This document shows positions 1 to 64,000 of a DNA stretch of 64,000 nt, one piece after another. Position 1 is the first letter of the stretch; every line of letters begins with the position of its first letter. Source of the stretch: Ruminococcus sp. OA3 (GTDB taxonomy: Bacteria > Bacillota > Clostridia > Lachnospirales > Lachnospiraceae). The translations under genes were made by a program, and so were the position numbers. The stretch lies in contig NZ_JAKNTO010000001.1 in NCBI RefSeq assembly GCF_022440845.1, positions 682,001-746,000 on the forward strand, read 5' to 3'. The notes beneath the pieces were generated by a model. The model ran no database searches, was not told the DNA's origin, and saw only the letters and a program-made list of their open reading frames with translations.

Positions 1-2
1 AA

Positions 3-1970
<1,968 letters not shown>

Positions 1971-2042
1971 GACCGGGTCAAAAGTAACTTAACGAAGCTG
2001 AATCTTAGCGAAGCCGCATAAGAGTGTGGCACTGGAGGTAAA

Positions 2043-4490
2043 ATGGAAGAAAATATTTTCGATAAAATTCATGACGTCGATCTGAAAAAAACAATGGAAA
2101 ATTCTTATATCGATTATGCCATGAGTGTTATTGCAGCACGTGCACTTCCGGATGTAAGAGATGGTTTGAAACCGGTACAAAGAAGAGTTCTTTATTCCAT
2201 GATTGAACTAAATAACGGACCTGACAAGCCACATAGAAAATGTGCGCGTATTGTCGGTGATACGATGGGTAAGTATCATCCACATGGTGACAGCTCCATT
2301 TATGGTGCGCTGGTAAATATGGCACAGGAGTGGTCAACGAGATATCCGCTGGTAGATGGACATGGAAATTTCGGATCAGTCGATGGTGACGGTGCTGCTG
2401 CAATGCGGTATACAGAGGCCCGTCTGAGTAAGATTTCAATGGAAATGTTGGCGGATATTAATAAGAATACAGTTGATTTTGCGCCAAACTTTGATGAGAC
2501 TGAAAAAGAACCGGTTGTTCTTCCGGCAAGGTACCCCAATTTACTGGTAAATGGAACTTCTGGTATCGCGGTTGGAATGGCTACCAATATACCTCCTCAC
2601 AATTTGCGTGAGGTTATCAGTGCTGTGGTAAAAATCATTGATAATGTGATAGAAGAAGACAGAGAAACCGAGATTGATGAGATACTGGGTATTATAAAGG
2701 GACCTGATTTTCCCACAGGTGCTACGATTCTTGGAGCCCGCGGTTTCGAGGAGGCATACAGGACAGGTAGAGGAAAAGTCAGGGTACGAGCGGTTACTGA
2801 TATTGAAACGCTGCCGAATGGAAAGAGCCAGATCATCGTGACAGAACTGCCGTATATGGTAAATAAGGCAAGACTGATTGAAAAGATTGCCGAGCTGGTA
2901 CGTGATAAAAAGATTGATGGTATCACAGATTTAAATGACCATTCTAACAGAGAGGGCATGAGAATCTGTATTGAACTGCGCCGTGATGCCAATGCGAATG
3001 TTATATTAAATCAGCTTTATAAACATACACAGATGCAGGATACATTTGGTATTATTATGCTGGCGCTCCAGAATAATCAGCCTAAAGTCATGAATCTTCT
3101 GGAGATACTTAAACATTATCTGATGCATCAGGAGGATGTTGTTACCAGAAGAACAAAATACGATCTGAATAAAGCCGAAGAGAGGGCACATATTTTAGAG
3201 GGATTGTTAAAAGCCCTTGATAATATTGACCGTGTCATTCAGATTATCAGAGGATCAAAAAATGTTCAGATTGCAAAAGAATCCCTGATTCAGGAATTTG
3301 AACTGAGTGATGTGCAGGCACAGGCCATCGTAGATATGCGTCTGCGCGCACTGACTGGTCTGGAAAGAGAAAAGCTGGAAGCAGAGTATGCAGAACTGAT
3401 GGACAAAATCCGTGAGTTAAAGGCAATACTGGCGGACAGAAAACTTCTGCTGCGTGTTATTCGTCAGGAGATTCTGCTTATTTCTGAGAAATATGGGGAT
3501 GACAGAAGAACAAGTATTGGATTCGATGAGTATGATATTTCCATGGAAGATCTGATTCCAAAAGAAAACACAGTTATTACAATGACTAAGCTCGGTTATA
3601 TCAAGAGAATTTCAGTTGATAATTTCCGCAGTCAGAATCGCGGCGGAAAAGGAATTAAGGGAATGCAGACTATTGAAGATGATTATATCGAAGATCTGCT
3701 GATGACGACAACACACCATTATCTGATGTTCTTTACTAATACAGGAAAAGTTTATCGTCTCAAGGCATATGAAATTCCAGAATCAGGGAGAACAGCAAGA
3801 GGAGTCGCTATCATTAATCTGCTGCAGCTGTCTCCGGGAGAAAAAATAACAGCCGTGATTCCTATCCGTGAATATAAGGAGGGCAATTACCTCTTTATGG
3901 CGACAAAAAAGGGACTCGTGAAAAAGACACCGATTCAGGATTATGCGAATGTAAGGAAGACAGGGCTTGCTGCGATATCTCTGAGGGATGAGGACGAGCT
4001 GATTGAAGTGAAAGCTACCAATAACAAAAAGGATATTATTCTTATCACAAAATTTGGACAGTGTATTCGATTCCATGAGACGGATGTCCGCAGTACAGGC
4101 AGAGTTTCCATGGGTGTACGCGGTATGAATCTGAGTGATCAGGATGAAGTGATCGGCATGCAGCTGAATACGCAGGGTGATTATCTGCTGATTGTCTCTG
4201 AACATGGACTCGGAAAGAGAACATCTGTTGGAGAATTTACGCCTCAGAACCGTGGCGGTAAAGGTGTCAAATGTTATAAGATTACCGAAAAGACAGGTAA
4301 TGTGGTAGGAGTAAAAGCTGTCAATGAGGAAAACGAAATCATGCTGATAACGACAGAAGGTATTATTATCCGAATTGCCTGCGCAGATATTTCGATTCTC
4401 GGCAGGATTACATCGGGAGTAAAACTGATGAATGTTGATGAGAAGATAGCAGTTGCAAGTATCGCAAAAGTCAGAGAAAAAATAGAATAA
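2043..4490 (+). CDS. gyrA: DNA gyrase subunit A
   Basis: Breakage-reunion subunit of DNA gyrase, 815 residues, normal length. The catalytic tyrosine is in RYTEARLSK (Tyr123). The quinolone-determining region reads [17 protein letters not shown]; Ser84 corresponds to E. coli Ser83, while the residue corresponding to Asp87 is Gly88. The C-terminal beta-pinwheel carries the GyrA-box-like motif QNRGGKG twice, near residues 535 and 745. Start ATG follows TGGAGG. Co-oriented with gyrB and probably co-transcribed; a strong terminator lies just downstream. Confidence 0.98.
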
Positions 4491-4507
4491 TTATTGTTAA
4501 TGAATGA

Positions 4508-4542
4508 AACAGTACCGGCTGTTGCCGGTGCTGTTTTTTTTT
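4508..4542 (+). terminator. Rho-independent terminator after gyrA
   Basis: A 12-bp stem (4508-4519 with 4524-4535, one G-U pair) with a four-base loop runs directly into nine T residues. It lies 17 bases after the gyrA stop codon. Confidence 0.9.
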
Positions 4543-4691
4543 CAGATAACCGGCTTTTTATCATCCATGAATCAGGACTGCTGTCCAGAAGATCCACAGG
4601 ATTTTATAGTATATACCATATGGATGTGGATAAAATTTTATTTAAGGAAAATCTTTGTGCAGAAGGACAGCTTGTACTGCATAATTTACGG

Positions 4692-4720
4692 TTGCAATTT
4701 TTATTTTAATAGATGATAAT
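4692..4720 (+). promoter_or_regulatory. Probable sigma-A promoter of the fumarase operon
   Basis: TTGCAA at 4692-4697 and GATAAT at 4715-4720 are separated by 17 bases. They lie after the gyrA terminator and about 35 bases before the fumarase alpha start. Confidence 0.6.
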
Positions 4721-4755
4721 AAAAAGAGCATGACGAAAAAAAGGAGAGAAAAAAC

Positions 4756-5601
4756 ATGATCCGTGAGATAAATGTGAATAAATTAACGGAAAATATCAAA
4801 GATATGTGTATACAGGCTAATCATGTGCTTTCTGAAGATATGGACTGCCGCATGAAGGAAGCAGTAAATATGGAAGAGTCTGAGCTTGGCAGACAGATTT
4901 TACATCAGCTTCAGGAAAATTTAAAAATAGCAGAGGAAGATATGATCCCTATTTGTCAGGATACGGGAATGGCTGTAATTTTCCTTGAAATTGGACAGGA
5001 TGTACACTTTATTGGCGGTGAGTTGGAAGCTGCCGTAAATGAAGGTGTCAGACAGGGGTATGTGGAAGGATTTTTAAGAAAATCAGTAGTGAATGACCCA
5101 TTGATTCGGGAAAATACGAAAGACAATACACCGGGAATCATACATTATACAATTGTACCTGGGGATAAAGTAAAAATAACTGTTGCACCCAAAGGATTTG
5201 GAAGTGAAAATATGAGCCGTATATTCATGTTAAAACCGGCAGATGGAATTGATGGCGTAAAAGATGCTGTCCTCACAGCCGTAAAAGATGCCGGACCAAA
5301 TGCATGTCCTCCAATGGTGGTGGGCATAGGCATAGGAGGAACTTTTGAAAAATGTGCAATTATGGCAAAACAGGCGCTGACAAGGAATGTAAATGAACAT
5401 TCGTCTATACCTTATGTTAAAGAACTGGAAGAGGAACTGCTTCAGACAATTAACGGTCTCGGAATTGGTCCCGGCGGTTTAGGAGGCAGAGTAACTGCAC
5501 TGGCTGTCAATATCAATACATATCCTACACATATTGCAGGGCTTCCTGTTGGTGTTAACATCTGCTGCCATGTAAATCGGCATGTAGTGAGAACAATTTA
5601 G
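4756..5601 (+). CDS. Class I fumarate hydratase (or tartrate dehydratase) alpha subunit
   Basis: Larger subunit of the two-subunit, [4Fe-4S]-dependent fumarase/L(+)-tartrate dehydratase family, which interconverts fumarate and malate. The 281 residues match the separate alpha subunit. Family signatures visible are PICQDTGMAVIFLEIG, with the first cluster cysteine, PKGFGSENMSR, and GIGIGGTFEKCAIMAKQAL, with another cysteine. Near the end, ALAVNINTYPTHIAGLPVGV is followed by the CC of the C-terminal cysteine region. Start ATG follows AAGGAGAG. The beta subunit starts 17 bases later. Fumarase is more likely than tartrate dehydratase in a fermentative anaerobe, but sequence alone does not separate them. 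Confidence 0.9.
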   Translation: MIREINVNKLTENIKDMCIQANHVLSEDMDCRMKEAVNMEESELGRQILHQLQENLKIAEEDMIPICQDTGMAVIFLEIGQDVHFIGGELEAAVNEGVRQGYVEGFLRKSVVNDPLIRENTKDNTPGIIHYTIVPGDKVKITVAPKGFGSENMSRIFMLKPADGIDGVKDAVLTAVKDAGPNACPPMVVGIGIGGTFEKCAIMAKQALTRNVNEHSSIPYVKELEEELLQTINGLGIGPGGLGGRVTALAVNINTYPTHIAGLPVGVNICCHVNRHVVRTI

Positions 5602-5618
5602 AGAAAGGTGAGTATATC

Positions 5619-6170
5619 ATGGACAGACATATTAAAGTTCCAATGACAAAGGAAGAGACCAGGAAATTAAAATCCGGCGATTATGTATATTTAACAGGAA
5701 CTATTTACAGTGCGAGAGATGCTGCTCATAAAAAAATGTTTGAGGCAATTCAGAATAAGGAAGAACTTCCTCTCGATATAGAAAGAAACATTATATATTA
5801 TATGGGACCTTCTCCAGCCAGAGAGGGAAGGGTAATAGGATCAGCGGGACCTACTACAGCGAGCAGAATGGATAAGTATACTCCAAAACTGCTTGATCTG
5901 GGCATGGGTGGTATGATTGGAAAGGGAAAAAGGACAGAAGATGTAAGACAGGCTATAATAAGAAACAATTCTGTTTACTTTGCAGCTGTCGGAGGTGCGG
6001 GAGCATTACTGTCAAAGTGTATTGTTGATTCCGAAGTTATTGCATATGATGATCTTGGAACAGAAGCTATCCGAAAGATGACGGTAGAAAATTTCCCGGT
6101 AATTGTTGTTATTGATTCTGAAGGAAATAATCTGTATGAGACTGCAATACAAAATTACAAAGCAGAGTAG
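5619..6170 (+). CDS. Class I fumarate hydratase (or tartrate dehydratase) beta subunit
   Basis: Smaller subunit of the same Fe-S hydro-lyase, 183 residues, the normal size of the free beta subunit. It shows the beta-domain motifs KSGDYVYLTGTIYSARDAAHK, GPSPAREGRVIGSAGPTTASRM and GKGKR, which form the substrate-binding half of the active site, and GGAGALLSKC. It follows the alpha subunit by 17 bases with its own GAAAGGTGAG ribosome site, so the two are translationally matched. plsC follows 17 bases later and may be in the same operon. Confidence 0.9.
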   Translation: MDRHIKVPMTKEETRKLKSGDYVYLTGTIYSARDAAHKKMFEAIQNKEELPLDIERNIIYYMGPSPAREGRVIGSAGPTTASRMDKYTPKLLDLGMGGMIGKGKRTEDVRQAIIRNNSVYFAAVGGAGALLSKCIVDSEVIAYDDLGTEAIRKMTVENFPVIVVIDSEGNNLYETAIQNYKAE

Positions 6171-6187
6171 AAAGTGAAAAGAAGATA

Positions 6188-6916
6188 GTGAAGAGAATTA
6201 TGTTGATGGTGTTAAATAATATATTATTTGCCCCATACTGGTTTTTACAGCTTGTGTTATATGGAAGAAAGAACGACAAACATACAGTGGAAGAAAGATT
6301 TTCACTGTTGAAGAAGATAACAGTCAATGCCAATAAAGGAGGAAGAGTGACGATTCAGGCGACTGGCCTGGATCATCTTCCGAGTGAGGATGGGTTTATC
6401 CTTTATCCTAATCATCAGGGATTATTTGATGTGCTAGCTTTTGTTGAGAGCTGTAACCATCCTTTCAGTGTAGTGATGAAAAAAGAAGTTCAAAATATTC
6501 CGTTCCTCAAGCAGGTGTTTTCGGTGATGCGTGCAAGGGCAATTGACAGAGAAGATGTGCGTCAGGCTATGAAGGTGATACTGGATATGGCTGAGGATGT
6601 AAAAAATGGAATCAACTATGTGATTTTTGCAGAAGGGACACGCTCCAGGAATGGGAATAATCTTCAGGATTTTAAGGGTGGAAGTTTTAAGGCGGCTATT
6701 AAAGCCAAGTGTCCGATCGTCCCCGTTGCAGTTATAGATTCTTATAAACCATTTGATACCAATTCGATAGAACCGGTGACGGTTCAGGTACATTATTTAA
6801 AGCCATTATATTATGAAGATTACAAGGATTTAAAGTCGGTTGAAATCGCAAAAACAGTTAAAAAAATGATACAGGAAAAAATAAATAAAAAAATTGAAGA
6901 ATCTGCTAAAAAATGA
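6188..6916 (+). CDS. plsC: 1-acyl-sn-glycerol-3-phosphate acyltransferase (PlsC family)
   Basis: Membrane-associated acyltransferase that adds the second acyl chain to lysophosphatidate in phospholipid synthesis. The 242 residues are a typical length. The catalytic HX4D motif is NHQGLFDV, the substrate motif is FAEGTRSRNG, and a later VPVAVIDSY matches block IV. The first 20 residues are hydrophobic, consistent with a membrane-binding helix. I use the GTG at 6188; an in-frame ATG at 6200 is possible and the ribosome site (GAAAAGAAG) is weak. The stop codon abuts the -35 box of the tRNA-Ser promoter. Confidence 0.87.
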   Translation: MKRIMLMVLNNILFAPYWFLQLVLYGRKNDKHTVEERFSLLKKITVNANKGGRVTIQATGLDHLPSEDGFILYPNHQGLFDVLAFVESCNHPFSVVMKKEVQNIPFLKQVFSVMRARAIDREDVRQAMKVILDMAEDVKNGINYVIFAEGTRSRNGNNLQDFKGGSFKAAIKAKCPIVPVAVIDSYKPFDTNSIEPVTVQVHYLKPLYYEDYKDLKSVEIAKTVKKMIQEKINKKIEESAKK

Positions 6917-6945
6917 TTGACAAACATTTACTACTTTTGTATAAT
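6917..6945 (+). promoter_or_regulatory. Consensus sigma-A promoter for tRNA-Ser
   Basis: Perfect TTGACA (6917-6922), 17-base spacer and perfect TATAAT (6940-6945). The -35 box begins immediately after the plsC stop codon. It drives tRNA-Ser and possibly reads on to the rRNA operon. Confidence 0.88.
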
Positions 6946-7009
6946 AATCAATGCGTCACAAATGAGTGAACGCGTAAAATATCATATTATTAAAGGTAAT
7001 TCAGATTGA

Positions 7010-7097
7010 GGAGAAGTACTCAAGTGGCTGAAGAGGTGCCCCTGCTAAGGGTATAGGCCGTTTACGCGGCGCGAGGGTTCAAATCCCTCCTTCTCCG
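7010..7097 (+). tRNA. tRNA-Ser (GCT)
   Basis: An 88-base class II tRNA with a long variable arm. The acceptor stem GGAGAAG/CTTCTCC closes with discriminator G, and the T-arm contains GGTTCAAATCC. The anticodon GCT is at 7044-7046 in loop CTGCTAA. The 3' CCA is not encoded. Confidence 0.96.
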
Positions 7098-7144
7098 TCT
7101 TTTTAAGACCTGGAAATAAAAAACAAAAAGTTTTTAAAAAAGTA

Positions 7145-7173
7145 TTGACAGACAATCAATCATATGATATTCT
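7145..7173 (+). promoter_or_regulatory. Probable rRNA operon promoter
   Basis: TTGACA at 7145-7150 is followed after 17 bases by TATTCT at 7168-7173. It lies about 175 bases before the 16S 5' end, and the leader between them carries the 16S processing arm. The -10 box matches only 4 of 6 positions. Confidence 0.6.
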
Positions 7174-7220
7174 ATTATAGCTGTCGCTGATACAGACAAG
7201 CACAGCAAACAATGAACTTT

Positions 7221-7244
7221 GATAACTGAACAGTAAAACACATC
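7221..7244 (+). other. 5' arm of the 16S precursor processing stem
   Basis: This 24-base segment is complementary at 23 of 24 positions to 9021-9044 downstream of the 16S gene. Such long stems bracketing 16S are RNase III substrates in pre-rRNA maturation. Confidence 0.8.
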
Positions 7245-7347
7245 CTTGAAAATTCTAAAAAAGAATTTCATTAAATTGACGAAAAGTCAAAACCAACAGT
7301 AAAAGGGATAAGATAGCCAAGAGTTATCTTGAACTGGAACGAACACT

Positions 7348-8887
<1,540 letters not shown>

Positions 8888-9020
8888 AAGAAGAAGTAGG
8901 CATTGAGCATTTGATGAGAACGAGCCGGAAGGCGAAGGTCGAATCTAGTGCGAAAGCCCGCCTGGACACTTAGCGAATGCGAGCGAAAGCGAAGCATAAG
9001 GTTAGTGACCACGGTGAAGA

Positions 9021-9044
9021 GATGTGTTTTACTGTTGAGTTATC
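9021..9044 (+). other. 3' arm of the 16S precursor processing stem
   Basis: Pairs with 7221-7244 at 23 of 24 positions, enclosing the 16S gene. It lies in the 16S-5S spacer (8883-9169), which holds no tRNA gene. Confidence 0.8.
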
Positions 9045-9169
9045 GAAGAGATAACGCACTGGTGAGGAAAAAAAGAGCAGCTTACTACACAACGTAAGCA
9101 GAGGAAGTTCCACTGACGTGGAACAGCTTTCACACTAAGCTCAAAAGGGCCTCGCTAAGTGTTCAAAGC

Positions 9170-9288
9170 TTCTGGTGGCGATGCGCTTAGGGGAAACACC
9201 CGTACCCATCCCGAACACGATGGTTAAGACTTAAGCGGCCGATGGTACTGCACTGGTGACGGTGTGGGAGAGTAGGTGGCTGCCAGAA
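9170..9288 (+). rRNA. rrf: 5S ribosomal RNA, located between 16S and 23S
   Basis: A 119-base 5S rRNA. The terminal stem TTCTGG/CCAGAA encloses CACCCGTACCCATCCCGAAC, a 5S hallmark, and GTGGGAGAGTAGGTGGCTGCC. It sits upstream of the 23S gene, and no second 5S follows the 23S in this window. Confidence 0.95.
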
Positions 9289-9824
9289 CCCTTTAAAAAG
9301 TGTGGGAAACGCTTTTTGAGATAAAACGGGCACCCACAGAAGCGTGCCAACCTACAACAGCAGGGAAGTGTTGTTTTACATAACTGGTTTTACCAGTGAT
9401 CAGAGAGAACAAAGAAGTTTGTTGTTTCTGATGGCTGATAAAACAGCCGGCGAGACGAAGGCGGACGATGTGAGCGGACATCGGGATCAAAGATCCCTCA
9501 GTCGTGACATTACATGCCAATACATGAAAGAATCTTTGCACGGACAGGCGAACCTGACCGCACAAACCTTGTTTCCTGTGTTCCCATCAGGGAAGTGTTT
9601 CGCGTATGTACCTTGAAAACCGCATATACGAAAATATCTATATTGATAACATCTCTTATCAGCGAAGCTGATAAGCAAGAAACGTTAGAGATAGGAAAAG
9701 ACATCCGAGGAACCACAGGCAGAGATGCATGTGGTGAATCAAACATTGTAAACGCAATGAAACGAAACGCTCGATGCGAAAGCATCGCAAGTACCGACTG
9801 TTCCAAACGCTATTGGAGCAGGAA
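9289..9824 (+). other. 5S-23S spacer without genes
   Basis: A 536-base transcribed spacer. It holds the 5' arm of the 23S processing stem (9608-9629), a perfect 9-bp hairpin at 9655-9675, and a small CGATGC-GAAA-GCATCG hairpin at 9772-9787. I found no tRNA in it, and the short open frames lack ribosome sites. Confidence 0.8.
9608..9629 (+). other. 5' arm of the 23S precursor processing stem
   Basis: Complementary, with a few mismatches, to 12883-12904 after the 23S gene. The shared core is CCTTGAAAACCGCATA on this side. Because the stem starts after the 5S gene, 5S and 23S would be processed separately. Confidence 0.75.
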
Positions 9825-12717
<2,893 letters not shown>

Positions 12718-12882
12718 GAACACTTAGGGAGTGCAAGACGAAGTCGAAGCAGGAACTTAGTGTGAAGGTCGTTCGATAGAGCAAAGCGAGATCGAACTTC
12801 CCCTGCATAAGCAGAAGGAAGCAAGAGAAGCGGAGATCGAATGACCCGAAAGAAGACGGTAGAAGCGTGGATGGATGTAATA

Positions 12883-12904
12883 GTGTATGCGGTTTTGAAG
12901 GTAT
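12883..12904 (+). other. 3' arm of the 23S precursor processing stem
   Basis: Core TATGCGGTTTTGAAGGTA pairs with 9608-9629 across the 23S gene. It ends 14 bases before tRNA-Asp, so the tRNAs lie outside the processing stem. Confidence 0.75.
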
Positions 12905-12918
12905 ATCCTTCTAAGAAA

Positions 12919-12992
12919 GGCCCAGTGGCTCAGTTGGTTAGAGCGTCGCCCTGTCACGGCGAAGGTCGAGGGTTCGAGTCCCTTCTGGGTCG
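12919..12992 (+). tRNA. tRNA-Asp (GTC)
   Basis: Acceptor stem GGCCCAG/CTGGGTC, discriminator G, T-arm GGTTCGAGTCC. Anticodon GTC is at 12953-12955. No encoded CCA. Confidence 0.96.
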
Positions 12993-13026
12993 TTATATAA
13001 CTCTTAAGTTATATTTATATTGTGAT

Positions 13027-13099
13027 GGGATCTTAGCTCAGCTGGGAGAGCATCTGCCTTACAAGCAGAGGGTCATAGGTTCGAGCCCTATAGGTCCCA
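13027..13099 (+). tRNA. tRNA-Val (TAC)
   Basis: Acceptor stem GGGATCT/AGGTCCC with a mismatch-tolerant inner pair, discriminator A. Anticodon TAC is at 13060-13062 in loop CTTACAA. No encoded CCA. Confidence 0.95.
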
Positions 13100-13124
13100 T
13101 TCTTTTTTTAAGATGACTAGGTGT

Positions 13125-13197
13125 GCCGATGTGGCTCAATTGGCAGAGCAGCTGATTTGTAATCAGCAGGTTATCGGTTCGAGTCCGATCATCGGCT
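13125..13197 (+). tRNA. tRNA-Thr (TGT)
   Basis: Acceptor stem GCCGATG/CATCGGC, anticodon TGT at 13158-13160 in loop TTTGTAA, T-arm GGTTCGAGTCC. No encoded CCA. Confidence 0.95.
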
Positions 13198-13227
13198 TTC
13201 ATTGGAAACAATGAGTAATAATAATTT

Positions 13228-13309
13228 GGATGGATTCCCGAGTGGCCAAAGGGGGCAGACTGTAAATCTGTTGGCAACGCCTTCGAAGGTTCGAATCCTT
13301 CTCCATCCA
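13228..13309 (+). tRNA. tRNA-Tyr (GTA)
   Basis: An 82-base class II tRNA with acceptor stem GGATGGA/TCCATCC, discriminator A and a long variable arm. Anticodon GTA is at 13262-13264. No encoded CCA. A copy of its 3' end recurs at 13350. Confidence 0.95.
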
Positions 13310-13349
13310 TTGAGAGAAAGAAACAAATCTTTTTGGTTCAAAACCAAAA

Positions 13350-13369
13350 CGGTTCGAATCCTTCTCCAT
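13350..13369 (+). pseudogene. Duplicated tRNA 3'-end remnant
   Basis: The 20 bases here repeat the T-arm and acceptor 3' strand of the tRNA-Tyr gene (around 13290-13307) with essentially one change at the first base. No 5' half, D-arm or anticodon arm precedes it. It is best read as a tandem-duplication or deletion scar in the tRNA array. Confidence 0.7.
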
Positions 13370-13501
13370 ACACTCACCGAAAGCAACTTAGTGAATGCAA
13401 GCCATCAGGCGCCGCATGAACTTAGTGCGAGGTGGTTCACGAACCTTAATGAGCACTTTAGTGCGAATTTAGTTGAGAGAACATACAAGTTTATATATTA
13501 T

Positions 13502-13575
<74 letters not shown>

Positions 13576-13620
13576 TTATTGTTTGAAGATTCAAACAAAA
13601 TAATTTTATATTTTGTACAT

Positions 13621-13693
<73 letters not shown>

Positions 13694-13718
13694 TTACCTG
13701 ACTTATGACAGGTAAAAT

Positions 13719-13791
13719 GGGATATTAGCTCAGTTGGTAGAGCACTTGACTTTTAATCAAGTTGTCCGGGGTTCGAATCCCCGATGTCTCA
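13719..13791 (+). tRNA. tRNA-Lys (TTT)
   Basis: Acceptor stem GGGATAT/ATGTCTC with G-U pairs, discriminator A, anticodon TTT at 13752-13754. No encoded CCA. It is the last tRNA of the array. Confidence 0.95.
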
Positions 13792-13795
13792 TAAG

Positions 13796-13842
13796 GAAAA
13801 AATGGCGTAAATCCAAGGGTTTGCGCTATTTTTGTGTTTTTG
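13796..13842 (+). terminator. Terminator of the rRNA-tRNA operon
   Basis: A stem formed by AAATGGCGTAAATCC and GGGTTTGCGCTATTT (with G-U pairs, loop AA) runs into a T-rich tract TTTTTGTGTTTTTG. It lies directly after tRNA-Lys. Confidence 0.85.
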
Positions 13843-13901
13843 TTTCAGTCTTTCCAGATTAAAATGTATATATATCTATATAAAAGATTTTATAATTATC
13901 T

Positions 13902-13943
13902 AAGCGGACATTCGCATCCTGTTGATATTGCGAATGTCCGCTT
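13902..13943. terminator. 15-bp perfect inverted repeat between convergent units
   Basis: Perfect 15-bp arms at 13902-13916 and 13929-13943 with a 12-base loop. It lies between the tRNA array (+) and the tocopherol-cyclase-like gene (-), 28 bases beyond that gene's stop. Neither side has a clean T run, so a terminator or transcript-end stabiliser is likely but not certain. Confidence 0.55.
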
Positions 13944-13971
13944 ATAATATTGATTCTGAATGTTGTGATAT

Positions 13972-14847
13972 CTACGCATGATAAATATCTGCTTCAAAGC
14001 TTGCATTTGGACAGATTGCTTCATACATAACTTTTCCGCACCTGGTAAAACGGTATTTTACAGTACACGCCAGACTTTCATGGATGGTACGGTCCATTTT
14101 TCCCTGAACAGGCGCCTGCAGGGAATGGGGTGTTCCTTTAATAAGCTGTACCGATAGGACACTGTCTTTTTGTTTTACTACGATTTTCTTTTTGTCCGCA
14201 TAGATGACTCTTGCTCCGAGATAAGTTGCGATTCGGTATTCCCTGCCATTCAGCCATACGATTCCTATACATCCGCAGAAGCTTAACTTTAAGACTGGAA
14301 TACTGGCTGCAGCCAGCATAATACAGGTTTTGTCGTCATTATATTGTGTCCACAAATAGTTGTCCGGAAAAGACTGACCTCTGTCCCCTTCAATATAACC
14401 AGTTCCATTTTGAAACAGAAAGTCTTCTTCATCTAATATCAGCTTACCATCAACTCGGTGATTCAGGCTGAAAATGCTGTGCCTGCACTGCATTCCGGGA
14501 AGAAGACAAAACGGTCCCATAATATTATATGCTGGTTTTACCACCGAATCATAACGCAGTTTTCCTGTAAGATTCACACCCTGTTCCCGTATGGAAAGAC
14601 GGCAGCCTTTGTCTGAAAAGATGCAGTTACCCATGCGCACATAAAAATGGTTTCGTTTCACATCCATTGTTATGGAAGGGAATGTAACCACCAGGGAACG
14701 ATCTTCTGTAATAATCTGAAGCCTGGCGGATATCTGCCTGTCATCATCCGTATGAAAGGATGGGATCAGCGCAATCGATTTATGTCCCGTCTGTTGTTTC
14801 AGATACCATCCTTCAAAATACGAGCGTTTTTTGATGATATGATTCAT
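13972..14847 (-). CDS. Tocopherol cyclase family protein
   Basis: A 291-residue protein resembling the bacterial branch of the tocopherol-cyclase-like family. The N-terminal YFEGWYLKQQ motif is the most typical signature, followed by beta-rich sequence with YLWTQYNDD and LNGREYRIATYLGARV. Anaerobic Firmicutes make no tocopherol, so the plant reaction cannot be assumed; a lipid-like ligand or an uncharacterised isomerase role is inference. There is no signal peptide. Start ATG follows GGGAGG. It appears to be a single-gene unit, separated from ugpC by a bidirectional terminator. Confidence 0.75.
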   Translation of the reverse strand: MNHIIKKRSYFEGWYLKQQTGHKSIALIPSFHTDDDRQISARLQIITEDRSLVVTFPSITMDVKRNHFYVRMGNCIFSDKGCRLSIREQGVNLTGKLRYDSVVKPAYNIMGPFCLLPGMQCRHSIFSLNHRVDGKLILDEEDFLFQNGTGYIEGDRGQSFPDNYLWTQYNDDKTCIMLAAASIPVLKLSFCGCIGIVWLNGREYRIATYLGARVIYADKKKIVVKQKDSVLSVQLIKGTPHSLQAPVQGKMDRTIHESLACTVKYRFTRCGKVMYEAICPNASFEADIYHA

Positions 14848-14917
14848 GTATACCTCCCGTGCCGCAGCAGTAATGTGTGTATTGTTAAGTATTACCGTTT
14901 TTATAAATAATATAACG

Positions 14918-14954
14918 AAAAAACCTTGAACAAGTTGATATTCAAGGTTTTTTT
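14918..14954. terminator. Bidirectional terminator beyond ugpC
   Basis: AAAAAACCTTGAA and TTCAAGGTTTTTTT form a 13-bp stem with a 10-base loop. The A run and T run make it work on either strand. It lies just past the minus-strand ABC ATPase stop at 14958. Confidence 0.85.
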
Positions 14955-14957
14955 CTG

Positions 14958-16070
14958 CTATACATTAATGATCAATTCTGTATCCTTATCAAAGAAGTGT
15001 GCTTTTTCCATATCAAAATTTACTCTGACAGAATCCCCTGCTTTAAGGTCTGTACGCGGGTTGACACGTGCAGTAACCTGAGTGCCTTCGACATCAAAAT
15101 ACAGGTAGACCTCAGCACCCAAAAGCTCTGATACCTTAACAGTAGATTCTACTGCATTTTGCGGCGTGGTTTCCAGGAAAATCTGAGAATCATGAATGTT
15201 TTCCGGACGAATACCGAGAGTAACGGTTTTGCCAATATATTGATTATCTGTCAGCGCCTTTGCTCTTGACGGGGGGATCAGTAGTTTACACTTTCCAATT
15301 GTAATATAAACGTTCCCATTTTCACTGGAGATAACACCATCCAGAAAATTCATCTGCGGTGAGCCGATAAATCCCGCCACAAATTTATTACAGGGGTGTG
15401 CATACAATTCCTTTGGAGACGCCACCTGCTGGATCACGCCGTCTTTCATTACAACGATTCTTGTTCCAAGTGTCATGGCCTCTGTCTGATCGTGTGTTAC
15501 ATAAATGATGGTGGAACCCAGTTTCTGATGAAGCTTTGAGATCTCAATACGCATCTGAACTCTCAGCTTGGCATCCAGATTGGAAAGGGGTTCATCCATT
15601 AGGAATACCTTAGGATTTCTGACAATTGCCCTCCCCATTGCAACACGCTGTCGCTGTCCGCCGGAAAGAGCTTTTGGCTTTCGTTTCAGCAGATCTTCAA
15701 GATCCAGAATGCGGGCAGCCTCAAGAACCATTTCTTTGATCTTATCTTTGGGAACTTTACGCATTTTTAGTCCAAATGCCATATTGTCATATACGGTCAT
15801 ATGCGGATAAAGGGCATAGTTTTGAAAGACCATTGCGATGTCTCTGTCTTTAGGTTCAACATCATTGACAAGTTGCTCATCGATTTTTAATTCACCGGAT
15901 GAAATCTCTTCAAGACCGGCGATCATGCGCAGCGTGGTGGATTTACCGCATCCGGAAGGTCCTACGAAAATAATAAATTCTTTATCTTCAATTTCCAGAT
16001 TGAAATCTTTTACCGCTTCAAATCCATTGGGGTATGTTTTGTTAATGTGTGTTAATGACAGGCTTGCCAT
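14958..16070 (-). CDS. ugpC: Sugar ABC transporter ATPase, MsmK/UgpC/MalK type
   Basis: A 370-residue ATPase energising CUT1 carbohydrate importers. Walker A is [16 protein letters not shown], the Q-loop is [11 protein letters not shown], the ABC signature is [12 protein letters not shown], Walker B is [15 protein letters not shown] and the H-loop is [14 protein letters not shown]. The last 130 residues are the TOBE/OB regulatory domain typical of MalK relatives ([10 protein letters not shown]). It is divergently placed from the CUT1 operon at 16316-20576, which has two permeases and a binding protein but no ATPase. It probably serves that importer and others, as single MsmK ATPases do in Gram-positives. 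Confidence 0.94.
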
Positions 16071-16178
16071 ATATTTTTCCTCCGTTTCCGTGATCAGTAG
16101 TTCCTTTTTCTATAGTATAAAAAATACCATTCACCATGAACATATAAAAATCAGTCAAGCTTTCTTGAAATATTTGAC

Positions 16179-16208
16179 CTTGTACACAAGAAGACAAAAT
16201 ATTATATT
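16179..16208 (+). promoter_or_regulatory. Possible promoter and overlapping palindrome of the CUT1 operon
   Basis: TTGTAC (16180-16185), 17 bases, TATATT (16203-16208) gives a moderate sigma-A promoter about 110 bases before the binding-protein gene. The perfect 12-base palindrome CTTGTACACAAG (16179-16190) overlaps the -35 box and could be an operator. Both are inference. Confidence 0.4.
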
Positions 16209-16315
16209 GGACATATCATTTATCTTAATTGGAAATCTGAATAGATGGTGGTAATCTATACCCATCAAAACACATAGCAAGCAGTACTGCACAAAAATGA
16301 TGAAGGAGAAAGAAC

Positions 16316-17674
16316 ATGCGAAAAGCTAATAAGTGGATTGGATTGACAATGGCGGTTGTTCTGGCAGGCGGGATGCTTTCCGGATGCGGGAGCAGCGGAA
16401 AAACAGAAGAAAAAACTGCAGAAGGGCAGGAGTCTTCACAGGCAGCGGAGGAGAGCGATGATGACAAGGTCATCACTTTCTGGCATATCGGTACAGATGA
16501 ACCGGATATTTCTCTGTATGAGGATGCTACAGAGGCATTTAATGAGAACACGAAATCAGGCTACAGGATAGAGAATGTAGCCATGGAAGCAGATGCTTAT
16601 AAGGAAAAGCTGCTGATTGCCATGAGTTCAGGTGAATGCCCGGATATCTATACGAACTGGTCCGGTGGCCCGATGAATGAATATGTTGAAGCGGGATTTG
16701 CGCAGCCACTGGATGAACTGTACGAAAAGGCACCCTGGAAAGATAAGATTCTGGATGCTACGATTGCACAGGGAAAATACAAAGACAAATTGTATGGTGT
16801 TGGTATGATCAACGTCTCAGTATCCGGAATTTACTATAATAAAGATATCTTTGCACAGTATAATCTTGAAGTACCAAAGACAGTTTCTGAATTAGAGAAG
16901 GTATGTGATACTCTGGTGGAAAATGGAAAGATTCCGTTTGCGCTGGCAAATGCTCCTAAATGGACAGGTTCCATGTATTTTATGAATCTTGCAACAAGAA
17001 AAGGCGGACTGGAACCGTTCAGCGCTGCAGTTGACGGAAGTGGCAGCTTTGAGGATGAAAGCTTTATCTATGCCGGAGAAAAAATACAGGAGTGGGTTCA
17101 AAACGGGTACTTCCCGGAGGGTGTTAACAGTTTAAGTGAAGGTGACGGACAGTCGAAACAGCTGTTCTATTCTGAAGAAGCGGCAATGAAAATGATCGGC
17201 TCCTGGGAGTCTGGAACCTATAAAGCTGACAGTGAGGAGTTCTATAACAAGCTGGGCTGGTTCCCATTCCCGGCAGTTGATGATTCGGACGCAGATGCAT
17301 CCATTCAGATCGGAACGATGGGAGATCAGTTCCTCAGCTTTAACTGTGAGGGAGAGAAACTCGAAGCGGCATTCGAACTGTTGAATTACTATTTTGAGGA
17401 CGATTACACACAGAAGATGGTAGATGCAGGGAAGATTGCACCGGTCAAGGGTGTTGATGCATTGATTGAAGGTGAGCTGGAAAAAGAAATTGTCACAAAA
17501 ATTGAGGCGGCTTCTGCGACACAGCTCTGGTATGATCAGTACCTGCCGCCGGCAGTATCAACAGTGCATCTGGATACCTGTCAGGAATTGTTCGGACTGA
17601 CAATGACACCGGAGGAAGCGGCAAAACAGCTTCAGGCAGCAATGGAAGAGTATAACAGCGAAAAATCTGAATAA
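16316..17674 (+). CDS. Extracellular sugar-binding lipoprotein of a CUT1 ABC importer
   Basis: A 452-residue solute-binding protein of the family-1 type (oligosaccharide / raffinose / multiple-sugar). The signal peptide MRKANKWIGLTMAVVLAGG ends in the lipobox MLSGC, so it is a lipoprotein anchored to the outer face of the membrane. After an acidic Glu/Ser-rich linker come the family motifs ITFWHIGTDEPD, AMSSGECPDIYTNWSGGP and GMINVSVSGIYYNKDIF. Start ATG follows AAGGAGAAAG. It heads an operon with a URO-D-like gene and two permeases. The substrate cannot be told from sequence. Confidence 0.92.
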   Translation: MRKANKWIGLTMAVVLAGGMLSGCGSSGKTEEKTAEGQESSQAAEESDDDKVITFWHIGTDEPDISLYEDATEAFNENTKSGYRIENVAMEADAYKEKLLIAMSSGECPDIYTNWSGGPMNEYVEAGFAQPLDELYEKAPWKDKILDATIAQGKYKDKLYGVGMINVSVSGIYYNKDIFAQYNLEVPKTVSELEKVCDTLVENGKIPFALANAPKWTGSMYFMNLATRKGGLEPFSAAVDGSGSFEDESFIYAGEKIQEWVQNGYFPEGVNSLSEGDGQSKQLFYSEEAAMKMIGSWESGTYKADSEEFYNKLGWFPFPAVDDSDADASIQIGTMGDQFLSFNCEGEKLEAAFELLNYYFEDDYTQKMVDAGKIAPVKGVDALIEGELEKEIVTKIEAASATQLWYDQYLPPAVSTVHLDTCQELFGLTMTPEEAAKQLQAAMEEYNSEKSE

Positions 17675-17684
17675 ACAGGGAATA

Positions 17685-17713
17685 GAGGCTGCTGCTGTAA
17701 CAATGGCAGCCTC
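17685..17713 (+). other. Intercistronic hairpin after the binding-protein gene
   Basis: GAGGCTGC (17685-17692) pairs with GCAGCCTC (17706-17713), with no T run. Such hairpins after binding-protein genes usually stabilise the upstream mRNA and raise its level relative to the permeases. The downstream gene's ribosome site starts just beyond. Confidence 0.55.
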
Positions 17714-17732
17714 TGTCTATGAGGAGAGCAGT

Positions 17733-18809
17733 ATGTTGGAAATTGAAAAATTTGAAAAAATACAAAAACGTTTTACAGCCCTCTGGGATGGTGAGATCAT
17801 AGACAGATGCTGCATCAGTGCATTTGCCTTTGATGAAGAGACTAATGCTGAATTTTATACACCATCAGATGAAAGTATGGACCGAAAATATTTTCTGACG
17901 GATCCTGAGATGATCTGGAAACGTCATATGAAAAAGTTCGCCAATACATATTTTGCAGGGGATGCGTTTCCTTTGATAAATCTGAATATGGGACCTTCCG
18001 GTCATGCGGCATTTGTGAGAGGTGTAGAGGTGGATTATACAGATACGATGTGGTACCACCCAATTATGGAGGATGAACTGGATCCCGAAAAAATCGTACT
18101 GGATCCAAACAGTTATCTGTACCGGCAGACCTTTGATGCGGCGAAATATCTCTGTGAAGAGGCAGACGGGGAGTATCTGGTATCTATGCCGGATATCAGC
18201 GGTAATATCGATGTGCTTGGAAGTCTTCGCACTGCTACCAGCACACTGCTCGATATGATTTCTGATGAAGAGACAGTCATTGAATGTCTGCGCCGGATTC
18301 AGGCCATCTGGGAGAAAAGTACTTCTGAAATATACAATTATCTGAAAGACTATAATTTTGGAGGCAGCAGCATCGGATGGCTGAATACCTGGGCGCCAGG
18401 ATTTCATAACCAGATGCAGGCTGATATGTCCGTGATGTTCTCCAATGAATATTATGAGACATTCATTCGTGAAGAACTGGAAAAACAGTCTGCCTTTGTA
18501 GATTATGCGCTGTACCATTTTGACGGAGTAGAACAGATACGTCATCTGGATACGCTGCTTTCCCTGGACAGACTCCGGATGATTCAGTGGACAAGCGTCG
18601 TTGGACAGCCGTCACCGCTTAACTATATACCTGTCCTGAGAAGAATACAGGAGGCGGGATGCGGACTGCTTTTGCAGCTAAAACCTGAAGAAGTAAAGCC
18701 GATGCTTGAAAACCTTTCATCAAAAGGCCTGTTTATCACAGTTAACACGAAAGATAAAGACGAAGCCAATGAGATGATAAAACTGGCCGAACGGCTGACC
18801 AGAGAATAA
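17733..18809 (+). CDS. URO-D-like protein within a sugar importer operon
   Basis: A 358-residue member of the uroporphyrinogen decarboxylase-like TIM-barrel superfamily, which includes corrinoid methyltransferases. The family signature YHFDGVEQIRHLDTLLSLD lies near residues 261-279, and GGSSIGWLNTWAPG near 210. Where zinc methyltransferases carry HxCG, this protein has H-F-D-G, so the zinc-cysteine site appears absent. True heme-pathway HemE is unlikely given sequence and context. An in-frame ATG at 17703 lies within the hairpin; the ATG at 17733 follows GAGGAG and is preferred. It sits between binding protein and permeases, suggesting it acts on the imported compound or a derivative (inference). 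Confidence 0.75.
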   Translation: MLEIEKFEKIQKRFTALWDGEIIDRCCISAFAFDEETNAEFYTPSDESMDRKYFLTDPEMIWKRHMKKFANTYFAGDAFPLINLNMGPSGHAAFVRGVEVDYTDTMWYHPIMEDELDPEKIVLDPNSYLYRQTFDAAKYLCEEADGEYLVSMPDISGNIDVLGSLRTATSTLLDMISDEETVIECLRRIQAIWEKSTSEIYNYLKDYNFGGSSIGWLNTWAPGFHNQMQADMSVMFSNEYYETFIREELEKQSAFVDYALYHFDGVEQIRHLDTLLSLDRLRMIQWTSVVGQPSPLNYIPVLRRIQEAGCGLLLQLKPEEVKPMLENLSSKGLFITVNTKDKDEANEMIKLAERLTRE

Positions 18810-18822
18810 AGAAGGTAATCTT

Positions 18823-19725
18823 ATGAATAAAAAAAAGCAATGTAGCCTTGCAAAAAGCAGGCAGAGAGAGACTGTGCGGGTCGCAGCCATATTCCTGATT
18901 CCGGTGTTTGTGATTCTGACAATCTTTATCTTTTACCCTGTAATCGATACTTTCATTACAAGTTTTTACAAATGGAACGGCATTTCTGCTGAAAAAACAT
19001 TTATTCAGTTTGAGAACTGGAAAAAGCTGATTGTTGACGCAAGCTTTTGGAAGGCATTTTTTAATAATGTAATTCTGGTGGTTTTTGCAATTATTCTACA
19101 GCTTCCTATATCCCTTGCGCTGGCAACTTTCCTGAATTTTGTAGGAAAAAAAGGAAATGTATTTAAAATAATATGGTTTATCCCGATGTTAATGTCATCT
19201 GTAGCAGTAGGGTTTTTGTTTAATTATATTTTAGCTACCAACGGCGGAGTTATCAGCACAATCTCTCAGGCACTGGGAGGGGGAAATATTGATCTGCTGG
19301 GACATCCGAAAAGAGCACTGTTCGCGGTCATGGGTGTTATCAGCTGGCAGAGCGTTCCCTTTTATATGGTGTTTTTCCTGGCATCTTTTTCGGGGATTTC
19401 TACAGAGGTGTTCGAGGCTGCCAGAATTGATGGTGCGACCAGAGGCCAGTATTTCTGGAGAATTGCGCTGCCGCTTCTGAAGCCTTCAATCAGTAAGGCA
19501 TCGGTGCTGGCATTGGTTGGATCCTTGAAGTATTTTGATCTGATCTATGTTATGACTAACGGAGGACCGGGAACTGCCACAGAATTGATGGCGACATATA
19601 TGTATAAGAATTCCTTTGTGAAATATAATATGGGCTATGGCTCCACAATTGCAGCAGGTATGTTCCTGCTCATCACCGTATTTTCTATTATCACGATGAA
19701 ACTGACAGCACGAAAGGAGGATTGA
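18823..19725 (+). CDS. CUT1 sugar ABC permease, MalF type
   Basis: A 300-residue inner-membrane permease with six predicted helices. The conserved EAA loop EAARIDGATRGQYFWRIALP contacts the ATPase. The N-terminus contains the usual VFVILTIFIFYPVIDTFITS helix. Start ATG lies 13 bases after the URO-D-like gene, preceded by GAAGG. It pairs with the MalG-type permease that follows with only two bases between stop and start. Confidence 0.92.
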   Translation: MNKKKQCSLAKSRQRETVRVAAIFLIPVFVILTIFIFYPVIDTFITSFYKWNGISAEKTFIQFENWKKLIVDASFWKAFFNNVILVVFAIILQLPISLALATFLNFVGKKGNVFKIIWFIPMLMSSVAVGFLFNYILATNGGVISTISQALGGGNIDLLGHPKRALFAVMGVISWQSVPFYMVFFLASFSGISTEVFEAARIDGATRGQYFWRIALPLLKPSISKASVLALVGSLKYFDLIYVMTNGGPGTATELMATYMYKNSFVKYNMGYGSTIAAGMFLLITVFSIITMKLTARKED

Positions 19726-19727
19726 CG

Positions 19728-20576
19728 ATGGATCAGTATAAGAAAGCAAAGGGTAAGAAAATTGTATCATGGGGTATTGCCGGTGCCCTCGCCGTAATCT
19801 GGCTGGTGATCGCGATTGTCCCGTTTATCTACATGGTCATTAACTCTTTTAAAGACAGATTCGAGATTCTGTCAAGTGGTGTATTTACACTGCCTGAGTC
19901 ATGGTATCCTGCTAATTATATCGAAATTCTGACTGGCGGGTTCTGGAAGTACTTCCTGAACAGTGTCATCGTACTGTTGGTTTCACTGGTGATACTGCTG
20001 GCACTGTCGGCAGCGGCATCTTATCCGCTGTCAAGATTCAGATTCCGCTTTTCCGGAATTTTATTTGCGGTCATTGTGGCTTGTATGTCTATCCCAATAC
20101 ATATCACATTGATCCCGGTATTTAAAATGACCACAAATATAGGTCTGTATGATACCATATGGGCGCTGATAGGGCCATATGTGGCGTTTGGGCTTCCGAT
20201 TTCCGTATTTATACTGACTGGTTTTATGAAAGAAATTCCAAGGGAAATGGAAGAGGCCGCAATGATAGACGGATGCAGCAAAATACAGATATTTTTCCGT
20301 ATTATGCTGCCAATGTGCAAGCCCGGTCTGGCAACACTCGCGATCTACAATGGTGTCAATATCTGGAATGAATTTTCATTTGCATATACGCTGACACAGG
20401 AAAAAATCAACCGGACGCTTCCACTTTCCATCTGGGAGTTTAAGGGGCAGTACACGATGAATACTCCGATGATACTGGCAGTGCTGACACTGACGGTGGT
20501 TCCGATGATCATTCTGTTTATTTTTACAAAGGACAAACTGATTGAAGGAATGGCAGCAGGAGCTGTGAAGGGATAA
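19728..20576 (+). CDS. CUT1 sugar ABC permease, MalG type
   Basis: A 282-residue second permease of the importer. Its EAA loop is MEEAAMIDGCSKIQIFFRIM and six hydrophobic helices are visible. Start ATG at 19728 follows AAGGAGG (19714-19720) within the end of the upstream gene. It completes the binding-protein-permease-permease set; the ATPase is supplied separately, probably by the UgpC-like gene at 14958. Confidence 0.92.
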   Translation: MDQYKKAKGKKIVSWGIAGALAVIWLVIAIVPFIYMVINSFKDRFEILSSGVFTLPESWYPANYIEILTGGFWKYFLNSVIVLLVSLVILLALSAAASYPLSRFRFRFSGILFAVIVACMSIPIHITLIPVFKMTTNIGLYDTIWALIGPYVAFGLPISVFILTGFMKEIPREMEEAAMIDGCSKIQIFFRIMLPMCKPGLATLAIYNGVNIWNEFSFAYTLTQEKINRTLPLSIWEFKGQYTMNTPMILAVLTLTVVPMIILFIFTKDKLIEGMAAGAVKG

Positions 20577-20650
20577 GAATCATATAGTTTTACTTCTGAA
20601 TCCTTGGTATAATGAAAATTAAATATATGTACAACAGGAGGATCCCCGTG

Positions 20651-22393
20651 ATGAGAAAATGGATTGCCAGATTTCAGAGAATGACGCTGGATAAAAAAAT
20701 TAAATTATTTCTGATCATGGGGATCATTGTCAGTGCAAGCGTTGTGCTGACGATTTCAACCATTTCTTCTATAACATCAATAAAAAGAAAATCACAGGGA
20801 CTGGTAAAGACAAATGTAGAGACCGTTTCAAAAAGTCTCGATTCTGCCGTCAGCAGTTACTATAATATTGCACTTTCGCTGATACCGGATGAGAGTATTC
20901 AGCTGTATTTGAAAGAAGACAGTGACAACGGCCGTTTAGGTGCAGCCAAGGAAGATAACCTGAATACGCTGATGCGCGTGCTGTATCAACAGACTGATAT
21001 GAATTTTATTGCGCTTTATAAGTCTGAAAAAGCATATATTTACCGCGGTCAGCCTATCACAAAGAGCCATTTTAATCAGGAATATAAAGATGATCTTAAA
21101 CAAAGTATACCGTGGGGAAAAGGAGAACTGGTCTTTTCTTATGGAAATGCTTATTTTGGGAAGGATGATTATACAATATCTTTTTATCAGCCCATATATG
21201 ATATGAATAAGATCGGGAAAAAAATAGGAAATCTTTGTTTTAACGTTAAGGAGGATGCCTTTGGTTTTCTGAAGCATCAGACGGTGGGGGACCTTGAATT
21301 TGACATTTATCTTACAGATCAAAAAGGACATGTCTTGTTTAGTGAGGAAAAGGGACTGCTGGGAAAAAGATTGAAGCTTGGCCATACAATTGGCGGAAAC
21401 AGCGGTGATTTCTCAGAATCAGGAAAGTTGTATGTCTATCAGAAAGTGGCAGACAGTGACCTGTATGTGATGGGAACGATCAGTAATATCGCATTGATGA
21501 AAGACAGCGTGATTACTATGACCTTTTTATTTGTCACAGTTCTGATCATCGTTGCAATCACTGTATTTATGGTATCCAAAGTCGTAAAACAGTTTTATAA
21601 ACCGATGGAGAAACTGGTGACCAAGATGGAGCAGGTATCAGAGGGTAATCTGGATGTCAGGATCAATGAAGCTCATTCAGGCCAGGACTTCGTGACGATC
21701 AGCAAGGGATTTAATCATATGATGGATGAGATGAATGAACTGCTTGAGCAGGTGAAGCTGGAACAGCACCAGATTGAACAGATCAAGTTTAATGCACTTC
21801 AGTCTCAGATTAAGCCTCATTTTCTCTATAATGCACTGGATTGTATCCACTGGCAGGCGGCAGCGGAGGGGAATAAAGAGATTTCTACTTTTGTTAAGGC
21901 GCTGGCAAATTATTACAGGGCATGTTTGAGCAGAGGGAAAGATGTCATAACCCTGGGCGAAGAACTGGAACACATCAAAAGTTATCTGATTATCCAAAAT
22001 ATACGTTATGAAAATATTCTGGACGCCAGATATTGTATCGGTGAAGAATACTACAGTGTCAAAATACCGAAGATGACACTTCAGCCGTTGATTGAAAATG
22101 CCATTTATCATGGAATGAAGACGGAATCAGGAAAGAAAGGTATGGTCATACTCTCTGTCAGGGAAGAGAAGGATATCATGATACTTAGTCTGATGGACAA
22201 TGGACAGGGCATGAGTCCGGAGGATATTGAGGAGATGAACCGTTCTATTTCTAAATACGATGAGAACTTCGGATACGGTGTCCGCAACGTCAATAAAAGG
22301 ATCGAGCTGCTCTTCGGGGAACAGTATGGGCTGCATTATCAGGTAAATGTTGAAGGTGGAATAACGGTCGATATACGGTTGCCAAAGGATTAA
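20651..22393 (+). CDS. Sensor histidine kinase, YesM/LytS type
   Basis: A 580-residue membrane histidine kinase. A first helix near residues 18-38 and a second near 285-305 flank an extracellular sensor of about 245 residues; a HAMP linker follows. The His_kinase domain has SQIKPHFLYNALDCIHWQA with the phosphoacceptor His, and the ATPase domain has LQPLIENAIYHGM and DNGQGMSPED. The frame is open from 20612, but a TATAAT at 20608-20613 overlaps that ATG. AGGAGG at 20636-20641 points to ATG 20651 (GTG 20648 is an alternative). It pairs with the AraC-type response regulator downstream and probably controls the adjacent CUT1 operon. Confidence 0.9.
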   Translation: MRKWIARFQRMTLDKKIKLFLIMGIIVSASVVLTISTISSITSIKRKSQGLVKTNVETVSKSLDSAVSSYYNIALSLIPDESIQLYLKEDSDNGRLGAAKEDNLNTLMRVLYQQTDMNFIALYKSEKAYIYRGQPITKSHFNQEYKDDLKQSIPWGKGELVFSYGNAYFGKDDYTISFYQPIYDMNKIGKKIGNLCFNVKEDAFGFLKHQTVGDLEFDIYLTDQKGHVLFSEEKGLLGKRLKLGHTIGGNSGDFSESGKLYVYQKVADSDLYVMGTISNIALMKDSVITMTFLFVTVLIIVAITVFMVSKVVKQFYKPMEKLVTKMEQVSEGNLDVRINEAHSGQDFVTISKGFNHMMDEMNELLEQVKLEQHQIEQIKFNALQSQIKPHFLYNALDCIHWQAAAEGNKEISTFVKALANYYRACLSRGKDVITLGEELEHIKSYLIIQNIRYENILDARYCIGEEYYSVKIPKMTLQPLIENAIYHGMKTESGKKGMVILSVREEKDIMILSLMDNGQGMSPEDIEEMNRSISKYDENFGYGVRNVNKRIELLFGEQYGLHYQVNVEGGITVDIRLPKD

Positions 22394-22408
22394 AGGAGTG
22401 AGAAAAAG

Positions 22409-23974
22409 TTGTATCAGGTATTGATAGTAGATGATGAAAAAATAATCCGGATGGGTATGAAAAAAGTGATTGCGTGGGATCGGGCAGGAGTTGACCAGGT
22501 ATTTACCGCAGGCAGCGGGCAGGAAGCACTGGAACTCCTGAAAGAACAGACAATTCATATTATGATCACGGATATTCAGATGGGGAGTATGTCAGGACTT
22601 GAACTGATTAAAATCGTAAATGAACAATATCCGGATATCCGTATCATTGTGCTTACAGGATATGATGAATTTGAATATGCTCATAAATGTCTGAAGATGG
22701 ATGTAGTGGACTTTCTGTTAAAACCTGTAGATGAAGATGATATGGCTGAACTTATCAGAAGGCAGACAGAAGCACTGGATGCGCAGCAAAAGCGGCAGAA
22801 GATGGCCGGTGTCATGCGCAGAATCATTGGAAGCAATGAACAGGAGCAGCTGAATAAGATGATGTGTGATCTGGTCAATAATCAGGAACAGGCTTCAGCC
22901 ACAGCTCAAAAAATCTGCGGGACGTATCAATATGATCTTCACCAGGCTATGCAGATTGCAGTCCTGATACCGCAGGTCGGGTCTTATGAAAAACAGGAGG
23001 AGGAAAAGTATCGTGCGTTTATGATACGGGATTTTTGTAATCATAATATAGACCTGCGGGAACTTGGCATCACTTTTCAGGATGAAGATGATCGTATCGT
23101 CATCGCCTTCTTTTTGAACGGAAAAAATGATGATGTGTCCTCACGTGTAGAGGAGCTGATTCATCTGTTGAAAGATGAATTTGGTATTTCACAGAAGATT
23201 GTACTGGGAAGTGCAGTCACTGGATTTGCACAGCTGTTTATTTCATATAACGATGCAGTTCTCCTTCTGGAACAGGAACATCAGAGTTTCCGCGATATTA
23301 TTCAGGATACTCAGAAGCAGCACAAAAATCAGATGTTCTGGGATGTTTTTGGAGAGATTAAACATGCCATCGTGGTGAATCAGGGAGATTCGGAAACAAT
23401 CATGCATGCATTTTCTTCTTTCTGCAGGATGACAGAATCTTACAGCCTGTCTGCCGAGCATATAAGGCGTTGTTGCTTCGAACTTGCCATGTCTGTCTAC
23501 TATACGCATATTGCCAATCATGGAGAGATCAAAGGGGACATGGTACGTGCGTATATGGAAATGATCATGCCGGCTAAAACAGAGGAAATTCTGAGAGAAA
23601 CAAAAAAATTTATCGAGGGAATGCATGATAAAGAGGAGGCAGCGATTCATGAACTGGTGGGTCAGGCGCAGATATACATTAAGAATCATTTATCTGAGGA
23701 GTTGTCGGTAACAGGTATTGCTCAGATGCTTTTTTTGACGCCTTCTTATTTTTCCAGATTATTTAAAAAAACAGCACATCAGGGATGCAATGATTATATC
23801 ATCAGGCTTCGCATGGAAAAAGCACAGAGTCTGCTGGAATCTACCAGTCTTAAAACAGGTGAGATAGCACTGCTTGTCGGATACCAGGATAAGAATTATT
23901 TTTCACTTGCATTTAAAAAGTTCAGCGGAATGTCTCCTACAGCATATCGTGAAATTGTTAGAAATCAATCATGA
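22409..23974 (+). CDS. AraC-type response regulator, YesN type
   Basis: A 521-residue regulator. The receiver domain (residues 1-120) has VDDEK, the phosphoacceptor in IMITDIQMG, TGYDEFEYAHK and the lysine in DFLLKPVDE. A long linker follows, and the last 100 residues are an AraC DNA-binding domain with two helix-turn-helix units (VTGIAQMLFLTPSYFSRLFK and TGEIALLVGYQDKNYFSLAF). The start is TTG after AAAGGAGTG, 15 bases past the kinase stop. As in other YesM/YesN pairs, the likely target is the neighbouring sugar importer. Confidence 0.92.
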   Translation: MYQVLIVDDEKIIRMGMKKVIAWDRAGVDQVFTAGSGQEALELLKEQTIHIMITDIQMGSMSGLELIKIVNEQYPDIRIIVLTGYDEFEYAHKCLKMDVVDFLLKPVDEDDMAELIRRQTEALDAQQKRQKMAGVMRRIIGSNEQEQLNKMMCDLVNNQEQASATAQKICGTYQYDLHQAMQIAVLIPQVGSYEKQEEEKYRAFMIRDFCNHNIDLRELGITFQDEDDRIVIAFFLNGKNDDVSSRVEELIHLLKDEFGISQKIVLGSAVTGFAQLFISYNDAVLLLEQEHQSFRDIIQDTQKQHKNQMFWDVFGEIKHAIVVNQGDSETIMHAFSSFCRMTESYSLSAEHIRRCCFELAMSVYYTHIANHGEIKGDMVRAYMEMIMPAKTEEILRETKKFIEGMHDKEEAAIHELVGQAQIYIKNHLSEELSVTGIAQMLFLTPSYFSRLFKKTAHQGCNDYIIRLRMEKAQSLLESTSLKTGEIALLVGYQDKNYFSLAFKKFSGMSPTAYREIVRNQS

Positions 23975-24057
23975 TGTTATGTGACTTCATCACAGAAATA
24001 CTGATTCTTTTGAGTTAAAATAACCATAACAAATGAAAGTTATGGAGGGTTTTACAA

Positions 24058-24276
24058 GTGAACAGTCCTGGTATAAAGAAAAAATTGAAGAAGGCCGTGA
24101 TAGATACAGACCACTGTGTGGCGTGCGGTTGTTGTGTTAAGGAGTGTCCCAAATACGCAATAACAGTCGTGAAGGGCATTACCGCAGAAGTTGACAAAAC
24201 ACTGTGTGTCGGCTGCGGAAAATGCAGGACCATCTGTCCTGCCAGCGTTATCACAATCACGGAGGTGGAGGTATGA
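24058..24276 (+). CDS. 2[4Fe-4S] ferredoxin-like protein
   Basis: A 72-residue small iron-sulfur protein. Both cluster motifs are complete: CVACGCCVKECP and CVGCGKCRTICP. A basic N-terminal extension (GIKKKLKKA) precedes them. The start is GTG after TGGAGGG. The last codons overlap the next gene (ATGA at 24273-24276), so translation is coupled. In context it is probably the electron donor or acceptor for the membrane Fe-S protein encoded next (inference). Confidence 0.88.
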   Translation: MNSPGIKKKLKKAVIDTDHCVACGCCVKECPKYAITVVKGITAEVDKTLCVGCGKCRTICPASVITITEVEV

Positions 24277-24884
24277 AAAAGAAACACTGGTATGATTATC
24301 TCTGGATTTTTTCATCGATCTACCTGATCCTCGGATTCTTTAATATCCTGTTTGCATGGATCGGTTTAATCTGTTTCTTTGCTCCGCTTGCGATAGCGAT
24401 TATAGGGGGAAGCAAAGCTTACTGTAACAGATACTGTGGGAGAGGGCAGCTGTTTTCACTTCTCGGAGGAAGAATAGGGTTGTCGCGCCGTAAGGATATC
24501 CCAAACTGGATGAAAAGCAAAGGATTCCGGTATGGTTTTTTGATTTTTTTCTTTATCATGTTTTTTGGCATGATCTGGAATACCTGGATGGTATTTTCAG
24601 GTACGGGAGAGTTAAAGCAGATTGTAAAACTGCTCTGGAGTATAAAGCTTCCATGGCACTGGGCTTATCCGGTCTCGGTGACTCCCTGGATCGCTCAGTT
24701 TTCATTTGGATTTTATAGTGTTATGTTGACTTCAACTGTGTTGGGACTTATCACAATGGTGTTGTTTAAACCGCGTTCCTGGTGTGTGTACTGCCCGATG
24801 GGAACAATGACACAGTTGATCTGTAAAGCAAAATCTAAAAAAGGAGAGAAGAATTATGTCAGTATTAACGATAACGAGGGATAA
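24273..24884 (+). CDS. NapH/NosR-like membrane iron-sulfur protein
   Basis: A 203-residue membrane protein with about four hydrophobic helices (near residues 10-30, 32-46, 86-106 and 140-165). Two cysteine clusters sit at membrane edges: YCNRYCGRG near residue 50 and CVYCPMGTMTQLIC near 170, a pattern of the NapH/NosR/RdxA-like 4Fe-4S family. An open frame extends upstream to 24204, but ATG 24273 has GGAGGTGGAGGT before it and overlaps the ferredoxin stop. The thioredoxin start overlaps its end by 29 bases. The role is unknown; moving electrons between ferredoxin and the cell exterior or thioredoxin is inference. Confidence 0.75.
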   Translation: MKKKHWYDYLWIFSSIYLILGFFNILFAWIGLICFFAPLAIAIIGGSKAYCNRYCGRGQLFSLLGGRIGLSRRKDIPNWMKSKGFRYGFLIFFFIMFFGMIWNTWMVFSGTGELKQIVKLLWSIKLPWHWAYPVSVTPWIAQFSFGFYSVMLTSTVLGLITMVLFKPRSWCVYCPMGTMTQLICKAKSKKGEKNYVSINDNEG

Positions 24885-25167
24885 CTTTAAACAAGAAGTT
24901 TTAAATTCTGATAAACCGGTACTGCTGGACTTCTGGGCATCCTGGTGCGGACCATGCCGGATGGTTTCACCGGTTGTGGATGAAATTGCGCAGGAAGTGG
25001 ATCACGCAAAGATAGGGAAAATAAATGTGGATGAAGAGCCGGAACTGGCTCAGGAATTCCGGATTATGAGTATCCCCACACTGGCGGTGATAAAAGATCA
25101 GAAGGTGGTAAAGACATCGGTTGGAGTTCAGCCGAAAGAAGCCATTTTGGATATGATTCAGGAGTAA
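24856..25167 (+). CDS. trxA: Thioredoxin
   Basis: A 103-residue thioredoxin of normal length with active site FWASWCGPCRMVSP and the cis-proline motif SIPTLAVIKD. No signal peptide, so it is cytoplasmic. It starts inside the membrane Fe-S gene, 29 bases before that gene's stop, after AAAGGAGAG. There is no thioredoxin reductase nearby, so the linked redox proteins may be its partner. Confidence 0.95.
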   Translation: MSVLTITRDNFKQEVLNSDKPVLLDFWASWCGPCRMVSPVVDEIAQEVDHAKIGKINVDEEPELAQEFRIMSIPTLAVIKDQKVVKTSVGVQPKEAILDMIQE

Positions 25168-25171
25168 ATAA

Positions 25172-25219
25172 CAGGGAGCTGCAGTGCCGAAGAACCTGAT
25201 TGGACGGTGCAGCTCCCTG
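25172..25219. terminator. Convergent terminator between trxA and the MATE gene
   Basis: A perfect 12-bp stem, CAGGGAGCTGCA (25172-25183) with TGCAGCTCCCTG (25208-25219), separates two convergent genes. The plus side is followed by ATTTTA only. Confidence 0.65.
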
Positions 25220-25222
25220 ATT

Positions 25223-26590
25223 TTAGGTTGTTTTATTCAACACAACGTTAACATGCGGTATTTTTCTGAATCTGAACCAGCAGGCAGCGATAACATATGC
25301 TGCGGCCCCGATCCAGGCGAGAGGTTCTGCAAGAAACAGCATGACATTTCCCCAGAATCCGGTCAGAATCAGAGCCGCTGAAATTCGCATAAAAAATTCA
25401 ATAATTCCGGATATCATCGGGCTGATTGCGTCTCCCAGTCCCTGAAGTATACTCCTGAATCCATGCAGAAAGTACAGGACAAAAAGCAGGACTCCCATGA
25501 TGAGGAGATACTGGTAAGCGACGGCGAGTACTTCAGGTGCGCTGGCATCAGAAGATGAGATAAAAAGCTTCAGGATATGTTTTCCACCCAGGATGGCGGG
25601 GACTGCACTGCACACAGACATTAATAATGCAATGAGTGCCACACTTTTTAATCCTTTATGAATACGGTCACCCTGTCCGGCACCGTAATTCTGAGCCATG
25701 AAAGTTGTGGTTGCATAGCCAAGGGAGATTGCTGCACTTTCCAAAAGACCGTACAGTTTATTTGTAGCTGTAAATCCTGCAACAAAAATAAATCCCTGAA
25801 GGTTGATCCTGGATTGGAGGATCATACCTCCCACCGCGATCAAAACGTGCTGCAGTGCCAGCGGAAATCCCATTCGGCATAACTCCCGGATAATCATTTT
25901 GTCTGTCTTCCAGTCCGAAGGCTGCAGCCTGATAAAGTCAATACGCTTTAGTGCTGATAGGCAATATAAGAATGCTATCAGTTGTGCGATCAGAGTAGCA
26001 GCCGCTGCACCTGTGATTCCCCAGCGAAATACCATGACAAAAAGCAGATCCAGTGCAATATTTGTACCGGCAGCGATTCCCATGGCGATCAGCGGAGTTT
26101 TTCCGTCTCCAAAAGCCCGGAGAATGGAGGAGATCATATTATAAGACATTACGATCAGGGTTCCGCTGAACAACGTGAAGAGGTATGAGGAAGCCCCCTC
26201 GAATATATCAGATGGTGTCTGTAGAATATTAAGCATCGGTAAAACCATCAGAAGTGCGGTAAATGTGAGAAGGATCCCGATCCCAACACACAGGATGACC
26301 GACATGGCAATGGATTTTCTCAGTTTTACATGATCTTTCTCTCCAAAATGTTTAGCGATACAGGCACCGAATCCCTGTGTTAAAGCCTGCACAGTCCACA
26401 AGATTAGCCAGTAAGTCCAGTCCGTTGCTCCGACAGCCGCCAGTGCTTTTACACCGACGCCCTGGCCTACAATAATGGCGTCCACGATCATATACAGTTG
26501 CTGGCCAAGATTTCCAAAAATCAGCGGAAGGGCAAATAAAAGCAAAAGCTTTGTTGGATTGCCCGATGTCATATCTTTTACCCGGTTCAT
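25223..26590 (-). CDS. MATE family efflux transporter
   Basis: A 455-residue multidrug/metabolite exporter with twelve hydrophobic segments. The N-terminus (MTSGNPTKLLLLFALPLIFG, then LYMIVDAIIVGQGVGVKALAAVG) is the standard MATE opening of Firmicutes. The open frame runs to 26776, but the ATG at 26590 matches the family start and follows GGAAAGGAA. A TTGACG-17-TATAAA promoter lies just upstream. It is divergent from the AraC regulator at 26719, which may control it. Confidence 0.92.
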   Translation of the reverse strand: MNRVKDMTSGNPTKLLLLFALPLIFGNLGQQLYMIVDAIIVGQGVGVKALAAVGATDWTYWLILWTVQALTQGFGACIAKHFGEKDHVKLRKSIAMSVILCVGIGILLTFTALLMVLPMLNILQTPSDIFEGASSYLFTLFSGTLIVMSYNMISSILRAFGDGKTPLIAMGIAAGTNIALDLLFVMVFRWGITGAAAATLIAQLIAFLYCLSALKRIDFIRLQPSDWKTDKMIIRELCRMGFPLALQHVLIAVGGMILQSRINLQGFIFVAGFTATNKLYGLLESAAISLGYATTTFMAQNYGAGQGDRIHKGLKSVALIALLMSVCSAVPAILGGKHILKLFISSSDASAPEVLAVAYQYLLIMGVLLFVLYFLHGFRSILQGLGDAISPMISGIIEFFMRISAALILTGFWGNVMLFLAEPLAWIGAAAYVIAACWFRFRKIPHVNVVLNKTT

Positions 26591-26618
26591 ACACGGTTCC
26601 TTTCCAGTTGTGGTCTCA

Positions 26619-26647
26619 TTTATAGTCTGATATAATAATAGCGTCAA
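26619..26647 (-). promoter_or_regulatory. Sigma-A promoter of the MATE gene
   Basis: On the minus strand TTGACG (26647-26642), 17 bases, TATAAA (26624-26619). On the plus strand TATAAT at 26631-26636 with TTGTGG at 26608-26613 could serve the divergent AraC gene, so the two promoters overlap. Confidence 0.7.
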
Positions 26648-26718
26648 AACAACTGTTTGGACACCCAGCATTACGCCAGATGATAAAAAAATAGTGCCAA
26701 AAAAGGAGTGTGCGTGCC

Positions 26719-27639
26719 ATGGAACACAAAACTGTGCCGGTAGATGATAACCTGCTGGAAAAAGTAAAATATCCAAGCGGATCGCTGCCGGTTTTTTTGG
26801 ATGAAGACCATTTTAATGATTACATGAACGGTGAGTTTAATTATCATTGGCATGATTCATATGAATTTGCGATTGTTTTAAGAGGCGAGATAGAATACTA
26901 TGTGCACCAGACGTATGATGAGAGGGAATCAAAGATCATGCGGGAGGGCGATGTTGTATTTGTGAATTCAAGGGCTTTGCATATGGGGAGACAGACAAAA
27001 CCGGATTCTCTGATGTTCTGTTTTTTATTTCCCACATATTTTTTTAACATGCAGCCTTCCGATACTGTGTATCAGAAAAATATACTGCCCGTCATCCGAT
27101 TTCCGCTGCCGGGTCTGTATTTTTCCCATGATGATCCTTCAGGCAAATTGATTTTTGATGAGATACACCGTTTATACAGACTGAATCCCGGGGAGCTGGG
27201 ATATGAACTTCAGTGCATCGAAATTATTTATTGTATATGGCGTCTTTTATTAACTGAGATTTCCAGATTCAAAGAATTTCCGAAGGTGCCGAAGAGGGAT
27301 CTGATACAGGAACAGCGGGCCCGTCTGATGCTGTCCTGCATCCATGATCATTATTCGGAAGGTATTACCGTAGATCATATTGCAAAAGCTGCAAATATCA
27401 GCAGGAGGGAGTGCTTCAGGTGCTTTAAAGAAATTGTTAAAAAGACGCCTGCAGAATATCTCTGTGAGTATCGGCTTTCTCAGGCAGCACAGCTGCTGAC
27501 GGGTACGGATAAGACAATTCTGGATATTTGTCTGTCCTGTGGTTTTAACAGTCCCAGCTATATGGGAAAGCTATTTAAGGAGAAATGCGGGATGTCTCCC
27601 GGAGAGTACCGGGAGTTATCAAACAGGACGTCTATATGA
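26719..27639 (+). CDS. AraC family transcriptional regulator with cupin sensor
   Basis: A 306-residue regulator. Residues 35-110 form an AraC-type cupin (YHWHDSYEFAIVLRGEIEYY, DVVFVNSRALHMG). The C-terminal 100 residues hold two helix-turn-helix units (ITVDHIAKAANISRRECFR; ILDICLSCGFNSPSYMGKLF) and end SPGEYRE. GTG at 26710 is in frame, but it sits only one base after AAGGAG; ATG 26719 is better spaced. The last eight bases overlap the convergent Crp/Fnr gene. It is divergent from the MATE exporter. Confidence 0.9.
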   Translation: MEHKTVPVDDNLLEKVKYPSGSLPVFLDEDHFNDYMNGEFNYHWHDSYEFAIVLRGEIEYYVHQTYDERESKIMREGDVVFVNSRALHMGRQTKPDSLMFCFLFPTYFFNMQPSDTVYQKNILPVIRFPLPGLYFSHDDPSGKLIFDEIHRLYRLNPGELGYELQCIEIIYCIWRLLLTEISRFKEFPKVPKRDLIQEQRARLMLSCIHDHYSEGITVDHIAKAANISRRECFRCFKEIVKKTPAEYLCEYRLSQAAQLLTGTDKTILDICLSCGFNSPSYMGKLFKEKCGMSPGEYRELSNRTSI

Positions 27640-28309
27640 GTTTCCGGAGCCTTTTTTTATCTACGATACGGATGCCGCCGCGCGAAAGTTCCACGATCCC
27701 ATCAGCAACAAAATATTTCAGCATTCGGGACACCACTTCCCGGGCACTTCCAATATACCGTGCAATCTGTTCATGGGTAATATGGATTACATTTCCCTCT
27801 GATCGTGACAGTTCATCCCAGAGGAAAATTGCCAGACGCTGGTCAAGATTCATAAAGAGGATCTGCTGCATTGCCCACATCACGTCAGAAAATCGTTCCG
27901 TTGCAAGTTTATAGGAAAAGCATTCAACATAAATATTCTTTTCCATCAAAGAAGAGAAGAAAGATGAACTGATAAGTAGAACCTGTGTTTTCTCCTCTGC
28001 TTCAATATAAACATCAAAAGTGATAGTAGCAAGGGCACAGGATGCGGACAGAATACAGGTATCTCCATGTCCCAGGCGGTACAGAGTAACTTCCTTACCG
28101 TCATCGGACAGCAGGTAGGTACGGATCTTTCCTGTGTTAATGATGAAGAGACCGACACAGTCCATATCTCCCTGATGAAGCAGCTCACCTTTCCCATATT
28201 CTTTTAATGCCGAATTATTAATAATATTTAACTGTTCCTCCCTGGTTAATGAATCCCATACAGGAAAGTATTCTTTTAACAAAAATTCAGATTGTACGCT
28301 GGTTAACAT
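27632..28309 (-). CDS. Crp/Fnr family transcriptional regulator
   Basis: A 225-residue regulator with an N-terminal cyclic-nucleotide-like beta-barrel (ALKEYGKGELLHQGDMDCVG, FIINTGKIRTYLLSDDGKEV) and a C-terminal Crp helix-turn-helix (ITHEQIARYIGSAREVVSRM). It lacks the N-terminal four-cysteine set of Fnr, though CILSASC sits in the barrel. Start ATG follows AAGGAGGT. It is divergent from the small DUF6506-like gene, whose promoter lies in the shared space. Confidence 0.9.
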   Translation of the reverse strand: MLTSVQSEFLLKEYFPVWDSLTREEQLNIINNSALKEYGKGELLHQGDMDCVGLFIINTGKIRTYLLSDDGKEVTLYRLGHGDTCILSASCALATITFDVYIEAEEKTQVLLISSSFFSSLMEKNIYVECFSYKLATERFSDVMWAMQQILFMNLDQRLAIFLWDELSRSEGNVIHITHEQIARYIGSAREVVSRMLKYFVADGIVELSRGGIRIVDKKRLRKLI

Positions 28310-28342
28310 AGATACCTCCTTCTCATAATGACTGTAATGTTA

Positions 28343-28371
28343 TTGACCGCTTATTTTCAGCGTGTTATAAT
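28343..28371 (+). promoter_or_regulatory. Sigma-A promoter of the DUF6506-like gene
   Basis: TTGACC (28343-28348), 17 bases, perfect TATAAT (28366-28371), ending 38 bases before the start codon. Confidence 0.8.
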
Positions 28372-28409
28372 TTTTGAGATATAAAAATAAAATCAAAGGA
28401 GACTCCTTT

Positions 28410-28682
28410 ATGAAACAATTTAAGTTCGTCTTTTTAGTCATGTCCTCGGATCATGATTCATCCAAGCATCATGTGGCAATGGAAACCCCGGCATGTAAAT
28501 CTATTATGATCGGTGTTAAAGATATGACAGATGCATGTGAGCAGGCAAAAAAACTGGTTGATAAAAAAGAAGTTGATAAAATTGAACTGTGCGGTGCGTT
28601 CCAGGAAAAGGGAGCCAGGGTCATAAGTGATTATATTAATCACCGCATTCCGGTTTCATATATTGTTAATCTGGAACATTAA
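28410..28682 (+). CDS. Small conserved protein, DUF6506-like
   Basis: A 90-residue soluble protein beginning MKQFKFVFLVMSSDHDS. I recall similar proteins under the name DUF6506, but the assignment is from memory. The sequence has an alpha/beta look: two hydrophobic strands (FKFVFLVM, SIMIGVKDM), an amphipathic helix and a final strand (VSYIVNLEH). The residue pattern CGAFQEKGARVISD near 63-76 is notable. ATG 28410 follows AAAGGAGACTCC and is preferred over the in-frame start at 28374, which lies at the -10 box. It has its own promoter and terminator and faces a Crp/Fnr regulator. Function unknown. Confidence 0.7.
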   Translation: MKQFKFVFLVMSSDHDSSKHHVAMETPACKSIMIGVKDMTDACEQAKKLVDKKEVDKIELCGAFQEKGARVISDYINHRIPVSYIVNLEH

Positions 28683-28753
28683 ATTTACATAATTCTTCAC
28701 ATTTCTTTCAATCTGTTATCACAGAATCATCACATTTTGGCGTTATGATAGAT

Positions 28754-28789
28754 CTTGTAAAAAGGTCATTACCTTTTATAAGTTTTTTT
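28754..28789 (+). terminator. Terminator after the DUF6506-like gene
   Basis: CTTGTAAAAAGG (28754-28765) pairs with CCTTTTATAAG (28772-28782) and runs into seven T residues. A GC-rich CCGGGGCC-GAAA-GGCCCCGG hairpin at about 28805-28824 follows and may end the opposite-strand dus transcript. Confidence 0.8.
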
Positions 28790-28829
28790 CTTTTTCATAC
28801 GTTGCCGGGGCCGAAAGGCCCCGGTCTCC

Positions 28830-29756
28830 TTATGTCAGACTGAAAAGATCAGATACGGCCCGTTCATACTGCCACAGGCGTTCGGATTTTCTGATCTTCT
28901 TTGCATATTTTTCGCTTTCCGGAAATAACTGAATCATGTAGGACCACAATTCTTTCATTTTAAATAAAACATTTCGGTCACCGCTGAAAATCCCCTGATA
29001 ATTGGCATAAAGTTCATCATGAAACATCCTAAGTGTGTCAATATCCACAGGTTTCTGTTTCAATATATCATTTAAAAGTCCCGGATTCCCGAGTATACCT
29101 CTCCCAACCATCAACGTATCGACGGATGGAAAACGTTCCACAAAATTAATATAATCTTCCCGTGTTAAAATATGACCGTTATAGCAGATATGATGGCGGC
29201 AAAGCTTTAACGTATCAGCAAAGATATCGAGATTCGGTTTGTTTTTGTAGAAATCCTGCTGAGTTCGCGGGTGAACGATCAGCTCAGTAAGGGGATATTT
29301 ATTAAAGATTGTGATCAGCTCATAGAATTCTTCGGAGCTGTCTTTGCCGATTCTGGTTTTGATGGAGACATTAATATCAGTTTCTGAAAATATTGTATCC
29401 AAAAACTGGTCAAGCTCCTGTGTCTTTGCCAGAAACCCGGAACCTCTTCCTTTGGAGACAACGGTCTTTGATGGACATCCAAGGTTCAGATTGACTTCTT
29501 CATATCCGAATTTTCTCAGCGCATTGGCGGTGCGGAGAAAATCAGCCGCATTGTTGGTCAATATCTGAGGAATAAGATTTTGCCCGCGGTTATGTTCAGG
29601 CAGGATTTCATTTTTTTCTCTGGAATTAAAATCCTTATTGATATGAGGTACGATAAACGGCGTAAAATATTTATCCATGGGATGAAAATATCTGTGATAT
29701 GCCGTGCGGTAAATATATGTTGTAAGTCCCTCCATGGGTGCCAGATAAAATTTCAT
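28830..29756 (-). CDS. dus: tRNA-dihydrouridine synthase
   Basis: A 308-residue FMN enzyme that reduces uridines in the tRNA D-loop. It opens with the family motif FYLAPMEGLTTYIYRTAY, carries the catalytic cysteine in VNLNLGCPSKTVVSKGRGSG, and has KTRIG, IVHPRTQQDFY and the FMN-binding YNGHI and LMVGRGILGNP. Length and motifs fit the Dus family; the DusA/B/C class is not assigned. Start ATG follows GGGAGA. It is a single-gene unit. Confidence 0.92.
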   Translation of the reverse strand: MKFYLAPMEGLTTYIYRTAYHRYFHPMDKYFTPFIVPHINKDFNSREKNEILPEHNRGQNLIPQILTNNAADFLRTANALRKFGYEEVNLNLGCPSKTVVSKGRGSGFLAKTQELDQFLDTIFSETDINVSIKTRIGKDSSEEFYELITIFNKYPLTELIVHPRTQQDFYKNKPNLDIFADTLKLCRHHICYNGHILTREDYINFVERFPSVDTLMVGRGILGNPGLLNDILKQKPVDIDTLRMFHDELYANYQGIFSGDRNVLFKMKELWSYMIQLFPESEKYAKKIRKSERLWQYERAVSDLFSLT

Positions 29757-29869
29757 TTACAATTCTCCCGTTTTTAAAATCTTAATACCGATATGATCTA
29801 TCTTATCACAATATTTATGAAATGACGACTATAATAGCTTAAAACCAAAAACTCAGGGAGGATATTCGA

Positions 29870-30832
29870 ATGAAAAAAGTGATATTTAAAGGTGTGGGAA
29901 CAGCACTTATAACACCAATGAGAGATGACGGATCAATTAATTATCCGGTATTTAAAGAACTGATTGAAATGCAGATCAGGGGAGATGCGGATGCCCTTAT
30001 TATTGCGGGCACAACAGGAGAGGGTTCTACGCTTACGGATAAAGAACATATAGAACTGGTAGAATATGCTGTCCGCTGTGTGAATAAAAGAATTCCGGTA
30101 ATCGCAGGTGCCGGAAGCAACAATACATCTCACGCTGTATATCTTTCAAAAGAGTGCGAACATGTGGGGGCAGATGCGCTGCTTCATGTGACACCATATT
30201 ATAATAAAGCTTCACAGCAGGGGCTGTTTCTACATTTTTCAGAATGTGCGAAGGCGTCACAGCTTCCGGTCATTCTTTATAATGTACCATCAAGGACCGG
30301 TGTCAATATATTTCCCGCGACATATAAGAGGCTGAGTGAGATCGACAATATTGTGGCTGCGAAGGAGGCCAGCGGAAATTTTTCACAGATGGCTAAGATT
30401 GCATCACTCTGCAAAGATAACCTTGCGATTTATTCCGGCAATGATGATCAGATTACATCTGCGCTGGCATTGGGAGCCAAAGGAGTAATTTCTGTATTGT
30501 CCAACATTCTGCCCAGAGAAACACATGACATTTGCGAGTCATATTTTCAGGGAAACAGTGAAGAAAGTGATAATCTGCAGCTGAAATACCTGGAATTGAT
30601 CGAAGCATTGTTTTTGGATGTAAATCCTATTCCTGTCAAACAGGCGATGAGGGAAATGGGATATAATGTAGGTCACTGCCGCCTTCCACTTTGCGATATG
30701 GATTCAACGATGGCAGAAAAGATGTCTGCAGTGCTTTATCGATACGGTTTGCTGAAGAACAGGGAAAGACCAGGATCTGTTACCATTCACCGCCCGGGAT
30801 ATGCGGGAGCGATACCGACGCGGAATCTGTAG
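29870..30832 (+). CDS. dapA: 4-hydroxy-tetrahydrodipicolinate synthase (DapA family)
   Basis: Class I aldolase condensing pyruvate with aspartate semialdehyde in lysine and diaminopimelate synthesis. The 320 residues show GVGTALITPMRDDGSIN, the GTTGEG motif (AGTTGEGSTLTDKEH), the catalytic tyrosine in LYNVPSRTGV and the Schiff-base lysine in AAKEASGN. A C-terminal extension of about 20 residues past the usual end is mild. It stands apart from other lysine genes; DapA paralogs can be sialate or keto-sugar lyases, but the motifs fit DapA. Start ATG follows GGGAGG. A TATAAT is at 29830-29835 without a clear -35. Confidence 0.88.
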   Translation: MKKVIFKGVGTALITPMRDDGSINYPVFKELIEMQIRGDADALIIAGTTGEGSTLTDKEHIELVEYAVRCVNKRIPVIAGAGSNNTSHAVYLSKECEHVGADALLHVTPYYNKASQQGLFLHFSECAKASQLPVILYNVPSRTGVNIFPATYKRLSEIDNIVAAKEASGNFSQMAKIASLCKDNLAIYSGNDDQITSALALGAKGVISVLSNILPRETHDICESYFQGNSEESDNLQLKYLELIEALFLDVNPIPVKQAMREMGYNVGHCRLPLCDMDSTMAEKMSAVLYRYGLLKNRERPGSVTIHRPGYAGAIPTRNL

Positions 30833-30976
30833 AGAAATATAAAAAATATTGCCATCTGCGCACAATCCTGATATTCTGAAAGAATATTATAGATGTTGGC
30901 TGGAGAAACTGGAAGTGTGTGTTTTAAGATCGGGGACACTCTGTAGATGGTATCCGGCTGTTTGTGAGGTGAAATT

Positions 30977-31897
30977 ATGCGTTATCGTCTGAACCGGCAG
31001 ATTATAAAGCTGCGCCCGGAGGAGAAAACAGCCGAGGGTGAAGCTCTGATTGAAGTATTGACAAAAGAAGAATATGAACAGCAGATGACAGCCGGCCATG
31101 AAGACCGGTTGTTTTTGCAGAGTATTAATAATTTTCAGCACAGCAAGGCTGATTTTTTAAAAGACAGTATCATTGGTACGCTGGTAATTCCGGATAAAGG
31201 GGACCTGGCACACAGAGAAATCTGTTTTGCATGGCATATGAAAAAGGACAGTCTGGTGTTTGTGGATAACACTCAGACCGTGTCTGGAATTATAGAGGAA
31301 ATGGAACAGGCCCAGACTGTTGAAAAACTTCATCTGGGATACTTTTTTTATGAGTTTCTTGAGTTTCTGATCCGTGATGAAACCCGTTTTCTTCAGGAGT
31401 ATGAAGAAGGAATGACTAAGCTGGAAGAAGAGCTGATGCAGTATGACGGGGAGGATATCTCCAAATCTATATTAAAGATCAGAAAAGAACTTCTTCGTCT
31501 TCATTCATATTACAATCAGATGATTGATATGTGCGAGACTATGAGCGAGAATTATAATGAGATGCTTTCCAGAGATTCGTGCAGGCTGTTTCATCAGTTT
31601 TCCGGGAGGATGTCACGGATACTGGCAAATGCACAGAATCTGAGAGAGTATTCACTGCAGATACGTGAACTGTATCAGACACAGATTCAAATGCGTCAGA
31701 ATAAAGTGATGCAGCTTTTGACGGTTGTCACGACGATCTTCATGCCGCTGACCCTGCTCACAGGCTGGTATGGCATGAACTTTGACAGGATGCCGGAGCT
31801 GCACTGGGAGCTTGGGTATGCAGTGGTTATCGGTATATCCGTTATTCTGGTGACTGTGGAGATCTGGTACTTTAAGAAAAAGGGCTGGTTTTTATAA
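30977..31897 (+). CDS. corA: CorA family magnesium/divalent-cation transporter
   Basis: A 306-residue CorA-like channel. A long cytoplasmic alpha/beta and helical domain (residues 1-240) precedes two C-terminal helices. The selectivity signature is TGWYGMNFDRMPEL at the end of TM1, and a lysine-rich tail (FKKKGWFL) follows TM2. Start ATG follows GAGGTG. Substrate is most likely Mg2+; Co2+ or Ni2+ is possible within the family. Confidence 0.92.
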   Translation: MRYRLNRQIIKLRPEEKTAEGEALIEVLTKEEYEQQMTAGHEDRLFLQSINNFQHSKADFLKDSIIGTLVIPDKGDLAHREICFAWHMKKDSLVFVDNTQTVSGIIEEMEQAQTVEKLHLGYFFYEFLEFLIRDETRFLQEYEEGMTKLEEELMQYDGEDISKSILKIRKELLRLHSYYNQMIDMCETMSENYNEMLSRDSCRLFHQFSGRMSRILANAQNLREYSLQIRELYQTQIQMRQNKVMQLLTVVTTIFMPLTLLTGWYGMNFDRMPELHWELGYAVVIGISVILVTVEIWYFKKKGWFL

Positions 31898-32007
31898 AAG
31901 AAAAACTTTTTCGCTTTACTGTGGAAAAACCTTTCAATCTTCTGTATAATTATAAATATAGCTTTGTAAGAATGGCCTATGTAATCTCCAGGAAAGGGGA
32001 GGAGAAG

Positions 32008-34401
32008 ATGCGGAATCAAAATCTGTTAAAGATATTAGACTCTCTGGATGATACAGGTGTTTATGTTATTAAGAAAGAGAATCGTACGCTACTGTATTAT
32101 AATCAAACAGTGAAGAACCTCCGTCCGGATATAGTGCTGGGAATGACGTGCAGGCAGGTTTTTCCTGACGGTGATGAATACTGTCCGTGCCGGATTATTC
32201 GATACAGTGAAATAATGGGACAGATGGTGACCATCAGTGTCAGAGAAATACAGTGGGACGATGAAATCCCTGCCTGCATGATTACATTGAACCCCCATAC
32301 ATGGGGGAACGAGGAAAAACAGGGAATTGAACAGATAGAAAAAATGTACATGCAGAGTCTCGTGACCGTATTCGGAGAGTGTATCATTGCAAATCTGACG
32401 AAAGATTTTTATGTAAACTGCCAGAAAGATATGCTGTGGACAGATATACCGGAGAGGGGACAATTTGGTATCGAAAATAAAAACTATTCTGCGAAGACGA
32501 TACACCCGGATGACTGGCAGGATTTTGATGATCATTTTTCACGTGATGCGATGCTTCGGATTTTTGGCGAAGGCAGGAGGCGAATAATAAGAAGGCTTCG
32601 GCGCTTAATGGATGATGGTGTTTATCATATGGTAGAATTCATGGCGGTCAGGATTGATCAGCTGGCGAATAATGAATGCTGGTGTGTACTGGTTTTTCGG
32701 GATATTCAAGAAGAATATCAGCAGGAAGTGGAAAAAAACACTGAGATCAGTCAGCTTGCAACAGCTGCCAGACTGGCATTTCAGATGCTGATATCTGCCA
32801 ATCTGACAAAAAATACATATCATATGCTGGAGTATGATGAATTTTCAGTCAAAAAGGCTGCACCCAGCGGAAATTTTGATGAACTGATGGAAGTAGAAGT
32901 TTCGACACTGGATCCTGATTTCAGGGAAGAATTCAGAAGAAAGTTTTCCCGTGATGCACTACTGAAAGCGTTTGCTCAGGGACAAAACAGTGTTACGATG
33001 GAAATGCGCCAGCTTGGCGATGATGGGTGCTACCACTGGAATTCTACACAGGTTGTGAAAGTAGACAGTCCATATACAGACGATGTACTGGAGATTACGC
33101 TGTCAAAAAATATCGATGAGGAGCGTCAGAAGCAGGAGGAGTTTCTGGAGAAAGAGCGGAAGTCAAAACTTATGATGGAAGAAGCGCTTCAAAAGGCTGA
33201 GAGTGCAAACAGAGCGAAAAGTAATTTTCTTTCAAGGATGAGTCATGATATCCGCACACCGATGAATGCTATCATGGGCATGACAGCTCTTGCGCAAATC
33301 AATATTAATGATAAAGAGAAATTGATAGAGTATCTGGAAAAGATTGAAATTTCCAGTAACCATCTTCTGAAGCTGATCAATGAAGTGCTGGATATGAGCA
33401 GGATTGAAAGTGGTAAGATGCAGCTGGATGAGACAGAGTTTGATCTATGCGGACTGGTTCAGGAAGTTGTTTTAATGATGCAGCCTGCGATCCAGCAAAA
33501 TGCACAGAAACTTATCGTGGAAATACCGGATGATTTTCATTCGCTTGTGTTGGGAGATGAACAGAGGCTTCGCCAGATACTGATCAACATTCTTGAAAAT
33601 GCAGTAAAATATACGGGCTTTCGGGGGAAAATCAGGGTCCGCCTGGAAGAACTGACAAAGGATGAGGCGTATATGGGAACGTATCGATTCATCATAGAGG
33701 ATAATGGGATAGGAATTAAAAAAGATTATCTGGAACATATCTTTGAGCCGTTCAGCAGGGGCGACGATACAAGAATTAATAAAATACCTGGTACAGGTCT
33801 GGGACTTACGATTGTGAAAACAATTCTGGATATGATGGAGGGGAAAATAGAGACAGAGAGCGAGTACGGAAGGGGAACCCGTTTCATCGTTACTCTGTGC
33901 ATGATGAAAAAGTACGTTCTGCAGCGGACACAAAAAGAAGAAATGGTAAGACAGATTGAGAATTTCAAGGGGGTTCGTGTGCTGCTGGCAGAAGATAATG
34001 AACTGAATCAACAGATTGCACGGGAGATGCTGGAATTTCTGGGGGCCAGGGCAGATGTTGTAGAAAACGGCAGCTGCGCTGTAAACATGGTGCTGAACAA
34101 TCCTCCTTTCTATTATGATCTTGTATTTATGGATGTTCAAATGCCAGTGATGAACGGTTTTGAGGCGACAGAAAAAATCCGGGCTTCAGGGAAAGAGGGA
34201 ATCGGGGAACTTCCGATTATCGCTATGACGGCAGATGCATTTCCCGAAGATGTAAAAAAGACAAGGCAGGCGGGGATGAATGGGCATATGGCGAAACCGA
34301 TCGAAATAGACCGCCTGAGAAAGGTATTGGAATACTGTGTTCAGTGGAAAAACAAAAATCGCCGGTCAACAGAGAACTTTTATTATGACACCAGCAAATA
34401 G
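32008..34401 (+). CDS. Hybrid sensor histidine kinase / response regulator
   Basis: A 797-residue cytoplasmic-looking hybrid kinase without clear membrane helices. Residues 1-100 form a PAS-like unit with several cysteines (CRQVF, EYCPCR); two further PAS-like repeats follow (MDDGVYHMVEF, LGDDGCYHWNS). The HisKA motif is FLSRMSHDIRTPMNAIMGM, the ATPase has DNGIGIKKDYLEHIFEPF and GTGLGLTIV, and the C-terminal receiver has LLAEDNELN, the phosphoacceptor in VFMDVQMPVMNG and KPIE. The frame opens at 31921, but ATG 32008 follows GGGGAGGAG. A TATAAT lies at 31945-31950. No partner gene is adjacent, so the target is unknown. Confidence 0.88.
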   Translation: MRNQNLLKILDSLDDTGVYVIKKENRTLLYYNQTVKNLRPDIVLGMTCRQVFPDGDEYCPCRIIRYSEIMGQMVTISVREIQWDDEIPACMITLNPHTWGNEEKQGIEQIEKMYMQSLVTVFGECIIANLTKDFYVNCQKDMLWTDIPERGQFGIENKNYSAKTIHPDDWQDFDDHFSRDAMLRIFGEGRRRIIRRLRRLMDDGVYHMVEFMAVRIDQLANNECWCVLVFRDIQEEYQQEVEKNTEISQLATAARLAFQMLISANLTKNTYHMLEYDEFSVKKAAPSGNFDELMEVEVSTLDPDFREEFRRKFSRDALLKAFAQGQNSVTMEMRQLGDDGCYHWNSTQVVKVDSPYTDDVLEITLSKNIDEERQKQEEFLEKERKSKLMMEEALQKAESANRAKSNFLSRMSHDIRTPMNAIMGMTALAQININDKEKLIEYLEKIEISSNHLLKLINEVLDMSRIESGKMQLDETEFDLCGLVQEVVLMMQPAIQQNAQKLIVEIPDDFHSLVLGDEQRLRQILINILENAVKYTGFRGKIRVRLEELTKDEAYMGTYRFIIEDNGIGIKKDYLEHIFEPFSRGDDTRINKIPGTGLGLTIVKTILDMMEGKIETESEYGRGTRFIVTLCMMKKYVLQRTQKEEMVRQIENFKGVRVLLAEDNELNQQIAREMLEFLGARADVVENGSCAVNMVLNNPPFYYDLVFMDVQMPVMNGFEATEKIRASGKEGIGELPIIAMTADAFPEDVKKTRQAGMNGHMAKPIEIDRLRKVLEYCVQWKNKNRRSTENFYYDTSK

Positions 34402-34432
34402 AACAGAGAAGTAACGGGAATTCAGCCAGGCT

Positions 34433-34483
34433 GCTGCAAAGTGGATATTAAGAAATATTATCCGCTTTGCAGCTTTCATTATT
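34433..34483. terminator. Convergent terminator between the hybrid kinase and PucR genes
   Basis: Near-perfect 15-bp stem (34433-34447 with 34459-34473) followed by TTTCATTATT. It lies between convergent coding regions and can act on both strands. Confidence 0.75.
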
Positions 34484-36032
34484 CACTTGGGAAAAAGAAA
34501 CCATTTTCAAGTTCGTAGTAATACATACTGATCAGTTTCGTGGAAATCATCAGATACAACCGTTCATCCGGATCATCCAGGTTCAAATGAAGCATTTCCT
34601 GAATTCGGCACAGGCGCTGATAAAAGGTATTGCGGTGAATATAAAGCAGATTGGCTGCTGTCACTGCGTTACAGTTATTTTTCACATAAGTCTCCAGAGT
34701 ATTTAAAAGCTCCGTCCCATTTTTAACGTCATACCTGTGCAGTTCCACCAGCCCGGGATGACAGAGATGTCGTGGCGGCAGACGACTGGAACCAAAATGC
34801 ATAAAATACTGAAGTGCATACTCGGAAAAATTGTAGCACCATATTGTGGGATTGTACAGTTTACCCATATCATAGGCACAACAGGCCTGCTGAAAATAAA
34901 TTGGAGTTGTCTCAAAATTCCAATATTTAAAGCTGACACCGGCTTTCATCAGGCCATCGCGCAGCAACAGACTGATCCTCCGCTGAATATCAAAATAGGG
35001 ACATTTTGACCGGTCCAGGTTCACGATTGCTACCACGCGTTCATTGTAAGGGAACACAACGCAGGCGGAGAACAGGCTTTCCAGCTTCAGACAAAAGGTA
35101 CTGATATATTTGGGATTACGCTGTTCTGTCAGGCTGTGCATGGAGATACAGCAACAGGTATCCTCCATGTCCCATCCCACAGCATCCAGCTGATTTTGCA
35201 ATTCGATTCTGCTCAGCCTCGTTCCCTCCAGCATGGACTGAATCACGGCGGACAGGCTGTCCGGTACGAAAGATTTCAGTGTGGAGTTCTCAAAACTCAT
35301 CAACACATAGTGGTTAAGATATCCAATCACTTCTACGATGCTTATGTCAAGCGGTATATCCATCTCAAATACCACAAGGATATAATCCTTCCTGCCGTCC
35401 ATGGTACAGATCAAATTATAAGGCAGACGGTCATCCCTGAGCAGGACTGCCCCCTCTATAAAATCCTCTGCCGTCTCCGTATAGACCAGATTCAGCTGAT
35501 TGATAAAATCTGTGGGAAGCAGCCGCATGCCGGTAACAGGGTCCAGTTCCCAGTCCATCAGGTTCTGGGCATTTTCTGAAATATAGTGAACCCGCAGAAA
35601 GCTGTCAAATACAACAAGCGGCAACTTTACAAAACTACAGATCAGGTTACAGAGAAGGTGCGGTGCTATATCCTTTATAATACTGCTTTTCAGATTTTCA
35701 TCAAAAATATCGTAGGTTTGAAAGATATGCAGCACTGCATTCAGCACGACTGGAAAACGATGATCGTCCACACAGATATAATCCACCTGCGCATTTTGAA
35801 AATAATCCTCCGGGATCTGACCCGAGATAATAAGGGAGGCATGGGATTGAAATTTCCAGCGAACAGGAAGCCGCCTTGCCTCTGCAACATAGAGAACCTG
35901 AGGTTCCGGCGCTGTACTGGTGAGCATGGCTGCGCTTCTTAAATTTGCATGGCGTTCAAAAACGGACTGTGATCCTGTAAGAGAAAACTGCTTTGCCAGC
36001 TCGTGCCGGACAATATTCATACTCAGATACAC
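34479..36032 (-). CDS. PucR family transcriptional regulator
   Basis: A 517-residue regulator. The C-terminal 60 residues are the PucR helix-turn-helix (LETYVKNNCNAVTAANLLYI, HRNTFYQRLCRIQEML). The middle resembles a GGDEF-like/GAF region of CdaR/PucR proteins, and the N-terminus is a ligand-sensing segment of unknown type. The start is GTG, eight bases after AGGAGG. It lies 39 bases behind the URO-D-like gene on the same strand, so the two are probably co-transcribed and this protein likely senses the compound handled by the cluster. Confidence 0.85.
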   Translation of the reverse strand: MYLSMNIVRHELAKQFSLTGSQSVFERHANLRSAAMLTSTAPEPQVLYVAEARRLPVRWKFQSHASLIISGQIPEDYFQNAQVDYICVDDHRFPVVLNAVLHIFQTYDIFDENLKSSIIKDIAPHLLCNLICSFVKLPLVVFDSFLRVHYISENAQNLMDWELDPVTGMRLLPTDFINQLNLVYTETAEDFIEGAVLLRDDRLPYNLICTMDGRKDYILVVFEMDIPLDISIVEVIGYLNHYVLMSFENSTLKSFVPDSLSAVIQSMLEGTRLSRIELQNQLDAVGWDMEDTCCCISMHSLTEQRNPKYISTFCLKLESLFSACVVFPYNERVVAIVNLDRSKCPYFDIQRRISLLLRDGLMKAGVSFKYWNFETTPIYFQQACCAYDMGKLYNPTIWCYNFSEYALQYFMHFGSSRLPPRHLCHPGLVELHRYDVKNGTELLNTLETYVKNNCNAVTAANLLYIHRNTFYQRLCRIQEMLHLNLDDPDERLYLMISTKLISMYYYELENGFFFPSE

Positions 36033-36071
36033 CCTGTATTCCTCCTGCCCCGTATATTTTTGACACTACAA

Positions 36072-37127
36072 TTATTTTTCCATACCGGCCCTTTCCCGGG
36101 CATATTTCTTTGAACTGTATTCAAAGATTTCAGTGGTAACAGCCGTATACACCATAGGAGTCAGTGCCTTAAATGCCAGGATCAGTCCCCCGCCTTCCCC
36201 CAGCGTATCGATTACCTGACGCACATAGCCCCGCACTTCTTCCTCTGTAATCTCGGGGTTCTGAAGTACATAGGGATCCAAAGTAAACTGAATTGCCAGA
36301 TTATTTCCGTATTTTTGCTTTACTGTCTTCAGATCATTCATACCCTGTGCTTCCCAGAAATGAAACCCCAGTTCTACCATATAAGGTACCAGAGTTTCTG
36401 TTTTTCCACAGCTGTGGCAGTCCCAGTACAGTCCCAGCTCATGAACCTTATCAGCGATTCTCTTCATGGGTGGTAGAAGCAGTTTTTCAAAAACAGACGG
36501 TGCCATAAAAGTACTGATCTGGGTTCCCCAGTCATCAGAATTAATCAGCAGGTCAAAGGGAGCCCACTCTCGGACAAGTTTCTCCAGAAGAGCAATTTTA
36601 TAATCGGCCACTGCTTCAAAGAACTCTGCCGCATCCTCCGGTTCCTCCAGAAGCCAGCTCAAGGCTTCTTCAGCCGTACACAGGGAGAGCAGCCGTTCAA
36701 ACAGGCCATCCTGCATCACATAACCGGTAATCTTATGGGGATCTGTTTTGGTCCTGGCCTCCTGTGACCCCACAGTGAAATCCATCTGATTCAGATCTGG
36801 AAATCTTAGTTTCTCTCTCCACTGGGAAGGTTTTTCCATTATGAATGTATCGGGTGTCACCATCTGGCCGCCTACCTGATCCACATATGTCCAACTTACC
36901 CCGAACCAGTCTTTTCCATCTGTGCCAAAAGCAGGGCGGTCGAGGTCATGGGGACAGAAGGTCATATCGTTATCAATGTCCTTCATAGGAACCCAATAGG
37001 GAAGCTTATGTTCCATACAGAGCTTATAGTTTTCCTTTTGGGAAATGGGATATGGAAACTCGTGCAGCGCACATGGCTGAGGTACCATTCGAGATTCGAT
37101 GATAAAATTTTTTTTTCTGTTAGTCAT
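36072..37127 (-). CDS. URO-D-like methyltransferase with HxCG zinc motif
   Basis: A 351-residue protein of the uroporphyrinogen decarboxylase superfamily. The segment WDCHSCGKTETLVPYM (residues 235-250) holds an H-x-C-G motif, the zinc-thiol activation site of the MtaA/CmuA corrinoid-methyltransferase branch, and FDLLINSDDWGTQ near 191 is a typical barrel strand. The N-terminal half is cysteine-containing (CPHDLDRP). No corrinoid protein or reductive activator gene is adjacent. The frame runs open to 37418, but ATG 37127 follows GAGGAA. It is grouped with PucR, MFS and SLC13 genes, which suggests metabolism of an imported acid or methylated compound (inference). Confidence 0.75.
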   Translation of the reverse strand: MTNRKKNFIIESRMVPQPCALHEFPYPISQKENYKLCMEHKLPYWVPMKDIDNDMTFCPHDLDRPAFGTDGKDWFGVSWTYVDQVGGQMVTPDTFIMEKPSQWREKLRFPDLNQMDFTVGSQEARTKTDPHKITGYVMQDGLFERLLSLCTAEEALSWLLEEPEDAAEFFEAVADYKIALLEKLVREWAPFDLLINSDDWGTQISTFMAPSVFEKLLLPPMKRIADKVHELGLYWDCHSCGKTETLVPYMVELGFHFWEAQGMNDLKTVKQKYGNNLAIQFTLDPYVLQNPEITEEEVRGYVRQVIDTLGEGGGLILAFKALTPMVYTAVTTEIFEYSSKKYARERAGMEK

Positions 37128-37290
37128 AAGTATTCCTCGCTTTCTGTCATGATAGATATAATGACAGGCATTACGCTTGCGGCATAAACCCGAGGTGTTT
37201 CTAGTTTTATTTAAGCACGGCGGCTTTAAAATGTCAAACCATCGGCTGTCGCTGAGTTTCTGTTTTGCGCAGAAAATACGGTTGATTCCG

Positions 37291-37305
37291 TGTACAGCCT
37301 GTACA
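37291..37305. promoter_or_regulatory. Palindromic operator candidate 1
   Basis: TGTACA-GCC-TGTACA, a perfect 6-3-6 palindrome, downstream of the minus-strand -10 box. Confidence 0.5.
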
Positions 37306-37360
37306 TAAAAAACGATTCCGTTATAAATTATAATAGGTATACTTCCTTCTTTTTCGGAAT

Positions 37361-37387
37361 CTGAATGTACACTCTGCACATGTTCAG
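37361..37387. promoter_or_regulatory. Palindromic operator candidate 2
   Basis: TGTACA-CTC-TGCACA (37366-37380), one change from candidate 1, flanked by CTGAA and TTCAG in inverted orientation. It lies about 40 bases upstream of the minus-strand -10 box. Confidence 0.5.
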
Positions 37388-37516
37388 AAAAAAATAAGTC
37401 ACATTGTGAATATTTCATAATTTTAGACGCTATTATATAATGTTTTTAGGTAATATAGCTTGCGGCGTTGCCTGAATACGTTTATTTCACAAAAGTATTT
37501 AAAGGGGGAAAATACT

Positions 37517-38719
37517 ATGACGAATGATACTGTTTCAACAAAAAGAAAATTAAATCCATATGTTTACATTGTAATCATGGTTCTGTTCTTTATGTGCTAT
37601 GGCAACTGCCAGTATAAGATCAGCCCGGTACTTACCTATCTGATGGAAGGAATGGGAATTGGCACAGACAAGGGCGGACTGCTCACTTCCTCGGTTAATC
37701 TTCTGGGTATCTTCATTACTATTCCGCTGGGTGTTGTAATGAATAAGCTCGGTCCCAGAAAGATGGGGCTTTTCGGAATTACTCTTGTTCTCGGAGGTTC
37801 CGTACTGGGGACGTTCTTCACGGCAAACTTTTATATGATGCTGATCTCTCAGCTGATCGTAGGGGCTGGCGGTGCGGGGATTTCCATTGCATGTCCCTAT
37901 GTGATCGCCTGCCTGTTTGTTCCGGAAATGCGGGGAAAGGCAAACGGGGCCTACATTATGGCGGGCACCCTTTCACAACTGCTGATGTATAATCTTGTTC
38001 CCCGTATTGCAAGCCCCGATAATGTCTCTCCGGCATGGTGGTTCACCAATATCTGGTGTGTTATCATGCTGATCGTATGGCTGATCACCATCACAGACGA
38101 TGTTGCACCGCCGGCAAGAACTGAGGGTAAGGACAGTCCGTCTCTGGGACAGACATTGAAGGCTCTGGTGGACCCAAGAATTCTCCGGATTTTTATCGGC
38201 GGGATGTTTATGATGGCATCTGCTGTTGCAGTCCTCACCATGACTCCCGCATATCTGATACAGACAAAGGGAATGGATGCAGCAGCAGCAGGGTCCCTTG
38301 TCTCGGTCTGCGCGCTGGTAGGTGCGGTCTGTTCACTGCTGGGCGGCTGGCTCTCCGATGCATTACACACCCGCAAATGGCTCTTTGTGATCTGCTTCGC
38401 ATGGATGGCTGTCTCAAGAGTTTTAATCGCAGTTCTTCCTGCCGGTATGGCACTGAATATCTGTATCTGGCTGCAGGGTATTCCGTCCATCACAATGGGA
38501 CTGTTTTATACGGCGGGAAGTGACGTGATTGAAAAGGAAAATTATGCGATGTGCTGCTCTGCGCTGAACACCGGCACTAAGATCGGTTCTTTCTTCGGTG
38601 CCACCATATTCGGCATTATCGCTGCCACTACACTCGGATATTCGGGAGCCTACATGACGTTTGCAGTCGTTTCCATTATTCCAATGATCTGTATGCTCAC
38701 ATTAAAAGGACTGAAATAG
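37517..38719 (+). CDS. MFS transporter
   Basis: A 400-residue major facilitator with about twelve hydrophobic helices. The loop 2-3 signature appears as GVVMNKLGPRKMGLFG, the equivalent of GxLaDrxGrkr. The overall look is of the anion/nitrate/oxalate-formate-like branch. The frame opens at 37460, but ATG 37517 follows AAAGGGGG and matches a short charged N-terminus. The SLC13 gene follows after 19 bases. Divergent from the URO-D-like and PucR genes. Confidence 0.87.
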   Translation: MTNDTVSTKRKLNPYVYIVIMVLFFMCYGNCQYKISPVLTYLMEGMGIGTDKGGLLTSSVNLLGIFITIPLGVVMNKLGPRKMGLFGITLVLGGSVLGTFFTANFYMMLISQLIVGAGGAGISIACPYVIACLFVPEMRGKANGAYIMAGTLSQLLMYNLVPRIASPDNVSPAWWFTNIWCVIMLIVWLITITDDVAPPARTEGKDSPSLGQTLKALVDPRILRIFIGGMFMMASAVAVLTMTPAYLIQTKGMDAAAAGSLVSVCALVGAVCSLLGGWLSDALHTRKWLFVICFAWMAVSRVLIAVLPAGMALNICIWLQGIPSITMGLFYTAGSDVIEKENYAMCCSALNTGTKIGSFFGATIFGIIAATTLGYSGAYMTFAVVSIIPMICMLTLKGLK

Positions 38720-38738
38720 AGTCGGTAGGAGAAAATTC

Positions 38739-40136
38739 ATGGAAGAATTAACTGCAAAAAGAAAATACGGACTTATCCTTGCAGTGTTGATTCTGATTGT
38801 TATGTTTTTCGTCCCGGTACCGGCAGGTCTGACACCCGCCGGTACCCGGACGCTGGGATGTACGCTGGCGCTTCTCATTTGTCTGAGTACAGGTGCGCTT
38901 CCACTGGGACTGACTTCATTGATTTTTATGATGCTGTACTTTGTCCTGGGTGCGGCTCCTTCCCTGACGTCAGCCATCAGCGGAATGGCTGCACCACCGG
39001 TAATGTTTATTCTGGCATCGTTTGGCATGTCAGCAGCAGTATCGAATTCTCCCATTTCCAGGCGGATTCTGTATTTTATGATGAAGATTTTCGGCAAATC
39101 CATTAAAACCACACTGCTGGGACTGATGTTTGCCACGGCAGTTGTATCAGCCTTTATCTCAAACGTACCGGTTACCGCAATGTTTGTAACAATCGGAATC
39201 TCATTTCTGCAGTTGTACGCGAATGAAACAGAGAGAAAGCAGACGGGAAGAACCTATATGATTGCAATCCCCGTGGCTGCCATGATAGGCGGCATTATGA
39301 CACCCGTAGGTTCTTCACCCAATCTGGTAGCAATCTCCACGCTCAAGACCATGGCTGGTTACAGTATCTCCTTTGTGGAATGGGCTTCTTACGGTGTGCC
39401 TGTTGGACTGATTCTGATTCCCGCCGCATGGCTGATTATCACAAGGGTGTTTCCGCCGGCCGAGATGGAACAGGAGCTTTTTGAAGAATTTATCGAGTCC
39501 ACCCGTGTAACAAAAAAGCCGAATCGCCAGGAGGCAAAAATAATAGTGATTATGGGCAGCATGATTGTCCTGTGGATACTTTCATCATGGATCAGCGCAA
39601 TCAATCTCTATGTGGTGGCCGTTTTGGGAGTGGCGATTATGTTTCTCCCGGGGGTTCGAATACTGGATTGGGAGGAATTTAAAAAAAGCACAAACTGGGA
39701 TGTAGTATTTGTGACGGCGTCCGTTATCTCACTGGGAAATATTATCAGCGAAAACGGGCTCAGCACATGGTTTGTTAATACCATATTCCCGTCCAATCTG
39801 GCGCTTCCTGCTTTTGTAATGGTTTTTGTCACTGCAGTTTTTGTTATCCTGATGCTGCTTGTCATCCCGATTTCCGGGGCGTTGATACAGGTTCTGGCGG
39901 GGCCGCTGATCGTAGTGGCGATGAACTGCGGGATTCATCCGGTTATCTTAATTATTACACTGTGTTTCTGTGCCACAAACTGTTATCTGCTGCCGATTGA
40001 CACTGTGCCGCTTCTCGCTTACAGCAGCGGATACTTCCAGATGACTGATATGCCGAAAGCTACAGCACCGATCCTGCTGATTCTGGCACTGCTGTGTGCG
40101 CTGTGGTGTCCTCTGATATATAGTTTTCTAATGTGA
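38739..40136 (+). CDS. SLC13/DASS family anion permease
   Basis: A 465-residue sodium-coupled carboxylate or sulfate transporter of the divalent-anion family. Two inverted-repeat motifs typical of the family are visible: SNVPVTAMFV in the first half and GGIMTPVGSSPNLVAI after it, with the second SNT-like region near FCATNCYLLPIDTVPLLAY. About eleven hydrophobic segments. It is co-transcribed with the MFS gene. The substrate is likely a di- or tricarboxylate (inference). Confidence 0.88.
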   Translation: MEELTAKRKYGLILAVLILIVMFFVPVPAGLTPAGTRTLGCTLALLICLSTGALPLGLTSLIFMMLYFVLGAAPSLTSAISGMAAPPVMFILASFGMSAAVSNSPISRRILYFMMKIFGKSIKTTLLGLMFATAVVSAFISNVPVTAMFVTIGISFLQLYANETERKQTGRTYMIAIPVAAMIGGIMTPVGSSPNLVAISTLKTMAGYSISFVEWASYGVPVGLILIPAAWLIITRVFPPAEMEQELFEEFIESTRVTKKPNRQEAKIIVIMGSMIVLWILSSWISAINLYVVAVLGVAIMFLPGVRILDWEEFKKSTNWDVVFVTASVISLGNIISENGLSTWFVNTIFPSNLALPAFVMVFVTAVFVILMLLVIPISGALIQVLAGPLIVVAMNCGIHPVILIITLCFCATNCYLLPIDTVPLLAYSSGYFQMTDMPKATAPILLILALLCALWCPLIYSFLM

Positions 40137-40166
40137 CTGATCAGTCATTCATACACATCAATCTTT

Positions 40167-40203
40167 CTGCCGGCGGGTTTTACCTGCCGGCAGTTTTTCT
40201 TTA
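40167..40203 (+). terminator. Terminator after the SLC13 gene
   Basis: CTGCCGGC-containing 12-bp stem (40167-40178 with 40182-40193, one mismatch) followed by TTTTTCTTT. Confidence 0.85.
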
Positions 40204-40217
40204 TACTTTCTTAATAC
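40200..40217 (+). promoter_or_regulatory. Possible KdpE operator and kdp promoter region
   Basis: TTTATACTTTCTTAATAC closely resembles the E. coli KdpE site, which I recall as TTTATACTTTTTTTACACC. A TATACT -10-like box lies at 40259-40264 with no good -35, as expected for an activated promoter. kdpF starts at 40290. Confidence 0.45.
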
Positions 40218-40289
40218 TGCTGCGAAAATTCCTAACACCATTTTTAATCCTACAGGCGTATACTTCGACACATAAAGGAGGGATACGAT

Positions 40290-40379
40290 ATGCAAATCAT
40301 CATAGCGGCGATAGGAATTATCGCAGTGGCACTTTTAATTTATTACGTAGTGATTCTAATGAGAGGTGACAATCAATGA
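40290..40379 (+). CDS. kdpF: KdpF, small subunit of the K+-ATPase
   Basis: A 29-residue single-helix membrane peptide ([20 protein letters not shown], then VILMRGDNQ) that stabilises the KdpFABC complex. A strong AAAGGAGGG precedes the ATG. Its TGA overlaps the kdpA start as ATGA (40376-40379), so it is translationally coupled. Length and hydrophobic profile match KdpF. Confidence 0.88.
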
Positions 40380-42196
40380 CAGGAACAGTGTTACAGTATA
40401 TTTTATATCTTGTCATTCTGGTTGTACTTGCCATACCGCTCGGCGGATACATAGGCAAGGTTATGAATGGCGAAAAAACATTCTTATCAAAATTTTTAAA
40501 TCCCTGTGAACGTGGCATTTACAGGCTCATGAAGGTGAAGGCAGATGAACAGATGAGCTGGAAAAAGTATGCGGTCTGTGCACTTTTATTTTCCGGTGTT
40601 GGACTTATATTTCTGTTTCTGCTGCAGATGCTGCAGGGATTCCTGCCCGGCAACCCGCAGGGACTAAACGGGGTGCCCTGGGATCTATCCTTTAATACCG
40701 CGGTCAGTTTTGTAACAAATACAAACTGGCAGGCATACAGCGGTGAAAGCACTTTGAGCTATCTCACACAGGCACTGGGACTGACTGTACAGAACTTTGT
40801 ATCGGCGGCCACCGGTATTGCCGTACTGTTTGCCATGATTCGGGGATTTACGAAGGTAAAGGAAAAGGGACTTGGAAGTTTCTGGGTGGATCTGACAAGA
40901 ACCGTTGTTCATATTCTGATTCCGCTTAACCTGATCGTTGCTGTCTGCCTTGTCGGAGGAGGTGTTGTTCAAAATTTAAAACCGGCTGAGACTGTTCAGC
41001 TGGTCGAGCCTATTGCAGTGGATGCAGAAGGTGAGATTATAGAAGGAGCAGACATCGATGAAGAGGCAGAAACAGTTATGCTGGATGGCGCGCTTGTGCC
41101 TGATGCTGAAATTATAACAGAACAGATCGTACCGCTTGGACCTGCAGCAAGCCAGGTTGCCATCAAACAGACCGGTACAAACGGGGGAGGATTTTACGGT
41201 GTAAACTCTGCGCATCCACTGGAAAATCCAAATGCGTTTACGAACTTACTTGAGATGATATCACTGCTTTTGATACCGGCAGCACTGTGCTTTACGTTTG
41301 GCAGAAATGTGAAAAACAAAAAACAGGGAATTGCAATTTTTGCATCCATGTTTATCTGCCTGGTTATAGCGCTGAGTATCGTGGCTGTAAATGAGCAGAT
41401 GGCAACACCGCAGCTTACACAGGATGGGGCGGTGATGACGGGTGTGACGGATGGCCAGGCAGGAGGAAATATGGAAGGCAAGGAGACGCGGTTTGGCATC
41501 GCAACTTCATCCACCTGGGCGACATTCACGACAGCAGCTTCCAACGGGTCAGTGAACTCCATGCATGACAGCTACACACCCATAGGAGGAATGATACCGA
41601 TGCTGCTGATGCAGCTGGGAGAAGTAATCTTCGGAGGAACGGGGTGCGGACTGTACGGTATGCTGGCATTCGCTATTCTGACAGTATTTATCGCGGGATT
41701 GATGGTTGGCCGTACGCCGGAATTTCTGGGCAAGAAGATTGAACCTTATGAAATGAAATGGGCGGTTCTGGTCTGCCTGGCAACACCAATCGCCATTCTG
41801 GTGGGAAGCGGCGTCGCGGCAGCAGTCCCTGAAGTGGCTGACAGTCTGAACAATCCGGGAGCACATGGATTCTCTGAGCTGCTCTACACCTATTCATCAG
41901 CGGGCGGTAACAATGGATCTGCATTTGCAGGATTCGGAGCCAATACGGTATTTCTAAATGTTACAATTGGCCTGGTTATGCTGTTTGTAAGATTTATTCC
42001 ACTGATTGGCACACTGGCGATCGCCGGAAGTCTGGCAGGCAAAAAGAAAATTGCGGTGACGGCAGGAACGCTGTCGACTACGAATGCAATGTTTGTGTTT
42101 CTGCTGATTATCATTGTACTTCTGGTAGGTGCGCTCAGCTTCTTCCCCGCACTGGCGCTGGGGCCAATCGCTGAGTTCGTCAGCAGTGTAATTTAG
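40376..42196 (+). CDS. kdpA: K+-transporting ATPase, KdpA subunit
   Basis: Potassium-selective channel-like subunit of the high-affinity KdpFABC pump, in the membrane. At 606 residues it is slightly longer than the usual 560, owing to an acidic insert near residues 215-255 ([18 protein letters not shown]). Selectivity-filter-type motifs include [14 protein letters not shown] near 105, [20 protein letters not shown] near 265-285 and [20 protein letters not shown] near 380. Start overlaps kdpF. Confidence 0.96.
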
Positions 42197-42209
42197 GAGG
42201 GAATGAAAG

Positions 42210-44279
42210 ATGACTGAAAAATCAAAGACGGCTCTTGCAGATAAAAAAATGATAGCGAGAGCGATAAAAGATTCATTTATCAAATTAAAACCAAAAACAC
42301 AGGCACAAAATCCCGTCATGCTGCTGGTATATATATCAGCAGTACTGACAACTGTTCTGTGGATCATATCCTTGTTCGGGATCCAGGACGCTTCGTCAGG
42401 ATTTACACTGGCAATTGCAGTCATTCTCTGGCTTACCGTACTGTTTGCCAATTTTGCAGAAGCAATCGCTGAGGGGAGGGGAAAAGCTCAGGCAGACTCC
42501 CTGCGTGCGGCAAAACGTGATGTGACGGCGTATAAGATACTAAGCCCCGGAGAAAAGGACCGTATCACGGAGGTTCCGTCGGTTTCTCTGAAAAAAGGGG
42601 ATATTGTAATCGTAAAGGCAGGACAGCAGATTCCTGCAGACGGCGAGGTTATCGAAGGTGCAGCTTCTGTTGATGAGAGTGCCATTACCGGTGAGTCTGC
42701 CCCGGTCATCCGTGAAAGCGGCGGAGACCGGAGTGCAGTGACAGGAGGAACAACGGTTCTTTCTGACTGGATCGTGGTGGAAGTGACGAGTGAGGCAGGA
42801 GAGAGCTTTCTGGATAAAATGATTGCCATGGTTGAGGGGGCTTCAAGAAAGAAAACGCCAAATGAGATGGCTCTTCAGATTTTTCTGGTGGCGTTGTCCA
42901 TTATTTTCATTCTGGTTACACTTTCTCTGTATACGTTCTCTATGTTTTCTGCTGACCAGGCGGGAATATCGAACCCGACATCTGTTACCACATTAGTGGC
43001 ATTGCTGGTATGCCTTGCACCTACTACAATCGGTGCGCTCCTGTCAGCGATCGGAATTGCGGGTATGAGCCGGCTGAATCAGGCCAATGTGCTGGCAATG
43101 AGCGGCCGTGCGATTGAGGCGGCAGGTGATGTTGACATTCTGATGCTGGATAAGACAGGAACCATCACACTGGGAAACCGGCAGGCACATGAGTTCATCC
43201 CGGTAGACGGATGTTCCGACAGGGAGCTGGCAGATGCCGCACAGATCGCCTCGCTGGCAGATGAAACACCGGAGGGAAGAAGCGTCGTGATTCTGGCAAA
43301 GGAGCAGTTTGGCATTCGGGGACGCAGTCTGCATGATAAGAGCATGACTTTTGTTCCCTTCTCTGCCAGGACCAGGATGAGCGGTGTGGATTTTGATGGC
43401 AATGAGATCCGCAAAGGTGCAGCAGATGCTGTCAAAGCTTATGTTGAAGCTGCTAAAGGAACCTACAGCAGTCAGTGCGACGAAGTTGTTAAGAAGATTT
43501 CCAATCAGGGAGGAACTCCGCTGGTAGTTGCCAAAAATCACAGGATTATGGGAGTCATCCATCTGAAAGATATTATCAAACAGGGGGTCTCGGAAAAATT
43601 TGCGGATCTCAGGAAAATGGGAATCAAGACGATTATGATTACTGGTGACAATCCGCTGACTGCAGCCGCAATTGCAGCCGAAGCGGGGGTGGATGATTTT
43701 CTGGCAGAAGCAACACCTGAAGGAAAGCTGGAAATGATCCGGGACCTTCAGAAAAAAGGTCATCTGGTCGCCATGACAGGAGACGGAACGAATGACGCTC
43801 CTGCACTGGCTCAGGCTGATGTGGCGGTGGCGATGAATTCAGGCACGCAGGCAGCAAAAGAAGCCGGCAACATGGTCGATCTGGATTCATCACCTACGAA
43901 GCTTATAGATATTGTCAGAATAGGTAAACAGCTGCTGATGACGAGGGGAAGTCTGACAACATTCTCCATAGCCAACGATGTGGCAAAATATTTTGCAATC
44001 ATACCGGCACTGTTTGTCGGATTATATCCGGGACTCTCAGCACTCAATATTATGGGACTGAACTCTCCGCAGAGTGCAATTTTATCGGCGATTATTTATA
44101 ATGCGCTGATCATTGTGGCATTGATTCCACTGGCATTAAAAGGAGTTAAATACCGTGAAGTGTCAGCGGGCAGGCTGCTTGGCAGAAATCTGCTGGTGTA
44201 CGGAGTCGGCGGTTTAATCGCGCCGTTTATCTTTATCAAGCTGATCGATATGATTCTTGTGATGTTTGGACTGGTATAA
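42210..44279 (+). CDS. kdpB: K+-transporting ATPase, KdpB subunit
   Basis: P-type ATPase catalytic subunit, 689 residues, normal length. It shows the phosphorylation motif [12 protein letters not shown], the actuator motif [12 protein letters not shown], and the hinge [17 protein letters not shown]. The membrane helix motif [20 protein letters not shown] is typical of KdpB. Start ATG follows AGGAGGG, 13 bases after kdpA. Confidence 0.97.
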
Positions 44280-44295
44280 GAAGGAGAGAGGATTT

Positions 44296-44901
44296 ATGAA
44301 GACATTAAAATCAAGTCTGCCTCGTGCAGCTGTCTGTGTATTGATATTTACAATACTCTGCGGTGTGGTCTACACAGGAATTGTGACCGGAATCGCACAG
44401 ATATTTTTTCATGATAATGCAAATGGCAGTATCATCGAAGTTGACGGAAAAAAATACGGAAGCGAGCTGCTGGGGCAGCAGTATACGGATGACAGCCATA
44501 TGTGGGGACGTATTATGAGCGTTGATGTATCCACATTTACGGATGCGGACGGAAATCATCTGATGTATTCGGCTCCCTCAAACTTAAGTCCGGCAGGAGA
44601 AGAATTTCAGGCGCTTGTAGCCGAGAGAGTCGACAAACTGCGGGCAGCCAATCCTGCAAATGCTGATGAGCCCATCCCTGTTGACCTTGTAACGAATTCT
44701 GGCAGCGGGCTCGATCCTCATATTTCACCGGACGCAGCCGAATATCAGGTGGCGAGAATCGCAGACAGCCGTGATATGGCTGAGGATGAGGTCAGGGAAA
44801 TTATAGAAAGCTGTACAAAGGGCAAAGTACTGGGCGTATTTGGCGAAAAGACAGTCAATGTCCTGAAAGTTAATCTGATGCTCGACGGAATTCTGAAATA
44901 A
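44296..44901 (+). CDS. kdpC: K+-transporting ATPase, KdpC subunit
   Basis: A 201-residue accessory subunit with one N-terminal helix (AAVCVLIFTILCGVVYTGIV). Family motifs include GSELLGQQYTDDSHMWGR, TNSGSGLDPHISPDAAEYQ and VNVLKVNLMLDG. The frame opens at 44266 inside kdpB; ATG 44296 follows AAGGAGAGAGG and matches the family N-terminus. Confidence 0.95.
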   Translation: MKTLKSSLPRAAVCVLIFTILCGVVYTGIVTGIAQIFFHDNANGSIIEVDGKKYGSELLGQQYTDDSHMWGRIMSVDVSTFTDADGNHLMYSAPSNLSPAGEEFQALVAERVDKLRAANPANADEPIPVDLVTNSGSGLDPHISPDAAEYQVARIADSRDMAEDEVREIIESCTKGKVLGVFGEKTVNVLKVNLMLDGILK

Positions 44902-44921
44902 AGTAATCCAGGAGGAACCTT

Positions 44922-45827
44922 ATGCATAAAAAACATACGGCATGGACACAAAGCCGGAAGATGCCCGGGATTAACCCGGGCATAAAACCGGAAACTGAAC
45001 TTTTTAATATGATCTACGCGATCGGTTCAGAAATGGGCACAAATCCTCAGATCTTTTTGTCTGGAAAGGATACTCTCTGGGTGTATTATGAATTCACCTG
45101 TTACAGCTCCGAGCTATTTTTTGATGAGTATGGTGCTTCCATGGCGTTGGTATCGGAAAAGTATCCTGTTTCTGTTTATGGGACTGTGAACGAATCAGAA
45201 AGCGGAGAGCTTATTGCCAGAATGTCGCAGTATAAAGCGGAAATGGAGTGGATAAAAAAAGATATATCTTCAGGAGATTTTGATGAAATGCTGAATATTT
45301 GTGTTAAAATTAAAACACCTGCAGAAGATATACAAAAGGAATTTTATCGGATTTTATGTGATATGGATTATAGAAATGAGCTGCTTGCCGTGCGGCGCAC
45401 TTATTTTTTGGAGCATGTATTTGCTGATTACCCACAATATAATCAGGACACGTATTTCCGGTACATCCCTATGGCGGGGGACTGGAAGAGAACATCGTGT
45501 ACAGCGTCACTGACTGTTTCACAGAAAAAAGAATTGTGGATGCTGTTTCTGCAGGAACGGTACAGTCCGATCGAGTTTGATGAGGTATGGAAGTTGATGG
45601 AAGATGAACAGAGACTGACGATGTTTTCCTGGGAAATGGCGTTGAGGCTTGCTTTAGATCAGCTGGGAGTCCGAATTTTATACGATGAAAAAAACGGTTT
45701 TGCTGTGATAAACGGAGAAAACAAAAGAATGTACTATAACTATGACAGTGACAGTACCGCTGAGCGTTTATTTTTAAAACTGCTGTTCCCCAGGCCTTAT
45801 ATAAAGAAAGGAGGCCCAAATGGATGA
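44922..45827 (+). CDS. Unrecognised protein between kdpC and kdpD
   Basis: A 301-residue protein I do not recognise. It has no signal peptide or membrane helix. The basic N-terminus (MHKKHTAWTQSRKMPG) is followed by mixed alpha/beta sequence rich in aromatic residues (LWVYYEFTCYSSELFFDEYG) and several cysteines. Start ATG follows AGGAGG, 20 bases after kdpC, and the end overlaps kdpD by eight bases, so it is translationally embedded in the kdp operon. Codon use matches neighbours. A role in K+ sensing or KdpD control is inference from position alone. Confidence 0.85.
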   Translation: MHKKHTAWTQSRKMPGINPGIKPETELFNMIYAIGSEMGTNPQIFLSGKDTLWVYYEFTCYSSELFFDEYGASMALVSEKYPVSVYGTVNESESGELIARMSQYKAEMEWIKKDISSGDFDEMLNICVKIKTPAEDIQKEFYRILCDMDYRNELLAVRRTYFLEHVFADYPQYNQDTYFRYIPMAGDWKRTSCTASLTVSQKKELWMLFLQERYSPIEFDEVWKLMEDEQRLTMFSWEMALRLALDQLGVRILYDEKNGFAVINGENKRMYYNYDSDSTAERLFLKLLFPRPYIKKGGPNG

Positions 45828-48519
45828 TATAAGAGCAAACCCTGATCTGCTGCTTAAAAAAATTGAAGAGGAAACTCAGGACAGGAACCGGGGACACTTA
45901 CGAATTTTCTTTGGCTATGCTGCCGGTGTGGGGAAAACGTATGCGATGCTGAAGGCTGCTCATGCAGAAAAACGTCGTGGTGTGGATGTCATTGTCGGAT
46001 ATGTGGAACCACATACCAGACCTCAGACCATGCAGCTTCTAAAGGGGCTGGAATGTCTGCAAAACCAGGAAATTGAACATAAGGGCATCAGGCTGAAAGA
46101 ATTGGATCTGGATGCTGCAATAGAGAGGAAACCGCAGCTGATTCTGGTGGATGAGCTGGCGCATACGAATGCGGAAGGCTGCCGTCATCTGAAACGGTAT
46201 CAGGATGTGGAAGAACTGCTGAATAACGGAATTGATGTCTATACCACAGTCAATGTCCAGCATATCGAGAGCCTGAATGACATTGTGGCATCCATAACCG
46301 GTGTACTGGTCAGGGAAAGGATTCCGGATCACGTATTCGACCGGGCAGATCAGGTATCTCTGGTTGATATTGAACCGGAAGAACTGATCGAGCGTCTGAA
46401 TGAGGGCAAAATTTATAAAGAACACCAGGCGCGCAGGGCGCTGGGGAATTTTTTTACGACGGAGAATCTGGTGGCGCTGAGGGAAATAGCGCTCCGAAGA
46501 ACAGCTGACCGCATTAACCGGATATCGGATAAAATCAAGCAGTCACAGAGCAGCGATTACTATACGGATGAGCACATCATGGTGTGTCTGTCCTCGTCAC
46601 CTACGAATGCCAGGCTGATACGAACAGCAGCCAGAATGGCAAATGCCTTTAAAGGAAATTTTACGGCGCTGTTTGTGGAAACCCCCGATTTTTCCAGAAT
46701 GGAGGGTGAGAATAAAGAACGGCTGAGGAAAAACATGAAGCTGGCGCAGCAGCTGGGAGCTCATATTGAGACGACATATGGGGACAATATTGCTTTGCAG
46801 ATTTCAGAATTTGCAAGGCTTTCTGGCGTTTCCAAGGTAGTAGTGGGAAGGTCCAGCGCCAGAAGAAGAAGCATTTTTGGGCGTCAGTCCCTGACAGAAC
46901 AGCTGATCACATATTCCCCCAATCTTGACGTATATATCATTCCGGATAAGAATACGCCAGCTTACAAAGCCGCACATATACTGAAGGGGGACGGGCGGGG
47001 CAACCTGCTGCCCGACCTGTTAAAGACTCTCGCTATGCTTGCCGGGGCTACAGCCATAGGAACTGTGTTTTATGAGTGTGGATTCAGCGAAGCTAATATT
47101 ATCACCATTTATATCCTGTGTGTGCTGGTCACCTCTGTAATCACATCCCGGAGGATTTTCAGTCTGATACTTTCAGTATTCTGTGTGTTTGTATTTAACT
47201 TTTTCTTTACTGTGCCGCGCTTTACGTTTCAGGCGTACGACAGCGGATATCCGGTTACGTTTGTGGTGATGTTTATCGCCGCGTTTATCACAAGTTCTCT
47301 TGCAGTCAAGATCAAGCGCCAGGCGTTCCAGGCTGCACAGTCGGCTTACAGGACCCGGATCCTGCTTGAGACTAATCAGATGCTGGCACAGGCAGAGCAG
47401 GTATCAGATATTATATCCGTGACAGCACAGCAACTGGTGAAACTTTTGAAGCGGAATCTTGTATTTTACCGTGCTGAGGATGGAACACTGGCTAAACCTC
47501 AGGTCTTTATGGCCGACGGTGAGCAGACGGAAAAAGGTATTTATACAACAGACAATGAACAGGCGGTGGCAGCATGGGTATTTAAAAACAACAAACATGC
47601 GGGTGCCGGTACAAATACGCTGGGAAGTGCCGTCTGTATGTACCTGGCAGTCCGCATCACCGATAAGGTATACGGCGTCGTAGGAATCGCGGTACATAAC
47701 CGGCCGCTGGATTCTTTTGAGAACAGTGTGATACTGTCAATCCTGGGAGAATGTGCACTGGCGCTTGAGAAAGACATGGCTATAAAAGACCGTCAGGAAG
47801 CTGCAGCTCTTGCCAGAAATGAACAGCTGAGGGCCAATCTGCTTCGTTCCATTTCACATGACCTGCGAACTCCGCTGACTTCCATTTCCGGAAATGCCGG
47901 AATTTTACTGGCCAGTGAGGAGCATCTGGATATGGGACAGCGCAGACAGCTCTATTCTGATATCTATGATGATTCCCTGTGGCTTATCAATCTGGTGGAG
48001 AATCTGCTTTCGGTTACCAGGATTGAAGACGGGACCATGCATCTGAATCTGACCACAGAATTACTCGATGAAGTGGTGACAGAGGCGATGCATCATATCA
48101 ACCGGCGCAGTGTGGAGCATGAAATTATAGTAACACAGTCAGAAGACTTTATCCTGGTTAAAATAGATGCACGGCTCATTATGCAGGTGATAATGAATAT
48201 CGTGGACAATGCAGTCAAATATACGCCGTCAGGATCACAGATCGATGTAAGAACACGCAGAGAGGGAAGCTGGGCGGTGATTGAAATATCTGATAACGGC
48301 GATGGAATATCGGATGAGGCAAAACAGAGAATATTCGATATGTTTTATACGGCAAATGTAAAGGTGGCGGACAGCAGACGGAGCATGGGTCTGGGACTTG
48401 CGCTCTGTAAGTCTATTATAAACGCCCACGGCGGAGAAATTTCTGTATGTGATAACAATCCAAAGGGTGCGCTGTTTCGGTTTACACTGCCGGCAGAGGA
48501 GGTAACGTTACATGAATAA
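45820..48519 (+). CDS. kdpD: KdpD sensor histidine kinase
   Basis: An 899-residue full-length K+ sensor kinase. The N-terminal KdpD domain has Walker A GYAAGVGKTYAM and Walker B LILVDELAHTNAEGCRH, followed by a universal-stress-protein-like domain (residues 250-370). Four closely spaced helices (near 395-490) and a GAF domain precede the HisKA motif RSISHDLRTPLTSISGNAG and the ATPase motifs DNGDGISDEA and SMGLGLALCK. It overlaps the upstream unknown gene and the downstream kdpE by eight bases each. Confidence 0.96.
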   Translation: MDDIRANPDLLLKKIEEETQDRNRGHLRIFFGYAAGVGKTYAMLKAAHAEKRRGVDVIVGYVEPHTRPQTMQLLKGLECLQNQEIEHKGIRLKELDLDAAIERKPQLILVDELAHTNAEGCRHLKRYQDVEELLNNGIDVYTTVNVQHIESLNDIVASITGVLVRERIPDHVFDRADQVSLVDIEPEELIERLNEGKIYKEHQARRALGNFFTTENLVALREIALRRTADRINRISDKIKQSQSSDYYTDEHIMVCLSSSPTNARLIRTAARMANAFKGNFTALFVETPDFSRMEGENKERLRKNMKLAQQLGAHIETTYGDNIALQISEFARLSGVSKVVVGRSSARRRSIFGRQSLTEQLITYSPNLDVYIIPDKNTPAYKAAHILKGDGRGNLLPDLLKTLAMLAGATAIGTVFYECGFSEANIITIYILCVLVTSVITSRRIFSLILSVFCVFVFNFFFTVPRFTFQAYDSGYPVTFVVMFIAAFITSSLAVKIKRQAFQAAQSAYRTRILLETNQMLAQAEQVSDIISVTAQQLVKLLKRNLVFYRAEDGTLAKPQVFMADGEQTEKGIYTTDNEQAVAAWVFKNNKHAGAGTNTLGSAVCMYLAVRITDKVYGVVGIAVHNRPLDSFENSVILSILGECALALEKDMAIKDRQEAAALARNEQLRANLLRSISHDLRTPLTSISGNAGILLASEEHLDMGQRRQLYSDIYDDSLWLINLVENLLSVTRIEDGTMHLNLTTELLDEVVTEAMHHINRRSVEHEIIVTQSEDFILVKIDARLIMQVIMNIVDNAVKYTPSGSQIDVRTRREGSWAVIEISDNGDGISDEAKQRIFDMFYTANVKVADSRRSMGLGLALCKSIINAHGGEISVCDNNPKGALFRFTLPAEEVTLHE

Positions 48520-49210
48520 ACCAATGGTTCTTGTAGTAGAAGATGATGCGGCAGTTCGGAACCTGATAACAACCACACTGGGGACACAGGACTATAAATA
48601 TCACACCGCGGCAACAGGCGAGGCCGCAATTGTGGAAGCGGTTTCTCATAAGCCGGATGTGGTTCTGCTGGATCTGGGGCTTCCTGATATGGATGGGGTG
48701 GAGATCATAAAGAAGATCCGATCCTGGTCAAATATGCCGATCATTGTTATCAGCGCACGGAGTGAGGATATGGACAAAATTTACGCACTGGATGCCGGCG
48801 CAGATGATTATCTGACAAAACCCTTTTCCGTGGAAGAACTGCTGGCGAGACTCAGGGTGACTTTTCGAAGGCTGAATTATGTGCAGGGACAGACGGCGGA
48901 GGAAGCTTCCGTTTTTCATAATGGCAGTCTGACGGTTGACTACGCTTCCGGATGTGCGTATATGGATGATTTGGAGCTGCATCTGACACCTATCGAATAC
49001 AGGCTTCTGTGCCTGCTGTGTAAAAATGTGGGCAAAGTACTGACCCATGCCTATATCACGAGAGAAATCTGGGGAAGTGCCTGGGAAAATGATGTTGCCT
49101 CGCTCCGTGTTCACATGGCCACACTGCGCAAAAAGATTGAAAAAGATCCGACAATCCCACAGTATATTCAGACACATGTCGGAGTGGGATACCGGATGCT
49201 GCGCGTCTGA
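48512..49210 (+). CDS. kdpE: KdpE response regulator
   Basis: A 232-residue OmpR-family regulator. The receiver has VVEDDAAVR, the phosphoacceptor in VVLLDLGLPDMDG, and DDYLTKPFSVEELLAR. The winged-helix domain includes LTPIEYRLLCLLCKNVGKVL and ends HVGVGYRMLRV. It overlaps kdpD by eight bases and should activate kdpFABC at low K+. Confidence 0.96.
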   Translation: MNKPMVLVVEDDAAVRNLITTTLGTQDYKYHTAATGEAAIVEAVSHKPDVVLLDLGLPDMDGVEIIKKIRSWSNMPIIVISARSEDMDKIYALDAGADDYLTKPFSVEELLARLRVTFRRLNYVQGQTAEEASVFHNGSLTVDYASGCAYMDDLELHLTPIEYRLLCLLCKNVGKVLTHAYITREIWGSAWENDVASLRVHMATLRKKIEKDPTIPQYIQTHVGVGYRMLRV

Positions 49211-49251
49211 AGAATCCATCCGGATTATATGCGGGCTTTGCAGAGAGTTAA

Positions 49252-49280
49252 TTGACAAATCAGCGTGTGAGTGGCATAAT
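49252..49280 (+). promoter_or_regulatory. Sigma-A promoter of the glycerol dehydrogenase gene
   Basis: TTGACA (49252-49257), 17 bases, CATAAT (49275-49280), about 50 bases before the start codon. Confidence 0.82.
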
Positions 49281-49330
49281 GTTAAAATAATAACAGGTAA
49301 ACCAGTTGAATTATTATGGAGGTAGAGATT

Positions 49331-50428
49331 ATGGCACAGATTATTGCAAGTCCAAGCAGATATATTCAGGGCAAGGGTGAGATCAGAAATTTATGTTCTT
49401 TTGCTCAAAACTATGGGAAAAAACTTTGTATCCTGGTCAGCTCATCGGGGAAAAAACGTGTGGAGGCAGCGATCACGGAAGGTCAGAAGGATACTGAAAT
49501 TGAGATTGTGTTTGAAATATTTAACGGTGAATGCTGTATGACAGAGATCAACCGGATCATAGAAATTGTAAAGGCAGCCGGCTGTGATATGATCGCAGGC
49601 GTCGGCGGCGGTAAGATTCATGATACGGCAAAAGCAGTCGGCTTTTATGCGGGTATTCCTGTGGTTATCGTGCCGACGATTGCCTCTACCGATGCACCGT
49701 GCAGCGCCCTTTCCGTTATCTATTCAGTGGATGGAGTTTTTGAAAAATATCTGTTTCTGCCGTCCAGCCCGGATATTGTGCTGGTTGACACGGATATTGT
49801 GAGCAGGGCACCTGCAAGACTGTTGATCTCCGGTATGGGGGATGCGCTTGCCACATACTTCGAGGCGAGAGCCTGCAGGCAGTCAGATGCGGTAAACTGT
49901 GTAGGCGGAAAGAGCACGCTAGCAGCGCTGGCGCTGGCTCGGCTTTGTTATGACACGCTGATGGAGAATGGAGTAAGTGCAGCGATCGCGGCGGAGGAGA
50001 AGGTGTGTACCAAGGCTGTGGAAAATGTGATTGAGGCCAATACGTATCTGTCCGGAATCGGATTTGAGAGCGGGGGGCTTGCCGGGGCACATGCAATCCA
50101 CAATGGGCTGACGGTGATTAAAGAGACACATGGGTTGTATCATGGAGAGAAAGTGGCATTCGGTACACTGGTTCAGCTTGTGCTTGAGAATGCTGACATG
50201 GAGGAGATAGAAGAGGTACTGGAATTCTGCCAGGCTGTAGGACTTCCCACCACGCTTGAAGAGCTTGGAATCACGGAAGTTAAATCTGAGGAAATCATGG
50301 AAGTTGCCAGGCTTGCCGCAGCAGAGGGTGATACCCTCTGTAATATGCCTTTTGAGGTTACTCCCGAAGATGTATATGCCGCGATCATGGCGGCGGATGC
50401 ACTTGGAAGATGTTTTACAGAGGAATAA
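49331..50428 (+). CDS. gldA: Glycerol dehydrogenase
   Basis: A 365-residue NAD+-dependent, zinc-containing alcohol dehydrogenase oxidising glycerol to dihydroxyacetone. The NAD motif is GVGGGKIHDTAKAVG, and metal-binding segments are GMGDALATYFEARAC, GLAGAHAIHNGLT and HGLYHGEKVAFG. ATG at 49331 follows GGAGG (49318-49322); an in-frame ATG at 49316 lies in the ribosome site. It has its own promoter and no dihydroxyacetone kinase nearby. An open frame of 43 codons continues after its stop. Confidence 0.94.
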   Translation: MAQIIASPSRYIQGKGEIRNLCSFAQNYGKKLCILVSSSGKKRVEAAITEGQKDTEIEIVFEIFNGECCMTEINRIIEIVKAAGCDMIAGVGGGKIHDTAKAVGFYAGIPVVIVPTIASTDAPCSALSVIYSVDGVFEKYLFLPSSPDIVLVDTDIVSRAPARLLISGMGDALATYFEARACRQSDAVNCVGGKSTLAALALARLCYDTLMENGVSAAIAAEEKVCTKAVENVIEANTYLSGIGFESGGLAGAHAIHNGLTVIKETHGLYHGEKVAFGTLVQLVLENADMEEIEEVLEFCQAVGLPTTLEELGITEVKSEEIMEVARLAAAEGDTLCNMPFEVTPEDVYAAIMAADALGRCFTEE

Positions 50429-50545
50429 ACGATTGATTCCACATGGTTTTTTACCTTAGGCATTTCTATTGTTCTGGATGTGATTCCTGATGCTGTCAGG
50501 GGATTATCTGAGAAAATATTGGAGAAAAGAGCAGATGAAACAGGT

Positions 50546-50575
50546 GAAAGCGCCCAATGACGATTGAGCGCTTTC
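50546..50575 (-). terminator. Terminator of the prepilin-like gene
   Basis: GAAAGCGCCCAAT and ATTGAGCGCTTTC form a 13-bp stem. The single mismatch (C.A) on the plus strand becomes a U.G wobble in the minus-strand RNA, suggesting it serves the minus-strand gene that ends at 50582. Confidence 0.65.
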
Positions 50576-50581
50576 AATAAT

Positions 50582-51532
50582 TTATTCGAGCTTTTTCCAT
50601 GAATCGTTTCCGATAATGTCATCCCAGCTTGGATTCTGATCGCTAAGGTACTTGGTATTAATTTGGGTTCCTGAATAGTTTGCATGATAGTAATAACTTT
50701 GATCAACAGGATTGTAAATGACAGACGCATGCGCTGCGCCATAATTTTTATTCTGGTCTGAAAAATTACCGGAAGCCATGACGGTAATGGAGTTACCTTC
50801 ACTGTCCTTGATCATCATCGGAATCCAAACCTGGTTTTGCAGAATTTTTCCTGTGTCCAGATTCTGCAGTTCCTGCGGAAGTGTGCTCGTATCAACAGGA
50901 GGATAGGAGCCCTTGTTCTTGGCCTTCATGTACAGCTGCAGATACTGGGAGTCCAGATTTGTTTTCAGGTTTCCGTTACTATAATACAAATCCGGATATT
51001 CTTCCTGCGGATAAAGGGCCTTGATTGCATCAGCACTGGCTGTTCCCCCAACAAGGTTCAGAAGTGACTGCAGGGAATTCAGATAGTCCTGTGCTGTACT
51101 TCCGGTCAGAATGCCATTTTCGCGGTCCATAATCCTGTATTGTGGATCTGCAGATACATCATAGAGTACCACGGTTCCATCTTTTGCAACATACTCCAGC
51201 TGTATAACAGTATCGGTAGCTGCATCGCATCTGATGTAATTGATACTGCCACTCACACCAGCCGCTTCGGTAATCGCTTTCCGCTCCTCTGGCCGGTTTA
51301 AAACAGTTTGCAGACTGTCGCTGCCAAGGCGGGAGTAAACTTCTGCGGCATGGATATTCGCCATTGTTACGACGGTACTGCACTCTGAAATATAAGAGGC
51401 TTCCTTTGCTTTGTTAACGTAACGTAGTATAGATGGTACCATAACGGCTGCCAGGACCAGAATAATAACGATAACCACAATAAGTTCAACCAGAGTGAAC
51501 CCCCTGTTATTCTTGTCTAATTTCTTTTTCAT
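50582..51532 (-). CDS. Type IV prepilin-like protein
   Basis: A 316-residue secreted or pilus-like protein. A short basic leader MKKKLDKNNRG precedes the prepilin peptidase site G/FTLVELIVVI, with Glu5 present, then a hydrophobic helix. The remaining C-terminal domain is long for a major pilin and has no recognised fold. There are no assembly ATPase, PilC, PilD or other pilin genes in the window. ATG 51532 matches the class III leader; TTG 51544 is an in-frame alternative. The ribosome site is weak. A terminator lies downstream. Confidence 0.82.
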   Translation of the reverse strand: MKKKLDKNNRGFTLVELIVVIVIILVLAAVMVPSILRYVNKAKEASYISECSTVVTMANIHAAEVYSRLGSDSLQTVLNRPEERKAITEAAGVSGSINYIRCDAATDTVIQLEYVAKDGTVVLYDVSADPQYRIMDRENGILTGSTAQDYLNSLQSLLNLVGGTASADAIKALYPQEEYPDLYYSNGNLKTNLDSQYLQLYMKAKNKGSYPPVDTSTLPQELQNLDTGKILQNQVWIPMMIKDSEGNSITVMASGNFSDQNKNYGAAHASVIYNPVDQSYYYHANYSGTQINTKYLSDQNPSWDDIIGNDSWKKLE

Positions 51533-51561
51533 AAGTCTCACCAAAAACTTTCCCTTTAGTT

Positions 51562-52596
51562 TTAAAGATGTTCGATATCACTGAGGAGCTGATCCACATC
51601 GGTTTCCGAAGTTGCCCAGCTCGTACAGAACCGGACGGCAGAGCGCTTTTCATCAATCCGTTCCCAGAAGCAGAAAGAATAACGCCTGGAAAGCTGGTCA
51701 ATCTGTATCTGATCAAGAACTGGAAACTGCTGATTGGTAAAAGAATCATATAAAAGAGGAATTCCTTTGCTGAGGAACGCCTGCTTAATGCGCATGGCCT
51801 GAGTAACCGCATGTTTGGCTATCCTGTAATACAGTCCGTCTTCGAACAAAGTTTCAAACTGAATGCCAAGCAGCCTGCCTTTTGCCAGCATTCCGCCGTT
51901 TTGCTTGATAAGATATCGGAAGTCTGTCTTCAGGGCAGAATCTGTGATGACAACAGCTTCACCGAACAGTGCGCCGACTTTTGTTCCGCCGATATAAAAG
52001 ACGTCTGCAAGTCTGGAAAAGTCTGGCAGCGCAAGATCACAGGAATCAGCCATGAGCCCATAACCCATTCTGGCGCCGTCGATGTACAGTGGTATCCGGC
52101 AGCGGCGGCATACGCTGTTTATGGCTACCAGTTCATTTTTTGAATAAAGGGTGCCGTTTTCCGTCGGCCAGGACAGGTAGACCATACCGGGCTGGACCAT
52201 ATGCTCAAAATTTTCATCATGAAAATGCCCCAGTATAAAATCCTCAATCTGCTGTGCGGTAATCTTGCCATCATCACACGGCAGAGACAGGACCTTATGG
52301 CCGGATGCTTCAATGGCACCGCTTTCATGGACATTTATATGTCCTGTAGAGGCGCAGATGACTCCCTGATGCGGACGCAGTATGGAAGAGATCACCGTTG
52401 TGTTTGTCTGCGTACCACCCACCAGAAAGTGTATGTCTGCGTCAGGTGAAAGACAGGCTTTTTTAATATGTCTTCGGGCGGCGTCACAGTGACAGTCGAC
52501 ACCGTAGCCGGGGGTCTGCTCCATGTTTGTATCACATAACCTTTGTATGATTAACGGATGTGCACCTTCGGCATAATCAGATTCAAATCGTATCAT
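51562..52596 (-). CDS. Low-specificity threonine aldolase-like PLP enzyme
   Basis: A 344-residue PLP-dependent lyase of the beta-eliminating/threonine-aldolase family, which would cleave L-threonine to glycine and acetaldehyde. It shows DYAEGAHPLIIQRL, VGGTQTNTTVISSIL, IDGARMGYGLM and the PLP lysine in YIGGTKVGALFGEA. Start ATG follows GGAGG and overlaps the GNAT-GrpB stop as ATGA (52593-52596), so the two genes are coupled. The exact substrate is not certain; related enzymes act on other beta-hydroxy amino acids. Confidence 0.87.
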   Translation of the reverse strand: MIRFESDYAEGAHPLIIQRLCDTNMEQTPGYGVDCHCDAARRHIKKACLSPDADIHFLVGGTQTNTTVISSILRPHQGVICASTGHINVHESGAIEASGHKVLSLPCDDGKITAQQIEDFILGHFHDENFEHMVQPGMVYLSWPTENGTLYSKNELVAINSVCRRCRIPLYIDGARMGYGLMADSCDLALPDFSRLADVFYIGGTKVGALFGEAVVITDSALKTDFRYLIKQNGGMLAKGRLLGIQFETLFEDGLYYRIAKHAVTQAMRIKQAFLSKGIPLLYDSFTNQQFPVLDQIQIDQLSRRYSFCFWERIDEKRSAVRFCTSWATSETDVDQLLSDIEHL

Positions 52597-53975
52597 GAAA
52601 AAATCCTCCGTCTATCCGGCGCGTAGCGGTTTTTAAATTCCGCACGTGCTTTTTGCGTATATTCTTTTATAAATGCAGTCTTTGCCTTTGTGTAGGAATC
52701 CCGGTCATTTTTGTATTCCATGGCAAGCTTCTGCTTTAACACTGCATAATCCCGGGAGATATTCTCGTGCAGTATCAGGTAATCCCTGAAATAGAGTTCA
52801 TCCCAATCCCCGAAATAGCGTATGTGAAGATGATACACCTGGCTGGCGAAACCATTTGGTGTATATCCCTTATTAAATACAAGTTTCAGTTCGGGCATAT
52901 AGCTCTCAGACATACATATCCATCCGCTCGATTCAAGCGTGGATTTGAGTTCTACAATATTGCAGTCTTCTGCAATTTCCATCAGTATATCAACAATTGG
53001 CTTGGCTATCAGTCCCTCCACGGAGGTGCTGCCGATATGGTGAATCTGAATTACCTGGTCCTTTTCAATAAGCTGAAGCAAACAGTTTTTTTCCATACGA
53101 TACCATTTTTTGTATTGTGTGTTATGCTCTCTCAGAATGATCGGAAACAGCGTCCAAAGCTCCTGCAGTGGCATATCAAGCAGTATTGCAGCCACAGGAT
53201 TTTTACGGGGGACTGTCACGCAATATGCAGTATAGCTGTAATCCAGATGGTACCCCAGCCTTTCTGCAAGTGATACGGATCTGAGATCGTGTGCATCCCA
53301 TCCTGGATACAGGCCACGCTGCCGGCATTCCAGAATCAATTTTGCACAGCATGCGAGAGCAAGCCCCTTTTTGCGGTATTCCGGTCTGGTATCCACTTCA
53401 ATTTCTATACTGCCGTTGCTGACTGCATAGGAGGATGCCCCCGACACCAGGAGGCCTTTATATAATACACCGGCGCCGATACCATGTTCCCTGTAATTTT
53501 CGTAGGAAGGGAATAAAGCACATAAATCCCTGGACCAGTCTTCCCGGAAGGTAAGCTGATAAATATTTTCATCGATCATCTGCAGTGAATAGCCATCAGG
53601 AAGCCTGTTAATAAACTCATTTAACAAAAAATCATTAAAAACGCCGGGTTCTTTTTTAATAGCATATCGGGTAAACCTTCGGGCACGCCTGCCCCAGACC
53701 AGTTCAATTAAAGAATCCCAGGTTTCATTTTCGGGAATCATAAGGATTTCGGATGCATCATAGTCCGGTGGAATGTTGCGGACCAGATTTTCATCTGGCC
53801 TTCCCGCCAGGAAACTGAAAGCCCCAATGATGATCTGTGCGGAAACGGGAGCGTCAGTATTATCTGCGTATGCACAGCCCATCCGGTTTTCCAGGCAGGA
53901 ATGAACCATGGACTGATGAAAGTTTTTAAACAGGGGCGCAATCCGTATTTTTTGATCTTTACGCAAACGCTGCAT
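52593..53975 (-). CDS. GNAT acetyltransferase fused to a GrpB-type domain
   Basis: A 461-residue two-domain protein. The first 250 residues resemble the Firmicutes GNAT_acetyltran type, with the acetyl-CoA loop TRPEYRKKGLALACCAKLIL near residues 195-215 and SLAERLGYHLDY after it. The last 180 residues resemble the GrpB/UPF0157 nucleotidyltransferase-like family, with IHHIGSTSVEGLIAKPIVDI as its core motif and VYHLHIRY later. The frame opens at 54026, but ATG 53975 has GGAGG eight bases before it. It is translationally coupled to the threonine-aldolase-like gene. The fusion is clear; activity is not known. Confidence 0.83.
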   Translation of the reverse strand: MQRLRKDQKIRIAPLFKNFHQSMVHSCLENRMGCAYADNTDAPVSAQIIIGAFSFLAGRPDENLVRNIPPDYDASEILMIPENETWDSLIELVWGRRARRFTRYAIKKEPGVFNDFLLNEFINRLPDGYSLQMIDENIYQLTFREDWSRDLCALFPSYENYREHGIGAGVLYKGLLVSGASSYAVSNGSIEIEVDTRPEYRKKGLALACCAKLILECRQRGLYPGWDAHDLRSVSLAERLGYHLDYSYTAYCVTVPRKNPVAAILLDMPLQELWTLFPIILREHNTQYKKWYRMEKNCLLQLIEKDQVIQIHHIGSTSVEGLIAKPIVDILMEIAEDCNIVELKSTLESSGWICMSESYMPELKLVFNKGYTPNGFASQVYHLHIRYFGDWDELYFRDYLILHENISRDYAVLKQKLAMEYKNDRDSYTKAKTAFIKEYTQKARAEFKNRYAPDRRRIFS

Positions 53976-54096
53976 CGCATGATCCTCCGTTTCCGGCTGT
54001 CCTGCATATGCACTGATAACAGCCATTTTTTTTATTATATAACAAATGATGCTGAACAGGCAATGAAAATGCAGTTGTTACAGGAAATTACCGCAA

Positions 54097-54147
54097 TTGA
54101 CAAAGATAATTCCCCCCGATATAATGTAACAGTTGACATTAGTGTCA
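54097..54147 (+). promoter_or_regulatory. Consensus promoter and palindrome upstream of azlC
   Basis: Perfect TTGACA (54097-54102), 17 bases, perfect TATAAT (54120-54125). The inverted repeat TGACA-TTAG-TGTCA (54134-54147) lies just after the likely transcription start, where a repressor would act. Confidence 0.8.
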
Positions 54148-54169
54148 TTATTGAACGGGGGAGTTATTT

Positions 54170-54865
54170 ATGAACAAAAGAACATTAAAAGTGGCATTCC
54201 CATATACACTTCCCGTGTTGATGGGGTATATTTTCCTGGGGATCGCATTTGGTGTGCTGCTTGGGAGCAAGGGATACCATGTGGGGTGGGCACTCCTCAT
54301 GAGTCTTTTTATCTACGCAGGGTCCATGCAGTTTGTGGCAATTGACCTGCTGGCGGGAGCGTTTAACCCGGCATCTGCCATGCTGGTGACGCTTATGGTC
54401 AATGCGCGTCACATTTTTTACGGATTATCCATGCTGGATAAATTTAAAATTAGCGGTAAGCTCAAACCGTATATGATCTTTTCGCTGACGGATGAGACTT
54501 ATTCTCTTCTCTGTGCATCAGAACCACCGCAGGGTGTTGACCGCAAATGGTTTATGTTCTGCATCGCAGTACTGAACCAGCTGTATTGGGTGACGGGTTC
54601 TGTCATTGGAAATGTAGCTGGCAGTATTATAAAATTTAATTCCACAGGGATTGATTTTGCCATGACCGCATTATTTATCGTGATTTTTATTGAACAGTGG
54701 GAGAGCACAGAGAACCATATACCTGCGCTTCTGGGTCTCGGAATTACACTGCTGTGTTTGATCGTATTTGGCCGGGACTGGTTCATCATCGCATCAATGG
54801 CCGGGATATTTCTGAGTCTCGTGGGTCTGCACGGGCGATTGAAGAAAAGGGGGGAGACGGTATGA
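54170..54865 (+). CDS. azlC: Branched-chain amino acid exporter subunit AzlC
   Basis: A 231-residue membrane protein of the AzlC family. It shows the typical YIFLGIAFGVLLGSKGYH opening, YAGSMQFVAIDLL and VNARHIFYGLSMLDKF. AzlC and AzlD form the two-subunit exporter of branched-chain amino acids and analogs. Start ATG follows GGGGGAG. AzlD overlaps its stop. Confidence 0.93.
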   Translation: MNKRTLKVAFPYTLPVLMGYIFLGIAFGVLLGSKGYHVGWALLMSLFIYAGSMQFVAIDLLAGAFNPASAMLVTLMVNARHIFYGLSMLDKFKISGKLKPYMIFSLTDETYSLLCASEPPQGVDRKWFMFCIAVLNQLYWVTGSVIGNVAGSIIKFNSTGIDFAMTALFIVIFIEQWESTENHIPALLGLGITLLCLIVFGRDWFIIASMAGIFLSLVGLHGRLKKRGETV

Positions 54866-55188
54866 CATCCACACAGGCGCTGATTACAGTCCTTGTTATC
54901 GCAGCGGTAACCGTACTGACAAGAGTGCTGCCGTTTGCAATGTTTCCGGGCAATAAAAGGACGCCGGAATTTATTCTTTATCTGGGTGAAGTTCTTCCGT
55001 TTGCAATTATCGGCATGCTGGTGGTGTATTGTTTTAAGTCTGTATCGTTTCTTCAGGCGCCTTTTGGTGTGCCTGAAGTGATCGCTGCGGCATTCGTGAT
55101 TTTTATACATAAATGGAAACATCATCTTTTGTTGAGCATTGGCGGAGGGACGATTTTATATATGCTGCTGGTGCAGCTTGTATTCTGA
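54862..55188 (+). CDS. azlD: Branched-chain amino acid exporter subunit AzlD
   Basis: A 108-residue membrane partner of AzlC with four hydrophobic segments. The family motif TRVLPFAMFPG lies near residues 20-30, and LPFAIIGMLVVYC follows. Start ATG overlaps the azlC stop (ATGA). The open frame extends further upstream inside azlC, but GGGGGAGACGGT precedes this ATG. Confidence 0.93.
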   Translation: MTSTQALITVLVIAAVTVLTRVLPFAMFPGNKRTPEFILYLGEVLPFAIIGMLVVYCFKSVSFLQAPFGVPEVIAAAFVIFIHKWKHHLLLSIGGGTILYMLLVQLVF

Positions 55189-55273
55189 GAAGCCGGCACA
55201 TAACAGTATGAGGTATGAGACATTCTGTCCTGAGATATAATATAATAAGTACACACAGCGATCAGGTCTGCAG

Positions 55274-56149
55274 ATGAAAGAGCGTTTTTCTTTTGTTGTT
55301 ACGGCGGTTCTCATATTTTTACTGGTACCGGTTATTATCACATTTCTGCTTTCGGGCAGACAGTCGATCACAATAGAGAAAGAGCCGGATGCGGAAAATT
55401 ATCTGGCAGGAATTGTCTACCGGCAGGTGGCTGCGGATTGTCCGCTGGAGGCTGTCAAGGCCCAGGTCGTGCTGGCCAGAAGTACATTTGTCCGTCAGGT
55501 AAAAGAAGGTTCCATGACGAAAAAGCAACTGGAGCAGATTGCCCAGAATCTGAAATCTGATATGGAGAACAGAAACTTTGAAAAACAGTATGAACTGATC
55601 CAGCGGGCAGTCATCGCTACCAGGGGAGAAGTACTTGCACATGATGGAGAAATCTGTTTTGGGGTATTTCATCGCCTCAGCACTGGAAAGACCAGAAGTG
55701 CAGAAAGTGTATTGCAGGATGCTTCCTATAATTATTTAACGGGAGTAGAAAGTGTGAGGGATCAGGAGGCGGATGATTATCTGACCGGACATTATTTTAC
55801 GCCGGCGTTTCTGGAGAAAGAGTTCCGGGACTTCGGGATTACATATTCTGCTTCCGCCGGGGACGTTATCGAGGTGGCAGAGCGGGATGATGCCGATTAT
55901 GTTATAAGTGTAAAAATCGGAAGCCAGACTTGTACCGGAGAAGAGCTGCGTCAGATGCTGCGTTTGCCGTCTGCCAGTTTTGTGGTTGAACAGTTGGACG
56001 GAAAAGTACGTTTTTTGTGCAGAGGAGCCGGTCACGGGCTTGGGATGAGTCAGTATGGTGCCGGATGCATGGCCCGGGAAGGGAGTACATATCGTGAAAT
56101 TCTGGAACATTATTTTCCGGAAACGGAAATTCTTGTAACGAAAAAGTGA
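55274..56149 (+). CDS. spoIID: Stage II sporulation protein D-like
   Basis: A 291-residue peptidoglycan lytic transglycosylase acting in the mother cell during forespore engulfment. One N-terminal helix (VVTAVLIFLLVPVIITFLL) anchors it. SpoIID domain motifs include ENYLAGIVYRQVAADCPLEA, KAQVVLARSTFV and GHGLGMSQYGAGCMAREG at the C-terminal end. The next gene, SpoIIQ-like, starts 62 bases later. Presence indicates a spore former. Confidence 0.92.
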   Translation: MKERFSFVVTAVLIFLLVPVIITFLLSGRQSITIEKEPDAENYLAGIVYRQVAADCPLEAVKAQVVLARSTFVRQVKEGSMTKKQLEQIAQNLKSDMENRNFEKQYELIQRAVIATRGEVLAHDGEICFGVFHRLSTGKTRSAESVLQDASYNYLTGVESVRDQEADDYLTGHYFTPAFLEKEFRDFGITYSASAGDVIEVAERDDADYVISVKIGSQTCTGEELRQMLRLPSASFVVEQLDGKVRFLCRGAGHGLGMSQYGAGCMAREGSTYREILEHYFPETEILVTKK

Positions 56150-56211
56150 ATAGAAACGTCATATTCGGGAAATCTATAAGAGAAATACTTAAACTGTTAG
56201 AGGTGAAGAAT

Positions 56212-56997
56212 ATGATGAGAAAAGAAAGAAATTTAAGGCTGGCTGTCAGCGGAATCCTGCTGCTGGCTGTCGTTGCAGCTGGTATCGGCATGTACCGGGC
56301 GGACCAGAAAGGAAACACAAAACAGGATACGCAGATCAGGAATGAGGAACTGGCAGAGGAGACGCCTCTATCAGATGGAGAAGCTGCGGAAAATGAAGAA
56401 ACAGAAAGTACAGACGTTAACACTTCCAATGCTGAGGCACAGATGGAAGGCACAGAAGATGATGGAACGGATGAAAACGCAGAAACGGCGGATAATACTG
56501 AAGTACAGGACGAGACAGCTGCAGATGAGACGGCAGCTCAGGATGTACAGGAAGTTCTGCCCTCTCTTGATTTCAACGACAATACCGTTATGGAATGGCC
56601 GGTATCCGGCGATGTCCTGATTGATTACAGCATGGACGGGGCAGTATATTTTCCGACACTGGAAGTTTACAAGTATAATCCGGCAGTGATCCTGAGTGCG
56701 GAAGCTGACCAGCAGGTACTTGCGGCTGCCAACAGCAAGGTATTATCAGTTGAGGAGGATTCCGAGACAGGTATGACTGTGACCATGGATATGGGAAATG
56801 GCTATCAGGCAGTTTATGGACAGCTGAAGGATGTATCCGTTGCTCCTGAGCAGACGATCACAGCAGGAACGGTGATCGGTACTGTTGCACAGCCGACAAA
56901 ATACTATTCGTCTGAAGGAACAAATCTGTATTTTGCTCTCACAAAAGACGGAACAGCAGTTGATCCGTTCATGTATCTCCCGACAGAAGAAGAATAA
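56212..56997 (+). CDS. SpoIIQ-like protein with a degenerate M23/LytM domain
   Basis: A 261-residue protein with an N-terminal helix near residues 10-28, a long acidic linker (residues 35-115, rich in Glu, Thr and Asp), and a C-terminal LytM/M23-like beta-domain. The domain keeps the fold motif GNGYQAVYGQL, but the HxH zinc ligand and the HxxxD positions seem absent, so it is probably non-catalytic, as in several SpoIIQ proteins. In sporulators, SpoIIQ in the forespore pairs with SpoIIIAH. ATG 56212 follows AGAGGTGAAG and is better than the open start at 56146. Adjacent to spoIID. Confidence 0.83.
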   Translation: MMRKERNLRLAVSGILLLAVVAAGIGMYRADQKGNTKQDTQIRNEELAEETPLSDGEAAENEETESTDVNTSNAEAQMEGTEDDGTDENAETADNTEVQDETAADETAAQDVQEVLPSLDFNDNTVMEWPVSGDVLIDYSMDGAVYFPTLEVYKYNPAVILSAEADQQVLAAANSKVLSVEEDSETGMTVTMDMGNGYQAVYGQLKDVSVAPEQTITAGTVIGTVAQPTKYYSSEGTNLYFALTKDGTAVDPFMYLPTEEE

Positions 56998-57001
56998 TCT
57001 T

Positions 57002-57080
57002 TTCACAAAACGAGGGGAATATCGTATAATAAAGTATAGATGAAAGGGCAGTGTAAAATTCGCAATCGAATTTTTTACAG
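57002..57080 (+). promoter_or_regulatory. Promoter and leader hairpin of the GIY-YIG gene
   Basis: TTCACA (57002-57007), 17 bases, TATAAT (57025-57030) gives a good promoter. The roughly 150-base leader has an AAAATTCG-CAAT-CGAATTTT hairpin followed by TTAC at 57056-57077, and an outer GTGTAAAA/TTTTACAC pairing. This could be a terminator-like or attenuator structure. Confidence 0.5.
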
Positions 57081-57188
57081 ATATATTTTTTACACCATGA
57101 GTGATGTACCCTTTATCGATTGCTTTAGTATAAACGGTTTTGCAGACATTTGTTTGCAAAACTGTACATAGCCCGGGGAAGAATAATC

Positions 57189-57446
57189 ATGAATTATACG
57201 TACATTGTAAAATGTAAAGACGGCAGTCTTTACACCGGATGGACAAACAATCTGGATAAACGCATCAGCGCTCATAATGCCGGACAGGGAGCACGCTATA
57301 CAAAAAGCCGCAGGCCTGTGACGCTCGTACACTATGAGTCGTTTGAGACGAAAGAAGAGGCGATGCGCAGGGAATACGCGATTAAACAGATGACACGCGC
57401 ACAAAAAATAAAATTATGCCGTGAGAATATGGAATTGAAAGTGTGA
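57189..57446 (+). CDS. GIY-YIG domain protein (UPF0213/YhbQ-like)
   Basis: An 85-residue single-domain GIY-YIG protein. The signature reads TYIVKCKDGSLYTGWTNNL, with the arginine in KRISAHN and the glutamate in SFETKEEAMRREYAIK. Such small proteins are linked to DNA repair, but function is not established. The open frame begins at 57150; ATG 57189 follows GGGGAAG and matches family length. Confidence 0.9.
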   Translation: MNYTYIVKCKDGSLYTGWTNNLDKRISAHNAGQGARYTKSRRPVTLVHYESFETKEEAMRREYAIKQMTRAQKIKLCRENMELKV

Positions 57447-57484
57447 ATAAACTTTATTCCCGCAGGCAGCGGGCATTTAATTAT

Positions 57485-57510
57485 AACAGGGGGCCTTCTG
57501 GCCCCCTGTT
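57485..57510. terminator. Convergent terminator after the GIY-YIG gene
   Basis: AACAGGGGGCC-TTCT-GGCCCCCTGTT, a perfect 11-bp stem, between the GIY-YIG gene (+) and the cobalamin adenosyltransferase (-). No strong T run on the plus side. Confidence 0.7.
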
Positions 57511-57547
57511 CCGTTTGCGGTTAAAGTCTATGGTGCAGCCATAAACT

Positions 57548-58081
57548 TTATTTTTCAATTCCTTTTCTGGAGCAGAGCCCCTGATCAAATGGATGTTTGA
57601 TTTTACGAATTTCTGAAACATAATCCGCCAGATCGATTAAGTTCTGACTCGGATTTTGTCCTGTCAGGATAATTTCCAGATTTTCCGGTTTGTTTTTAAG
57701 ATAATCAACAAGAAGTTCTTCATTAAATAATCCTGCCCTGATCGTGTAGATAAGCTCATCAAAGAATACCATATCAAAGTTTTCATCGCCTATCATCTGT
57801 GTGAGCATTTTAAACTGATTTTCATAGTAGTCTTTTCGTTCTTTTTTCTCATCTTCCGTCATCTGAAAACTGAACTTTTCACACTCCAGCCCATCTACGA
57901 ACCTGATATTTGGAACCTTTTCAAGGATCTTCCGTTCACTGGTAGAATTATTCTTCATGAACTGATAGATCAATACCTTATATCCGTACCCGGCTGCACG
58001 CGTGGAAAGCCCCATTCCTGTGGTGGTCTTTCCTTTGCCGTCCCCACAGTAGATGTGGATGCATCCTGTCTGCTTTTCCAT
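57548..58081 (-). CDS. cobA: Cob(I)yrinic acid a,c-diamide adenosyltransferase
   Basis: A 177-residue BtuR/CobA-type enzyme making the adenosyl ligand of coenzyme B12. The P-loop GDGKGKTTTGMGLSTRAAGY and MVFFDELIYTIRAGL are family signatures, and ILTGQNPSQNLIDLADYVSE follows. Start ATG follows AAGGAAG. It lies 54 bases behind the 2-hydroxyacid dehydrogenase on the same strand; there are no other B12 genes nearby. Confidence 0.93.
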   Translation of the reverse strand: MEKQTGCIHIYCGDGKGKTTTGMGLSTRAAGYGYKVLIYQFMKNNSTSERKILEKVPNIRFVDGLECEKFSFQMTEDEKKERKDYYENQFKMLTQMIGDENFDMVFFDELIYTIRAGLFNEELLVDYLKNKPENLEIILTGQNPSQNLIDLADYVSEIRKIKHPFDQGLCSRKGIEK

Positions 58082-58135
58082 AATAACTTCCTTTCTAATA
58101 TAATTATAATTACCGTTATAGAAAGTATATCAGGC

Positions 58136-59110
58136 TTAAAGCTCATTGGCAAGTTCTCTGCCGTTTGCAAATGCATCGGCATTTTCAAGGGTAACAGTGG
58201 CGATGGCTTCCATGGCCTCACGGGTGAAAAAGCCCATATGTGAGGTGATCAGAACATTTGGAAAAGCAGTCAGCCGAATCAGATTCTCATCATTTATAAT
58301 ATCATTTGAACGATCCTCATAAAAGACTCCGTCCTCTTCCTCGTATACATCCAGGCCTACACCTGCGAACTTTTTGCCAGCAAGTCCCTCGATCAGTGCA
58401 GCGGTATCGATCAATGCACCGCGTGATGTGTTGATTAAATAAACTTCATCCTTCATTTGGGATATAGCCGACTGATTAATCAGATAATGTGTATCATCGG
58501 TCAGCGGACAGTGAAGGGAAATAATGTCTGACTGGGCGAAAAGCGTTTCTCTGTCAGTGTATGTGATGTTCAGAGAAGCGTTTGGGTAAGGATCATATGC
58601 CAAAACATTCATTCCAAATCCCTGACAGATTCGTATCATGGACTGTCCAATCTTTCCGGTTCCGATGATACCTGCCGTGCGGCCAAACAGGGTCTGCCCC
58701 ATCAATCCGTTGATGCTCATGTTAAAATCCCGCGTTCGGGTATATGCCCTGTGCGTATAGCGGTTTACCGTCAGCAAAAGAGCCATCGCGTATTCTGCGA
58801 CTGCATCCGGTGAATAGCTTGGAACACGAAGTACATGAATGCGTCCGCGTGCGGCATCCAGGTCAACGTGATTGTAACCCGCGCTGCGCAGCAGGATTGC
58901 CTTAACGCCAAGGCGGCATAACTTGTCAATCATTTCAGCTGTGACGGTGTCGTTGACAAAAATGCAGATTGCCTCACAACCTGACGCCAGCGGAATGGAA
59001 GAATCTTTCAGTGGACTTTCCAGAAAATGAATCTTAAAATCATATTGATGTGACATGGGCTCAAACCAGAGCCTGTCATAAGGTTTTGTACTGTAAAATG
59101 CAATATTCAT
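58136..59110 (-). CDS. D-isomer-specific 2-hydroxyacid dehydrogenase (D-lactate dehydrogenase-like)
   Basis: A 324-residue NAD-dependent dehydrogenase. The Rossmann motif is GRTAGIIGTGKIGQSMIRI, the catalytic arginine is in LINTSRGALID, the glutamate region is GVGLDVYEEE and the histidine is in LITSHMGFFT. YNHVDLDAA and YSPDAVAEYAMALLL match the D-lactate dehydrogenase (LdhA) branch. Start ATG follows GGAGG. No gene lies in the 198 bases upstream. Confidence 0.92.
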   Translation of the reverse strand: MNIAFYSTKPYDRLWFEPMSHQYDFKIHFLESPLKDSSIPLASGCEAICIFVNDTVTAEMIDKLCRLGVKAILLRSAGYNHVDLDAARGRIHVLRVPSYSPDAVAEYAMALLLTVNRYTHRAYTRTRDFNMSINGLMGQTLFGRTAGIIGTGKIGQSMIRICQGFGMNVLAYDPYPNASLNITYTDRETLFAQSDIISLHCPLTDDTHYLINQSAISQMKDEVYLINTSRGALIDTAALIEGLAGKKFAGVGLDVYEEEDGVFYEDRSNDIINDENLIRLTAFPNVLITSHMGFFTREAMEAIATVTLENADAFANGRELANEL

Positions 59111-59308
59111 AATGTCCTCCAGGTCTTTTTACTATGATTATGCGGAGAATACACCGGGAATATTCAGATTTAGATATACAAGTAAAAAATGCGGAAACAG
59201 GCATTAATATGTGCTATTTATGAGGCTATAAATTATGATACAGTAAAAACGTACAATATATGAAAAGAAATCAATAAAAAAACTGGCATAAGATACAAAA
59301 AACAGAGG

Positions 59309-60148
59309 TTAGCGCATAAGCCGGCGGTAAATCTTAGGTGAACAGCCTACTTTGTCTGAAAAAATATTAATAAAACTGCCGCTGCTGCCATATCCGACTT
59401 CATATGCGATTTCTGTAATTGTCTTTGAGGTTCTTATCAGGAGAATTTTAGCTTTATCCATCCTTGAATTGATAACATAATCCATTGGCGAGTATCCGGT
59501 CTCATCTTTAAAACGGTGTGAAAAATAGTAGATACTCAGATTAGAGAGATCTGCAAGTTCCTGGAGCGTTATTTTTTTCCCTACATTATCACGGATATAG
59601 CGTATCGCTATGTGTACAGGACTTTCTTCTGACGGTGTACTGTAATCATCCAGATCGTTCAGCATCTGCAGCAGCTTATAAATGCGCATGGAAGTGGCAA
59701 ACATGTTTTCAATACCGCCGTTTTCATAAAAATAAACTGTATTGTAGAGAAAATTTCCGATCAGAAGATTGTTTTTTGAACGAATCAGCGGTCCCCGCAC
59801 AGAGAGAATATGCTCTACGATCTCATGAGAATTGGAACCGTCAAAATGCATAAATGTAAATTCCAGTCCGTTCTCAGCCTGATAGTAATGGGGATTGGAG
59901 CAGTCGATCAAAACAACGTCTCCTTTTTGCGCATCGAATTTTTGATTCATATGCTCGACATGCATGATGCCTTCGCGGATATACATGACAAGCAGCGGCG
60001 GATAATAGTCGCGTTTCATCATATAACGTGACGTTGAAAAGTAATGACCGCACCATGTCATATAGAAATAAAGTTGTTCTGCCAGAGCTGAAGGGGTAAA
60101 AGAAAAACAAATAGAATGGTCCAGAATTCCGGGATCGACACTTTTCAT
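59309..60148 (-). CDS. AraC family transcriptional regulator
   Basis: A 279-residue regulator with an N-terminal cupin sensor (MYIREGIMHVEHMNQ, KGDVVLIDCSNPHYYQ) and a C-terminal double helix-turn-helix (ITLQELADLSNLSIYYFSHR; ITEIAYEVGYGSSGSFINIF). Start ATG follows AAGGAGAA. It is divergent from the sugar importer at 60550, whose control region holds matching half-sites, so it probably activates that importer. Confidence 0.92.
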   Translation of the reverse strand: MKSVDPGILDHSICFSFTPSALAEQLYFYMTWCGHYFSTSRYMMKRDYYPPLLVMYIREGIMHVEHMNQKFDAQKGDVVLIDCSNPHYYQAENGLEFTFMHFDGSNSHEIVEHILSVRGPLIRSKNNLLIGNFLYNTVYFYENGGIENMFATSMRIYKLLQMLNDLDDYSTPSEESPVHIAIRYIRDNVGKKITLQELADLSNLSIYYFSHRFKDETGYSPMDYVINSRMDKAKILLIRTSKTITEIAYEVGYGSSGSFINIFSDKVGCSPKIYRRLMR

Positions 60149-60549
60149 AAAAATTCTCCTTCGTTTAAAAAATTAAAATAAATGGCTAATATTATAATAA
60201 AACAGTGACTTTGGTTAGATTTGTTGTGCAAATCTTAACATAAATTTTATAAAAAAGCAAGATAGATGAATGGCATAGCAAATTTGCACATTGGTTTTCA
60301 TATGTATTTAGACTATAATACCAAACATGAACAAAACATGAACGGATTGTTTAGGAATAATGACGATACATCGTTGAAATTTACAGGAAGTTCATAAAAA
60401 GTTGTTTTTTATGGACAACAAAATGCATGTGATTGAAACTAGGACAAAATCCTGAAAAAACAGGATAAATCAACTTTTGGGTTTTTAATGTGCTCTAAAC
60501 GCGGAAAGCGTACTATAGAGAAATTTAAGGAAGTGGGAGGTTATGTGTA
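60149..60549. other. Divergent control region of the AraC gene and sugar importer
   Basis: A 401-base space without a gene. It holds TTGGTT (60291-60296) -17- TATAAT (60314-60319) for the importer, an inverted pair of half-sites TGTGCAAAT (60225-60233) and ATTTGCACA (60282-60290), and a direct repeat ACATGAAC / ACATGAAC near 60326-60344. The second half-site abuts the -35 box, typical of AraC activation. The leader from about 60326 to 60549 has no recognised riboswitch. Confidence 0.6.
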
Positions 60550-61509
60550 ATGGAGTCTCAAAGCAACAAGAATTTTTTGACCACTCTGAAAAAGCAGGGT
60601 ATAGTGTTTGCGATGATTCTGGTCTATGTGGTATTTGCGGTAATATCCAAACAGTTTCGTACGCCAGACAACTTTATTCTGATTTTCAGGCAGGTGGCCA
60701 CCATCGCCGTAATGGGTGCAGGTATGACATTCGTCATCATCGGAGGGAACTTCGACCTGTCCGTCGGCTCCCTGCTGTCACTGTGCAGCGTCATCTGTAT
60801 TGACCTGCATGACAAGATCGGGCCGGTCCCGGCGATCCTCGTGACGCTGGTAGTCGGTATGGCATCCGGTGTGATCAGCGGATATCTGTGCGGGTATCTC
60901 AGGCTGAATTCCATGATCGTTACCCTGGGTATGATGAACGTACTGCAGGCGCTGGCGATGATGTATACGAACGGCCAGTTTGTGCAGATGGCAGACAGCA
61001 ACGCGTGGTTTACAAAGATCGGAAAGGGAAGTATCGGCCCGGTCCCGATTTCCACCATCATCATGGCGCTGTTTATCATCATCATGGGAATCGTGCTGAC
61101 CAAGACCGTATACGGGCATCATGTGATGTCGGTGGGAGGAAATGATGAAGCGTGCCGTTACAGTGGAATCAACGATAAGCTGGTGATCCTGAAGACGTTT
61201 GTACTGTCGGGCCTTGCGACGGCAGTGGGTGCGATCATGCTGTGTTCGCGGGGTGCGGCGGCGCAGGCTACGATCGGTGAAACTTATGAATTTGATGTTA
61301 TCTCAGGAGTCATCCTTGGAGGTGCATCCTTAAGCGGAGGAAGCGGAAGTGTCTATAAGACTTTCGTGGGAGTGATGATCCTTGGTATCCTGAAAAACGG
61401 ATTCGTGATCGTGGGTCTGCCTTATTACCTGCAGTGGGTGGCACAGTGTGTAGTAATTCTGATAGCGGTATATATGGATATCATGACAAAAAGAAAGAAG
61501 GGTGTGTAA
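60550..61509 (+). CDS. Sugar ABC transporter permease, RbsC type (first)
   Basis: A 319-residue CUT2 permease with eight to ten hydrophobic segments. Typical motifs are AVMGAGMTFVIIGGNFDLSV near residue 55, NDEACRYSGIN and GVILGGASLSGGSGSVYKT. Start ATG follows GGGAGG. The second permease starts directly after the stop codon. Confidence 0.92.
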   Translation: MESQSNKNFLTTLKKQGIVFAMILVYVVFAVISKQFRTPDNFILIFRQVATIAVMGAGMTFVIIGGNFDLSVGSLLSLCSVICIDLHDKIGPVPAILVTLVVGMASGVISGYLCGYLRLNSMIVTLGMMNVLQALAMMYTNGQFVQMADSNAWFTKIGKGSIGPVPISTIIMALFIIIMGIVLTKTVYGHHVMSVGGNDEACRYSGINDKLVILKTFVLSGLATAVGAIMLCSRGAAAQATIGETYEFDVISGVILGGASLSGGSGSVYKTFVGVMILGILKNGFVIVGLPYYLQWVAQCVVILIAVYMDIMTKRKKGV

Positions 61510-62484
61510 ATGAGCTGGGGAAACATTAAAAAATTTCTGTCTAAGAACACGATCATACCAATCTGGATTGTATTTTTCGTATTTGCAGTCATCTTCGTGC
61601 CTGGATTTCTGAACGTGAACAACCTGTTCAACGTCTTTAACCAGAACGCCATGAAGGGTATTATGGCGATAGGTATGACATTTGTAATCATCAACAGCTA
61701 CTTTGATATGTCAACGTGTACGTTGGTAGCATTGGCAGCATCCCTTGCCTGTGGCCTGGAAGGGAGCATCGGAATGATCCCCGGAATCATCGTGGCATTG
61801 CTGGTAGGGTGCCTGGTAGGCGCCATCAACGGATTCCTGGTAGCATATGCAAGAATCAACGCATTCGTCGTTACCCTGGCGATGATGCTTGGGTGCCGGG
61901 GATTCGGATACATATACCATGCGGAGCAGTCCCTGATCCCGAACCATACGGATGCAGGGTGGGCATTCATTGATTTCGGAGCGGGAAAGATCGGGCCGTT
62001 ATCGTATATCAGCATTATCTTCATCGTACTGCTGCTTCTGGCGCACTATGTGCTGAAATATACGACACATGGGCGAAATACCTATGCGGTAGGAGGAAAC
62101 GAGAACTCTGCGTTTAATGCAGGAATCAATTATAAACGGACAACGTTTATCAACTTTGTGATCTGCGGTTTTACAGGAGCACTGGGAGGAATCCTGTATG
62201 CAGCGTTTGCAGGCTCCTCGACCCCGACGCTGGGATGGCCGGATATGCACATGCTGGTAATTGCGGGCGTTGTACTGGGCGGATGTAAGCTGACAGGGGG
62301 AGTAGGAAACATCTGGTATACCTTAGGAGGTATCATGCTGCTGGGAGTGATCAACAATATGATGAACCTTCTGAACGTACAGACATACGTGAACCGTCTG
62401 GTGACGGGCCTGATCATGATCGGGGTCCTGTACCTGGATAAGGTCATGATGCATAAGAAAACCAAAAAAGCAAACCTAGAATAG
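61510..62484 (+). CDS. Sugar ABC transporter permease, RbsC type (second)
   Basis: A 324-residue CUT2 permease, homologous to the first. The signature segments are MAIGMTFVIINSYFDMS, VGGNENSAFNAGINYKRT and GVVLGGCKLTGGVGNIWYT. It starts at the base after the first permease stop. Two permeases suggest a heterodimer. Codon use in both permeases is GC-richer than in the flanking binding-protein gene. Confidence 0.92.
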   Translation: MSWGNIKKFLSKNTIIPIWIVFFVFAVIFVPGFLNVNNLFNVFNQNAMKGIMAIGMTFVIINSYFDMSTCTLVALAASLACGLEGSIGMIPGIIVALLVGCLVGAINGFLVAYARINAFVVTLAMMLGCRGFGYIYHAEQSLIPNHTDAGWAFIDFGAGKIGPLSYISIIFIVLLLLAHYVLKYTTHGRNTYAVGGNENSAFNAGINYKRTTFINFVICGFTGALGGILYAAFAGSSTPTLGWPDMHMLVIAGVVLGGCKLTGGVGNIWYTLGGIMLLGVINNMMNLLNVQTYVNRLVTGLIMIGVLYLDKVMMHKKTKKANLE

Positions 62485-62559
62485 CTTTGTAACCCTTTTT
62501 GTATTATCATGCGAGAGCATTTTAATAAAATATCATTTCAAGAAACAGGAGGAAGAGAA

Positions 62560-63621
62560 ATGAAGAAAAAATTATTAGCAGTAATCAGCGCAGCGTTGGT
62601 AGCATCTATGCTCCTGACCGGATGCGGCGGCAGCAGCAAAGATTCAGCAGCAACAAATGATGCAGCGACAACAGACGACGCATCCAAGGATGATGCAGCA
62701 GCAGATGACGCGTCCAAAGATGATGCGGCAGCTTCTGGCGATGCAAGCAGCGCAAAAATCGGTATGGTTGTAAACAACTCCGGACAGGACCCATACCAGA
62801 CTTCTTACTACGACACAATGAATTCCTATGCGAAAGAAAAAGGCGTTGACCTTCAGATCCTTGACCCGAAGGGTGATGCTACAACACAGGCTAACCAGAT
62901 TCAGGACCTGATCAACATGAAATGCGATGTTATCATCGTATGGCCGGTTAACGGTGAGACAGCTGTTGCTTCTGTAAGAGCAATCAATAAAGCTGGTATC
63001 CCGTGTCTGACAGCAAACACAAATGTTGCTGAATCCGGTGAAGAATTCATCAAATGCTACGTTGGACCTTCAAATGTAGAAGAAGGAAAGCAGTCTGCAC
63101 AGGCTATGGTTGAAGCTCTTGGAAATGATGCTAAGATCGTTGAAATTGCAGGACCTGCAGGATACACAACATCTCTGGAACGTTCTCAGGGTCTGAAAGA
63201 AGGTATCGAAGGAACAAATATCCAGGTACTTGACAGCCAGACAGGTGAAGGTAACCGTGAAAAATGCCAGCAGGTAATGGAAAACTACCTTGTTAAATAT
63301 GGCAAGGGTGAGCTTGATGCAGTCTTCACATTCGATGACAATGCGGCATTCGGTGCATGGAATGCAATCGAAGCAGCAGGACGTCAGGATGATGTTAAGA
63401 TCTTTGCAGCAGCAGCTGGAAGCTACGAAACTGTACAGTATGTAAAAGATGGAAAAATTCAGGCTACAGCTATGCAGTCACCGCATTTTGATGCAAAAGC
63501 AGCACTGGATATGGCAGTGAAGCTGGCAGCAGGCGAAGAACCGGAAGAATTCTATAACTACATTGAAACACCGGTAGCAACACCGGATAACGTGGATTCT
63601 CTCGGACTGGAAGAATGGTAG
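62560..63621 (+). CDS. Sugar-binding lipoprotein of the CUT2 importer
   Basis: A 353-residue periplasmic-binding-protein-4 type protein (ribose/galactose/inositol family). The signal peptide KKKLLAVISAALVASMLLTG ends in the lipobox LLTGC. The mature start is a low-complexity Asp/Ala linker containing the repeated DDASKDDAAA-like unit. The binding domain begins KIGMVVNNSGQDPYQTSYYD, with DVIIVWPVNGETAVASVRAI and AVFTFDDNAAFGAWNAIEAA. The open frame starts at 62509; ATG 62560 follows GGAGGAAGAG and begins the signal peptide. Confidence 0.93.
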   Translation: MKKKLLAVISAALVASMLLTGCGGSSKDSAATNDAATTDDASKDDAAADDASKDDAAASGDASSAKIGMVVNNSGQDPYQTSYYDTMNSYAKEKGVDLQILDPKGDATTQANQIQDLINMKCDVIIVWPVNGETAVASVRAINKAGIPCLTANTNVAESGEEFIKCYVGPSNVEEGKQSAQAMVEALGNDAKIVEIAGPAGYTTSLERSQGLKEGIEGTNIQVLDSQTGEGNREKCQQVMENYLVKYGKGELDAVFTFDDNAAFGAWNAIEAAGRQDDVKIFAAAAGSYETVQYVKDGKIQATAMQSPHFDAKAALDMAVKLAAGEEPEEFYNYIETPVATPDNVDSLGLEEW

Positions 63622-63661
63622 AATTGGGCACTCCTTAAATTGTAGTAAAAGCTAATAATTA

Positions 63662-63694
63662 CTTTGCCGAGCCGTGTAAGCGGCTCCGGCAAAG
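63662..63694 (+). other. Hairpin after the binding-protein gene
   Basis: CTTTGCCG and CGGCAAAG plus inner AGCCG/CGGCT form a 13-bp stem with a small bulge and a six-base loop. No T run follows, so it probably stabilises the upstream mRNA and allows read-through to the ATPase gene. Confidence 0.6.
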
Positions 63695-63732
63695 AGATAT
63701 TCATTTTGAATGTAAAACCGGAGGAAATGTAA

Positions 63733-64000
63733 ATGAGCAATGAATATGTTCTTGAAATGAAAGATATCAGTAAAACTTTTCCCGGTGTTAAGGCATTGGA
63801 TCATGCTCATTTGAATCTGAAATACGGCGAGGTACTGGCACTGTGCGGAGAGAACGGTGCGGGAAAGTCAACACTGATGAAAGTGCTTTCCGGAGTATAC
63901 CACGCTGATGAGGGTTCGGGTGAGATCATTTACCAGGGGAAACCTGTTCGCTACAATAGTCCTATTGAGGCGAAAAATGATGGTGTTGTCTTAATTTTCC
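63733..64000 (+). CDS. Sugar ABC transporter ATPase, RbsA/MglA type (partial, 3' end beyond window)
   Basis: The first 89 codons of a CUT2 ATPase. It starts MSNEYVLEMKDISKTFPGVK, has Walker A CGENGAGKSTLMKVLSG and continues to VLIF at the window edge. Family members are about 500 residues with two nucleotide-binding domains, so most of the gene is outside. Start ATG follows GGAGG (63719-63723). It completes the importer encoded upstream. Confidence 0.9.
   Translation, partial: MSNEYVLEMKDISKTFPGVKALDHAHLNLKYGEVLALCGENGAGKSTLMKVLSGVYHADEGSGEIIYQGKPVRYNSPIEAKNDGVVLIF

Follow-up and report, generated by a model that had tools for sequence, protein, structure and literature searches.

A gene of the URO-D superfamily, located next to a gene for a PucR-family regulator and facing two genes for anion-type transporters in the genome of Ruminococcus sp. 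OA3, raises the question of which reaction such an assembly would catalyze and with which partners. An initial sequence-only reading of the locus had assigned the URO-D protein to the corrinoid methyltransferase type in light of an HxCG zinc motif, and had described the cluster as a self-contained system which, with no corrinoid protein next to it, would either employ a distant partner or carry out new chemistry. We have addressed this question by an analysis of gene layout, neighbourhood conservation, phylogeny, predicted structure and the gene content of the host genome. The window referred to below is the whole stretch of 64 kb that was analysed, and coordinates without another label are positions therein.

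Organization and conservation of the gene cluster

The four open reading frames of the cluster (34479-40136) were confirmed in their place and orientation and encode the following proteins:

34479..36032, minus strand: long-form transcriptional regulator of the PucR family, 517 aa (HTH_30, PF13556, 69.8 bits)
36072..~37127, minus strand: URO-D-superfamily protein, putative corrinoid methyltransferase I, 351 aa (PF01208, 63.2 bits)
37517..38719 (ORF listed from 37460), plus strand: MFS anion-type permease (PF07690, 139 bits)
38739..40136, plus strand: DASS/SLC13-family transporter, 465 aa (PF00939, 158 bits)

The start of the URO-D gene was corrected from 37418, from where the listed ORF is too long, to about 37127, because comparison with orthologues, as well as the ribosome site GAGGAA preceding the ATG at 37127, indicates a protein of 351 residues. 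Similarly, the MFS gene probably starts with the ATG at 37517, located behind AAAGGGGG, which provides a better ribosome site than found for the listed start at 37460. The PucR gene follows the URO-D gene on the same strand at a distance of 39 bp and the DASS gene follows the MFS gene at a distance of 19 bp, spacings that make it likely that both pairs form divergent operons with a common gap of about 390 bp. This layout agrees with the initial proposal that the regulator would be co-transcribed with the URO-D gene and that two transporters face it on the opposite strand. Outside of the cluster, a gene encoding a hybrid histidine kinase-response regulator (31921-34401) runs towards the PucR gene in convergent orientation and terminates shortly before its 3' end. 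In a distant part of the window (7348-12718), the rRNA genes are arranged unusually, with 16S (7348-8881) followed by 5S (9171-9288) and 23S (9825-12718).

The exact set of four genes is confined to the window and two loci of close relatives (L021 and L023). In L021, the genes appear in the order of the window, with an extra URO-D gene lacking the HxCG motif after the DASS gene, whereas in L023 PucR and a URO-D without HxCG face an MFS-DASS-URO-D-FeADH-URO-D array, whose last gene is the orthologue. In Lachnoclostridium sp. An196 (L026), the transporters and the 5' ends of both URO-D genes are gone; an apparent deletion (L026:7183-8810) of MFS, DASS and both 5' ends has left truncated ORFs back to back. 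A further orthologue (L029) is placed between a gene for a BaiCD-like flavoenzyme (366 bits at a cut-off of 825) and an MFS gene, with a second URO-D present, and L031 and L032 have retained the divergent PucR alone. No PucR was found within the flank examined beside the orthologues in L022, L024, L025 and L027-L030. Conservation of the neighbourhood, which the initial reading had named as a check of its proposal, thus holds for the four genes in L021 and L023 but not for distant orthologues, where the URO-D gene is accompanied by PucR, by other transporters or stands alone. The pair of URO-D and PucR is more widespread than the four-gene set.

Pairing of PucR regulators with URO-D genes and candidate operators

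Besides its C-terminal HTH_30 domain, the PucR protein of the cluster shows a match to GGDEF_2 (21.4 bits) that falls slightly below the cut-off of 24.5, and its orthologues in L021, L023 and L026 share 54-56% identity. The OA3 genome contains nine PF13556 genes above cut-off, six of which encode long proteins of 490-572 residues, and all six are located within 6 kb of a URO-D gene (binomial p about 1e-6; 9e-7). Conversely, a long PucR adjoins 7/7 URO-Ds of the clade that contains the window protein, compared to 3/29 of the other URO-Ds in the genome (Fisher 1.4e-5). Transporters of the MFS or DASS type are also part of such paralogous PucR-URO-D modules, one of which contains an arylamine-acetyltransferase-like gene as well. 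In other genomes, the long type of PucR adjoins genes of corrinoid proteins or MTII (G152, G155, G153, G154, G157, G151, G133 and G013, besides G026). A search of the literature returned nothing relevant on PucR with corrinoid methyltransferases, or on PucR with URO-D in Lachnospiraceae.

A motif search in the gap between the divergent operons revealed two palindromes as candidate operators:

37365..37381, no strand assigned: ATGTACA-N3-TGCACAT, perfect match
37290..37306, no strand assigned: GTGTACA-N3-TGTACAT, one mismatch, which pairs with the first site as inverted repeat

These are the only two matches with up to two mismatches in the 64-kb window. The single exact match in L023 (at 2868) lies inside the homologous intergenic stretch. 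At the other PucR loci of the OA3 genome, no match with up to one mismatch was found, and the candidate operator would thus be lineage-specific at best.

These observations bear on the possibility that the neighbourhood has arisen by chance, with PucR controlling something unrelated and the transporters acting independently. Such a scenario would be in line with the confinement of the exact set to three loci and with the orthologues that have no PucR in the examined flank. It is nevertheless extremely unlikely in light of the location of all six long PucRs next to URO-D genes, the retention of MFS, DASS, URO-D and PucR in L021 and L023 and the matching palindromes in the common gap.

Relationship of the URO-D protein to corrinoid methyltransferases

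In comparison to NCBIfam models, the URO-D protein scores best with the MtaA-type at 46 bits (cut-offs 235-244) and reaches 25.9 bits with HemE (TIGR01464, cut-off 303), which places it outside of every curated family. An identity as HemE was rejected based on this score, the absence of the RQAGRY motif and its separation from HemE in the phylogenetic tree. Membership of the MtaA/CmuA/MtbA group was equally rejected, given the low score, the lack of a third zinc-coordinating cysteine and the separate clade. A sequence search of the PDB with the protein, a profile of its orthologues or a paralogue yielded no match.

In a scan of genome contigs, we identified 12 orthologues with 44-81% identity in gut genomes of the Lachnospiraceae, Oscillospiraceae and Eubacteriaceae type. 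The sequences SDDWGTQ and HSCG are kept in all aligned orthologues, with one Ser/Thr-type variation outside of the motif. An alignment of 42 members of the wider clade defines G76, W103, P110, G141, E144, D198, D199, H238 and N264 as invariant residues. The HxCG motif proposed initially is thus present, as HSCG at residues 238-241, whereas the assignment of zinc binding has become weak: only the histidine is invariant in the clade, the cysteine is replaced in one branch containing HHAD or HHSD instead, and the third zinc ligand of MtaA-type proteins is missing, with no cysteine found beyond residue 240.

An AF2 model built from the 42 clade members (pLDDT 94), which replaced an earlier mediocre model from 12 close orthologues (pLDDT 79), displays the TIM-barrel fold of URO-D proteins. 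With Z-scores of 23.4 to HemE and 22.4 to MtaA, both comparisons are tied and structure therefore does not settle function. The resemblance to MtaA, together with the H-x-C sequence kept in the branch of the window protein, could point to an alternative in which the clade consists of corrinoid methyltransferases but this branch is MT II-like, transferring a methyl group from a common corrinoid protein to a thiol or another imported anion. We regard this as unlikely, considering the absence of the C-terminal third zinc cysteine of MtaA, the score of 46 bits against MtaA cut-offs of 244 and 235 and the fact that the corrinoid protein loci of the genome already contain a pterin-type MTII.

In a tree of 73 sequences, which excludes references for MtvB, OdmB, VdmB and MtoB and whose deep branching order is unsure owing to long branches, the window protein is part of a single clade of 46 rows with a support of 99/99 that also contains URO-D paralogues linked to corrinoid proteins. 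This clade is distinct from HemE, from MtaA, from a group of URO-Ds of about 420 residues and from another OA3 group. The phylogeny thus sustains the initial assignment to the corrinoid methyltransferase type and its separation from HemE. The group of about 420 residues is represented by many copies in OA3 (L061-L065, L069, L072-L074; e.g. L063:10562-11821 and L073:6551-7810), next to genes that, judged from their sequence, encode rbs-like sugar ABC transporters and alcohol-dehydrogenase-like proteins, and these URO-Ds may remove methyl groups from sugars or polyols.

The link of the 46-row clade to corrinoid proteins (CP) is manifested in operons of the type MTII-CP-URO-D in G075 and G158, PucR | MTII-CP-URO-D in G026 and CP-URO-D in G067. 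Among 66 clade genes sampled across the class, at least 15, distributed over 7 of 16 genomes, have a corrinoid protein gene at a distance of no more than 3 kb, and for complete genomes such proximity is expected about 0.25 times per genome and was observed 3, 3 and 0 times. In two genera, both proteins are fused in a single reading frame, with a corrinoid domain containing DxHDIGKN:

L144:5863-7602: Vescimonas fastidiosa WP_329958977.1, 579 aa, annotated 'cobalamin-dependent protein', URO-D half without HxCG and sharing 57% identity with an OA3 paralogue
L157:718-2487: G162, 590 aa, adjoining a RACo gene, URO-D half without HxCG

Corrinoid proteins and RACo are encoded in 37/37 sampled genomes that carry the clade (21/21 and 16/16); given a background of RACo in 86 of 150 genomes of the family (57%), simple co-occurrence inside that family is modest evidence only (p 0.01). 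An AcsV-type RACo is found in 12/12 orthologue genomes compared to 17/149 (p about 1e-10), at a cut of E < 1e-90 that was picked after inspection of the data and with orthologue genomes that are partly from other families. Against the described relationship counts that the link to corrinoid proteins is drawn from paralogues with about 25-39% identity to the window protein, and that the fused and some of the operon-borne members are of the type without HxCG, which branches early inside the clade. Among the 13 closest members, forming the inner orthologue clade, none adjoins a corrinoid protein gene.

Taken together, context and phylogeny support a placement of the window protein in the corrinoid methyltransferase I group. 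The lack of an adjacent corrinoid protein, the carboxylate-type transporters and the shared fold with HemE could instead reflect a decarboxylase or lyase that acts on organic acids from the DASS permease without need for a corrinoid. This explanation is quite unlikely in view of the absent RQAGRY motif, the presence of corrinoid proteins and activases in every sampled genome carrying the clade and the clade members that are fused to, or share operons with, corrinoid proteins.

The corrinoid hub, the proposed mechanism and known systems

The OA3 genome (G000, 4.06 Mb) contains about 34 URO-D genes, two RACo genes and four MttB genes. As stated in the initial reading, no corrinoid protein adjoins the cluster: the only two PF02607 proteins of the genome are encoded at C1:1613443 and C1:3656905, and the cluster is located near C1:718000. 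Both have a length of 212 residues, differ by one residue and are each encoded downstream of a pterin-type MTII. The two copies of the MTII-corrinoid protein pair (L055:6516-8067 and L056:8504-10095) appear to reflect either a duplication of recent date or gene conversion. The presence of an ACS/CODH operon that includes AcsV (1008 bits) identifies OA3 as a Wood-Ljungdahl acetogen. A separate MtaA-like protein (L001:1408-2433), with HNCG and a third cysteine (SGCDI), resembles mlp-type coenzyme M methyltransferase homologues. With corrinoid protein, MTII and activase all encoded away from the cluster, the notion of a self-contained system had to be abandoned. Nor does the chemistry have to be new, given that other proteins of the clade are encoded in operons together with MTII and CP or form fusions with a corrinoid protein. 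The missing partner is most likely the distant one already considered initially, in the form of a corrinoid protein common to many similar URO-D enzymes of the genome.

Both transporters show features of anion carriers. The MFS protein is best matched by the D-galactonate subfamily of NCBIfam, below cut-off, with weak PDB matches to D-galactonate and L-lactate transporters. The second protein belongs to the DASS/SLC13 family, as evident from its PF00939 score at a cut-off of 27, a TIGR00785 score (196.2 bits) slightly under the cut-off of 198.6 and PDB matches to VcINDY and SLC13A1/2/3/5.

With clade membership, corrinoid linkage and fusion, PucR-URO-D pairing, the complete hub and co-occurrence as computed results, we consider it highly probable that the cluster is a substrate-specific 'spoke' in a hub-and-spoke network of corrinoid methyl transfer, whose reaction, hub use, transport direction and operators are predicted. 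A methyl-bearing organic anion would be imported by the MFS permease, the DASS permease or both, and the URO-D protein, acting as methyltransferase I, would transfer its methyl group to Co(I) of one of the two near-identical corrinoid proteins encoded beside MTII elsewhere on the chromosome. MTII would pass the methyl group to tetrahydrofolate and from there to the Wood-Ljungdahl pathway, while RACo-type activases would re-reduce the corrinoid, and PucR would sense substrate or product and control the divergent operons via the candidate palindromes. Against this mechanism counts that the four MttB-family genes may use the same hub. As a tentative best guess from accessory genes, the substrate may be a methoxylated aromatic carboxylate, since genes for a BaiCD/enoate-reductase-like flavoenzyme, for an Fe-dependent alcohol dehydrogenase or for an arylamine-acetyltransferase-like protein occur in related loci, along with several URO-Ds, each of which could take one methyl group.

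It is conceivable, if rather doubtful, that the clade represents a large and as yet undescribed family of URO-D methyltransferases in the gut. Many of these would lack HxCG and possibly be metal-free, and the family would be expanded in acetogenic Clostridia as PucR-controlled spokes round one corrinoid hub, each demethylating another diet- or host-derived anion via undescribed ether, ester or other methyl chemistry. To our knowledge, O-demethylation of drugs and dietary compounds in the gut has mostly been described as an activity with no gene assigned to it. In a study on etoposide, three methyltransferase I knock-outs of Eubacterium limosum retained wild-type activity (PMC12915777). The clade with its corrinoid-linked and fused members and one regulator per spoke singles out specific candidates for such demethylases, and if the hub-and-spoke organization holds, loss of the hub should end many activities together and induction via PucR should lead to each substrate.

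The chloromethane methyltransferase CmuA, where methyltransferase I is fused to a corrinoid domain, sets a precedent for the fusions of Vescimonas and G162, although their URO-D halves belong to the branch without HxCG and the likeness is by description and not by sequence. MtaA and the soluble coenzyme M methyltransferase homologues of mlp clusters share the superfamily and the H-x-C-G motif (PMC10418091), but the window protein lacks their third zinc cysteine, scores far under the cut-offs and resides in a separate clade, and OA3 contains a distinct MtaA-like protein. The closest described enzymes are the O-demethylase methyltransferases I of the superfamily (MtvB, OdmB, VdmB and MtoB) and CdmB of Acetobacterium dehalogenans, which are likewise proteins of the URO-D fold that operate with a corrinoid protein on a distinct polypeptide, with a pterin MTII and with an activase driven by ATP (PMC13222342). 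In CdmB and the Moorella enzyme zinc is not required, and the authors also mark large clades without assigned substrate (PMC13222342). CdmB (9rui) was not matched in our PDB sequence search with the window protein or the 12-orthologue profile, and the OA3 cluster differs from these systems in partner genes that are not adjacent and in its control by PucR. Finally, in Eubacterium limosum, MtpB, MtcB and MtyB use one common corrinoid protein, MtqC, together with MtqA, and adjacency of the corrinoid protein to the methyltransferase I gene is thus not obligatory (PMC8604678). OA3 would resemble this MttB network in the scattered substrate-specific methyltransferase I genes that are served by one common corrinoid protein, MTII and activase, whereas its spokes consist of proteins of the URO-D instead of the MttB family, each with its own PucR and permeases.
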